Part shown: positions 1 to 40,109 of the stretch, one piece after another | Position numbering within the stretch: the stretch's first letter is position 1 | How the letters are laid out: each line of letters opens with the position of its first letter | DNA from: Limosilactobacillus kribbianus | GTDB taxonomy: Bacteria > Bacillota > Bacilli > Lactobacillales > Lactobacillaceae | Assembly: GCF_026413145.1 (NCBI RefSeq) | Contig: NZ_JAOVYZ010000012.1 | Location: 1-40,109 of the forward strand | Direction: 5' to 3' | DNA length: 40,109 bases | Position numbers and translations under genes: made by a program | Notes under the pieces: generated by a model | Database searches by the model: none | Told to the model about the DNA's origin: nothing | Seen by the model: only the letters and a program-made list of their open reading frames with translations

Positions 1-170
1 TTCAAATCAATTGGTATCTGAATTCCCGGCCACTTAAATGTCTTAACTGGCGCACACCAATCGAGATCTTCCTGCTTAATTTACGTCATTAAATTCGTTC
101 AAGTTATTTCTTGCAATCTGCCAGTTTAAAATCGAAATTTTTACGTCTTATTTAAGTAGGGGGGATAAGC

Positions 171-1148
171 ATGGAAAATTTTGAAAAGGAATTAGCTGTT
201 GTAATCAATCGTCGGGTTGCCGACCTCTACATTTTGCCGTACAAGCGTTATTACCGTCTACTGGTGGCCGATCGGGGTCAGCTGGAACTTTTGAAGGAGG
301 TTTCTAAAGACTACGGGCAGCGCTTCATTGCCTACCTCAAATACCGAGCTGATATGGCGGTCAGTGAGCACCGCCGCCCGCAGCTGGGAGCGATGAGCTG
401 GCAATTCGGTCCCGAGAAGGTCAATCTGCGCCTGTCGAGCGTTGGTGACTACCAGGGACGTGAATCGCTTGTGGTCCGGTTTATCTATCAGCTGACCTCA
501 GCCAGCTACCACCTGCTCTTTCCGCAGCAATGGCAGGAGCTGAAAAATCTTTTGCACCGTCGTGGTCTGATTCTCTTTGCGGGACCGATGGGTTCGGGGA
601 AGACCACCACCATGTACCAGCTGGCCCGGGAGCTCGCCGACACCCAGGTGGTGATGACCATCGAAGACCCAGTCGAGATTGAGGAACCGCGATTTGTTCA
701 ACTGCAGGTCAACACGTTAGCTGGAATGGACTATCAGCAACTCCTGCGCCTTGGTCTGCGTCACCGGCCTAATATTTTTATCGTCGGGGAGATTCGTGAT
801 CCCGAAACGGCTCGGATGACTGTTCAGGCGGCACTTTCCGGGCATCTCGTTTTAGGGACCGTTCACGCCAAAAACGTCTACGGAGTGATTGCGCGGTTGG
901 AACAGCTGGGGGTGGCCCCCTACTACCTGGATCAGGTGCTGACGGAAATCTGTTACCAGCGCCTCTTGCTCCAGCTGAACAAGTCCCCGGCGGTTCTGTT
1001 TGATCTGTTAACGGGGAAAGGACTGCAAAATGAGTTGGAACGTCGAAACGGGAGGGGAATGACGGATGAATGGCAGAATTACCTTAACCAAGCAGTTGCC
1101 AAAGGGCAAATCGAACCGCGACTGGCCAAAGCGGTCCAGGAAGGTTAA
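171..1148 (+). CDS. comGA: Competence pilus assembly ATPase ComGA
   Basis: Cytoplasmic GspE/PilB-family ATPase that powers assembly of the transformation pseudopilus. The 325-residue protein has the Walker A motif GPMGSGKTT (about residues 139-147), a Walker B/Asp-box region (TIEDPVEIEEP) and the HRPNIFIVGEIRDPET block typical of the family, followed by GHLVLGTVHA. The ATG at 171 follows a strong Shine-Dalgarno (agggggg). Length is as expected for ComGA, which lacks the long N-terminal domain of PilB. It is the first gene of the comG operon and overlaps comGB by 83 bases, so the two are probably translationally coupled. It is host, not prophage, DNA. The 170 bases upstream hold no gene and I could not define the late-competence promoter there. 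Confidence 0.95.
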   Translation: MENFEKELAVVINRRVADLYILPYKRYYRLLVADRGQLELLKEVSKDYGQRFIAYLKYRADMAVSEHRRPQLGAMSWQFGPEKVNLRLSSVGDYQGRESLVVRFIYQLTSASYHLLFPQQWQELKNLLHRRGLILFAGPMGSGKTTTMYQLARELADTQVVMTIEDPVEIEEPRFVQLQVNTLAGMDYQQLLRLGLRHRPNIFIVGEIRDPETARMTVQAALSGHLVLGTVHAKNVYGVIARLEQLGVAPYYLDQVLTEICYQRLLLQLNKSPAVLFDLLTGKGLQNELERRNGRGMTDEWQNYLNQAVAKGQIEPRLAKAVQEG

Positions 1149-2136
1149 ATTTTCACTGACTCAGCAGGCCCAGTGGTTTCTTTTGGTCCATGATCTATTG
1201 GCGGTCGGCTTTTCGCTGCGTCATGCGATCCAATTTACCGCAACCATGAAGCCCCGGCTGTCCCCGATTCTGAACCGGGTTGAAAAAGAATTGGCGGCGG
1301 GGGAGAGTTTTTCTAGCGGCCTGCGTCCTTATATTAGTGCGGATTTATATTATCAGCTTTTGCTTGCTGAGCGTCACGGCAATCTGGGGACAACCTTGGA
1401 AGAGATCGGCACTCTCTTGACGGCAACGGAGGAGCAGCGGCGCAAGCTTCGTGGCCTCTTGCGTTATCCCTTGCTCCTGCTTGGCCTCCTGGCGCTGGTG
1501 GTGGTTGGCCTGGCAACTTTCGTCTACCCGGAACTGGCAAGTTGGCAGGTTGGCCAGGAAGACACCGGAATAAAGGCTTGGGGGCTCAATCTGGCTTTAT
1601 ACATGGTGGTGACCCTTCTGGTGGTGGCCGGTTTTCAATCCTGGCGCTGGCGGCATCTCTCCGCACGCCAACGCCTAATTGCCCGTTGTCATTGGCCGGT
1701 TGTCGGGAGCTGCTATAGGTTATACTACCGCTATTATCTAACGTCGAACTTAGCCGTAATGCTTTGTCACGGCCTGTCGTTAAAAGAGATTATTAACGTT
1801 ACGCAACACTTTGATCAGAGTTCGCTGCTTTATCAGTTTAGCCAGGTTGCCGGCACGGTATTAGCCAGGGGAGAACGACTGGAAAGCGTTGTCCAGGCCT
1901 ATCCCTTTATTCCGAACGAACTCGCAATTTTTATCAACAAAGGGGCAACAATGACCACTCTGGGGGATGAACTGGCTGCTTTTGCGGCGGTTCAGTTTAA
2001 GCGTTTAACGCGGCAAATCGAAGGCCTGCTGGTCTGGGTTCAGCCGCTGGCATTTGGCCTGATTGCCCTGGTAATTGTGGTCTTATATCTTAGCATTTTG
2101 TTGCCAATCTATCACTCAATGCAGGGGGTTGTATGA
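1066..2136 (+). CDS. comGB: Competence pilus platform membrane protein ComGB
   Basis: Polytopic inner-membrane platform of the competence pseudopilus, T2SF/PilC family. The 356-residue protein shows the duplicated T2SF layout: a soluble helical part (QAQWFLLVHDLLAVGFSLRHAI), a membrane segment around LLLLGLLALVVVGLATFVYP, a second soluble repeat and a final hydrophobic stretch near the C-terminus (FGLIALVIVVLYLSILLPIY). The ATG at 1066 has the Shine-Dalgarno ggagggg at 1051-1057, which supports this start in spite of the long overlap with comGA. The stop overlaps the start of comGC (ATGATG), so comGA-comGB-comGC form one translation unit. Intact; the lesion in this operon is in comGC. Confidence 0.95.
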   Translation: MNGRITLTKQLPKGKSNRDWPKRSRKVKFSLTQQAQWFLLVHDLLAVGFSLRHAIQFTATMKPRLSPILNRVEKELAAGESFSSGLRPYISADLYYQLLLAERHGNLGTTLEEIGTLLTATEEQRRKLRGLLRYPLLLLGLLALVVVGLATFVYPELASWQVGQEDTGIKAWGLNLALYMVVTLLVVAGFQSWRWRHLSARQRLIARCHWPVVGSCYRLYYRYYLTSNLAVMLCHGLSLKEIINVTQHFDQSSLLYQFSQVAGTVLARGERLESVVQAYPFIPNELAIFINKGATMTTLGDELAAFAAVQFKRLTRQIEGLLVWVQPLAFGLIALVIVVLYLSILLPIYHSMQGVV

Positions 2137-2225
2137 TGAGAAAAGTAATGAGGAAGCGCCGCGCCTTCACCCTACTAGAAATGACAATCTCTAGATCTAT
2201 TCAAAAAAGGAGTTTAACACTCTGA
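2133..2225 (+). pseudogene. comGC: comGC 5' end, interrupted by prophage insertion
   Basis: The reading frame starts at ATG 2133 (or 2136), overlapping the comGB stop, and encodes a basic leader followed by RAFTLLEMTI, the conserved prepilin-peptidase motif of ComGC major pseudopilins (processing before the Phe). After that motif the host sequence stops matching what a pilin needs: instead of the hydrophobic helix the frame runs through SRSIQKRSLTL into a stop at 2223-2225 that lies in the integrase terminator. The phage therefore sits in codons about 18-20 of comGC. The rest of comGC and the later comG genes should lie beyond the right end of the prophage, outside this window. Confidence 0.88.
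2178..2206. other. Predicted attL (prophage left end in comGC)
   Basis: The junction is placed between the intact ComGC prepilin motif (ends about 2187) and the integrase transcription terminator that begins at about 2201. Large serine integrases recombine short non-identical attB/attP sites sharing a 2-bp core, so the exact crossover cannot be read from one end; the palindromic tctaga/ctagatct bases at 2189-2198 fall in the right place. The integrase gene ends only about 50 bases inside the prophage, the usual arrangement for attP of these phages. Confidence 0.6.
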
Positions 2226-2240
2226 AAATGCTAAACTCCT
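2201..2240 (-). terminator. Rho-independent terminator of integrase gene
   Basis: Read on the minus strand, AGGAGTTTAGCA (2240-2229) pairs with TGTTAAACTCCT (2219-2208), a 12-bp stem with one G-U pair and a 9-base loop, followed by a run of six T (2207-2202). It starts two bases after the integrase stop codon. As it forms the phage half of attL, it also supplies the premature stop codon to the comGC frame. Confidence 0.9.
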
Positions 2241-2241
2241 C

Positions 2242-3669
2242 CTAGATGTTCCAGTTAATTGTTACCTTGTCATTCATTACGTCAATGCTTTTGATAAGCT
2301 GATTTACAATAAATTTCTGTTGATCGTAGCTAAGTTTATCAATGTCTTTGACTTTGACAAGGGCCTTTTTGAACTCCAGTATATTATGATCGTCTTTTTC
2401 AGCAGGCCCTAGTTTGGCTTCTAACGCCTTCTGCTGGCTTTTAAGTTCCTGCGACCTCTTGTTCAGGTCATCAAGATTAAGGCTGTCAGCAATGAGATAC
2501 AGGTCCACCAGCTTGTCTTGCTTCCGCTTGATGCTCTCAAGTTCTTTCTTTACCGCTTCGGTGTTAATATGGTCGTGCTGCTTAGGTGTTGGAACATTGA
2601 TTACACTATCCGGGTGTAGTGCCAGCTTCTTTATCTCACGGATAACCATATCTTCGGCTTCGTCACGATAAATAAGCTTAAAAGGACAATTGATGTTCTT
2701 ATGGGCGTAAGTCTTAGCATGTGATCTGGCCTGAGTGTTCGGGCAGTTATATCTCCAACGGGGTGGCTTATTTTTTCGATGGGCCTTGTTGATCTTAAGC
2801 GTTGCTCCACAGTAGCCACACTTCAGTAATCCCGACAGCATATACTTTGACTGGAATGGGTGAGCATAGAACTTCTTCTCAGCTTCAATTTGACGGATCT
2901 TGAGCTGCCGCTGCACTTCATCGTAGTCTGCTTTGGAGATGATCCCTCGATGCAATGCCGGGTATAGCTTCCCGTGATAGGTAACGTTCCCGGTATAGGT
3001 TGCATTGCCTAAAACCTGCCGCACAGTACGGTATGACCATTTAACGTTTTTTCCGATATGTCCCTCTTCGTTCAGTTGCTGATATATACGTGTGATGGAA
3101 GTCCCTTCAAGATACCTCTTGAAGATGTCCTTGACGATGTCAGCACGCAGAGGATCAATATCGTAGGTGTCGTGGTCCTTGATGTAGCCAAATGGAATGT
3201 TGGACCAGGCCATGATTTTCCCGGCCTTAGCCCGGCCAGCCTTGCCCATCATCATTCGCTCTTTGATCTGTTCCCGCTCTAGTTGGGCAAACACACTCAG
3301 GATCCCGATCATAGCTTTACCGAAGGCAGTTGAAGTGTCAAAGTTTTCTGAAAGACTGATGAAGTGGATCTTATTTTTCTGAAACACGTCTTCAATCAAG
3401 TAGAGCGTGTCTTTCTGGCTTCGGCTTAATCGGTCCAGCTTGTACACCAGAACAGCGTCATAAAGCCCTGTCGTGGCGTCTGCAATCATCTGCTGCATAC
3501 TTGGACGATCTAGGTTAGACCCAGAAAAGCCCGGATCAGAGTAAATTTTGGTAATCGTCCAGTCCTTTATCTCACAGTATTTAGTAAGCTTGTCTTTCTG
3601 CTCACCGATGGAGTAACCTTCTTCGGCCTGTTCAAGGGTACTAACCCGGACATAAATGGCAACTTTCAT
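2242..3669 (-). CDS. int: Large serine recombinase (phage integrase)
   Basis: Site-specific integrase of the large serine recombinase class (as in phages A118 and TP901-1), which cuts both strands via a serine-phosphate link. The chosen start is ATG at 3669 (MKVAIYVRVS), preceded by gaaagga; a longer frame to 3756 lacks this motif context. In the 475-residue protein: resolvase domain 1-145 with catalytic Ser10 (YVRVS) and YKLDRLSRS at 76-84; recombinase domain about 155-260; zinc ribbon with Cys284, Cys287, Cys309 and Cys328; coiled coil about 370-425 that controls integration versus excision. It points towards attL. No small excisionase-like (recombination directionality factor) gene was recognised. 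Confidence 0.95.
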   Translation of the reverse strand: MKVAIYVRVSTLEQAEEGYSIGEQKDKLTKYCEIKDWTITKIYSDPGFSGSNLDRPSMQQMIADATTGLYDAVLVYKLDRLSRSQKDTLYLIEDVFQKNKIHFISLSENFDTSTAFGKAMIGILSVFAQLEREQIKERMMMGKAGRAKAGKIMAWSNIPFGYIKDHDTYDIDPLRADIVKDIFKRYLEGTSITRIYQQLNEEGHIGKNVKWSYRTVRQVLGNATYTGNVTYHGKLYPALHRGIISKADYDEVQRQLKIRQIEAEKKFYAHPFQSKYMLSGLLKCGYCGATLKINKAHRKNKPPRWRYNCPNTQARSHAKTYAHKNINCPFKLIYRDEAEDMVIREIKKLALHPDSVINVPTPKQHDHINTEAVKKELESIKRKQDKLVDLYLIADSLNLDDLNKRSQELKSQQKALEAKLGPAEKDDHNILEFKKALVKVKDIDKLSYDQQKFIVNQLIKSIDVMNDKVTINWNI

Positions 3670-3714
3670 TTTGGTTATCCTTTCAAAAAACGTGTGTTCT
3701 TTTTTAGTGCTTTT

Positions 3715-3804
3715 TAAACCGGCCGATTTCGACCGGTTTAGGATACGAACGTTCAAATAGGCTCAATATGTATTAATCTGTTATAATTAAACGAAAGAAC
3801 GTTC
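3715..3804. promoter_or_regulatory. Integrase upstream region with palindromes and extended -10 promoter
   Basis: Between the integrase and the plus-strand small gene there is an inverted repeat TAAACCGG (3715-3722)/CCGGTTTA (3733-3740) and two identical 8-bp palindromes GAACGTTC at 3747-3754 and 3797-3804, exactly 50 bp apart. Between them lies an extended -10 element, TG then T then TATAAT (3779-3787), reading plus, so the second palindrome overlaps the expected start of that transcript. These look like operator sites for a repressor acting on both the integrase and the small gene; the protein that would bind them is unknown. Confidence 0.45.
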
Positions 3805-3815
3805 GAGGTGTTATC

Positions 3816-4034
3816 ATGTCTTTCCCAGAATTGCCGAATATCATTGAAACACCGAGTCATTTCTGGTTTGGCCCGGTTGACCTGGCTTATGCTTGCCAAG
3901 GAGACACTAAAACAGAACAACTCCCAGGAGGATATGTCAAAGTTACAAAAACTTTTGTGGCCAGGAGCTACCAACAATTACCAGAAGACCAGACATATGA
4001 TTTCAATAAACCTACCGAGTTAGGTAAGCAATAA
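3816..4034 (+). CDS. Small protein next to integrase, unknown
   Basis: I do not recognise this 72-residue protein. It starts at ATG 3816 with gaggtg eight bases upstream, and has its own extended -10 promoter (3779-3787), which argues that it is real even though it is short and surrounded by minus-strand genes. It is aromatic-rich in the first half (SHFWFGPVDLAYAC) and polar in the second half, with no membrane segment or HTH. Its 3' end overlaps the convergent 4012-4386 gene by 23 bases. Position beside the integrase is where a recombination directionality factor or an integrase regulator could sit, but nothing in the sequence proves such a role. Confidence 0.5.
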   Translation: MSFPELPNIIETPSHFWFGPVDLAYACQGDTKTEQLPGGYVKVTKTFVARSYQQLPEDQTYDFNKPTELGKQ

Positions 4035-4386
4035 GAAAACTTGTCAACGAGTTGGCCGCCCATTTTGGTGTGGCCTTTTTAATTTTCTGCCAAAATGTCG
4101 GCTTTTTTGATGCTTCTAGTATCGAGTAACCAAGCGGAGTTACTGCATTAATGATAATTAGTTGTTTAGTTTCCGTGCCTGACAAGATTCCATTATTAAG
4201 TAGCTCAATAAAGAGCTGGCGCAATTGGTACGCCATCCGTTCTTCCCCAATTTTCTGAACTATTTCATAGAAATGCCGATCTTTTGAGGATAGTTGGTAA
4301 ACAACTTTTTGATCGGTAGTGGGGAACATCTCTGCAGACACTTTGATTACAGAGATATACGTGTACATATAATCGTCTACATCCAT
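4012..4386 (-). CDS. DUF2513-like winged-helix prophage protein
   Basis: 124-residue protein, last gene of the minus-strand lysogeny operon. The middle (residues 30-90) reads like a small winged-helix domain: helix-rich start, then NAVTPLGYSILEASKK, which resembles the wing and LT-x-x-G-x-x-hydrophobic block of DUF2513 phage proteins, followed by a W-x-K-I-K-K tail and an amphipathic C-terminus (SLTSFLIAYLTR), also a feature of that family. The start at 4386 has aaaggacg about 13 bases upstream, within a hairpin. Function of the family is unknown; expression from the repressor promoter in the lysogen is likely by position. The family assignment is from remembered motif resemblance, not a search. 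Confidence 0.7.
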   Translation of the reverse strand: MDVDDYMYTYISVIKVSAEMFPTTDQKVVYQLSSKDRHFYEIVQKIGEERMAYQLRQLFIELLNNGILSGTETKQLIIINAVTPLGYSILEASKKPTFWQKIKKATPKWAANSLTSFLIAYLTR

Positions 4387-4398
4387 TATGATTCACAC

Positions 4399-4424
4399 GT
4401 CCTTTCTCCGGAGAGGGCTATTTT
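4399..4424 (-). promoter_or_regulatory. RBS-containing hairpin upstream of DUF2513-like gene
   Basis: On the minus strand the ribosome-binding stretch GGAGAAAGGA is partly paired in TCTCCGGAGA, a perfect 10-base palindrome, preceded by AATAGCCCT. The same arrangement (AATAGCCCT, hairpin, AGAAAGGA) recurs at 5111-5136. On the plus strand each hairpin is followed by a T run and would act as a terminator of transcription running against the operon. Confidence 0.45.
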
Positions 4425-4930
4425 TAATATCCTTCATCAGTTTGCATCTTGATAGTTTGATACTGGACGTCAGGATCGCCTTCATACTGGCCAGCGTCGT
4501 TCCATTGAGTCATCTTATGCCCGTCGGTTGTGTATGACGTGTACTCCTTAAAGTTAGCTGGCACATCGTCTGGACGTTGGTCACTTGATTGTGATGGTTG
4601 TTGCTGGGATTGTGCAGCAGACTGCTGGCCGCCATTACTTTGCGGTGTGCTGCTAGTACGCTGAGCATTGCTTACCTGTGTAGAGGACTGCTGGCTGCTT
4701 GAACTGCTTGCATCAGAAATGGCAGAGCTTTGATCACTGCTACTTTGCTTCTTTTTACTGTGCTTGTGTTTCTTTTGCAGCTGCTTCTTCAACGATGAAT
4801 TTTCAGCTTTTAAGCTACTGTTATTAGAATTACTTGATGCCTTATGCGATTGTGATGCCATGTTGTTGCAGGCTGAGAGTGACAATCCAGCAAGTAATGT
4901 GGCGCAGATCAAACCTATTTTTTTCATCAT
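4424..4930 (-). CDS. Prophage lipoprotein with Ser/Gln-rich linker
   Basis: 168 residues with a type II signal peptide: MMKKIGLICATLLAGLSLSAC, lipobox LSAC with Cys21 as the lipidated residue. Residues 22-125 are a low-complexity Ser/Gln/Lys spacer (including a KKHKHSKKK patch), and a short conserved-looking tail of about 45 residues ends the protein. The Shine-Dalgarno ggaggag precedes ATG 4930. The product should be anchored on the outer face of the membrane with the tail held away by the spacer. In Gram-positive temperate phages, lipoproteins expressed from the lysogeny module (for example Ltp of phage TP-J34) block DNA entry of superinfecting phages; that role is inferred here from type and position only. 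Confidence 0.85.
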   Translation of the reverse strand: MMKKIGLICATLLAGLSLSACNNMASQSHKASSNSNNSSLKAENSSLKKQLQKKHKHSKKKQSSSDQSSAISDASSSSSQQSSTQVSNAQRTSSTPQSNGGQQSAAQSQQQPSQSSDQRPDDVPANFKEYTSYTTDGHKMTQWNDAGQYEGDPDVQYQTIKMQTDEGY

Positions 4931-4978
4931 CGTTTACTCCTCCGTAAGCTTTTAACGTCGATCACGCTTGGACGTACT

Positions 4979-5090
4979 TTATTCAGCGTAGTATTTTTTA
5001 ATTTCTTCGGTTACAACATCTGCCAAGTAGCTAGGCACACTAAAAGCTTGCATGAAGCGATGTTGGTTAGCATAAGGCTTGTCGAGCTCT
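4979..5090 (-). pseudogene. C-terminal remnant of a deleted gene
   Basis: On the minus strand an open stretch of 36 codons before TAA (4979-4981) reads ELDKPYANQHRFMQAF and ends in VTEEIKKYYAE, a normal-looking helical C-terminus, but it has no start: an in-frame TGA lies directly upstream at 5091-5093. Just before that stop there is a good ribosome-binding site (agaaaggac, about 5117-5125) at the spacing of a start codon. The simplest reading is that the body of a gene between its RBS and its tail was lost. Family not recognised. Confidence 0.55.
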
Positions 5091-5110
5091 CAACAGTCCA
5101 GATCCAAAGA

Positions 5111-5138
5111 TATAGTCCTTTCTGAAGGGCTATTTTTT
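5111..5138 (+). terminator. Hairpin plus T-run, antisense to lysogeny operon
   Basis: AGTCCTT (5114-5120) pairs with AAGGGCT (5125-5131) around a TCTG loop, followed by ATTTTTT on the plus strand. The genes here run minus, so it would stop counter-transcription; on the minus strand the same hairpin holds the agaaaggac ribosome-binding site of the gene remnant and overlaps the stop of the 5130-5354 gene. Confidence 0.45.
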
Positions 5139-5354
5139 ATTTTTCAGCAGTTCTTCGATATTTTTAAGGTGGTCGTTCTGTTCCTGCAAGTCGTGGTGGA
5201 GGACAATTGCGGCAAGTCCGGCATTATCGACGCCAGAAAAATTTTCCTTAGCTTGTGTTTCCAATGCAGCTAGTGATTTCTTATAAAGCAAAGCTTCATC
5301 TAGTGCTTCCAGTTTCTTATCAAGTTTTGCTTCATTAGATCCAAATAAGCTCAT
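5130..5354 (-). CDS. Small helical protein, channel neighbour
   Basis: 74-residue, fully polar, helix-forming protein (heptad-like KLDKKLEALDEALLYKKSL; C-terminal NIEELLKNKK). No family recognised, no membrane segment. Start ATG 5354 has agaaagga upstream, inside the 3' end of the channel gene, and the two genes are separated by one base, so they are almost certainly co-translated. Because the channel ends in a coiled coil of similar character, this protein could be a soluble partner or regulator of the channel; that is inference from adjacency. The protein may also be a general prophage small protein with no link to the channel. Confidence 0.7.
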   Translation of the reverse strand: MSLFGSNEAKLDKKLEALDEALLYKKSLAALETQAKENFSGVDNAGLAAIVLHHDLQEQNDHLKNIEELLKNKK

Positions 5355-5355
5355 A

Positions 5356-6069
5356 TTAATTGTTCCTTTCTTTAATTAACTCTTCGATTTCGTTAAGCTT
5401 TTCCTTGAGCTGTTCATTTTGCTGTTTTAGTTCCTCAATATCGTCGCCAGAAGACTTAGTAAAATATCCGGTAATACTGCTGGTTAGCATGCCAACAAGT
5501 CCTATCCCGATCAGCATGTTTATGACGGCCGCCAGTTTCCCAACCAGTGTAGTGGGGGAAATGTCCCCGTAGCCAACAGTTGTTGAGGTCACAATTGACC
5601 ACCATAATGCAGTTGGAAAACTAACCTTTTCGGATACACAGTATAACGATGATGTAATCAAGGCCACCACTAGGCTGGTGTAAAGGTAGTACAAGAGCCC
5701 ATTTATCTTTAAGAACTTCTCCAGCCTGCCAGCCAAGCCGACTAGCCGTAAAATACGTAGAACTTTGAGTAGCCTTAACAGCCGCCCAATCCGTGCAATT
5801 CGGAAGAAAGATGACACTTCTGTGGCTGGTATGATAGAAAGCAGATCAAAAATATTGTTTTTGAAGAACTCCCACTTATTTTTAGCAAGAGCAAGCCTAG
5901 AAAAGTAATCAACAGCAAAAATTATTAAGATACCATTGTCAATGACATTGTAAGGCATTGCGGTGATCTTAATCTCTTTGGCATAGTCCAAGACAATTAG
6001 CACGATTGAGATTACTGCTAGGATAGCCATTACAGTATTGTATGTAATAGATAGTTTTCTCTTATTCAT
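5356..6069 (-). CDS. Six-TM voltage-gated-type potassium channel
   Basis: 237-residue channel of the VIC/Kv superfamily. Visible parts: S1 about 12-29, S2 44-62, S3 around 72-80, an arginine-rich S4 (RIARIGRLLRLLKVLRILRL, 90-109), S5 123-143, pore helix 152-163, the K+ selectivity filter TTVGYGD (163-169), S6 178-203 and a C-terminal coiled coil 208-236 probably helping tetramer assembly. All core elements are intact, so it should conduct K+ across the plasma membrane. The ATG at 6069 has almost no Shine-Dalgarno; the next ATG (codon 14) would cut into S1. It lies in the repressor operon and so should be expressed in the lysogen as cargo; a role in superinfection exclusion or in membrane-potential control is inference. 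Confidence 0.93.
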   Translation of the reverse strand: MNKRKLSITYNTVMAILAVISIVLIVLDYAKEIKITAMPYNVIDNGILIIFAVDYFSRLALAKNKWEFFKNNIFDLLSIIPATEVSSFFRIARIGRLLRLLKVLRILRLVGLAGRLEKFLKINGLLYYLYTSLVVALITSSLYCVSEKVSFPTALWWSIVTSTTVGYGDISPTTLVGKLAAVINMLIGIGLVGMLTSSITGYFTKSSGDDIEELKQQNEQLKEKLNEIEELIKERNN

Positions 6070-6124
6070 TGTTTAGTAACTTGCGATGATGTCTTTAACA
6101 ATATTCTCATCACGTGATGGAATA

Positions 6125-6433
6125 TCATTTTGTCGCATGAATTCCAAATAATTTACGGAATATGGATCGTCGCAGGTACTTAATCATAAAACGGTTGGCG
6201 CCATATTCCATTTTTAATTTCATCGTCATAGTTGCCCGATAAAGTTGCCATTCATTGCGTTGCTTGGCCGCGTGTCCTAACTCATGCAGTAGCACAACCT
6301 CATGTTCAATTTCATTTAATTCTTGATTGATGAAGATCGCATTCCATTCGGGAATGTAGTACCCAGGCTTTTCAAAATCCCCAACGATAACGGCAACTTT
6401 CAATTTTTTGATAACTTGATGAATGTCTATCAT
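6125..6433 (-). CDS. immA: ImmA/IrrE-type metallopeptidase, C-terminus frame-shifted
   Basis: Zinc metallopeptidase that, in ImmR/ImmA systems such as ICEBs1, cuts the phage repressor to trigger induction. The motif HELGH is at residues 50-54, with the EYGANRFM segment (third ligand Glu at about 77) following. It is six bases downstream of the repressor gene. The frame ends at 102 residues with an unnatural tail (YLRRSIFRKLFGIHATK). In the next frame the sequence continues sensibly: YLEFMRQNDIPSRDENIVK and on to a stop at 6073-6075. A one-base change (perhaps with a short deletion) near 6185 therefore replaced about 35 native residues. The catalytic core is intact, but activity or repressor recognition may be altered. 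Confidence 0.85.
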   Translation of the reverse strand: MIDIHQVIKKLKVAVIVGDFEKPGYYIPEWNAIFINQELNEIEHEVVLLHELGHAAKQRNEWQLYRATMTMKLKMEYGANRFMIKYLRRSIFRKLFGIHATK

Positions 6434-6439
6434 AAGCTA

Positions 6440-6766
6440 TCAGTCCTTACTAGCTAAATACGCTTTCCATAGGCTTTTCATAACTTTTCGATCATGTTCG
6501 GTAACGGGCTGGCCATCGAAGGACATGGCGCCGTCAATAGCTTCGTCAAGATCTTGTGAAATGTGCCCTTCTTGCTTAGTACCCAAGAGGTAATCAGCCG
6601 AAACGCCAAAATATTTAGCTATATTAGCAATAGCACTGCTTGATGGTTCAGCCTTTCCAGTTTCCCATTTAGTAATAGTTTGCTGAGAAACGTGAAGTAT
6701 CTTACTTAATTCAGTTTGTGATAGACGCTTTCTGTTACGTAAATCTCGAATTTTATCACCAATCAT
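6440..6766 (-). CDS. CI/ImmR-type lysogeny repressor (XRE HTH)
   Basis: Master repressor of lysogeny. Start chosen at ATG 6766 (MIGDKIRDLRNRK), nine bases after GGAGG; the upstream ATG at 6790 would place that Shine-Dalgarno inside the gene. The 108-residue protein has an N-terminal XRE helix-turn-helix (about 4-58; LSQTELSKILHVSQQTITKWETGK) and a short C-terminal helical part, but no LexA-like S24 peptidase domain. It therefore cannot self-cleave after RecA activation and should depend on the adjacent ImmA, as in ImmR/ImmA. It is the first gene of the minus-strand lysogeny operon, divergent from cro. Confidence 0.92.
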   Translation of the reverse strand: MIGDKIRDLRNRKRLSQTELSKILHVSQQTITKWETGKAEPSSSAIANIAKYFGVSADYLLGTKQEGHISQDLDEAIDGAMSFDGQPVTEHDRKVMKSLWKAYLASKD

Positions 6767-6783
6767 TGACAGATGCCTCCCTA

Positions 6784-6809
6784 TTAACAACTTCTATAAC
6801 CAAATTATA
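6784..6809 (-). promoter_or_regulatory. Putative repressor promoter -10 and leader
   Basis: On the minus strand TATAAT (6809-6804) lies 38-43 bases before the repressor start codon. No good -35 is seen at 16-18 bases (TTGGTT is 20 away), which suits a promoter that needs activation. The leader contains AAGTTGTTAA (6793-6784), repeated in the cro leader. Confidence 0.5.
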
Positions 6810-6861
6810 CTTCTCCTATACATATTTTTAACCAATTAAGTAAAAAAAGTAGTAAATAGTG

Positions 6862-6889
6862 TTGACTTAGTAATTAAAGTGTATATAAT
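6862..6889 (+). promoter_or_regulatory. Early (cro) promoter
   Basis: TTGACT (6862-6867), 16-base spacer, TATAAT (6884-6889). This near-consensus sigma-A promoter reads into cro and the early operon. Repressor operators should overlap it; the AT-rich repeats around it (AGTAGTAAATAG, TTAGTAATTAAAG) are candidates but no clear dyad is seen. Confidence 0.8.
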
Positions 6890-6898
6890 TATGATTGA

Positions 6899-7151
6899 AA
6901 GTTGTTAAGGAGGTGAATTTATGAAGCGTGAATTACGTGGATTGCGAGTAGGAGCTGGCATGACACAGCAAGAATTGGCTGACAAACTTGGTGTAACTCA
7001 CATTTCTGTTTCACGTTGGGAAACAGGGAAATCCATTCCAAGCCCCAAATATATCAAAGAGATGGCTGATATGTTTGGAGTAGATGGCAAGGATATTTTT
7101 TTTAACTTGATTACTACTAAAGTTGTTAAATAAATGAACTAAAGTTGTAGG
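6899..7151 (+). repeat. AAGTTGTTAA leader motif repeats
   Basis: AAGTTGTTAA occurs at 6899-6908 (directly before the cro Shine-Dalgarno), at 7120-7129 (end of cro) and, as AAGTTGTAGG, at 7142-7151 (directly before the antirepressor Shine-Dalgarno). A fourth copy on the minus strand (6793-6784) lies in the repressor leader. Four copies within 370 bp, three next to an RBS, suggest operators or a shared leader element. Confidence 0.5.
6921..7133 (+). CDS. Cro-like XRE-family regulator
   Basis: 70-residue single-domain helix-turn-helix protein (TQQELADKLGVTHISVSRWETGK), start ATG 6921 with aaggaggtg upstream. It is the first gene of the early operon, divergent from the repressor, which is the classical position of Cro: it should bind the shared operator region and shut down repressor synthesis during lytic growth. 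The C-terminus (FFNLITTKVVK) has no extra domain. Confidence 0.9.
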   Translation: MKRELRGLRVGAGMTQQELADKLGVTHISVSRWETGKSIPSPKYIKEMADMFGVDGKDIFFNLITTKVVK

Positions 7152-7162
7152 GAGGTAATCAA

Positions 7163-7915
7163 ATGCAACCACAGTTATTTAATTTCAACGGACAACCGAC
7201 TTTGGACAGCCGGGAAGTTGCCAAGATGATTGGCAAGAGTCACAAGCACTTGATGCGTGACATTCGCCAGTACATCAACGATATGACCCTCGGTCCAAAT
7301 TTGGACCCAGCCCAATTCTTCATCGAAAGCAACTATAAAGATGCAAATGGCCGATTCCGTCCATGCTACCTGCTGACCAAACAGGGCTGCGAATTCGTGG
7401 GCAACAAGTTAACTGGTAAGAAGGGAACCTTGTTCACCGCTCAGTATGTCAGCTTGTTTAATGACTACGAGGATCGACTTGTTGCACGTCCACAGTACCA
7501 GATTCCACAAAACATGGCAGAAGCATTACAGCTGGCAGCCGATCAAGCCAAGAAACTGATGGAGCAGCAACCGAAAGTCGATTACTACGACACTCAGATG
7601 CACAACCCGGGACTTATGACTGTCACGGAGATTGCTAAGGACTACGGCATGTCAGCCCGGGAATTTAACCAACTGCTTCATAAGTACGGCATTCAGTTCA
7701 AGCAGGGCAAGCACTGGGTCCTTTACCACAAGTATGACGGCAAGGGCTACACGCAGTACGAACCGTTTGCCTACAACGATAACAAGGGTGTCCACAACAA
7801 CTTGAAGTGGACACAACGAGGCCGGAAGTTCATCTACGACACGCTCAAGGAGCACGGAATCTTACCAGTGCTTGAGCAACCAGAATTACTGCCGGAAACA
7901 GGAACAATTAACTAA
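7163..7915 (+). CDS. Phage antirepressor, Rha plus KilAC domains
   Basis: 250 residues in two parts. Residues 1-110 match the Rha/pRha type (DSREVAKMIGKSHKHLMRDIRQY, then the FRPCYLLTKQGCEFV block and FTAQYVSLFNDYE). After a linker, residues 150-240 match the KilAC/ANT antirepressor domain (MTVTEIAKDYGMSAREFNQLL, then RGRKFIYDTLKEHGI). Such proteins are DNA-binding or repressor-binding factors that push the phage to lytic growth. The start ATG 7163 follows gggaggtaa. It is the second gene of the early operon, after cro. Both domains look complete. Confidence 0.9.
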   Translation: MQPQLFNFNGQPTLDSREVAKMIGKSHKHLMRDIRQYINDMTLGPNLDPAQFFIESNYKDANGRFRPCYLLTKQGCEFVGNKLTGKKGTLFTAQYVSLFNDYEDRLVARPQYQIPQNMAEALQLAADQAKKLMEQQPKVDYYDTQMHNPGLMTVTEIAKDYGMSAREFNQLLHKYGIQFKQGKHWVLYHKYDGKGYTQYEPFAYNDNKGVHNNLKWTQRGRKFIYDTLKEHGILPVLEQPELLPETGTIN

Positions 7916-7926
7916 GGAGGCACAAC

Positions 7927-8049
7927 ATGCAAGTCATTAATCGTGACAAGCACGGGAACGTTATCCCAGATTTGTCAAAAGTAGTTATCCCAAAGAAGAC
8001 CAGCGACTTGATTGTCCGGCTTCTTTATGAAGCGGAGGAGGCCAGTTGA
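7927..8049 (+). CDS. Small early protein, unknown
   Basis: 40-residue ORF starting at ATG 7927 with aaggaggc seven bases upstream and ending at TGA 8047-8049, which overlaps the next ATG. The polar sequence (MQVINRDKHGNVIPDLSKVV) has no recognised motif. Support comes from the strong ribosome-binding site, the tight packing in the operon and translational coupling to the following gene. Confidence 0.65.
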   Translation: MQVINRDKHGNVIPDLSKVVIPKKTSDLIVRLLYEAEEAS

Positions 8050-8204
8050 TGTTCACGTTTATGGTTTGCCTGCCTTGGCTGATCATCATTGCAGTCTTTT
8101 TGGTGGGTGTAATTGTCAACCTTATCAACGGCGATCATCTACTACGCCGTAATGAGGACGCTTACGAATCAAAGCATGGAAAGGAGGCTAACAACAATGA
8201 GTAA
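8049..8204 (+). CDS. Small single-span membrane protein
   Basis: 51-residue protein starting at the ATG that overlaps the previous stop (TGATG). One strong transmembrane helix (residues 5-27, VCLPWLIIIAVFLVGVIV) followed by a polar tail. It overlaps the next gene by eight bases. Unknown function; one of two consecutive tiny membrane proteins in the early operon. Confidence 0.65.
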   Translation: MFTFMVCLPWLIIIAVFLVGVIVNLINGDHLLRRNEDAYESKHGKEANNNE

Positions 8205-8370
8205 GGCAATTTCATTCTTCGCCGGCGCATGGACGTGTTACTGCGCCATGATCGGCTCGTATGGGGGCGCTATCGTATTGCTCCTTGCGTTCGTACTGAT
8301 TGGCTTTGACCCGCTTAACCCAAACAAAAAAGACGCCAGCACTGGAGATGCTGACGCCAAACGTAACTAA
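8197..8370 (+). CDS. Small membrane protein
   Basis: 57-residue protein. The start at ATG 8197 is preceded by aaggagg (8180-8186); a longer in-frame extension to 8113 lacks an RBS and would cover the preceding gene. One long hydrophobic region (about residues 5-37, WTCYCAMIGSYGGAIVLLLAF) and a charged tail rich in Asp, Lys and Asn. Function unknown. With its upstream neighbour it may form a pair of membrane proteins made early in infection. Confidence 0.65.
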   Translation: MSKAISFFAGAWTCYCAMIGSYGGAIVLLLAFVLIGFDPLNPNKKDASTGDADAKRN

Positions 8371-8401
8371 CTTATGAATATAGAATTCGAGGTAATTATA
8401 A

Positions 8402-8572
8402 ATGAAAAACAAAATAACCGCAACTAAGCAACAGCAATATCTGTTTAACCTAACTGAAGTTGACAAGAATAGAATCGCCAGCAAGCCGTGTGACAATGCT
8501 GACCTGTCCCTGTACTACGAGACACTTGATGATCATGAGCAAGTCTACCAGGAAGAAATGGGGTGGGCTTAA
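8402..8572 (+). CDS. Small early protein, unknown
   Basis: 56-residue polar, acidic protein from ATG 8402 (gaggta upstream) to TAA 8570-8572, overlapping the next start as TAATG. The sequence (for example DNADLSLYYETLDDHEQVYQ) has no recognised domain. The tight overlap with the following ORF supports that it is translated. Confidence 0.65.
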   Translation: MKNKITATKQQQYLFNLTEVDKNRIASKPCDNADLSLYYETLDDHEQVYQEEMGWA

Positions 8573-8811
8573 TGGATCAGGACAGCAAGGCAGCTATTTT
8601 CCAAAGCTCAATTGAGCAGCTTCTTGGAGTAAAGCTAGAAGCCTTTGCCTTCGTTGGAAAACTGCAAAACGACGATGAAGGCCGAGAGATTATGAGTGGA
8701 CGAGGATCGCTGGAAGATCAAGCCCGGCTGTTTGCTGATCTGTTTACTACTAAGCCAGAACTTGGCATGGCTGTAATGGAGCAGTTAAGACACGACATAG
8801 AGGAGGCTTAA
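8572..8811 (+). CDS. Small early protein, unknown
   Basis: 79-residue, acidic, helical protein starting at the ATG of the TAATG overlap at 8572 (an in-frame ATG at 8563 lies inside the previous gene). No domain recognised. It stands directly before the Gam-like gene (two bases apart) and probably belongs to the same recombination module. Confidence 0.7.
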   Translation: MDQDSKAAIFQSSIEQLLGVKLEAFAFVGKLQNDDEGREIMSGRGSLEDQARLFADLFTTKPELGMAVMEQLRHDIEEA

Positions 8812-8813
8812 TC

Positions 8814-9389
8814 ATGGACCAATTAAAACTTTCATTAGATCAAGCAATGCAACCAGCTAGTGATGATCGCTTTACGATCACTGATGACTCCGGTGTTGTC
8901 TGGGCACTACGCAAGTTGGCCGAGATTGACTCGGAGCATGACAACGACCAGGCAATGGTGGACGAAGCTATCAAGCCTGAGCAGCAGAAGATTGACCAGG
9001 CCAAACAATGGCTCGCTGACCGGGACCGGAAGCGCGAGGAATCACGTCAATACTTTATATCGCTGATCCGTGAGTATACCGATCCTAAACAAGCCAAGAA
9101 GGCAACGTACAAGCTCAAAACGCCGCTTGGGAATGTCTCATACGTCAAGAAGCAACCGAAGTTCAAGTATGACGAGAAGGAGCTCCAGAAGCTCTACCCG
9201 AAGTATACGACTGCCAAAACTACCTTTGGCTTTGGCTGGTCCGACTTCAAGAAGGACATGAAGCTGGCAAAGCTACCAGTCAAGAACGGCAAGCTAATTG
9301 ATCCGGAAACTGGAGAGATTATCCAGGGAGTAGAAGTCGAAAAGCCAGCACGGCGTGAGTTCTCTATCGAGCCGAATAAGGAGGGGTAA
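8814..9389 (+). CDS. Gam-like host-nuclease inhibitor
   Basis: 191 residues resembling the Mu Gam-type proteins of Firmicute phages: a long N-terminal helical coiled coil (about 30-85, rich in Glu, Gln and Lys) followed by the stretch TYKLKTPLGNVSYVKKQPKF and a W-x-x-FKKDM segment near 145. Gam proteins bind double-strand DNA ends and protect them from RecBCD/AddAB-type nucleases. It is followed by ERF and SSB, forming a DNA end-protection/annealing cassette. RBS gaggagg before ATG 8814. Gam membership is from the visible pattern and from context. Confidence 0.8.
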   Translation: MDQLKLSLDQAMQPASDDRFTITDDSGVVWALRKLAEIDSEHDNDQAMVDEAIKPEQQKIDQAKQWLADRDRKREESRQYFISLIREYTDPKQAKKATYKLKTPLGNVSYVKKQPKFKYDEKELQKLYPKYTTAKTTFGFGWSDFKKDMKLAKLPVKNGKLIDPETGEIIQGVEVEKPARREFSIEPNKEG

Positions 9390-9391
9390 TT

Positions 9392-10048
9392 GTGACCTTA
9401 CTAGAAATCCAAGTTGAGTTAAAGGCACCTAAGTCCCAGTACAACAAATTCGGAGGATATAAGTATCGGAGTACAGAGGATATCCTGCAGGCCGTTAAGC
9501 CATTGCTAAAGAAGTATGGTGATAGCCTGGATCTGTCTGATGAGCCTGTTCTCGTTGGTGACTGGCACTACATCAAGGCAACCGCTGCCTTCAAGGATAA
9601 AGACGGCAACAATACTGTGGTGACTGGGTATGCCCGTGAAGCGGCTAACAAGAAGGGTATGGACGATAGCCAGATCACCGGGACAGCGTCAAGCTACGCC
9701 CGCAAATACGCCCTGAATGGCCTATTCCTGATTGACGATACCAAGGACGCGGACACTGATGAATATCACCAGCAACAGCAACCGCGTCCACACCGAACGT
9801 CAAATAAGCGCCCAGCGCCCAAGAAGCAGATGACTCAGCTACAGAAGGACCAAGCTGAGTACAAGCGGCTCAGGCAGAAGATCATGCAGGTGACTGATGT
9901 AAAGATGACTCTAGGCGAGGCAAACAAACAGATTGCTCAACGAGCAGGCATCCAAAGCAACGATAGCGATGAAGTGAAAGGCCAGAAGATGGTCAAGGCA
10001 GCTAGAGAGATTCTAAGTAACTACCAAGGAGGCAACAAAAATGATTAG
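9392..10048 (+). CDS. erf: ERF-family single-strand annealing recombinase
   Basis: 218 residues with a GTG start at 9392 after aaggagggg. The N-terminal 125 residues carry the ERF signature: KFGGYKYRSTEDILQAVKPLL and the GTASSYARKYALNGLFLIDD block. The C-terminal third is a Gln/Lys/Arg-rich spacer and a helical tail. ERF proteins form rings that anneal complementary single strands, used for genome circularisation and recombination. The gene overlaps ssb by eight bases, in keeping with joint function on ssDNA. Confidence 0.92.
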   Translation: MTLLEIQVELKAPKSQYNKFGGYKYRSTEDILQAVKPLLKKYGDSLDLSDEPVLVGDWHYIKATAAFKDKDGNNTVVTGYAREAANKKGMDDSQITGTASSYARKYALNGLFLIDDTKDADTDEYHQQQQPRPHRTSNKRPAPKKQMTQLQKDQAEYKRLRQKIMQVTDVKMTLGEANKQIAQRAGIQSNDSDEVKGQKMVKAAREILSNYQGGNKND

Positions 10049-10421
10049 TGCAACTATTATCGGGCGGTTGACCCGTGACCCAGAACAACGTCAAGCAGGC
10101 CAGTACAATGTCACCAACTTTACGGTGGCATCAGACAGCACCCGGAAGAACAAACAAGGCGAGTATGACACCACTTTTGTCCGTTGCGCCGTGTTCGGAC
10201 GGCAGGGCGATGTGATCGCTCAGCAGTTCCGGAAGGGCCGTCCAATCATCGTGAGCGGCGAGTTGTCCACCAACGAATGGCAAGACCAGCAGGGCAACCA
10301 GCGGCAGTCATTCGAGATGAGCGTACAGAACTTCTCCTTTATGCCACGTGACTACTCACAAGAACAGGCACAGCAGGAACAAAAAGTACCAGAGGTAACC
10401 GATGACGATATGCCGTTCTAA
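10041..10421 (+). CDS. ssb: Single-stranded DNA-binding protein
   Basis: 126 residues: one OB fold (1-105; MISATIIGRLTRDPEQR, VRCAVFGRQGDVIAQQF, GRPIIVSGEL) and a short linker ending in the acidic tip DDDMPF. The tip is the canonical SSB C-terminus that recruits repair and replication partners. Start ATG 10041 overlaps erf and is preceded by aaggaggc. It coats ssDNA during phage replication and delivers it to ERF. Confidence 0.96.
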   Translation: MISATIIGRLTRDPEQRQAGQYNVTNFTVASDSTRKNKQGEYDTTFVRCAVFGRQGDVIAQQFRKGRPIIVSGELSTNEWQDQQGNQRQSFEMSVQNFSFMPRDYSQEQAQQEQKVPEVTDDDMPF

Positions 10422-10433
10422 GGAGGTAGCTGA

Positions 10434-11279
10434 ATGGCACGACTGATTAAGAAAACTAATAAAAACTACACCAACGTCAGTAACGTGCTTACTCGTGATA
10501 AGCGATTGAGCTGGAAGGCGCGAGGAATATTCCTCTACATGTGGAGCCAAGCTGATAATTGGCAATTCTACGTTAAAGAAATTGCTACACACGCGACCGA
10601 TGGTGAACGATCACTAACCAGTGGCTTAAAAGAGCTTGAAAAGTATGGGTACCTAGTTAGAAAACACCGAATTGCTAAGCACGGTGGCTTTGACGGTATG
10701 GATTGGATATTAACTGATGATCCGGAAATAAGTGATGAGCATAACCCACAAAACGACATTGATGCTAAAAAAGCAGAAAATGACGGTAAAAAGGTGCAAA
10801 ACGTATCAGATACAAAACGTACCGGATACAAAACGCATCAGATACAAAATGGCGGACTAAGTAATAACAATAGTAAGCATTATCAAGAACAAGAATTAAC
10901 AACAGCAAGTAATAATAGTCAGGCACGGCCTGACGACACCACCTCTATCCGCAAACAGATCATTGCTTATCTGAATTCAAAGTTGGGTACTAGCTACAAA
11001 CCTAACGCCTCTAAAAACAAGCAAGTTATCAATGCCCGGTTACACGAAGGGTACACATTAGATGACTTCAAGAAGGTTATCGACAACAAGGCTAGCGACT
11101 GGGGTAACGACCAGAAGATGTCCAAGTATCTGCGGCCGGAAACTCTATTCGGCACAAAAATGGAAGGTTACGTCAACGAAAAGGTTAAGACAGCTAAGCC
11201 TTCGTTTGATGAAGATGCGTTCTTCAATGACAACTCGAATCCAATTCCAGACGTTAACAAAGATGATCTGCCATTCTAG
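10434..11279 (+). CDS. Replication initiator with winged helix and conserved phage C-terminal domain
   Basis: 281 residues. N-terminal part (1-95) is a replication-protein winged helix (LSWKARGIFLYMWSQADNW, ATHATDGERSLTSGLKELEKYGYL). A spacer (100-160) is encoded by the DNA that carries the iterons. Residues 165-250 form the conserved C-terminal phage replication domain (the TIGR02220/DnaD-associated type): IIAYLNSKLGTSYK and SKYLRPETLFG. It should bind the origin and, with the DnaC-like protein next door, load the host helicase. Oddity: the protein ends in NKDDLPF, very like the SSB tip. Start ATG 10434 with aaggagg. Confidence 0.9.
   Translation: MARLIKKTNKNYTNVSNVLTRDKRLSWKARGIFLYMWSQADNWQFYVKEIATHATDGERSLTSGLKELEKYGYLVRKHRIAKHGGFDGMDWILTDDPEISDEHNPQNDIDAKKAENDGKKVQNVSDTKRTGYKTHQIQNGGLSNNNSKHYQEQELTTASNNSQARPDDTTSIRKQIIAYLNSKLGTSYKPNASKNKQVINARLHEGYTLDDFKKVIDNKASDWGNDQKMSKYLRPETLFGTKMEGYVNEKVKTAKPSFDEDAFFNDNSNPIPDVNKDDLPF
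10793..10920 (+). other. Probable phage replication origin (16-bp iterons plus AT-rich stretch)
   Basis: Four directly adjacent 16-bp units inside the initiator gene: GGTGCAAAACGTATCA (10793), GATACAAAACGTACCG (10809), GATACAAAACGCATCA (10825), GATACAAAATGGCGGA (10841). The period is not a multiple of three, so the same DNA word is read in three frames and its conservation cannot be due to the protein. Another ACAAAACG (10748-10755) lies in phase, 48 bp before the first. A 60-bp AT-rich stretch (10857-10918) follows, suited to unwinding. The layout matches origins inside initiator genes, such as lambda O. Confidence 0.75.
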
Positions 11280-11290
11280 GGGGTGAGCAT

Positions 11291-12094
11291 ATGGCAACAA
11301 CAATGGCTCTAAATGCCATCCAGAAGATTGCGGCTAAGAAGATCTTTCAGCTGACCGGCAAAAATATGAGCGACCCTCGTGAATACAACGCTGTTAAACG
11401 CCACGTAATCGCCCGTAACAACCGTTTGGTAGCTGGATGGGGAAAACAGCATGACCTGTTTCAAAACGCTGAATACATCAACGGGAGCCTCTACAGTGGC
11501 GGTCAACGGTTGGACTTCTCCTTTAAGGATTGGAACACAGCTATGCAACCGCAGAACGTCCAGGGTGCTAAGAACGTCGGGAACAAGTGCTACGTGCTGG
11601 CTAAGCAGATGGTCAACACACCGATGAAGATATTGATGACAGGTGCTCCAGGAACGGGTAAGACGTCACTGGCAATGGCTATCCTTAACTTCATGGCAAG
11701 CGAGGGTTTCTCAGTGATGACAGTATCCACTATGGAACTGGCTCACTTAATGGAGAACCGCTTCGAAGCTACTGATGTGAAAGACCGGCTTTACTACCTG
11801 GAGAAGCTGATGAAGACAGCTGACGTACTGCTCTTAGATGATTTGGGAACGGAAGGCGGCATGAAGAAAGATGCTAAGCCAGTTCGCAAGGATATGCAGG
11901 AGCTGCTGTTCCGGGTAGCCAACGCACGGCTGGACCTTAAAAGGAATGAGCCAGTTCACTCCACAATTGTGACTACCAACTGCGAGACGAAGGAACTAGC
12001 TCAGATGTACAACGAAAAAATCATTAGTCGAATAGTCCCACATAACCGACAACAGATTGTCGATTTTAGCGGATTGCAGGACGTAAGAAAGTAG
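11291..12094 (+). CDS. DnaC-like AAA+ helicase loader
   Basis: 267 residues, DnaC/IstB-type AAA+ ATPase. Walker A GAPGTGKT at 118-125, Walker B VLLLDDLGTEGG around 179-190, and a sensor-like STIVTTNCETKEL block near 225. N-terminal about 100 residues would contact helicase. Together with the initiator directly upstream it should load the host replicative helicase at the phage origin. Start ATG 11291 after gggggtgag. Full length for the family. Confidence 0.9.
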   Translation: MATTMALNAIQKIAAKKIFQLTGKNMSDPREYNAVKRHVIARNNRLVAGWGKQHDLFQNAEYINGSLYSGGQRLDFSFKDWNTAMQPQNVQGAKNVGNKCYVLAKQMVNTPMKILMTGAPGTGKTSLAMAILNFMASEGFSVMTVSTMELAHLMENRFEATDVKDRLYYLEKLMKTADVLLLDDLGTEGGMKKDAKPVRKDMQELLFRVANARLDLKRNEPVHSTIVTTNCETKELAQMYNEKIISRIVPHNRQQIVDFSGLQDVRK

Positions 12095-12100
12095 GAAGAC

Positions 12101-12475
12101 ATGATTAAACAAGTAAAAATTCCCGACGATATGCAATGGGCCAATATTGTCGATGAAATTGAGACAACCGTTGAGGATACGGGCATGATTATTTGGGTCG
12201 GTTCAGCAGACGGCCGCTACGCAATGCCCTGGGGGCAGTTTAAGGCGATGTTCCATGACACCGAATACCGTGTGCAGGGCGGCTACTGTGCCCTGGCCAG
12301 TGATCTGGTGGTCGCTATGGACGATGGCAGCTGGTATGAGCAGGCCGACAACGGCTACTTTTACCACCGGTGGCCACCGCAGCTTCAACCGGGATTCAGA
12401 CCATTTGAAAAGGCAACGGGTCAAGAATCTGGCAGTCTGGAGGAATTAAACACTGATGATAAAGCTGACGTTTGA
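12101..12475 (+). CDS. Phage protein of unknown function
   Basis: 124-residue soluble, acidic, aromatic-rich protein (WVGSADGRYAMPWGQF; GSWYEQADNGYFYHRWPP). I recognise no family. It starts at ATG 12101 a few bases after the helicase loader with gaaga as a modest RBS, and its end overlaps the RusA gene by 20 bases, so it belongs to the replication/recombination operon. Confidence 0.75.
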   Translation: MIKQVKIPDDMQWANIVDEIETTVEDTGMIIWVGSADGRYAMPWGQFKAMFHDTEYRVQGGYCALASDLVVAMDDGSWYEQADNGYFYHRWPPQLQPGFRPFEKATGQESGSLEELNTDDKADV

Positions 12476-12869
12476 CTTCCCACCAGTCGCACAGGCACGG
12501 CCACGTGCAACCCGTTTTGGTCGCGGCATTCGTTTGTACGACCTGAAGCAGGTACATGCCTACAAGGCTCAGCTGGCTGAGAGTGCCCGGTTCATGTATC
12601 ACGGTAAGCCACTGTCTGGTCCACTGATAGTAACGATCAAGTTCTACCGAGCTGTCCAGCAGAGCGAGACAAAAAAACGGCACCGTCTAAAGGCTCAGGG
12701 CACCATCAGGCCGACGAAGAAACCCGACTTGGACAACTATATAAAATCCACGTTAGATGGCTTGAACGGCGTCCTGTGGGTCGATGATAACGAGATTGTT
12801 GGGCTACACACGGGGAAGTATTACTCGGATCACCCGAGGATTGAAATTGAAGTGGAGGAATTGAAATGA
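12456..12869 (+). CDS. rusA: RusA-family Holliday junction resolvase
   Basis: 137-residue endonuclease of the RusA type, cutting four-way junctions formed in recombination. Hallmarks: PPVAQARPRATRFG at 9-22, the acidic motif KPDLDNYIKSTLDGLNG (about 88-104) and WVDDNEIVGLHTGKYYSD, giving the conserved aspartates that bind magnesium. Start ATG 12456; ggagg lies 14 bases upstream. Overlaps its neighbours on both sides (ATGA with the zinc-ribbon gene). It fits with the ERF/SSB/Gam genes upstream and may resolve concatemers before packaging. Confidence 0.93.
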   Translation: MIKLTFDFPPVAQARPRATRFGRGIRLYDLKQVHAYKAQLAESARFMYHGKPLSGPLIVTIKFYRAVQQSETKKRHRLKAQGTIRPTKKPDLDNYIKSTLDGLNGVLWVDDNEIVGLHTGKYYSDHPRIEIEVEELK

Positions 12870-13201
12870 CACTAGATTATGAAGACCATTACTGCAAGAT
12901 GTGTGGAAAGTATGACAAATCAGCCTGGGTAAATGGCGGATATTGCTATGATTGCTTCAAACTTCACAACTTAGAGAAAATTAGAGAAAGCATTGAAGAA
13001 GGGGAACCGGATACTTTTAGCAGTGATTATGTAGTCTGTCCCTATTGTGGAAATGCGATGAGCAATGAGGCTTTAATCGACTACCCCGAATTATATGAAG
13101 ATGGCGAGCATGAACTTCTATGCGACGAATGCGGAAAAACATTCGAAGTCGACACAATGGTTAGTTATAACTGGGAAACACACAAAATGGAGGACGACTA
13201 A
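12866..13201 (+). CDS. Double zinc-ribbon phage protein
   Basis: 111 residues with two Cys4 knuckle pairs: CKMCGKYD with CYDCF (residues about 10-33) and CPYCGN with CDECGK (about 52-93). Each set could hold one zinc. Such small zinc-ribbon proteins are common in phage replication regions, and their partners are usually unknown. It starts at the ATGA overlap with rusA and ends on the TAATG overlap with the next gene. Confidence 0.8.
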   Translation: MTLDYEDHYCKMCGKYDKSAWVNGGYCYDCFKLHNLEKIRESIEEGEPDTFSSDYVVCPYCGNAMSNEALIDYPELYEDGEHELLCDECGKTFEVDTMVSYNWETHKMEDD

Positions 13202-13407
13202 TGCTTGCTAAGTTTAACGGGCTGAAAAGCCCAACGTTTGATGACTATATTAGTGACCTGGCTGTCATGTTCGATATGTACCCAACCAAGGGCGATCGGC
13301 AATTGCATGAGGTACGTAAGGCGATGGCACCGATTGATGATTTGGAAGCGGTGGCTGATAAGCTGCCGGAATTGCCAAGAGAAAAGAGGAACAATAATGA
13401 GAACTAA
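13201..13407 (+). CDS. Small phage protein, unknown
   Basis: 68-residue soluble protein starting at the TAATG overlap (13201) and ending 11 bases inside the next gene. Its sequence (PTFDDYISDLAVMFDMYP; DDLEAVADKLPELPREK) looks like a compact helical protein; no family recognised. The chain of overlapping starts and stops on both sides makes it very likely to be translated. Confidence 0.7.
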   Translation: MLAKFNGLKSPTFDDYISDLAVMFDMYPTKGDRQLHEVRKAMAPIDDLEAVADKLPELPREKRNNNEN

Positions 13408-14125
13408 ATTACTTATATTACCAGTGATTATGATGATGGGCTTAGCGGTATCAGCGCCGGTTAGTGCTGACACTACTGATCCAACACGTGTGGAAATTGT
13501 TACACAAGGGGACCAGAAGATTCAGTCGCTTTGGAACCAGTACCAGCAAGCCTTACAGGAGCGTGAAGACGCCTGGGAGCAAGGGCAAGGCAATCGGCTT
13601 ACGCCAGCTTACATTACTGCTGACGCTAAGGCTGGTGTCATCTATCAAGAATGGCTAAGAGCACAGACACAGCTAGGCGACGATCTGCACAACTATGACG
13701 TTGACCAGTGGCAGAAAGAGGAAGACCAGCAACAAGTCGACCAGATCAGTCAGCAACAGCAACCACAACAGGACCAGCAGGCAACGGCCACTCAGGCAAG
13801 CCAGACCAGCTCAGAACAGCCACAAACGGAAGCAACGAAGACTGATCAACCACAGACGAAGGCTTCTGCTGTCCAGTTTAGCCAACCAGCGAATGTTGAA
13901 GCTAAGAGCACCACTCACAATCCACAGCAGGCCACGACAAGCCGAGCAAGTGCTAAGCCAGCCAATTTATCATCACAAGTTAAAAAGCCCGCACAAAGCA
14001 ATACGGTACAAAATGATCAACAGACAAAATTGCCCCAAACTGGGAACGGTAATCTGCTAACAGTCGTAGGAACATTGCTATTTGCGTTTTTGGGCGTCCT
14101 GATCGGTGTGTGGAAATGTTTTTGA
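13397..14125 (+). CDS. LPxTG cell-wall-anchored surface protein
   Basis: 242 residues. Start at ATG 13397 gives a signal peptide (MRTKLLILPVIMMMGLAVSA, cleavage about PVSA/DTT at 25). Residues 27-115 form a helical polar domain (QYQQALQEREDAWEQGQG). Residues 115-205 are a Gln/Thr/Ser-rich wall-spanning spacer. At the end are LPQTG, a hydrophobic span (LLTVVGTLLFAFLGVLIGVW) and a short basic tail (KCF): a sortase substrate. It is predicted to be covalently fixed to host peptidoglycan by the host sortase. It lies within the early operon between small replication-associated genes, an unusual place for a surface protein. RBS is weak (agaggaac). Confidence 0.87.
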   Translation: MRTKLLILPVIMMMGLAVSAPVSADTTDPTRVEIVTQGDQKIQSLWNQYQQALQEREDAWEQGQGNRLTPAYITADAKAGVIYQEWLRAQTQLGDDLHNYDVDQWQKEEDQQQVDQISQQQQPQQDQQATATQASQTSSEQPQTEATKTDQPQTKASAVQFSQPANVEAKSTTHNPQQATTSRASAKPANLSSQVKKPAQSNTVQNDQQTKLPQTGNGNLLTVVGTLLFAFLGVLIGVWKCF

Positions 14126-14146
14126 TGCTAGAAGAGGAGGGAAAAG

Positions 14147-14353
14147 ATGACTTATGAAGAAGCAATTCAAGTCGAAAATACTGGCGAGCTGGTCAGCATG
14201 GATGGCCACGAGTACCGGGTCTTTTATCATAAGGAGCTGGCAAACAGCGGCCACTACGTCTTCTTTGTTCAGCAACAGACACTCGGGGTCCCACGCAAGA
14301 AGGTCGAGATTGATGAACAGACGTTGGCATGTATGAGGAGAAAAACAAAATAA
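14147..14353 (+). CDS. Small phage protein, unknown
   Basis: 68-residue protein (MTYEEAIQVENTGELVSMDG; then a Tyr/Phe/Val-rich core) with gaggaggg upstream of ATG 14147. No family recognised. It is the last gene before the ArpU regulator and is followed by a hairpin that terminates transcription from the opposite direction. Confidence 0.7.
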   Translation: MTYEEAIQVENTGELVSMDGHEYRVFYHKELANSGHYVFFVQQQTLGVPRKKVEIDEQTLACMRRKTK

Positions 14354-14372
14354 AAAAGCCGCACCTTGCGGC
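14345..14372 (-). terminator. Terminator-like hairpin reading minus
   Basis: GCCGC (14358-14362), loop ACCTT, GCGGC (14368-14372), with an A run on the left. On the minus strand this is a GC stem followed by TTTTTTATTTTG, a typical Rho-independent terminator; on the plus strand there is no T run. It would stop antisense transcription from entering the early operon. Confidence 0.55.
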
Positions 14373-14433
14373 ACGACTCCTTCGATATATAACAAACAAA
14401 TCTATTATATCACACACAAGGGGAGATTAAGTC

Positions 14434-14919
14434 GTGGAGTTAGTGCCAGAGGTGGACAAGGAAGCCACAATCAAAAGAGTTAAGCAGTTCTTTTATAGCG
14501 CTGATCAATATCCACAGATTAGAAGGCGAGCCTGGTTTGCTGGGATCAAGTCTCCCCAGATTGATGCAACAGGGGTCCACGGGTCACGGAAGGGTAATGC
14601 TTCAGAGGATATGATGATCGACTACGCCTATTATGCCCAGGCCAAGCGAGCAGTTGATATTGCCATTAAGGGCTGCAGTAAGACCGGGATGTTTCCCAGT
14701 CAGCAAATTCTTCGTTACCATTACGTTGAGCAACTGGACATCCAGGAAGTTAAGATGCAGCTGGGCAGCAAGTTTGGCCATGATACCTACAAACGGGCTG
14801 ATGATTATGCTTGCTATGAGTTTGCAGATGTCATGGATGGTGTGTCACTCGCCATGCGCGTTGACCGAAAACTGATTCCAAAGTTTATTGTCAAAAAACG
14901 GGAAGTAAACAGGAACTAA
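14434..14919 (+). CDS. arpU: ArpU-family late transcription regulator
   Basis: 161 residues with a GTG start at 14434 (aaggggaga upstream). It resembles the ArpU family of Gram-positive phages: an N-terminal helical region (VKQFFYSADQYPQIRRRAW) and a C-terminal sigma-like helix-turn-helix (SQQILRYHYVEQLDIQEVKMQLG, then YKRADDYACYEFADVM). ArpU/Alt-type proteins activate the phage late promoter, usually placed just after the gene. Here the last codons are formed by the first two units of a tandem 11-bp repeat that continues downstream, so the gene overlaps its probable target. Confidence 0.88.
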   Translation: MELVPEVDKEATIKRVKQFFYSADQYPQIRRRAWFAGIKSPQIDATGVHGSRKGNASEDMMIDYAYYAQAKRAVDIAIKGCSKTGMFPSQQILRYHYVEQLDIQEVKMQLGSKFGHDTYKRADDYACYEFADVMDGVSLAMRVDRKLIPKFIVKKREVNRN

Positions 14920-14976
14920 ACAGGAAGCAATTGGGAACTAATCGGGAAGTAAACAGGAACAGAACGGGAACTCAGC
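14900..14976 (+). repeat. Seven phased 11-bp direct repeats (probable late-activator site)
   Basis: Seven consecutive 11-mers: GGGAAGTAAAC, AGGAACTAAAC, AGGAAGCAATT, GGGAACTAATC, GGGAAGTAAAC, AGGAACAGAAC, GGGAACTCAGC (starts 14900, 14911, 14922, 14933, 14944, 14955, 14966). The purine-rich GGAA core recurs once per helical turn on one DNA face, as expected for cooperative binding by a regulator. It directly precedes the untranslated RNA region; a weak TATTGT (14990-14995) could be the activated -10. Confidence 0.75.
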
Positions 14977-15445
14977 TGTTGTATTCTTGTATTGTTGAAA
15001 GATATGGACCTGGGTAAGTCTTTAAACTGCCTAGGTTCCTCCAATGAGAACTACTTTTAGTAAATTACAGAAGTCCGTAGACGGCTGCTGCGTATACTCA
15101 CAAATCGCAACTCTCTATCTACGTACAAGCGGCGGAAGTCCGGTAGCCAAGCCGACACAATGGTGGCAGATGACCATAGTTCCGCATTGAGACTATCAAC
15201 CTTAACGACCAAACAACTAACTACAATCTGGGTTTTTGAATATGATCTTTACGATTCCTCCTTTTCAAAAGTATGTGGGATTACATTTCAGCGCCGCTCT
15301 GATAGTCTCAGGCGTCCATGCAATGAGCAGAAGAGTCCGTGATCTAACTCAACGGCTAGAGGGTCACAAGATAGAACACCGACGCTGACGTTACAGGAGC
15401 TGGTGGAAAACAGCGACCGGGTGCGACGGTTTACGTGTTCTATAT

Positions 15446-15516
15446 ATAAGCATAGTTCAATTGGCAGAACGGCAGACCCCGACCCTGCTAATCACGGTTC
15501 GAGTCCGTGTGCTTAT
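15446..15516 (+). tRNA. Phage tRNA with unusual anticodon loop (apparent CCG)
   Basis: Complete cloverleaf of 71 bases: acceptor ATAAGCA/TGCTTAT (7 perfect pairs), D-arm GTTC/GAAC with A and GG in the loop, T-arm CACGG/CCGTG with loop TTCGAGT. The anticodon arm is odd: stem GCAGA/CCTGC has an A-C mismatch at the bottom, and the loop CCCCGAC lacks the universal U33. By position the anticodon is CCG (Arg), but the decoding role is doubtful. No CCA is encoded. It could be a real tRNA or a tRNA-like domain of the surrounding RNA. Confidence 0.7.
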
Positions 15517-15618
15517 TTTGACATGGGAAAATTCAATTAAGGAGTTGGAAAGTTCCCTTCTTAATAGTCTTTTGATAACACACACCACGTCTTACTCGCT
15601 TAGACGGGCCTAGCGAGT

Positions 15619-15693
15619 AGCCAACGTCCTGCGGTCAGGGCACGTTTACAGCTTTTTTCGCGCATGAAGCCGGTTCGACTCCGGCTCTTGGCT
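15619..15693 (+). other. tRNA-like element with canonical T-arm
   Basis: AGCCAA (15619-15624) pairs with TTGGCT (15688-15693), and the T-arm GCCGG/CCGGC with loop TTCGACT (15669-15685) is canonical. The D-arm is reduced to CCTG/CAGG with a 4-base loop, and the anticodon arm is not recognisable: GCACG/CGCGC with one mismatch around a 14-base T-rich loop. It may be a degenerate tRNA or a tRNA mimic within the large RNA. Confidence 0.5.
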
Positions 15694-15934
15694 TTCAAGG
15701 CGACTACTTTACATTCGTTTGTTGATAGGAGATGAGAGTTAGCACCTCACTTCACACTTCGCCTTGATACCAGATAGAATCGCGTCTGTCGGTGATTAGA
15801 AATGCAACAATCAATCTACACGGCTTACATGACTATCTGGTGATGATCGGCGTGGAAAACTGGTCATCGACATTATGAGCGAGTTACATCATTTCGTTTG
15901 AGTGGTTCAAAGTTATGATTGCTCATATCAATTT

Positions 15935-15965
15935 AGCGTCTAGCGTTTGCTGGGCGCTTTTTTAT
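15935..15965 (+). terminator. Strong terminator ending structured RNA
   Basis: AGCGTCTAGC (15935-15944) pairs along its full length with GCTGGGCGCT (15949-15958; two G-T pairs) around loop GTTT, then TTTTTT. It defines the 3' end of the RNA transcribed from the ArpU-repeat side. Confidence 0.9.
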
Positions 15966-15979
15966 TGAGGTGAAAGTGA

Positions 15980-16132
15980 ATGAAGTGGACTAAGAATTGG
16001 GGAACGGTCAGCAGCAATGCTGAGTTGTATATGCTAAACCATGCTGAACGTACCCGGAAACGAATACATAAGAAAAAGCCGGCAGGTCAACGCTTGCCAG
16101 CTTTTAAAGTACATAACAGATTAAATAATTAA
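15980..16132 (+). CDS. Small basic protein, unknown
   Basis: 50-residue, strongly basic protein (HAERTRKRIHKKK) starting at ATG 15980, with ttgaggtg eight bases upstream, right after the terminator of the structured RNA. No family recognised; the composition suggests nucleic-acid binding. An inverted repeat (AAGC-x-GGCA with TGCC-x-GCTT) lies in its second half, so part of the region may also act as RNA structure. Confidence 0.6.
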   Translation: MKWTKNWGTVSSNAELYMLNHAERTRKRIHKKKPAGQRLPAFKVHNRLNN

Positions 16133-16163
16133 GGCGATAGCATTAGCTACCGTCTTTTATTTT
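16133..16163 (+). terminator. Terminator after small basic gene
   Basis: GGCGATAGC (16133-16141) pairs with GCTACCGTC (16146-16154) with one mismatch and one G-T pair, loop ATTA, then TTTTATTTT. It separates the RNA/small-protein unit from the methyltransferase genes. Confidence 0.8.
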
Positions 16164-16188
16164 GCGCTGATTTAGGAGGAGCCTGTTA

Positions 16189-16704
16189 ATGGAACTGAAA
16201 GAACTAACCGAAAAGACGTTAGTGTTATTTAATTCTAAGAACACAGCCGAACTGATTAAGAAGTTACCGAGTTATTGGAATGATAATGATACTAAAGCTA
16301 AATTTAAGGAATTAGTCGGTGATTTAAGTATTGATTGGCTCCAAAAGATTTTTCAGTATTACGAAGCGGACCGCAAGGATAAGAAGCAAGATTATACGCC
16401 TACAAGTCTAGCAAAGTTAATGGCAAGCCTAGCTCTACGTAACGATGAGAAACACATTATTGATATGTGTGCTGGTAGTGGTGCTTTAACTATTCAATGT
16501 TGGAACCTCAATCATGATATTGAAGCTGAATGCCTAGAATTTGATGAAAAGGTAATTCCAATTTTATTGTTTAATCTAGCAGTGCGGAATATTAAAGCAA
16601 AAATTTATCAGATGGATGTGTTGCAACAAGAAGTCACTAATAGTTGGCGAGTCGTAACAGGGGATGAATTCGGAAAGGTGATTGAAAATGGCGACAACAA
16701 TTAG
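16189..16704 (+). CDS. N6-adenine DNA methyltransferase, N-terminal (SAM-binding) part
   Basis: 171 residues carrying the SAM-binding half of an HsdM-like N6-adenine methyltransferase: QDYTPTSLAKLMASLA (motif X region) and motif I DMCAGSGALT at about 102-111. The frame ends (GKVIENGDNN, stop 16702-16704) just where motif IV should follow; that motif lies in the next frame. Start ATG 16189 with aggagga upstream. Either the gene is broken by a one-base shift, or the enzyme is made as two coupled polypeptides. No restriction enzyme or specificity subunit is adjacent, so it is best seen as an orphan phage methylase, possibly an anti-restriction device. Confidence 0.85.
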   Translation: MELKELTEKTLVLFNSKNTAELIKKLPSYWNDNDTKAKFKELVGDLSIDWLQKIFQYYEADRKDKKQDYTPTSLAKLMASLALRNDEKHIIDMCAGSGALTIQCWNLNHDIEAECLEFDEKVIPILLFNLAVRNIKAKIYQMDVLQQEVTNSWRVVTGDEFGKVIENGDNN

Positions 16705-17668
16705 TAATCCACCATATAACATGAAGTGGCAGCACCCATTCTTTGCTCAGTCACAAGAACGATTTCTTCTTGGTGTGCCACCAGAAAGCAATGCTAATTA
16801 TGCTTTTATCTTAACGGCGCTATCTAAACAGGATAAGGCCGTTTTCTTATTGCCTAATGGCGTGTTAAGTACTAACAACAAAGAAGAACAAGCGATTAAA
16901 GCAAGCCTAGTTGAAAAGAACTACTTAGAAGCAGTAATTAGCTTACCTGATCGAATGTTTGAAAGTACCAGTATTCCAACTTCACTACTAATCTTCAATA
17001 AGAAAAAGCAGACATCCAACATTTTAATGGTTAATGCCTCTTCATTGGCAACAGAAGAAGTACGAGAACAACGAGGACAGGTTGGCAGCAAGTCACACAC
17101 TAACCGTGTTTACAAGAAGAAGGTCAACGTATTAAGTGACGATGCTATTAATAAGGTTATGTCGTTATTAGACAAGCCAGCAGATGAGCCGGGCCTATCA
17201 AAAGTCGCTTCAATTGAAACCATTAAGGGACAAGATTATATCTTAACTCCTAATCGTTACATTGAGATGAAAAAGGAAACGGTTCAACACTCATCGCTTG
17301 AAAAGCTTGCTGAACAATTGAACCGGGTATCTGCTGAAAAGGGTGCCGTCAAGCTAACTATCAATAAGAAGATGGCTAGTGATCTTGGATTAATGCCACT
17401 AATCAAATCACTTCAAGAAGGAACGCAAACCAGCAAAGAATTAAACGAGCAATTCAAAGATGATGGAATAGCGCTTAGCGATGAAAGCATAGTTACTTTG
17501 ACTAACAGTAAGACTTTTAAGATTGAAGTTAAGAAGTGGGATAAGTTACCAGCGATTGTTGTTATGTTTGCTCAGATGTGGAAGCAATTAATGATCACTT
17601 GCAACAACGAAGAGAACCGCTACTTAATGGAACTAAAAGATATTATGCTTGAACGTTACTTCAAGTAA
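16688..17668 (+). CDS. N6-adenine DNA methyltransferase, catalytic (NPPY) part
   Basis: Begins (ATG 16688, 326 residues; the frame is open from a TTG at 16682) with MATTISNPPYNMKW, so catalytic motif IV NPPY is at residues 7-10. The block continues with HsdM-type features (VFLLPNGVLSTNNKEEQAIKA and SLPDRMFESTSIPTSLLIFN). The last 200 residues are helical and could serve in DNA recognition. GGAAAGGTGA seven bases upstream of ATG 16688 would be an excellent RBS, and the overlap with the upstream ORF is 17 bases, so separate translation is possible. A +1 shift would fuse it with the upstream half. Confidence 0.85.
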   Translation: MATTISNPPYNMKWQHPFFAQSQERFLLGVPPESNANYAFILTALSKQDKAVFLLPNGVLSTNNKEEQAIKASLVEKNYLEAVISLPDRMFESTSIPTSLLIFNKKKQTSNILMVNASSLATEEVREQRGQVGSKSHTNRVYKKKVNVLSDDAINKVMSLLDKPADEPGLSKVASIETIKGQDYILTPNRYIEMKKETVQHSSLEKLAEQLNRVSAEKGAVKLTINKKMASDLGLMPLIKSLQEGTQTSKELNEQFKDDGIALSDESIVTLTNSKTFKIEVKKWDKLPAIVVMFAQMWKQLMITCNNEENRYLMELKDIMLERYFK

Positions 17669-17706
17669 TAGCATCCCCATAAAACTATTTGGGGTCAGTC
17701 AGGCAA

Positions 17707-17776
17707 CAAAAAAATGGGAATCACCTCCCAAGTAAATTGTGAGGAGGTGATTCCCATGAATAACTTAAACTTGACA
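17707..17776 (-). ncRNA. Predicted antisense RNA (type I antitoxin candidate)
   Basis: The minus strand holds a near-consensus promoter, TTGACC (17811-17806), 17-base spacer, TAGAAT (17788-17783), predicting a start at about 17776. The transcript would run into the 15-bp dyad, which on this strand is followed by TTTTTT (17713-17708), a perfect terminator. The RNA would be about 70 bases, fully complementary to the RBS, start codon and first codons of the hydrophobic peptide, the geometry of type I antitoxins. Confidence 0.7.
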
Positions 17777-17818
17777 CTACTAATTCTATTACTCATTCTG
17801 ATTGAGGTCAAGAAGTAG
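17756..17818 (+). CDS. 20-residue hydrophobic peptide, type I toxin candidate
   Basis: ATG 17756 to TAG 17816-17818. The peptide starts MNNLNLTLL, continues with a run of Leu and Ile and ends LIEVKK: one short membrane helix with a polar N-terminus and a basic C-terminus, the general build of type I toxins. The Shine-Dalgarno GGAGGTGA is ideal and eight bases from the ATG, but both are sealed in a 15-bp perfect hairpin (17714-17757). An antisense promoter and terminator cover the same bases. I do not recognise the peptide as Fst, Lpt or a Hol_Tox protein. It lies between the methyltransferase and terminase genes. Confidence 0.72.
   Translation: MNNLNLTLLILLLILIEVKK
17783..17811 (-). promoter_or_regulatory. 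Antisense promoter within peptide gene
   Basis: Minus strand TTGACC, 17 bases, TAGAAT: five of six matches in both boxes at optimal spacing. It lies within the codons of the hydrophobic peptide, so peptide sequence and promoter constrain each other. Confidence 0.75.
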
Positions 17819-17919
17819 GACTGACCCCAAGGAGGCGCTTGCCTCTTCGAACCAAGCGCCTCCACTGCAACAGAGAGCATACATAACATATAGATAGAAA
17901 GGTGGTGTGGTGATATGCC

Positions 17920-18471
17920 ATGAAATTGACAGCAAAACAACGATTGTTTGCAGATGAATACATAAAGAGTGGTAATGCCACCGAAGCCTATATTAAAGCT
18001 GGTTATAGCGTCAAAAATAACGGTTCTGCAAAGGCAGCTTCTAGTAGATTGTTAACTAATGTTAACCTAAAACACTATATTGACGCGAAAATGGCTGAGA
18101 TCGAGTCACATAAGATTGCCGATGCTAAAGAGGTGCTTGAATTCTATACACGTGTTTTGCGGGAAGAGGAAACTGAAGAAGTAGCAATGGCAACCGCTAG
18201 AGACGTGATCACGATACGCAAGAAGCCCAGTATGAAGGATAAATTGTCTGCAGCTAGAGAAATCATGAAACGCTATCCACTTGATGACCCAGTAGTTAAA
18301 GCTCAGCTTAGAAAACTTGATGCTGACACTCGCATTAGTGAAGCGCGTGCTAAGAGCTATGAAGACGGTGGTCAAGATGTTACTAAAGCTGTTGGTACCT
18401 TCATTGACCTGCTGAAAGAAGGAGTTGATCAGAACCATGAAAATCAAAGTAAACAAAGTTCTGACAGCTAA
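17920..18471 (+). CDS. terS: Terminase small subunit
   Basis: 183 residues of the Terminase_2 type: N-terminal HTH (TAKQRLFADEYIKSGNATEAYIKAGYS, then SRLLTNVNLKHYIDAKMAE) that recognises the packaging site, and a helical oligomerisation and TerL-contact region. Start ATG 17920 follows aaggtggtg. The gene overlaps terL by 35 bases. With SPP1-type portal and gp7 genes downstream, headful (pac) packaging is more likely than cos, and a pac site would then be expected in or near this gene. Confidence 0.9.
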   Translation: MKLTAKQRLFADEYIKSGNATEAYIKAGYSVKNNGSAKAASSRLLTNVNLKHYIDAKMAEIESHKIADAKEVLEFYTRVLREEETEEVAMATARDVITIRKKPSMKDKLSAAREIMKRYPLDDPVVKAQLRKLDADTRISEARAKSYEDGGQDVTKAVGTFIDLLKEGVDQNHENQSKQSSDS

Positions 18472-19714
18472 GCAGCAGTGGGTCTTATGGAGTTATGAGC
18501 ATTCTGATTGGAAGTATCTCATCAATTATGGTGCCGTTCGTTCTGGTAAGACGTTTATCGACAACATTCTGTTTCTTGCTGAACTTCAGCGGATAGCAAT
18601 TGAGGCCAAAAAGAACAATGATAAGCGGCCGATGTACATTCTCGCTGGCTATTCGTCTAACTCAATTCAGAACAACGTTATCGGCGAACTAAGAAGCTCG
18701 CTTGGTCTGGATCCAAAGATTGATCGACACGGCCATTATCATATTTTCGGTGTTGATGTTGTCCCAACGTACACTGGGAACATTCGTGGTGCTAGTGCCA
18801 TTCGTGGTATGACGTCATACGGCGCTTATATCAACGAGGCTTCGCTGGCAACGCAGGAAGCTTTCCAAGAAATCGTTCAACGTTGTTCCAAACCTGGGGC
18901 ACGGATTATCTGTGATACCAACCCAGACAACCCACAACATTGGCTGAAGACGGACTACATTGATAACCATGATCCGGCGGCAAAGGTCAAGACGTTTCAC
19001 TTTATTCTTGACGACAACACGTTTTTGCCAGAGGAATACCGTTCCTCGCTAAAGGCAATGACGCCATCGGGAATGTACTATGATCGTGCTGTTCTTGGCT
19101 TATGGGTCACCGGTGAAGGGGCTGTCTATAAAGACTTCGACGAGCGTACCATGACCATTGACCGTAAAGATCTGCCGGAAAATCTAACGTATTCCGCTGG
19201 CATTGACTGGGGTTATGATCACCCAACTGCTATTGAAGTGATTGGACGTGATGACAAGGGTAACTACTACCTGGTTGATGAAGCATATGGTCAATTCAAG
19301 CAGGTTGACCCGTATTGGATCAGCAAGGCTAAGGAGTTCCAACAGAAGTACGGCTATCAAATGCCATTCTGGGCTGATACCGCACGGACGGAGCACATCA
19401 GCAACTTCAACCAGCACCATATCAACACCAAGTATGGTTACAAGAATATCTTGGACGGTGTGGAAAAGGTTGCTGGGCTGATTAAGCAACACAGGTTTTA
19501 TGTGGTTAAAGATGCGGCGCCTAACTTCATAAACGAAATATATCAGTATATCTGGGATGAGAAGACTGGCATGCCAAAGAAAGAGAACGATCACGCCCAA
19601 GATGCGGTGCGTTACTGCATAGCTACGCCAATGCACCTTGAAGAGCAGAAGAAACAGTTCCCACGTGTCAACAAGAACAAGGCCCGGCAGACGTTACGTC
19701 GTCTGGGTATCTAA
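18437..19714 (+). CDS. terL: Terminase large subunit
   Basis: Packaging motor ATPase and nuclease, PBSX/Terminase_3 family. Start set at ATG 18437 (MKIKVNKVLTAKQQ) with aaggag upstream; a TTG at 18425 gives four extra residues. In the 425-residue protein, the Walker A-like GAVRSGKT is at 32-39, the ATPase acidic region (GAYINEASLA) near 135, and the nuclease domain starts with AGIDWGYDHPTAIEV and ends near KENDHAQDAVRYC, giving the conserved aspartates of the RNase H fold. Complete. Confidence 0.95.
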   Translation: MKIKVNKVLTAKQQWVLWSYEHSDWKYLINYGAVRSGKTFIDNILFLAELQRIAIEAKKNNDKRPMYILAGYSSNSIQNNVIGELRSSLGLDPKIDRHGHYHIFGVDVVPTYTGNIRGASAIRGMTSYGAYINEASLATQEAFQEIVQRCSKPGARIICDTNPDNPQHWLKTDYIDNHDPAAKVKTFHFILDDNTFLPEEYRSSLKAMTPSGMYYDRAVLGLWVTGEGAVYKDFDERTMTIDRKDLPENLTYSAGIDWGYDHPTAIEVIGRDDKGNYYLVDEAYGQFKQVDPYWISKAKEFQQKYGYQMPFWADTARTEHISNFNQHHINTKYGYKNILDGVEKVAGLIKQHRFYVVKDAAPNFINEIYQYIWDEKTGMPKKENDHAQDAVRYCIATPMHLEEQKKQFPRVNKNKARQTLRRLGI

Positions 19715-19724
19715 GGAGGCTAAT

Positions 19725-21455
19725 ATGGCAAAAACAAATGATCGTTGGATCTGGTCACGAGGCAAGATGCTTGATGGCCACCGGTTCGATGATGACAGTA
19801 ACAAGATCTATACCATGCCTGCGGAGCTTTATCATCAGGCATTTGATAACGGCAACCCCGCTTCGATTAGTGAGGTTGTCGTTAAGTTTTTAGCGCACCA
19901 TTATCAGTACGAAGCGCCACGGATTGCCGAACTCGAACGCTATTATCTGGGCGATAACGATATCCACTACTGGCGGAACAATAAGAAGTTTCTCAACCGT
20001 GCTGATAACCGGGTTGCGTCTGGTTTCCCTAAGTTCATCACCAACATGAGAGTTGGTTACATGATGGGCAAGCCAATCAAGATGCAATGGTCAGACGATA
20101 GTGCAACCAAGCCGCCCGTTGTTGATGCTGTCGAAGAGTTTAACCGTCTGAATGATGAGACGTACCATGAAAAGGTTATGAAGACGAACCTAAGCGTCAC
20201 TGGACGAGCTTATGAGCTGCTATACACCGATCAGCCAACGGAGAACGAGGACGGTTCACTGAACACGGCACAGGTTAAGCTGAAAGCCATTGACCCGTTG
20301 ACGGCGTTTGTTGTCTACGACACCAGCATTGAACAGCGCCCGTTGTTTGGTGTGCGGTATTACCTAGTCGATTACGATGACGCAGGTACACAAGGCTACT
20401 ATGTTGATGTGTACGATGCCGACACCATCTATCACTACTATGCAGGTGAAAACCCGACCAATGCTGATATGCAATTGCTTGGCGAAGATAACACGGGCTT
20501 CGGCGTAGAACCGATGACCGAGTTTATCAACAACGAAGATCGCACGGGCGATTGGGAAACCAAGCTTGATGAGATTGACGCTTACGATAAAGCAATGTCT
20601 GAAATGGCTAACAGTGAGGAAGACTTTGCCAATGCTAAGTTCGTCATTAATGGTGACATTGACGCAGATATGGAAGCTGTTGTCGGACATGATGGCAAAC
20701 CAATTTTAGACGATGATGGCAACCCGATTATGCTTCCAAAGATTGATGCCAAAGATCCTTACCTGTTCTTGAAGCCGTCAATCATTCCGGATGCTAACGG
20801 GAACACCATTGTTCCATCATCTGCTGAGTATCTTACTAAGCAGATTAATGAAGCAGGCTGGAAACTGTACGTTGAACGGTTAGCGGCTGACATCCACAAG
20901 GACACCAACACTCCAGACACCAGCGATCAAAACTTCGGTGGCAATAACTCTGGTGTAGCGATGGCTTACAAGCTGTTCGGGCAGGATCAAGAAATGTCGA
21001 TGCAGAAGTCGTTGTTCAGTCGTGGCATCATGCGGCGCTTGCGCATGCTGACATCGTATTGGTATGCCAACGGTGAACCGGGTATCAAGGAAGATGATGC
21101 GAACAACTTCGTTATCACCTATACGCCTAACCTGCCTAACAACGATACCGAGATTGTCCAAGACTTGGTTCAGCTTGCTAACACGGGGCTGTTTAGCGAT
21201 CAGACGTTACGTGCGTTTGGTGCTGTTGTCACTGGTGTATCTGCTGATGCCGAAGAACAACGTATCAAGGAAGAACAGAAGACAGCTGAGGGCCAAGGCC
21301 AGTTCGACGGTGGGCCATTGCAAGGCGTTAACCCAGTTGATTTAGCAGCGGCTAAGCAGAAGGCACAGCAGAATCTGCAACAAGCAGGTGAGAAACCTAT
21401 GTCACCGACCGACTTTATCTTGAACGCCCAGCGTGGTGGTAAGAATGCTAAGTAA
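19725..21455 (+). CDS. Portal protein, SPP1 gp6-like
   Basis: 576 residues. The start is ATG 19725 after aaggaggc; an in-frame extension upstream overlaps terL and has no RBS. Family features: the conserved NRVASGFPKFITNMRVGYMM block at about 90, the AYDKAMSEMANSEEDFANAKFV segment (about 285) and an acidic, Gln-rich C-terminus. It forms the dodecameric ring through which DNA enters and leaves the capsid. The 11-base overlap with the gp7-like gene is typical of SPP1-type operons. Confidence 0.93.
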   Translation: MAKTNDRWIWSRGKMLDGHRFDDDSNKIYTMPAELYHQAFDNGNPASISEVVVKFLAHHYQYEAPRIAELERYYLGDNDIHYWRNNKKFLNRADNRVASGFPKFITNMRVGYMMGKPIKMQWSDDSATKPPVVDAVEEFNRLNDETYHEKVMKTNLSVTGRAYELLYTDQPTENEDGSLNTAQVKLKAIDPLTAFVVYDTSIEQRPLFGVRYYLVDYDDAGTQGYYVDVYDADTIYHYYAGENPTNADMQLLGEDNTGFGVEPMTEFINNEDRTGDWETKLDEIDAYDKAMSEMANSEEDFANAKFVINGDIDADMEAVVGHDGKPILDDDGNPIMLPKIDAKDPYLFLKPSIIPDANGNTIVPSSAEYLTKQINEAGWKLYVERLAADIHKDTNTPDTSDQNFGGNNSGVAMAYKLFGQDQEMSMQKSLFSRGIMRRLRMLTSYWYANGEPGIKEDDANNFVITYTPNLPNNDTEIVQDLVQLANTGLFSDQTLRAFGAVVTGVSADAEEQRIKEEQKTAEGQGQFDGGPLQGVNPVDLAAAKQKAQQNLQQAGEKPMSPTDFILNAQRGGKNAK

Positions 21456-22335
21456 GAAGCAGATGCGTAGGCTGATTAGATCAGTCTATGGTGCCAACAC
21501 GGTATATGGCAAACAGATTGAGCAATTATATAGACGTGCTAATCGCCAAATTAAGGGTGAAATTAGCGCTTTTATTGCTTCTAAGGCTAATTGGTCAGGA
21601 AAACCATCAAAAAACGATCTGGAGGACGTGAGGCAGCAATTAATCGAAGCTAACGAAGATACGGTGGCTCCCCTGGTTGCTGTTTATCTTTCTTCGATTA
21701 CTTTGGGCCACCCGAACAATGGCGACTTGGAAACTGCTAGGGTTGCTTTACCGATGATTAAAGTAGCCAAGCAAATGCACCGAGTAATGGCTAGGCAGGA
21801 GAAACGAGTGCCGAGCGAAGTGGGGCGTATCTCACAAGAACAGCACACGATTACTCCAGAGCTTCACCAGATGCCACCTAATTACAATGCGATGCTTCAA
21901 CAAAGTGTGTCACGTACACAAGCACAACAGCAATCGCCTGCAAGTATGATCAACCGTGATGTTCAAAGCACGGTTACTCGTATTAAGGAGCTTGCCAAAC
22001 AGGCCAGTATGACTAATGAAGCAAGCATTGATTGGGCTAAGAAAGTAGACCGCATTCTTACTGGCACCAAGTCACATGGTGGGGCTAGTCGAAAAGCCCA
22101 ACGTATCATACGAACAGAGTCATGCCGTCAATTGAACGGAGCAACAATTAGTGACTTCAAAGCACGTGGGGTTACTAAGTACCGCTTCTTATCATTGGAA
22201 GCTGTTAATTCGTGCCAAGAATGCACTGATTTAGATGGAAACGTGTATGACGTGGACGATGCCCAGGAGGGTGTCAACTTGCCACCAATGCACCCCAACT
22301 GCCAGTGCTGGATAGTTGAATATGAAGACGAATAG
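21445..22335 (+). CDS. Minor head protein, SPP1 gp7/Mu F-like
   Basis: 296 residues from ATG 21445 (a GTG at 21433 would add four). N-terminal helical portal-binding region, then the Mu gpF/SPP1 gp7 domain at the C-terminus: ARKAQRIIRTESCRQLNGA, FLSLEAVNSCQECTDLDGNV and PPMHPNCQCW, with the Cys/His residues of that family. It binds the portal and affects DNA ejection. A Rho-independent terminator begins at its stop codon. Confidence 0.9.
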   Translation: MLSKKQMRRLIRSVYGANTVYGKQIEQLYRRANRQIKGEISAFIASKANWSGKPSKNDLEDVRQQLIEANEDTVAPLVAVYLSSITLGHPNNGDLETARVALPMIKVAKQMHRVMARQEKRVPSEVGRISQEQHTITPELHQMPPNYNAMLQQSVSRTQAQQQSPASMINRDVQSTVTRIKELAKQASMTNEASIDWAKKVDRILTGTKSHGGASRKAQRIIRTESCRQLNGATISDFKARGVTKYRFLSLEAVNSCQECTDLDGNVYDVDDAQEGVNLPPMHPNCQCWIVEYEDE

Positions 22336-22365
22336 TCGATGCAGAAATGCACCGGCTTTTATTTT
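22335..22365 (+). terminator. Internal terminator with GAAA tetraloop
   Basis: GTCGATGCA (22335-22343) pairs with TGCACCGGC (22348-22356; one mismatch, one G-T) closed by a GAAA tetraloop, then TTTTATTTT. It lies within the late operon, before the scaffold and capsid genes. Partial termination, antitermination or a promoter in 22366-22460 is needed for the following genes; I see no clear promoter. Confidence 0.8.
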
Positions 22366-22460
22366 GGACTTTTATCGTGGCAGTCGGTAAAGAACAACGA
22401 ATTCGCCGCCGGGCGTTAAACGAGTATTCGTCGCTGGACGTTAAACAGGAGGATTTAGCT

Positions 22461-23102
22461 ATGAACGGAAACGATAAGAACAACAACCAAGATGTGGTCG
22501 AACCAAAGGAAAACGATCAACAACAAGAACAGCCTAAGGAAGAGCCAAAGGAAGGAAAGAACTTTACTCGCGAAGAACTAGCCAATGCCGTTAATGCACA
22601 AGTTGACAAGGTTAAGAGTGAACTAACGAAAGAATTCAAGAAGACCCTTGCCAATGAGGTTGCTAAGGCGCGAGAAGACGGTGAAAAGCGGGCGAAGATG
22701 TCTGCTGATGAACGCGCTGAAGCTGATCGTAAGGCGCTTCAAGAACAACTTGCTCAAGAGCGGGCCGATATTGAAGCCCGTGAACGCAAACTCAACACTC
22801 GTGATGCTTTGGCCGCTGCCGGACTGCACATTCCTGCCGAAGATGTTGATCTGTTTGTCCAAAAGGATATTGACACTACGCATCGCATGATTGATCGGTT
22901 CAAGGCGTTGATTCAAACGGAAGTCAAGAATGAGATCCACCAGCGGACTGCTAACAAGGAGATTCCAAAGTCCGGGGTTGATGCTACTAAGACTGTCCCA
23001 ACAACTAAATCATTTGACCAGATGAGCTACATGGAGAAACGGCAACTGTTCCAAGAAGACCCGGCCGCTTACCAAGCTCTGAAAGACAAGAGTGCCAACT
23101 AA
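22461..23102 (+). CDS. Capsid scaffold protein (DUF4355-like)
   Basis: 213 residues from ATG 22461 (aggagg upstream). Acidic, Gln/Glu/Lys-rich N-terminus, a long central coiled coil (EKRAKMSADERAEADRKALQ and LAQERADIEARERKL) and a helical C-terminal region ending LFQEDPAAYQALKDKSAN. This is the usual pattern of DUF4355 scaffolds placed directly before the major capsid gene. It should direct procapsid assembly and then be removed. Confidence 0.88.
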   Translation: MNGNDKNNNQDVVEPKENDQQQEQPKEEPKEGKNFTREELANAVNAQVDKVKSELTKEFKKTLANEVAKAREDGEKRAKMSADERAEADRKALQEQLAQERADIEARERKLNTRDALAAAGLHIPAEDVDLFVQKDIDTTHRMIDRFKALIQTEVKNEIHQRTANKEIPKSGVDATKTVPTTKSFDQMSYMEKRQLFQEDPAAYQALKDKSAN

Positions 23103-23118
23103 CAAGGAGGAAATATAA

Positions 23119-24162
23119 ATGGCAGACGATTACTTTACTCTATCGAAGGCTATCATTCCTGAAGTCTTCACTGATTATGTACAAAACATTTCAACCAAGA
23201 CTAACCGCTTCATTCAATCTGGTATTACTACCAGCAACTTCGACATTGGCAACCAATTACTCCAACCGGGTAACGTGCTGACGATGCCTTACATCAACGA
23301 TCTTTCCGGTGCTCCACAAGTATGGAACGATAAGCACGACATCGAAGTAGCTTCCACGACTACTGGCACCCAATACGGGTTCAAGTTCGCTCAAGTAAAG
23401 AGCTTCGGTCGTACTGACTGGTCCAAGATTTATTCCGGCGCACCAATTGACCAAGTAATCGCTTCTCGGTTCGGTGCTTACTGGGCACGTGTTGACCAAC
23501 ACCAACTGCTGAACGTGGTTAAGGGCACGCTGAGCAACACTGATATTGCTACTGCTAAGGTCTTTGATGACTCTAGCAACAACTTCAGTGCTCGTGGTTT
23601 CCTGGCTACTATCGCTAAGATGGGCGACCTGCAAGACAACGCCTTCTCTGTTATCGCTGTTAACTCTGCGGCATATGCCCAGATGAAGGCTAACCAAATG
23701 GTTGATACCCAGATTCCACAAAACACGGTTGTATCTCCATTCGGTACTTACAACGGCATGCGGATTCTGGTTGATGATGATATTCCTTTGGACGGTCAAG
23801 TTGCTACTAGCTACATCTTCCGGACTGGTTCTGTTGGCTACAAGGTACAAACTCCAGAGAATGCTGTTGAAGTATTCCGTGAACCATCTAAGCAAGGTGG
23901 TCGTACCAGCGTTATCAACCGGCGTTTGGCTGCTACACACGTTATGGGTACTACTCTGTCAGCTAGCGCCCTGGGTACCATCAACGATGAATTCGACCCA
24001 GAAAAGCTTACTGACGGCACTATGTGGGATTGCGTTGTTGACCCTCGTAAGATCGGTATCGTTGCCTACAAGGCCAAGATCGACAACGACTTCATTCCAA
24101 AGCAGAAGGCCCAATCTACTACTGGCGGCGGCAACGGTGGCACACCTAAGACGGGTAAGTAA
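23119..24162 (+). CDS. Major capsid protein
   Basis: 347 residues, HK97-fold coat protein of the Lactobacillus/Listeria type: starts MADDYFTLSKAIIPEVFTDYV, then LLQPGNVLTMPYINDLSG, a Gly/Asn-rich middle and a C-terminal tail with a Gly-rich stretch (TTGGGNGGTPKTGK). It follows the scaffold by 16 bases with aaggagg. Codon use is strongly biased to C-ending codons, as expected for the most abundant virion protein. No frameshift extension is apparent. Confidence 0.93.
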   Translation: MADDYFTLSKAIIPEVFTDYVQNISTKTNRFIQSGITTSNFDIGNQLLQPGNVLTMPYINDLSGAPQVWNDKHDIEVASTTTGTQYGFKFAQVKSFGRTDWSKIYSGAPIDQVIASRFGAYWARVDQHQLLNVVKGTLSNTDIATAKVFDDSSNNFSARGFLATIAKMGDLQDNAFSVIAVNSAAYAQMKANQMVDTQIPQNTVVSPFGTYNGMRILVDDDIPLDGQVATSYIFRTGSVGYKVQTPENAVEVFREPSKQGGRTSVINRRLAATHVMGTTLSASALGTINDEFDPEKLTDGTMWDCVVDPRKIGIVAYKAKIDNDFIPKQKAQSTTGGGNGGTPKTGK

Positions 24163-24178
24163 TAAGGCGGTGATCTGA

Positions 24179-24535
24179 ATGGAGAATAACAGCGAAGTTC
24201 AGAGCATCTTAAACACGGTTAAAACCGATAAAGGAATTGCTGATGCAAGCCTTGATGATGTGCTCACCAATTACATTAAGCAGGCTTCGGATATGGTCTG
24301 CTTATATGTCGGTGAGGATAAACTTCCGTCTGTTCTGGAGGTTATCGTTATCCGAATGGCAGAAGCGCATTATGTCCAGTCGTCAACCGATGCTGATGGT
24401 ACTAAGTCGTATAGTGAAGAAGGGGCCAGCTGGTCTTTTCAAGACAACGAGCTAGACCCGTACACAGCACTGCTGAACCAGTACCTCGCCAATCGTGATG
24501 GTAAAGGTTCGAGAGGGCGTGTTGTGTCATGGTAG
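24179..24535 (+). CDS. Head-tail connector, gp6/gp15-like adaptor
   Basis: 118-residue small helical protein (VQSILNTVKTDKGIADASLDD, ITRMAEAHYVQ-type middle, acidic C-terminal half), first of the connector genes after the capsid protein. The sequence matches the general pattern of head-completion adaptors that sit on the portal ring (SPP1 gp15 / HK97 gp6). Overlaps the next gene by seven bases. Confidence 0.78.
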   Translation: MENNSEVQSILNTVKTDKGIADASLDDVLTNYIKQASDMVCLYVGEDKLPSVLEVIVIRMAEAHYVQSSTDADGTKSYSEEGASWSFQDNELDPYTALLNQYLANRDGKGSRGRVVSW

Positions 24536-24882
24536 CAAGACGATTTAGGCCAATCACGCTGGTGACGGTGAAGAAGGTCCATAGTGCGCTTGACGATAAG
24601 GAGATACCATCATTCCAGACGGTTATGGCCCATGTAACCGAAGTCAACGGTGCCCAATTGCAGAACGACCTGTTCGGGAAGCAATACACCATGACCTGGG
24701 TTGCACGGGTGCGGGGTAACGTGTTCGCTAAGTATGTCTTTTATCCACGATTAGGTGTGGAGGACAAGTACGTCAACAAGCGGAGTTATCTCACGGTGGT
24801 TCAGATCCGCAAGCACGCCAACCGAACTGATATTTACTTTGCCAATGATACGGGGGTGACGAGCGATGAGTTGGAACAATGA
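24529..24882 (+). CDS. Head closure protein, gp16-like
   Basis: 117 residues, beta-rich (TLVTVKKVHSALDDKEIPSF; YTMTWVARVRGNVFAKYVFY) and without membrane segment. Second of the conserved connector gene set, the place of SPP1 gp16/HK97 gp7 stopper proteins that close the filled head. Assignment mainly by order and size. Overlaps the next gene by 17 bases. Confidence 0.75.
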   Translation: MVARRFRPITLVTVKKVHSALDDKEIPSFQTVMAHVTEVNGAQLQNDLFGKQYTMTWVARVRGNVFAKYVFYPRLGVEDKYVNKRSYLTVVQIRKHANRTDIYFANDTGVTSDELEQ

Positions 24883-25384
24883 TCACATTCCAGAGATTGA
24901 TCTGGGGTATGAAATGGATAAACAATCGTTCGCTGAACTAGCCGCCACACTGGATAAGAACGGGTTCGGTGATGCTGGTACTCAATTGCGGAACATGGCT
25001 GCCGATGCTGACGTTCAAGTTGACAGGGCGGTTAATGGTGAAGCCAACGCCGTTGTTAAAGAGGTAACCGACCTCATCAAAGAGCGGCAGTACCACAGCA
25101 AGTCTGGATATGGTCCGGAATCGCCTGCGTTTGATCGTAAGGTAAACAACCAACATTTGGTTGATACCGTCAAAGATCACCATGACGATAACAAGCACCG
25201 TATCTTTTCGAATATCACCAACGGCGGGTACAACTACTCACAAGCATTCGAGTTTGGCCTACTGACCCGTGATTATCCAGCACACCACCCATTCGAGGAC
25301 ACCGTTCATCATCTGGGGCTGAACCAGCTTCACGGTGAGTTTGACGACAAGGTAAACGAAGCAATCAGAAGGGGGTTTAGTTAA
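24866..25384 (+). CDS. HK97 gp10-type tail component
   Basis: 172 residues. The layout (acidic helical first half, then YGPESPAFDRKVNNQHLVDTV and a His/Asn-rich second half with FSNITNGGYNYSQAFEFGLL) fits minor capsid or tail-completion proteins of the gp10 class in lactobacillus phages. It overlaps both neighbours, so it is part of the connector/tail completion unit. Confidence 0.75.
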   Translation: MSWNNDHIPEIDLGYEMDKQSFAELAATLDKNGFGDAGTQLRNMAADADVQVDRAVNGEANAVVKEVTDLIKERQYHSKSGYGPESPAFDRKVNNQHLVDTVKDHHDDNKHRIFSNITNGGYNYSQAFEFGLLTRDYPAHHPFEDTVHHLGLNQLHGEFDDKVNEAIRRGFS

Positions 25385-25782
25385 TGCCGCCTTCAGTAGC
25401 GCTGTATTATGCGATCGTTGAAGCCATCAACAAGGCAGGAGTTACCACTTATTCAGCATCACAAGATGTCGAGAACATGGAACTCCCTATCTGCCGGGTG
25501 CAACTATTGACCAGCAACTCGACGAATCAATTCGTCAATGCCCGTCAATATGAGCACACTTTCCAGCTTGATGTCATAACCGCACAGGACGGCCTAGAAG
25601 AGGGTTTAACTATTGCGTATAAGATTATGCACAAGTTACGTCAAATTGGCGTAGAGGGCTTCCTAGTGGATATGAACGGGGAACCAAGCTTAACGTCAAT
25701 GGTGGATAGTTCAACTAACCGCATCTTAAACAGACAAATCATCAGAGTTAATTACGACATTATCGAGGACACCGCTTTTTAG
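25384..25782 (+). CDS. Tail terminator protein, gp17-like
   Basis: 132 residues, alpha/beta (LYYAIVEAINKAGVTTYSAS; YEHTFQLDVITAQDGLEEGL; a long helix EGLTIAYKIMHKLRQIG), the pattern of the SPP1 gp17/lambda gpU tail terminators that cap the tube and join it to the head. It stands directly before the major tail protein, the expected place. Confidence 0.78.
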   Translation: MPPSVALYYAIVEAINKAGVTTYSASQDVENMELPICRVQLLTSNSTNQFVNARQYEHTFQLDVITAQDGLEEGLTIAYKIMHKLRQIGVEGFLVDMNGEPSLTSMVDSSTNRILNRQIIRVNYDIIEDTAF

Positions 25783-25795
25783 TGGCGTTTTTTAG
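25768..25795 (+). terminator. Attenuator-like hairpin before major tail gene
   Basis: ACACCGC and GTGGCGT pair (one mismatch, one G-T) around the tail-terminator stop codon, followed by TTTTTT. It may reduce read-through or stabilise the downstream major tail mRNA. Confidence 0.5.
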
Positions 25796-25811
25796 TTAGG
25801 AGGAAAAATAA

Positions 25812-26498
25812 ATGCCAGCAACATTAGACGGCAAGAAAATTGTCGGCGCACACTCTGCCAATAAGGTTATGTACTACTACAAGTTAATCAAGCACGAAAA
25901 GACGGGTACTCCGTGCCATATTCTGGGCACGCAAGGTGCTTCATCCGGTACTAACACCAAGGCACTTGGTACTACCGCTACTAAGCAATTCAACGTCAAG
26001 GACACCGGCTCTATTAACCAGCAACGAGTAGTCAACGTTGTTATGACCACCGGTGACGGGTTCAAGACCGATGTGGCCCGTGACCTGTACTACACCTGGG
26101 AACACGGTGAAGAAATGCTCTTATACCGGGTAGACTGGAACACTCTGCGGACTGTCAGCGGCAAGCAAGTTGTTGATGCAGAAATGGCTGTCGTGCTTAT
26201 TTCAGCACTGCCAGAGACCGAAGCCCTTAACACTCCAGTGAGCCAGAACGTTACGTTCGAAGTGCAGGGTGCTACACGTCGTTATGACGAAGACGGCTAC
26301 CCATTCACCCTTACCAAGGAAGATTTCGATGACGGTATCTTTACCGACACCATTAAATACTTCAACTTCGGTAAGCCAGGTGACTTTGGTGTTGACGAGA
26401 ACGGTGAAGTTATCGACAACACGTCCGATGATTCACACGCTGGTGACCACACCGCTACTATTGGTCTGGACGGTTCCAAACCTGCGAGTAACTCCTAG
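25812..26498 (+). CDS. Major tail tube protein
   Basis: 228 residues of the phi13/TP901-1 major tail protein type: starts MPATLDGKKIVGAHSANKVM, has the tube beta-sandwich (DTGSINQQRVVNVVMTTGDG; ELLYRVDWNTL-like strands; QNVTFEVQGATRRYDEDGYP) and an acidic tail ending ASNS. The rbs aggaggaa precedes ATG 25812. C-ending codon bias indicates high expression. Just before the stop, an alternative frame carries a Pro/Thr-rich extension, suggesting a long minor form made by frameshifting. Confidence 0.92.
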   Translation: MPATLDGKKIVGAHSANKVMYYYKLIKHEKTGTPCHILGTQGASSGTNTKALGTTATKQFNVKDTGSINQQRVVNVVMTTGDGFKTDVARDLYYTWEHGEEMLLYRVDWNTLRTVSGKQVVDAEMAVVLISALPETEALNTPVSQNVTFEVQGATRRYDEDGYPFTLTKEDFDDGIFTDTIKYFNFGKPGDFGVDENGEVIDNTSDDSHAGDHTATIGLDGSKPASNS

Positions 26499-26562
26499 TC
26501 CGGCGCCAGCTCAACCAACACAACCGGAAATCACGCAACCAACACAGCCTACTACGGCTTAA
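26496..26562 (+). other. Possible +1 frameshift extension of major tail protein
   Basis: Directly after the major tail stop (TCC-TAG), the +1 frame encodes SPAPAQPTQPEITQPTQPTT-A and stops at 26560-26562. PTQP-type repeats are not expected in random sequence. A slip of one base at TCC-T would add 21 residues to a fraction of tail subunits. Long/short major proteins made by frameshifting are known in lactobacillus phage A2 (-1) and Listeria phage PSA (+1). Confidence 0.5.
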
Positions 26563-26573
26563 TAAACGGTAAG

Positions 26574-26609
26574 GCTCGCCTATGAAATACACAGTACGCA
26601 AGGGCGGGC
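26574..26609 (+). promoter_or_regulatory. Hairpin before tail chaperone genes
   Basis: GCTCGCC (26574-26580) pairs with GGCGGGC (26603-26609) over a 22-base loop, followed by GTTTT and then the chaperone RBS. A weak terminator or mRNA processing/stability element is possible. Confidence 0.4.
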
Positions 26610-26627
26610 GTTTTAAGGAGGATAAAT

Positions 26628-27098
26628 ATGTTAAAGATTAATGGTCATGAATACGGCTTGAAGTTTGGCTTTACGTTTGCTGAACGACTTACTAAGGATT
26701 ACTCCACCGATGATGCAGAAGGATTCCGCCGCTTAATCGGTCAAATTGTAGACGGTGATCCAAAGGCCCTGGTAGCTGGCTACCGCTACGCATTAGATGT
26801 ACCAGCAAAGCAACTGCCGTCTGCTCGTGATGTAGCCAATGCTCTTGAAGCCAACGGCACGTTCAGCAAGGGCGATGAAGCTTTCAAGGAACTTTGCGAA
26901 GAAATGAAGAAGTGCGGTTTTTTTCAGATGAACCTGACGTATTACTTAAATTCCGTCAAGAGTCAAGTAAAGAACGCCAAAGAAGCTTTATCCGGTATTA
27001 CGAACAAAGACGACAAGCAAGCGGCAGAAGTAAGTCTGCGGCAGGCGGAAGCAATGGAGAAGGAACTGAAAGCTCGCCTAAAGAAGTTAGGGCTTTAA
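26628..27098 (+). CDS. Tail assembly chaperone (gpG-like)
   Basis: 156 residues: alpha-rich N-terminal domain (KFGFTFAERLTKDYSTDDAE) and a long Lys/Glu/Ala coiled-coil C-terminus. It lies between the tube gene and tape measure, the invariant place of gpG-type chaperones, which coat the tape measure during tail assembly. A second ORF without a good start follows in the -1 frame, so a minor G-T fusion is expected. RBS aaggagg. Confidence 0.87.
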   Translation: MLKINGHEYGLKFGFTFAERLTKDYSTDDAEGFRRLIGQIVDGDPKALVAGYRYALDVPAKQLPSARDVANALEANGTFSKGDEAFKELCEEMKKCGFFQMNLTYYLNSVKSQVKNAKEALSGITNKDDKQAAEVSLRQAEAMEKELKARLKKLGL

Positions 27099-27472
27099 TT
27101 AATCGCTGGGACCAAGATATGCTGAACCGTCTTAAAACGGCGAACACGTACCTTGGCCCTTTTACTCCACAAGATCTATACAGGCTCACACCAGCGCAGT
27201 TTGAATACATGCTGGCAGGAGCACAACAGCGATTGCTTAATGATCGAAGCTATTCTTTCCAACTCACTAAGGCTACTGTGCCAGCAGTGCTAGTTGATAA
27301 GAATGACAACGATGATGCTATTTCTAATGATCTTCGGAAGAGTCAAGAAGCGATCAGCAACTTTAATAATGCTGAATATCAGAAGCAACAACGAGAGAAA
27401 GCTGAACGCCAGAAGCAATTTCGTGTTGTCTTTGGTAAGTATCTCAATCGAAAGCGTAAGGGAGGAGGTTAA
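26894..27472 (+). CDS. Tail assembly chaperone T part (gpGT, by -1 frameshift)
   Basis: The -1 frame is open through the chaperone overlap to 27472. Its native-looking part begins near 27080 (KEVRALINRWDQDML, then GPFTPQDLYRLTPAQFEYML) and ends in a basic tail (NRKRKGGG). The first ATG after the G stop (27119) has no RBS, so production by -1 frameshifting is expected, as for lambda gpGT. A T7 run (26918-26924), read GGT TTT TTT, is a clear slippery sequence but lies early; the exact site is uncertain. The coordinate start given is the start of the open frame, not a proven start codon. Confidence 0.7.
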   Translation: MRRNEEVRFFSDEPDVLLKFRQESSKERQRSFIRYYEQRRQASGRSKSAAGGSNGEGTESSPKEVRALINRWDQDMLNRLKTANTYLGPFTPQDLYRLTPAQFEYMLAGAQQRLLNDRSYSFQLTKATVPAVLVDKNDNDDAISNDLRKSQEAISNFNNAEYQKQQREKAERQKQFRVVFGKYLNRKRKGGG

Positions 27473-27474
27473 AC

Positions 27475-30400
27475 GTGTCTGAAGTTTTAGTAAACAAAAT
27501 CGTACGAATAACTGGTGAGGACCGCTTAACCTCTGTCATTGCTCGAACTAATCAGGCAATGGAGAACCTGCAGCAACATATGTCGTCACTGGGGATGAAG
27601 TTCAATTCTAGCGCTACCGATACTGCAGGTTTCCGAACATCACTAAATGATGTTAAAGCGAATGCTAGTCAGACTGACGAGTCACTGCATAAGCTTAACA
27701 ACACGATTGATAAGCTTAAGGGCGACAAAAAAGTTAAATTTGACGCTGATACTACCGAAGCCGATAGCAAAACTAAGCAACTCGATGATGCCATTAAGCA
27801 ACTCGCTAAAGACGATCCGGTAATCAAGCCAAAGTATGACGACAACGGAACTAATGAGAAACTGTCGTTATTGCAACGAGCAATCAATCGGGTTAAAAAG
27901 TCTGGTGGTTCATTAACTAAGAGCTTCGTGTTCGGTAATCTGATTGCCAACGGTATTCAATCAGCTACTACTAGCTTAAAAGGCTTTGCAATTCAAGGCT
28001 TTCAGGCCGCACAAGCTGGGACATTAGTCGCTAATCGTTGGAAATCACTGGGTATGACCGCTAGCGAAATTAAAGCCACCGGTGCAGCAGTAGCTGATTT
28101 GAAAGAAAACACTGGTATGACTGGTGCGGCAGTTGGTAACTTAGTTACTCGTTTCTACGGGCTGACTGGTAGTGCGCGGCAAGCCATTGCCTTGTCGAAG
28201 GGGGTTGGTTCAATCACCGATTCGCTCCGGCTATCTGGCAATCAAGCAGATGCATTTGCTAACGGATTAACTCGGATTGAAGCATCTGGGAAAGTCACCA
28301 GCCAGTCACTTGGTCGCCTCGAAAAACAGGCTCCCGGTCTTACTGCTGCCTTGCAGAAAGCTAGTGGAATGAGTAAGAAATCGTTTGATGACTTGCTTAG
28401 TTCTGGCAAGATGACTGCTGACCAGTTCAACGATATTTTGGAACGGGCTTCTAAGTCATATCGAGAGAATGCCAAAGGCTGGGATAGCACCACGCAGGGT
28501 GCGTTAAATAATATCAAGCAAACATGGGCCAATTCGTGGAAAACGATGATGGCACCACTAGCACAGAGTTCTGGCCAAGGACTTGGTGCACTGTCCAAGT
28601 CGCTCCAGACGTTGCAACCTGAATTCAAGCAATTAGGGGAAGCCGTTGCGGAATTAGCTACGAAGTTTGCTAAGTGGTTAACTCCACAGCATGCCAAAGA
28701 CCTGGGAGAGATTGTTAGTTCTCTTGGTAGAATGGCGGTCGTCCTGGGTAAAGGTGTTTGGAAAGCTGTCACCATTCCACTCAAGTTAATTGGCAAAGCA
28801 ATCAATGCCATGTCTGGTAAGAAGGGCGATGCACTAGATAGTGTTGCAACTGCGCTGGACCACATTAGCAAGAATAAGATTGCGATGGGCATTCTTGAAG
28901 GCATCGGTGCTGTTTTGGCTACTCAGTTTGCTTACAGCAAGCTGTTTAAAATTGCAGACGGCATTGGATTAATTGGGCACGGATTAGGTAAACTAACTGG
29001 CCTCAAATTTACGGGCCACTTTTTAGGCGATGCTCTATCAAACTTAGAGAGAATTTCCAAGGTTCGCATTGACCCCAAGAAATGGCTAATTGGTGGTAAA
29101 AACTGGGCAAAAGACCTGTTTGCACCAGCACCAGAAGAAGCCCTTCGATCTGGGAATATGGCTGGAGGTAACTTTATTACTCGCTTTGCCGCTAAGACAA
29201 ATGCTTCACGATTTGCACAGGTTGGTCGTTCTCTTGGCGGCCGAATTATCTCGGGCGTTGGCTTAGCCATTGAAGCTTATGACTTGGTTAAAGATGTTAC
29301 TGGTGCATTTACTACGCATAATGGAACTACTCGTTCACGTGATATTGGTAAAGCCGCAGGTGCTGGTATTGGTGCCGGTATTGGTTTCTTCTTCGGGGGA
29401 CCTGCTGGTGCGGCGCTTGGTGGCCTTATTGGTCGTGCAATTGGTGGAAAGATTGGTCCATCCGTCGGAAAGTTTGGCAATAGCATTGGCAAAGTCTTAG
29501 ACGATATTTTTGTCAAACACGACTGGGGTAAAGTCTGGTCGACGATAGGTAAAGGATGGCAATCATTCTGGAAAGGAATGGGCGACTGGTGGGATAAAAC
29601 CATCGGCAAGAAAGGATCACATTCCGGCCATTCTAAAGAGCCAAGCCAGCACGAGATTAAATCATTAGGCGGCAACCACTACTCGAGGGCAGATATTGCA
29701 AACATCAAGCAGATGAATGCAGCCGTCAATGCGTACATCAAAACACTGCGGACACTCAAATCAACGATCAAGAAGAATGACCCGACCAAAGAGCTTAATT
29801 CGATGAACAAGTCTTTGAAGCAGTCGGCTAAGTATTGGCTGGCTGTTTCTAAGCCGATTAAGCAAGCTTCTAAGTCTTTCCAAAATATGAAAAAGCCGCT
29901 CGACACGATCAGTAAGTCTATGAGAGACTTAACCGGCAAGAAGAGCGGCTTAGGCACGTTTGATAAAGATCTAAGCAAGCTTGAAAAGGATTTACATCGT
30001 TCAAAAATTGGTGAAGAGTTCACTAAGCTTAGCAAAGAGATCAAGAAGAGCGATCTGGTTAAGACACTGCAAAGGTTGACTAAGGAAATTCGCGAGTCAG
30101 TTAAATACTGGAAAGAGTTTGCTAAGCCAGTCAAGCAGACGACTAGCGAATTCCAGAAGTTCAGCAAGGAATTGAAGCCATTTAACGGCAAGAACAACCC
30201 ACTCGATCGTCTGGAAAAGAGTGTTGAGAGTTTAACTAAGACACTCAAGAAGGACCGCTTCGGCAATGAGCTTGCTAGACAAATGCAGATTGCCAACAAG
30301 TCGATGAGCGGTCGGGGTTCTGTCGAGTCCAAGTTCTCTAGCATGACACGAACGATTGAACGAGACCTGTCACAATTCAGGTCATCATTCAGCCGTGATT

Positions 30401-31776
30401 GGCAACGGGTATGGTCTGAATTGACCAACGCCCCAGAACGGTCACTTAGTCGAGTTCTAAGTATTGTAACTAACCGCCTTGATGCTATTGAGGGCAGGGA
30501 ACGTTCCTTTACTTCCAAGTTCCTTAGTGGTTGGCGGAGCTGGAACGATTCCGTTGTCAGCGAGATGCGGTCAGCGTTTGATAAGTTGCCTGGTATTGCT
30601 CAAAAGGCTATGTCAGACATTATCAGTCGCTTAAATCGTGGTATTTCCGGTATTAACGGGGTTATCAGTGACTTTGGCGGTGATAAGAAACTGTCAACGA
30701 TCCACTATGCACGCGGAACATTCGCTCACCCTGGTGGCAAGGCTATCGTTAATGACGGTCTCGAAGCCAACAAGACGGAGCTGATCTGGCAACCGTCCAA
30801 GGGTTGGGGAACTGCACAGGGTCAGTATGTTGTTCGTGACCTCGAAGCTGGTTCAATGGTGCTTGATGCTAAGCGGTCGGCTCCTTATCTGGCAAATGCT
30901 ATGTTCCCACACTATGCCGAGGGGACACTTTCAGAAGCCGAGCAGGATAAGATATCGCAGGAGTTCATCAACAACCCTATTCAAGCTTCAAAGAACTTGG
31001 TTCTGAAGATGACTGACTGGAATTCAAACGTTCCGGTTGTATCTGATCTTGGTGAAGCAATGGCTGTTGGTTTCTCACGTGGTATCGCTAACGTGTTGAA
31101 AGACTTGCTGGGGATCATCAAGGAACCAATCAATGGTGATTGGACACCTGTTATCAAGTCTGCGGCACGGCTACTTCATGTATCACTATCTGCTGGTCAA
31201 ATTGGTAAGCTTCTTCGCCAAATTCAAACCGAATCTGGTGGGAAAGAGAAGCAAATCCAGCTAGGCGGTAGTGACGATCCAGATGGTGACGGTTCTGGTC
31301 GTGCTGTTGGGCTACTCCAATTTAAGCGAAGCACCTTCGAAGCCGACCATGTTCCTGGGCACGACAATATCATGTCTGGATTCGACCAGATTTTGGCTGC
31401 TATTGCTACTCTTAATCGTGGTGGTGAAGGTGGCTGGGGCAACATCGGTAACGGTCATGGCTGGGCTTCTGGTGTCCATATGACCCACCGGGACTACGCC
31501 CTTATCGGTGATAATGCGGAACAAGACGAGTACGTCATTAACCCATATAACGGCAATGCGCTTCCGCTAATGCAGGACGCTTACCAAACGATGTCCAATA
31601 ACCACCCAGAATGGCGAACACCAGCTAACAGCGCCTTTAACGATCAAGTGATCGCACTCATCAAGACGGCGGTTGACAAGCTTGATAACATCGACATTCA
31701 CCCACACGTATCTGTTGATGAAGTCGCACGACCCGTCAACAAGTACAATGCCAAGAATTATATTCTAAGGAGCTGA
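27475..31776 (+). CDS. Tape measure protein with lysozyme-like domain
   Basis: 1433 residues, GTG start at 27475 after ggaggagg. N-terminal coiled-coil region, the tape-measure core (about 150-380, FVFGNLIANGIQSATTSLKG, NRWKSLGMTASEIKATGAAV), hydrophobic glycine-rich segments near 635-665 (AAGAGIGAGIGFFFGGPAGA) that can insert in membranes, Lys/Ser-rich coiled coils (750-1000), then residues 1220-1330 with a soluble lytic transglycosylase-like fold: QTESGGKEKQ with the candidate catalytic Glu, AVGLLQF, and NRGGEGGWGNIG. It sets tail length, and the enzymatic end may open peptidoglycan during DNA entry. The 3' module shares sequence with the Tal gene. Confidence 0.93.
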   Translation: MSEVLVNKIVRITGEDRLTSVIARTNQAMENLQQHMSSLGMKFNSSATDTAGFRTSLNDVKANASQTDESLHKLNNTIDKLKGDKKVKFDADTTEADSKTKQLDDAIKQLAKDDPVIKPKYDDNGTNEKLSLLQRAINRVKKSGGSLTKSFVFGNLIANGIQSATTSLKGFAIQGFQAAQAGTLVANRWKSLGMTASEIKATGAAVADLKENTGMTGAAVGNLVTRFYGLTGSARQAIALSKGVGSITDSLRLSGNQADAFANGLTRIEASGKVTSQSLGRLEKQAPGLTAALQKASGMSKKSFDDLLSSGKMTADQFNDILERASKSYRENAKGWDSTTQGALNNIKQTWANSWKTMMAPLAQSSGQGLGALSKSLQTLQPEFKQLGEAVAELATKFAKWLTPQHAKDLGEIVSSLGRMAVVLGKGVWKAVTIPLKLIGKAINAMSGKKGDALDSVATALDHISKNKIAMGILEGIGAVLATQFAYSKLFKIADGIGLIGHGLGKLTGLKFTGHFLGDALSNLERISKVRIDPKKWLIGGKNWAKDLFAPAPEEALRSGNMAGGNFITRFAAKTNASRFAQVGRSLGGRIISGVGLAIEAYDLVKDVTGAFTTHNGTTRSRDIGKAAGAGIGAGIGFFFGGPAGAALGGLIGRAIGGKIGPSVGKFGNSIGKVLDDIFVKHDWGKVWSTIGKGWQSFWKGMGDWWDKTIGKKGSHSGHSKEPSQHEIKSLGGNHYSRADIANIKQMNAAVNAYIKTLRTLKSTIKKNDPTKELNSMNKSLKQSAKYWLAVSKPIKQASKSFQNMKKPLDTISKSMRDLTGKKSGLGTFDKDLSKLEKDLHRSKIGEEFTKLSKEIKKSDLVKTLQRLTKEIRESVKYWKEFAKPVKQTTSEFQKFSKELKPFNGKNNPLDRLEKSVESLTKTLKKDRFGNELARQMQIANKSMSGRGSVESKFSSMTRTIERDLSQFRSSFSRDWQRVWSELTNAPERSLSRVLSIVTNRLDAIEGRERSFTSKFLSGWRSWNDSVVSEMRSAFDKLPGIAQKAMSDIISRLNRGISGINGVISDFGGDKKLSTIHYARGTFAHPGGKAIVNDGLEANKTELIWQPSKGWGTAQGQYVVRDLEAGSMVLDAKRSAPYLANAMFPHYAEGTLSEAEQDKISQEFINNPIQASKNLVLKMTDWNSNVPVVSDLGEAMAVGFSRGIANVLKDLLGIIKEPINGDWTPVIKSAARLLHVSLSAGQIGKLLRQIQTESGGKEKQIQLGGSDDPDGDGSGRAVGLLQFKRSTFEADHVPGHDNIMSGFDQILAAIATLNRGGEGGWGNIGNGHGWASGVHMTHRDYALIGDNAEQDEYVINPYNGNALPLMQDAYQTMSNNHPEWRTPANSAFNDQVIALIKTAVDKLDNIDIHPHVSVDEVARPVNKYNAKNYILRS

Positions 31777-31780
31777 TATT

Positions 31781-32731
31781 TTGATCAAAGTATTTTCTGA
31801 CAGAAAAGATAAACCGACCAGATACCCGTTCCTGAAACCGGGGTCTATGGGAGTTGGTTCACCTGGCCGTTATCTTAGCTATGACCCGATCGAGTATGCT
31901 ATCTCAAAGGACGGCATTAACTGGACCAGCAGTTTCGATGACCCTAACCTGGACGGTGCTTACTGCTACAAGGCACCGGACGTGCAACCAGCTAACCCAA
32001 CAGACAACCTGCAAAAGATTGGCCTGATGGACGGCTCACGGTTGCTGTCGACATCGTACAGCACGCGTGAGCTGAAGATGGAAATCTACTTTGAAGGAAT
32101 TGATGAAGGCGATGCAGAGCTGGCTTACGATGCTTTGCAACGCTTTTTAATTTCCCGGGATCCTTATTGGATCTGCTTTGCTAACTGGCCCCAGCGTATG
32201 TACTATGTCAAGGCTAAGCTGGCAGCACCTACCTTTGCTGGTGATCGGCACTGGACGTGTGAGGTTGCCTTTACTGACCTAATCGGATTAAGCCGGAGTG
32301 TAGGAACGACACAGGACCCCGTCATGGGCTTTGGCAACAACTATAACGCTGCTCCTCAATACACGTTCAATTCGAATAGCTTCACAGTCGTTAATCACAG
32401 TGATGTCATGATTGACCCTGAGCGGCGGGGCCATCCTTTCAAGTTGACCCTTCAAGGACAATCGAGTGGCGACATGAAGATCACCAATAAGACGACCGGT
32501 GACGTGTTTACGCGCGAAGGCGTTCAGGATGCTGATGGTAAGATGCTAAAAGGCTCGGACTTCAACGGTACCTATGTCATCGATGGTGTGCGCCCAACAT
32601 TAAACGGCAAATCTGATGATTACTATACCAACAAGGGGGTAATCACTTTGCAGATTGGCAAGAACGACTTCCAGATTGACAATTTCAGTGGCACAGTAAC
32701 TTTTGACTATCCGGACTGGTGGTTATCATGA
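31781..32731 (+). CDS. Distal tail protein (Dit)
   Basis: 316 residues with a TTG start at 31781 (aaggag upstream). Pattern of Siphovirus Dit/tail_comp proteins: N-terminal ring domain (VGSPGRYLSYDPIEYAISKD; LMDGSRLLSTSYSTRELKME) and C-terminal galectin-like beta domain (KITNKTTGDVFTREG; GVITLQIGKNDFQIDNFSG). Dit hexamers form the hub that connects tube, Tal and baseplate. Overlaps tal by four bases (ATGA). Confidence 0.85.
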   Translation: MIKVFSDRKDKPTRYPFLKPGSMGVGSPGRYLSYDPIEYAISKDGINWTSSFDDPNLDGAYCYKAPDVQPANPTDNLQKIGLMDGSRLLSTSYSTRELKMEIYFEGIDEGDAELAYDALQRFLISRDPYWICFANWPQRMYYVKAKLAAPTFAGDRHWTCEVAFTDLIGLSRSVGTTQDPVMGFGNNYNAAPQYTFNSNSFTVVNHSDVMIDPERRGHPFKLTLQGQSSGDMKITNKTTGDVFTREGVQDADGKMLKGSDFNGTYVIDGVRPTLNGKSDDYYTNKGVITLQIGKNDFQIDNFSGTVTFDYPDWWLS

Positions 32732-34977
32732 CGGAACATCAGTATGTAATGGTAACTGATATTTTTCCTAGCAAGATTGTCGGCAATGGTGAACGGGTTG
32801 ATTGGCAAGATTTGAACAAGTCTTTCAAAGTTAACATGCAAGTTAGCACCGCCTATGAGATCAGTTTCACCATGACGTATACGAAGCAGTATGCGGCCGC
32901 TTTTAACTTTGTTAAGGAGAAACACTACGTTCAGTATAAAGGTGAGTGGTATATCGTCCAGCAAGTTGAGAGCCGTAATGATGAGAATGGCATGGCGACA
33001 CTTCAGGTCACCGCAACTCACTTCGTAATTGATGCACTAAAAGATATTCGTATCGATCAAGCACCGCCTACTGAGGGCAACCCTGAAGTTTCTGGTAGTG
33101 ACACTGGTAACAGTGACGGTGATAGCGGAGACCAACAACCGGGAATTGTGACTAAGCAGACAGCCGTCCAGCAGACATACACGCTAGATGACCGTCTTAG
33201 TCACTTTTTTAATCCTAACGATTGGGGACTTAAATACGTCCTACATGGTGACTTCCCACAGGCTGCAGTTGATTGTACTGGCTCGCTTTACGACTGGTTG
33301 AACAACAATCTGAAATTGTATGGTGCTTATTGGGTACCACATGACAGTACGATTGACATCTACGATTTGGCCCACTTTAAGCAGCCAACTGGGATTACTC
33401 TGCGCTATCTGCATGATATGACTAATGTCGATATCCAGTCAGATGTGACCAACTTGGTCAACGACTGCTGGGTATACGGTGGCAAGATGGAAAAGGATAT
33501 CACGACTGAACTGGGCGCTGGCGGCCAAACCAACGGGGCTACTGAACCTGTAAATGGTGATTGGACACCCGTTATGCAGAATGCCGCTGAATTGGTTGGC
33601 GAAAAGCTGTCTAATGCAGATATTGCAAACATTAAAAACCGTATTCGCATCGAGTCAAACGGTAACGAGACAGCAGTTAACAATTGGGACAGTAACGCCG
33701 CCGCTGGGCACCCTTCAAAAGGACTACTGCAATTCATCGACAGTACGTTCAACTACTACTGCCGTCCGCCTTTTACAAATACCATGCATGGGTTGGATCA
33801 ATTGGTAGCCATGATGAATATTCCGGATTGGCGTGACCAAATTGCTGGGCCTGGTGGTTGGTCTCCACATGGGGCACCGATCAGCAAAGCCACAATCACT
33901 ATTCAGCCAAAAGTGGACAACTCCTGGGGTTGGCCTTTTCCTTGCGGTGAGGGCCACTTCTTAGGTGGTCAACTGTTCGGCGTTAACGCTGGCGGTGGTT
34001 TCCGACCTAATGGTTTCCATGATGGCCTTGACTTTGGTTCAATCGACCACCCTGGTAACGAAGTACACGCCATTCACGGCGGTAGATGCACGATTAGCCG
34101 GGCATGGGGTAACGGTGGTATCAACTGGTACTGTGTTATCCAGGATTCTTCCGGGCTTAACGTTGAGTATCAAGAAGCATTTGGTAGCGCAAGTAATATC
34201 ACGGTTAACGTTGGCGATGTTGTTAAAACAGGCGATGTAATTGGTTATCGGACAACTAACCACCTGCACGTTGGGATCACTCGTATGTCTATACCAGCGG
34301 CGTTTGGCCATGCCTTCAGCAATGACGGTACATGGATTGACCCATTGGCAACTATCAAGAACGGTACTGCTGGTGGAACTGTACCTAGTGATAGCGGTGA
34401 TGATGCTGGTACTACCTCAACTACGACAGAGGAATACTACTCACTGGTCTATCACTTTGAAGATCAGGACAGTATCAACAAGTATGGCCGACACAGGGGA
34501 GCCATTCTAACTGTTGATAGTATCTACGATATGAACGCCCTAAAAGCATACGCAGACACGACCGTTCAGCATGACCCGCAGGCAACACTGACTATCAGTG
34601 GCTATCGGGGCTCGGAGCTGAATACGCTGGGCCAAGTAGTCCACCTGCTAGTCCCTGAACGGGGTCTGGACACTGATGTCATGCTGGTAGGTATCGAGGG
34701 TAACGATCGCTACTTTGACCCTAATGGCGAAGTCACGTTGACCTTCAACAACAATGGGCTGGCTCTCAAAGATGTCAACGAAGCTATTCGCCAAGACGTC
34801 AAGGATATCAACACGAACAACAACCCGCTGGACTACTATGGGGCGCTGGGAGCACGTCAGGAGGACCACTGGGCCAACCTGAGGTTTACTCCCAATCAGG
34901 TAAAACGGATGGTCGACTATAGCAAAGGAGGCAAGGACAATGGCGGACAAGACAGCTCCGGGAAGTCAAAGCAGTGA
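32728..34977 (+). CDS. Tail-associated lysin (Tal) with SLT and M23 domains
   Basis: 749 residues from ATG 32728 (overlapping the Dit stop). Parts: N-terminal Tal/gp27-like hub about 1-250; SLT/lysozyme-like domain about 279-385 (IRIESNGNETAVNNWDSNAA, then GLLQFIDSTF); M23 zinc endopeptidase about 390-550 with H431 and D435 in FHDGLD and H512-x-H514 in HLHVG, the three zinc ligands; then the rest of the hub domain to the C-terminus (YSLVYHFEDQDS). Both hydrolases are inserted in the hub, so the tail tip can cut glycan and peptide bonds during penetration. The 3' end overlaps the fibre gene by 38 bases. Confidence 0.92.
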   Translation: MTEHQYVMVTDIFPSKIVGNGERVDWQDLNKSFKVNMQVSTAYEISFTMTYTKQYAAAFNFVKEKHYVQYKGEWYIVQQVESRNDENGMATLQVTATHFVIDALKDIRIDQAPPTEGNPEVSGSDTGNSDGDSGDQQPGIVTKQTAVQQTYTLDDRLSHFFNPNDWGLKYVLHGDFPQAAVDCTGSLYDWLNNNLKLYGAYWVPHDSTIDIYDLAHFKQPTGITLRYLHDMTNVDIQSDVTNLVNDCWVYGGKMEKDITTELGAGGQTNGATEPVNGDWTPVMQNAAELVGEKLSNADIANIKNRIRIESNGNETAVNNWDSNAAAGHPSKGLLQFIDSTFNYYCRPPFTNTMHGLDQLVAMMNIPDWRDQIAGPGGWSPHGAPISKATITIQPKVDNSWGWPFPCGEGHFLGGQLFGVNAGGGFRPNGFHDGLDFGSIDHPGNEVHAIHGGRCTISRAWGNGGINWYCVIQDSSGLNVEYQEAFGSASNITVNVGDVVKTGDVIGYRTTNHLHVGITRMSIPAAFGHAFSNDGTWIDPLATIKNGTAGGTVPSDSGDDAGTTSTTTEEYYSLVYHFEDQDSINKYGRHRGAILTVDSIYDMNALKAYADTTVQHDPQATLTISGYRGSELNTLGQVVHLLVPERGLDTDVMLVGIEGNDRYFDPNGEVTLTFNNNGLALKDVNEAIRQDVKDINTNNNPLDYYGALGARQEDHWANLRFTPNQVKRMVDYSKGGKDNGGQDSSGKSKQ

Positions 34978-37807
34978 CCAGTTCCCGGAAATTAAACCAA
35001 CTAAGCCTACGGATGATACGCCTTATATTTCGCCAGTCATCGGTAAGCTGGGCTACGACACTGAACGTCCTTGGCTGTTTGGCTTGGGGACTTCGCCTAA
35101 CAACGGTGTCGACTTTCACGTGTTCCTTTCATTTGACGGGCTGAATTTCGACGACAACGACATCGACAAGATCTGGAACGGTGGTACTGCCGATCGTGTC
35201 AAAAAGGAAGTCGACAGTGCTACTGCCGAGATACCTCAGGCGGTGTCGAATGCCAATGAAGCCGTCAAGAAAGCCGATTCAGCGGTAGCTAACAGCAAGG
35301 TGAATTCCGATGCTATTAAGGCAATGGCCAGTGCCCAAGTGGCGGCTGATGAGGCACTGAAGTCAGCATCAGCAGCGGCTATGAATGCGATCAGTGATGC
35401 TAACAAACACGTATCTGATGTCGAATCAGCTGTTAGTCAAGCGCAAGCAAGTGCGGCTAGTGATAGTAAGCAACTCCACGATGGGATTACCTCAGCGGTT
35501 GCTAGTGCTAAGGCGGCGGCTGACGATCTGAAGGTGCAAGTTGGCACTAACTCAGCGGCAATCGTCAAGAACAGCGACGCTATAGCACTCCAGAGTAAGT
35601 CAACCAGCGGTGCTATCAACGAGCTTAAAGTCGCTCAAGGCAGTACACAGGCAATCGCTAAGGATGCTCAGTCTAATGCGATTGTTGCTACTCAGACGGC
35701 TAGTGCGGCTAACCAGACGGCACTGGACGCTAAGGGTGAAGCTACTACGGCTACCCAAACAGCTAGTGAGGCATCGGTAAAGGCTGACAATGCCCAGAGT
35801 CAAGCTACCCAAGCGGTGCTGACGGCCAGTGGCGCCAGCGTGGAAGCAACCAACGCCCACTCAGAAGCAGTGCAAGCGACGGTCACGGCTTCTGGTGCGG
35901 CTGTCACGGCTACGAATGCTAACAGTCAAGTGCTACAGCTGTCAGCGGCGGCTAACGAGATATCCGAGCGGTTATCAAGTGTGGAGACGGCTACCAGTGC
36001 TGGGGCTAGTGCTAAGGAGCTTGCTGACTTAAAGCAGCAGGTCACTACCAACACCGAAGAAATCAGTGCCACCTCGAAGGCGCTCTCCGGCAAGGTCGAC
36101 CAGACTACGGTCGACAATCAGAACAAGACGATCGAGAACTTGACCGGGCAAATCAACTTGGTTGCTGGCCAACTCGACAGCAAGGTCGACAAGTCGCAGA
36201 TTGATACGCTGACTAAGGCGTACAAGGACCAGTCGGCTCAGCAACAGATCATGGCTGACCAGATCAAGAATGCGGTCACCGAGACAGCGATGAAGGACTA
36301 CGTAGACAGCAAGGGCTACACTACCCAGTCAGCAGTCCAGAGTATCGTTGATCAGAAAGCCGATACGATCAGTGAGACGATCACCAGCCTCGACAAGAAG
36401 GTCGGTGACAATGCCGATGCGACGGATAAGAAGATCCAGGAGATCACGGCGTCGGTCGATGGTGTGCAGAGTACGGTCAAGAATAAAGCTGATCAGTCAA
36501 CGGTTACCCAGTTGGCGAACACCTACCAGGTCAAGCTGACCGGATCATCACTTGCTAATGTTGCCTCCGCTGATATGGAGTGGACGAAGGGGGTCGACAA
36601 TGACTATATCAATCTTGTTGACTTTGACGTTAGTAAGATCAAAAAGGGCACCCGGCTAGATCTTGAGTTCGATTACACAGCTGATGCGAAGGGCAGTGAC
36701 TGTGATTTCTTTGTCCAGCTGGACGACACGCCTTGGATCATCTGGGGTATCGATTATACGCATGCAGTCAAAGGCCAGACAGGCCACTATCGCAAGATCA
36801 TCGTTGCCGGTGATTGGAGTAAGGATAAAGCCAAGCACATTGCCATTCGGACGAACAAATGGAAGGGTACTTTGCACATCGCAAACCTAACCCTGACATC
36901 TGGTGAGAACGTTCAGACAGCCCTTAACATGTTAACGGATGATATGAACATGCGGGTTCAGAAAGGTGATCTGATTAGTCAACTCAATCTGGAAGCCGGG
37001 CGGACACTGATTCAGTCCCAAAAGATCTACATGGACGCTGACAGCGTAATCATGGGGCCGAATACTAAAGCATTCATTCCATCAGCAGCTATTACAAGTC
37101 TGGATGCAGGCAAGATCACAACCGGATATATCCGTGTCCCGATGAGTGACGGTAACGGTAACTCGATTTCAATCGGTAATGATGGGGTTAACATTGTGAG
37201 CAACAATCGGAATACCCCACTTTTCTCACAGAACAGAGGGACTGCCAAAGTTAACGTCAACGCTGCTGGGATGAGCTTCAGCGCTACGACTAACGATGCT
37301 TATGAACAACTAGGTTCATTTTCCGTACTGGTGGATAATACGGATGGGAGCTATGGCGATTCGACCAGTCTTAACGGAATTGGGTTCGTTGTCGAAACCC
37401 AACAACAGTATGGCTACCCATATGGTGGTGACTTCTTCTCATTAGCCCGTTCAATCAAAGGACCGCCATCTTACTACAATGGCTTTTTATATGAAGCCTC
37501 TGGTTCAGGCAAGCACGAAATTGGTAGTCACTTCTTTGATCCCGTCTACTTCCACCCATTCGGTGCCGATAACTACATCAAATCAACATGGGTTAGTTGG
37601 ACAGGCTGGGATAACAATGAGCGTTATCCAGCCCTGGTACAAGCGGGCCCTATGGAGGGTGGCATTGCGTTTCCTAAGAGCGGAAGGGTAACACTTTTTG
37701 ACGCCTCTGGGCATTACTTCACGCCAACGAAGTGGGGTGGCGATTACACCGACTTCCAGCACGCAGGACCAGGCAATGCCTATCACGACCCTAGTCAATC
37801 TATATAG
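34940..37807 (+). CDS. Large tail fibre/baseplate protein
   Basis: 955 residues. N-terminal 90 residues (PYISPVIGKLGYDTERPWLF) probably attach to the tail tip. Residues 95-560 are an Ala/Ser/Thr/Gln-rich coiled coil, including four 21-residue units beginning TAS (from residue 253). Then a carbohydrate-binding-like beta-sandwich (about 560-650, GSDCDFFVQLDDTPWIIWGI) and a fibre C-terminus with YMDADSVIMGPNTKAFIPSA, ITTGYIRVPMSDGNGN and a Tyr/Gly/Phe-rich end, in the style of prophage endopeptidase-tail fibres. Adsorption role. Starts inside the end of tal with caaaggagg as RBS. Confidence 0.85.
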   Translation: MADKTAPGSQSSDQFPEIKPTKPTDDTPYISPVIGKLGYDTERPWLFGLGTSPNNGVDFHVFLSFDGLNFDDNDIDKIWNGGTADRVKKEVDSATAEIPQAVSNANEAVKKADSAVANSKVNSDAIKAMASAQVAADEALKSASAAAMNAISDANKHVSDVESAVSQAQASAASDSKQLHDGITSAVASAKAAADDLKVQVGTNSAAIVKNSDAIALQSKSTSGAINELKVAQGSTQAIAKDAQSNAIVATQTASAANQTALDAKGEATTATQTASEASVKADNAQSQATQAVLTASGASVEATNAHSEAVQATVTASGAAVTATNANSQVLQLSAAANEISERLSSVETATSAGASAKELADLKQQVTTNTEEISATSKALSGKVDQTTVDNQNKTIENLTGQINLVAGQLDSKVDKSQIDTLTKAYKDQSAQQQIMADQIKNAVTETAMKDYVDSKGYTTQSAVQSIVDQKADTISETITSLDKKVGDNADATDKKIQEITASVDGVQSTVKNKADQSTVTQLANTYQVKLTGSSLANVASADMEWTKGVDNDYINLVDFDVSKIKKGTRLDLEFDYTADAKGSDCDFFVQLDDTPWIIWGIDYTHAVKGQTGHYRKIIVAGDWSKDKAKHIAIRTNKWKGTLHIANLTLTSGENVQTALNMLTDDMNMRVQKGDLISQLNLEAGRTLIQSQKIYMDADSVIMGPNTKAFIPSAAITSLDAGKITTGYIRVPMSDGNGNSISIGNDGVNIVSNNRNTPLFSQNRGTAKVNVNAAGMSFSATTNDAYEQLGSFSVLVDNTDGSYGDSTSLNGIGFVVETQQQYGYPYGGDFFSLARSIKGPPSYYNGFLYEASGSGKHEIGSHFFDPVYFHPFGADNYIKSTWVSWTGWDNNERYPALVQAGPMEGGIAFPKSGRVTLFDASGHYFTPTKWGGDYTDFQHAGPGNAYHDPSQSI

Positions 37808-37818
37808 GAGGCCAGGAG

Positions 37819-38235
37819 ATGAAGAAAGAAGTCTATCTAACTGATACCGTGACCGATGAGTCCGGTGCTGATATTGCCGTCATGAAGGTTGTCTTGAACG
37901 GCGACGGCTCTACGCCTAACGTCATGACGGTTGGTACTGATAATCCAGTTGGCTTTAACGATGATGGTTCACCAATCTTTCCACAGATTGACGAAGACTT
38001 GCTAAAACAAGCTCAGCAAAAGATGATGGCGCAAGCTATTCAAATTCAAAAAGAGCTGACTAAGGAAAACGGCGGTGATCCGTCCAAAGTCAACGTGATT
38101 GGTGCTGAAATAGAAACCAAGCCACAGCCTACTGCTCAGCAAACCATCCAAGCTGCGATGATGAAAAGTATCGCATCGTTACAAATGCAAGTCGTGCAAT
38201 TAAAGAAAGAGGTAGCTAAGAATAATGGAAACTAA
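37819..38235 (+). CDS. Baseplate-region protein, unknown
   Basis: 138 residues: a beta-rich first half (VYLTDTVTDESGADIAVMKV) and a helical, Gln/Lys-rich second half (VQLKKEVAKNNGN). I recognise no definite family; such proteins often follow fibre genes and may be fibre-associated. RBS aggaggcc before ATG 37819. Overlaps the following small ORF by 11 bases. Confidence 0.7.
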   Translation: MKKEVYLTDTVTDESGADIAVMKVVLNGDGSTPNVMTVGTDNPVGFNDDGSPIFPQIDEDLLKQAQQKMMAQAIQIQKELTKENGGDPSKVNVIGAEIETKPQPTAQQTIQAAMMKSIASLQMQVVQLKKEVAKNNGN

Positions 38236-38359
38236 AGATGTACTAACTAAATTAGCGGTTCGCAATGCTAACCTGGAGATCGAAAACGCAACATTGCAAG
38301 CTCAAAATGACGAGTTAAAACAAAAGATTGCAGAACTACAAAATCCAAAGAAAAAGTAG
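38225..38359 (+). CDS. Small coiled-coil protein
   Basis: 44 residues from ATG 38225, inside the end of the previous gene, to TAG 38357-38359. A clean leucine-zipper-like heptad pattern (LAVRNANLEIENATLQAQND, ELKQKIAEL). It probably trimerises and may be a short shaft or adaptor piece. Position resembles XkdX-type small ORFs after fibre genes, but the sequence does not match that family as I remember it. Confidence 0.65.
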   Translation: METKDVLTKLAVRNANLEIENATLQAQNDELKQKIAELQNPKKK

Positions 38360-38367
38360 GTGATCAA

Positions 38368-39633
38368 ATGGCAACTGATATTTTAGATCAGATGAGCCAC
38401 TACAAATTCATCTACTTTGGGTTTGATCCAGCCGGAGAGAGTTCAACCAATCTATGGAAAGCCATCCCAGTTCTGAGCGGCTCTAATGATGCAATTAACT
38501 GGGTGGTTATTGCTGAGTTCCCACAGTTAGGCAACCTACGTGACGGCAACATTGCTAAATATAAGGATTACTATTGGATCACGGGGACGACCGGGTTATA
38601 CCGGACTAAAAATTTTAACGGCTTCAAAGAGTTCGATACTTCCTTCTTACAACGCGATGGTTATAAGGACGTTTGGGCGCCTGAGTTTTTCACTGATTAT
38701 AGTGGTGACTGGCATATTGTTTGGGGTGCAGTATCGGATTCACGCCATATTTATGTCGCTGATTTTGACCCAGCCACTGGTGAAGTTACTAACGCTTGGC
38801 AACCAGTCGATGAAGATCATGGCATGGACCCGCATATCTGGAAGATGAATGGTAAATATTACCTATCAATTGATGCCTATTGGTTATATGAATCAGATTC
38901 ATACTTGGGCCCATTTACGATTATTAAGAATAATATTCAACACTCAAATGAGAGTAAATCCGTCTGGTATGAAGCCGGTGAGACTTTGATTGATGGCGAT
39001 ACCATTTACTTTTATTGTGACCATATTACTGGTTCAGTGCCCGGTGTGGCCGATTCTGGTGAAATGCTGGTGCAATCAGCTAATGTGAATGACCTAAGTA
39101 ACTGGACTGGGCCCCAGGCGGTAGTTTCAACTATTAACATGCGGCATGGTTCTTTTTTAAATATGCAGGAAGTAACCAATGCTGAGGTTACCAGTGTAAA
39201 AATGAAACAGATTGGCGAATATGAACAGATCGTTAGTGTTAGTAAAGCGAACTATCGTCAGGCAATTAATGCTCTATCGACGATTTACAAGAAGATTGGA
39301 GTATTAGTCGGGGACAATTATTCATTTAACCCGCCACAACTTTCTCTGCCAGATGTGGGCTTTAACCGAGCCCTATGGCTCTATATTGTTCACTCGTTTG
39401 ACACAATTAAACTATATCTAGATCAAGTCATTGGGATTTTTCGTTCCAATGGCTTAGCTAATATCAGAACTAAAAAAGATTTTGAAGACGTGAAAATAAC
39501 TCGGCCAACAAGTCTGTTAATTGATACACATTATCAGAATGTGCTCAATGATAACTGGGCTCAGATTGAAATGGCTTTGAATGATCTGTTAAATGTTCTG
39601 AAGAAATTTCACATGATGAAGGAGGATAAATAA
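38368..39633 (+). CDS. GH43-like five-bladed propeller tail protein
   Basis: 421 residues. Residues 1-275 look like a GH43/GH32/GH68-superfamily five-bladed beta-propeller: LRDGNIAKYKDYYWI (Asp59, possible base), DVWAPEFF (103-108), MDPHIWKMNGKYYLS (Asp154), WYEAGETLIDGDTIYFY (Glu202/Glu205, possible acid) and MRHGSF (His260, metal site position). Residues 280-421 form a helical domain, probably for assembly. In a tail operon this suggests a glycan-binding or glycan-cutting receptor protein aimed at a host polysaccharide or teichoic acid. The catalytic set looks complete, though hydrolysis is unproven. RBS taggtga. Confidence 0.82.
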   Translation: MATDILDQMSHYKFIYFGFDPAGESSTNLWKAIPVLSGSNDAINWVVIAEFPQLGNLRDGNIAKYKDYYWITGTTGLYRTKNFNGFKEFDTSFLQRDGYKDVWAPEFFTDYSGDWHIVWGAVSDSRHIYVADFDPATGEVTNAWQPVDEDHGMDPHIWKMNGKYYLSIDAYWLYESDSYLGPFTIIKNNIQHSNESKSVWYEAGETLIDGDTIYFYCDHITGSVPGVADSGEMLVQSANVNDLSNWTGPQAVVSTINMRHGSFLNMQEVTNAEVTSVKMKQIGEYEQIVSVSKANYRQAINALSTIYKKIGVLVGDNYSFNPPQLSLPDVGFNRALWLYIVHSFDTIKLYLDQVIGIFRSNGLANIRTKKDFEDVKITRPTSLLIDTHYQNVLNDNWAQIEMALNDLLNVLKKFHMMKEDK

Positions 39634-39998
39634 TGGCAATTAAAGACTATTTAGTAGTAGATATAGAAAAGCCAGTAGCTACTTTTGCTGACTTGACTAA
39701 CTACTTCCAAGGACGCGTGGGCGATGCTAAAGCCTATTGCAAGCTTTGGATTAAGTCAGGCTCTAACTCAGTTGACATGAGTAACAAGAAGATGCGCTTT
39801 TACGGAAAAGATAGTAATGCGACTCCGTTTGTTGCCGCTGGAGGCTTTGACGACGATCAACCAGGTGATGATCGCCAATTAGGCCTAATTACCTTTTACT
39901 TCCCAGACGGGATTTTTCAAAAAGAGGGTAAATGGCAAGAAGCATTTTTCAAAATTCAAGATGAAAACGGTAGCGATATTTCAACCGGCAGATTGTAA
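39633..39998 (+). CDS. BppU-type baseplate protein, cut short at IS element
   Basis: 121 residues corresponding to the N-terminal BppU-like domain that anchors receptor-binding protein to the baseplate: VVDIEKPVATFADLTNYFQG, the RFYGKDSNATPFVAAGGFDD core and FYFPDGIFQKEGKWQEAFF. BppU proteins continue with a linker and more domains, but here the frame stops at 39996-39998, just after sequence typical of an IS end begins (agattgtaaaa). The final residues (GRL) are then IS-encoded. Starts at the overlapping TAATG with the GH43-like gene. Confidence 0.8.
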   Translation: MAIKDYLVVDIEKPVATFADLTNYFQGRVGDAKAYCKLWIKSGSNSVDMSNKKMRFYGKDSNATPFVAAGGFDDDQPGDDRQLGLITFYFPDGIFQKEGKWQEAFFKIQDENGSDISTGRL

Positions 39999-40109
39999 AA
40001 TTTAAGTTGAACATTTAAGTGGACAGAAAAACCCATCAAGGTCTTTAATGGTGTTACCACACAATCCATTAGAAAGAAGGACCTTGATGAGCACCACTAT
40101 TTTATCATT
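39990..40109 (+). mobile_element. Left end of an IS30-family-like insertion sequence
   Basis: From about 39990 the sequence changes to an AT-rich non-coding end followed by CATCAAGGTC (40034-40043)/GACCTTGATG (40080-40089) and TAATGG (40046-40051)/CCATTA (40066-40071), a nested hairpin before a transposase-like start. The arrangement and the first codons resemble IS30-family elements of lactobacilli. The precise boundary and target duplication cannot be verified as the right end is outside the window. Confidence 0.6.
40087..40109 (+). CDS. Transposase start, truncated by window end
   Basis: ATG 40087 preceded by agaaagaagg opens a frame MSTTILS that runs off the window. This start resembles IS30-family transposases of lactobacilli, but seven residues are too few to prove it. 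The start codon is inside the 10-bp stem noted for the element. Confidence 0.5.

Follow-up and report, generated by a model that had tools for sequence, protein, structure and literature searches.

The window analyzed here, a 40,109-nt contig (C10, taken in its entirety) of the 2.1 Mb genome of Limosilactobacillus kribbianus, contains a compact element that is probably a self-contained type I toxin-antitoxin-like module, a member of a new family of morons carried by phages and prophages of Lactobacillaceae. There is a strong case for the architecture of this element and for its membership in a family of recurring modules; a type I toxin-antitoxin function appears likely, judging from the sequence features described below.

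The element consists of a 20-codon ORF for a hydrophobic peptide embedded in three stems, with a candidate promoter on the opposite strand (Table 1). The ORF (17756-17818), the Shine-Dalgarno (SD) sequence, the P1 dyad, the P2 hairpin, the minus-strand TTGACC-17-TAGAAT and the run of six T that were reported in the original prediction are exact to the base, both when read directly and when re-derived by script; the third hairpin, P3, is an addition to that description. The SD sequence of the peptide ORF, AGGAGGTGAT, is complementary to 16S rRNA. Read on the minus strand, P2 precedes a T run, with six unpaired T in the window, a terminator-like arrangement. At the 5′ end, the CCCC of the GCATCCCC box can pair with GGGG at 17691-17694, giving an alternative 5′ hairpin; the folding energy of the 5′ segment in the window is −7.7 kcal/mol. 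A sense promoter consistent across the copies examined was not found, nor was a sense-strand terminator with a U run within the element.

Table 1. Parts of the module in the window (positions are those of the 40,109-nt contig).
Feature	Position	Strand	Basis or remark
Entire conserved element, GCATCCCC to CAACAGAG	17671..17875	+	Block common to clade-1 copies with differing flanks
GCATCCCC box, conserved	17671..17678	+	Sequence; CATCCC retained in clades 2 and 3
P1 clamp stem, 5′ strand	17689..17700	+	Pairs perfectly with 17819-17830 over 12 bp
P1 clamp stem, 3′ strand	17819..17830	+	Pairs with 17689-17700; script-derived, covariation
P2 hairpin, 5′ arm (intramolecular anti-SD)	17714..17728	+	15 perfect pairs with 17743-17757
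P2 hairpin, 3′ arm	17743..17757	+	Includes the larger part of the SD, plus AT of the start codon
Shine-Dalgarno AGGAGGTGAT, 10 nt	17742..17751	+	Sequence
ORF, hydrophobic 20-residue peptide MNNLNLTLLILLLILIEVKK, 20 codons and TAG	17756..17818	+	pN/pS 0.12; homologues in clades 2 and 3
Candidate antisense promoter TTGACC-17-TAGAAT	17811-17783 (17783..17811)	-	Place and spacing the same in 16/16 distinct ORFs
Putative antisense RNA, ~70 nt, ending in P2 and a U run	17707..17776	-	Inferred from promoter and fold
P3 hairpin, 17831-17841 / 17853-17863, 11 pairs	17831..17863	+	Directly 3′ of P1; no U run behind
Tail ACTGCAACAGAG, conserved in clade 1	17864..17875	+	Alignment A2

The principal evidence comes from RNA folding and covariation. 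The plus strand at 17677-17875 folds with −81.3 kcal/mol, compared to −43.2 (sd 3.9) for shuffled sequences (z −9.7), and the putative 72-nt antisense RNA (minus strand, 17776-17705) folds into one hairpin followed by U (z −5.0). In an alignment of 17 related rows that was fitted to the structure (A4), 96.9% of the 609 cells are paired, against 37-52% in slid versions of the same alignment. Compensatory changes in the stems of related loci, one of the observations by which the original prediction proposed to check itself, are found in all three stems: 20 of the 36 pairs show both-sided changes (8 of 10 in P1, 6 of 15 in P2 and 6 of 11 in P3), a level reached by none of 500 shuffles. When only clade 1 is aligned (MAFFT, 14 rows) and the structure derived from the window is applied, 5 both-sided pairs of 36 are obtained, with 97.0% paired and, again, 0 of 500 shuffles reaching this level. 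As established by sequence comparison, the sense RNA is predicted to form a 5′-3′ clamp (P1), an SD lock (P2) and a 3′ hairpin (P3), all of which covary.

The conservation of pairing extends across three clades that differ in stem sequences and are constant in anatomy, that is, P1, P2, P3, the peptide and the minus-strand promoter. P1 and P2 are predicted in 13/13 representatives folded, in each of which P2 covers the SD sequence; part of the start codon is included in P2 in most clade 1 copies and in both clade 3 copies, and in L017, L021 and clade 2 the hairpin stops just short of it. P1 is perfect or near-perfect in the three clades despite unrelated sequence. Its 5′ strand is GGGGTCGGCT or GGGGTCAGTC in clade 1, TTAGGCATTGCC in clade 2 and GGGCGCCCGC in clade 3, give or take a neighboring base or two, and its partner is formed by the bases at or directly after the stop codon; departures from the clade-typical P1 are seen in L016, L017, L018, L022 and L120, with mismatches in L017 and in the second copy of L022. 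Within clade 1, P2 is re-paired in L016 and L017. The ORF of L016 starts (at 321) with TTG, the only such start among the 16 distinct ORFs, which coincides with a changed, still pairing base of P2. In clade 2 (L029, L051 and L120), and likewise in L031 of clade 3, the P2 loop contains an inner hairpin, CACAGCAAGCTGTG; the loop of this inner hairpin is CUUG when read on the minus strand, which fits the YUNR pairing motif as given in an excerpt of PMC6562991.

The peptide is 18-21 residues long across the family and hydrophobic, with a charged tail. Clade 1 peptides follow the pattern MN-x-[LI]-N-[FL]-TLLILLLILIEVKK; those of clade 2 are MTNFTLLILLLIIIEIKR, MSSYTLLILLLIIIEIKR and MSTFQLLILLLIIIEIKR, and those of clade 3 are MNQIIITLIILLLLIHEINK and MEEIIFAMIILLLLIHEINKK. 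In clade 1, with 11 distinct ORF DNAs, pS is 0.393 and pN is 0.048, giving pN/pS of 0.12 (pairwise, with the tree ignored), a value indicating purifying selection on the peptide. These 11 ORFs are invariant, even at synonymous positions, over their final five codons, where the −35 box falls; P1 or other signals might also explain this invariance. The pattern that the original prediction considered fatal to the toxin reading, with repeats conserved and the ORF lost, is the reverse of the one observed, in which the peptide is conserved and the stem sequences are replaced with pairing kept; the type I toxin-like architecture proposed there is upheld.

Searches of protein and RNA libraries placed the module in no family. 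Three clade-1 and three clade-3-type peptides matched 0 Pfam families at E ≤ 10 (queries as short as 20 residues approach what the method can handle) and had zero matches in NCBIfam; in PHROGs, the same six peptides were unmatched except that of L177, which hit phrog_5315, a family of unknown function, with E of 0.058. Four peptides were scanned with PADLOC, the only library to which the 18-residue clade 2 peptides were submitted (padded), and one peptide was compared with PDB sequences, in both cases with no match. With Rfam, no score within the element exceeded the gathering threshold, the best weak match having 18.5 bits against a threshold of 81.9.

Within the set of sequences searched, 15 viral contigs carry a total of 18 copies of the family, and 7 Lactobacillaceae genomes, some of them the same strains, contain a complete copy. 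Clade 1 accounts for 15 copies on 13 viral contigs, L022 being two copies in tandem and L009 and L016 sharing a contig; the viral copies of clade 2 are L051, L090 and L120, the latter on the same contig as L013. The exact hairpin pattern retrieved 7 viral contigs and a looser one 8, and a degenerate pattern for the end of the peptide retrieved 17 stretches, with L014, L019 and L020 rejected as chance matches. The clade-2 peptide pattern produced 88 stretches, with modules in L051, L090 and L120, the remainder being dropped after the script described below. The covariance model of clade 1 detected 6 of the 50 genomes of the genus at E ≤ 0.001, including one chance terminator (G316, L030), and reached the far relatives G262 (E 1.3e-13) and, among 397 sampled genomes of the family, G373 (E 1.1e-4). 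Copy counts are not independent because the elements of L090 and G262 are identical, as are those of L018 and G303.

Peptide profiles were run on 397 genomes of the family, 50 of the genus and 75 of the genus of G398. G398 probably belongs to Lactobacillus, given that 504 bp close to its element match a record of L. amylovorus at 95%. Of the 397 family genomes, 72 gave matches at E ≤ 10, most of which were weak; across the three sets, 8 genomes matched at E < 1e-3, namely, G000, G289, G303, G324, G262, G373, G398 and G758, 7 of which contain the entire anatomy. Most of these matches are true by construction, given that their peptides were already in the profile; two are new to it, L126 in G398, with the whole anatomy, and L177 in G758, without it. 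L126 is the best independent check of the family: it was found by the peptide only, and P1, P2, P3 and the promoter were then seen to be present. L177 (G758:C3:187978-188037; peptide MNDTILTLIVILLIIHEINKK) retains the 5′ box and the 5′ strand of P1 and has lost P2, the 3′ strand of P1 and P3; it is a decayed or differently regulated copy, which we count as decayed and not as support. In the order-level peptide search of 395 genomes, 5 matches were obtained at E ≤ 0.05, and the sole module among these was that of the window itself; L151 and L152, from two other families, are peptide matches without such structure, and the remaining two, L127 and L131, are described below.

A script that looks for a short ORF with an SD sequence, P2 and P1 gave 31 matches on both strands of 121 loci (1.05 Mb), most of which had been fetched with family patterns and several of which contain the same copy. 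Of these matches, 27 belong to this family and 4 are unrelated, and the antisense promoter is present in 0/4 of the unrelated ones; the known copies L023, L031 and L120 and the second copy of L022 were missed by the script. Several further candidates were discarded: L127 (G210) has a similar peptide and no such structure, the match in L131 lies inside a 579-codon open frame, L012, L030 and L032 are chance SD-hairpin or terminator matches, and L129 and L133 were rejected on inspection; L128 and L130-L150 were assessed by script alone. Nothing was found by blastn of the element against phages or plasmids, tblastn of a clade-1 peptide against plasmids, blastn of one clade 2 and one clade 3 copy against plasmids, or megablast of 24.9 kb of the window against phages.

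On the antisense side, a minus-strand promoter of the form TTGA..-17-TA...T is located inside the ORF, over the same codons and with the same 17-bp spacing, in 16/16 distinct ORFs (L177 is not among them). A single such promoter equals chance (1 found against a mean of 1.3 in shuffles). When compared with synonymous recodings, individual ORFs give P of 0.04-0.29 at the fixed site, a test picked after the site had been seen, and 0.04-0.71 for any site in the ORF; with P values in these ranges, support for the promoter is moderate and comes from its repetition in three clades. Behind P2, the measured copies of clades 1 and 2 have 4-7 T on the minus strand (7 in the window, 6 in L004, 4 in L016, 6 in L017, 7 in L029, 4 in L051 and 6 in L120), and in clade 3 no U run was found at this place. 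Given the promoter statistics and the pattern of T runs, we infer an antisense RNA with fair confidence for clades 1 and 2 and with little confidence for clade 3.

Apart from a toxin, the peptide might be a tightly dosed small membrane protein that functions in superinfection exclusion, holin adjustment or envelope signaling under the same lock and antisense RNA. We regard this as unlikely, if quite conceivable: the anatomy would be the same and most copies lie beside packaging genes, but locks of this strength on a 20-codon ORF mark toxins in the systems covered by excerpts of PMC6733600 and PMC6562991, and, according to an excerpt of PMC8309996, toxicity is known for hydrophobic peptides as short as this one, IbsC among them.

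The genomic setting points to a moron. In the window, the element is located between a DNA methyltransferase and the small terminase TerS (PHROGs); the methyltransferase (16189-17668) is divided between two overlapping ORFs with consecutive matches to phrog_6380 (3-116 and 126-381), and the second ORF has a similar counterpart in L007. Upstream of the methyltransferase, a Lacto-phage-1 RNA (Rfam RF03004, a family of unknown function; 15293-15367) and a tRNA-Arg (CCG; 15446-15517) are close neighbors. Elsewhere, PHROGs identifies as neighbors TerS and TerL in L006, an HNH/TerS-like protein in L003, HNH in L009 and integrase in L029; by reading, L007 and L013 resemble L006, and L005, L015, L018 and L022 resemble L003. 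Phage contig 2937151071_000007 carries a clade 1 copy amid terminase genes and a clade 2 copy near repressor-like genes. The placement in a phage late region that had been proposed for the window holds for most clade-1 copies and is no general rule; of the clade-2 copies, L029 adjoins integrase and L120 lies in a lysogeny-like region.

In clade 1, the block of similarity spans GCATCCCC to CAACAGAG, and the flanks differ. The junction GAAAGGTGGTGTGGTGATATGCC, at which the element of the window is situated, was located in 22 viral contigs; the element is immediately upstream in three of these (L009, L017 and L021) and is absent in the other 19, as judged from 330 nt upstream (88 nt in L166 and 203 nt in L173). 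L164 and L171 have the same methyltransferase end as the window and no element. These comparisons indicate that the module is an optional moron found at several phage sites rather than a packaging site. Other small RNA-like inserts occur near the same junction in other phages, namely, a Lacto-phage-1 RNA ~500 nt upstream in L159, a tRNA in L174, and unmatched tRNA-like sequences in L162 and L167; the junction looks like a hotspot for small morons.

It is accordingly highly improbable that the element is a DNA structure, be it a MITE-like mobile repeat or a packaging site, in which inverted repeats mimic RNA stems and the ORF is incidental. Inverted repeats are indeed present, terminase genes are near most clade-1 copies, and L022 contains tandem copies; the peptide, however, is under selection, the dyads are internal to the conserved block and their halves change together instead of being conserved, the junctions are mostly empty, one copy is integrase-side, and no target-site duplication is consistently seen in the flanks. 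The original prediction had named a mobile repeat or packaging site as its alternative, which the selected peptide, the empty junctions and the integrase-side copy contradict. Still less credible is a leader peptide or attenuator of a downstream phage gene, for which a short ORF amid competing stems directly upstream of phage genes would be appropriate, but the downstream genes vary (TerS in the window, and TerL, HNH or integrase elsewhere), the element has no sense-strand U-run terminator, and the peptide is a conserved hydrophobic helix with no run of a single regulatory amino acid.

Under the type I toxin-antitoxin interpretation, the module could work as follows. The sense RNA, made from a sense promoter or by read-through, would be closed by P1, with the SD sequence inside P2; the 5′ hairpin formed by CCCC and GGGG might hold the 5′ strand of P1 until the 3′ end is made, a step that is tentative because this hairpin is weak in L051 and L120 and the box is farther off in L013. 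Metastable stems act in this manner in the hok and aapA3 mRNAs (PMC6733600, excerpt). A short antisense RNA would start within the ORF and, in clades 1 and 2, end in P2, so that in these clades one hairpin would serve both as the translation lock on the mRNA and as the terminator of the antidote RNA. The antisense RNA, perfectly complementary to P2 and the initial codons, would anneal to the mRNA, which would thereby be blocked or destroyed. Should the antidote fail, through loss of the element or through heavy sense transcription on induction, some of the mRNA would be opened, and the peptide made from it would enter and harm the membrane. Targeting of the 5′ end would be nearer to the E. coli systems than to those of Bacillus prophages, in which pairing is at the 3′ end (PMC6562991, excerpt), and hokW-sokW offers a precedent for a role in phage release (PMC8621323, excerpt).

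On the best reading by analogy, the module would resemble aapA/IsoA or hok/Sok, with their locked mRNAs, most closely in its mode of action, with a peptide of Ibs size; we claim no common descent. In aapA/IsoA, much as predicted here, long-distance 5′-3′ pairing makes the full-length mRNA inert, hairpins sequester the SD sequence, a cis-overlapping antisense RNA is ~80 nt long, and stems show compensatory changes; the combination of long-distance pairing with SD sequestration is found in all 13 folded representatives of the present family and is accompanied by covariation. The differences are that in aapA/IsoA the anti-SD is distal in the full-length form and 3′ trimming is needed, whereas the lock formed here by P2 is a local one, distinct from P1, and that aapA/IsoA belongs to other bacteria, whereas the module described here is phage-borne; the sequences were compared only through family libraries. 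The hok mRNA contains a coupled leader frame and encodes a toxin longer than the peptide of the module, in which, in contrast, no conserved mok-like frame is present and L017 lacks an in-frame ATG in P2. The Sib antisense RNA spans the entire Ibs ORF; the putative antisense RNA of the module, in contrast, would cover the SD sequence, the start codon and the first codons, and no common sequence was seen. The likeness to hok/Sok, including the prophage-encoded hokW-sokW, would lie in the folded toxin mRNA, the metastable 5′ hairpin, the antisense RNA to the 5′ region, the prophage location and the membrane peptide (PMC8621323 and PMC6733600, excerpts). The likeness to Ibs/Sib of E. coli lies in an almost wholly hydrophobic peptide (19 amino acids against 18-21) and, putatively, a cis antisense RNA; IbsC, of 19 amino acids, is still toxic as a 15-amino-acid form (PMC8309996, excerpt).

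Among the systems of Gram-positive bacteria, the Fst/Lpt RNAI-RNAII (par) systems, including Lpt of Lactobacillus rhamnosus plasmids, likewise sequester the SD sequence of the toxin mRNA in an intramolecular stem-loop, but their toxins are 29-33 amino acids long, and contact between the two RNAs is through a common terminator loop and direct repeats instead of an SD hairpin (PMC8309996, excerpt). The earlier opinion that the peptide is not Fst, Lpt or Hol_Tox stands as far as tested: the motif APXXXGXXX of Fst, Lpt and SprA1, as given in the same excerpt, is absent, the window peptide having no A, P or G, and membership in Hol_Tox is disfavored by the lack of a Pfam match at E ≤ 10 for the six peptides of the clade 1 and clade 3 types, near the length limit. 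The Bacillus subtilis pairs txpA/RatA, bsrG/SR4, bsrE/SR5 and yonT/SR6 are prophage-borne and have a buried RBS or a near-perfect SD sequence, but pairing of the antitoxin with the toxin mRNA involves 100-140 bp at the 3′ end, and the toxins have 30-59 amino acids (PMC6562991, excerpt), compared to a putative antisense RNA of ~70 nt at the 5′ end and a peptide of 18-21 amino acids in the module. A description of such a system, or of the two peptide strings, was not found in the literature searched, a sample that largely excludes subscription papers.

More tentatively, and with considerable doubt, we suggest that these modules form a family in which one hairpin is both lock and terminator, with the clamp, the hairpin and the antisense RNA re-specified between clades and the peptide near-constant; orthogonal modules would then coexist in one phage (2937151071_000007), and phages might compete by mutual addiction or exclusion. 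If the toxin-antitoxin interpretation is true, a type I family with its own RNA architecture would be added for Gram-positive phages and for gut lactobacilli, and a 20-codon gene that is overlooked by annotation would prove findable through structure and covariation. It would also become testable whether a single hairpin serves both RNAs and whether such morons act in prophage stabilization, lysis timing or the exclusion of rivals. The small size and apparent orthogonality of the modules could help plasmid maintenance in laboratory lactobacilli.
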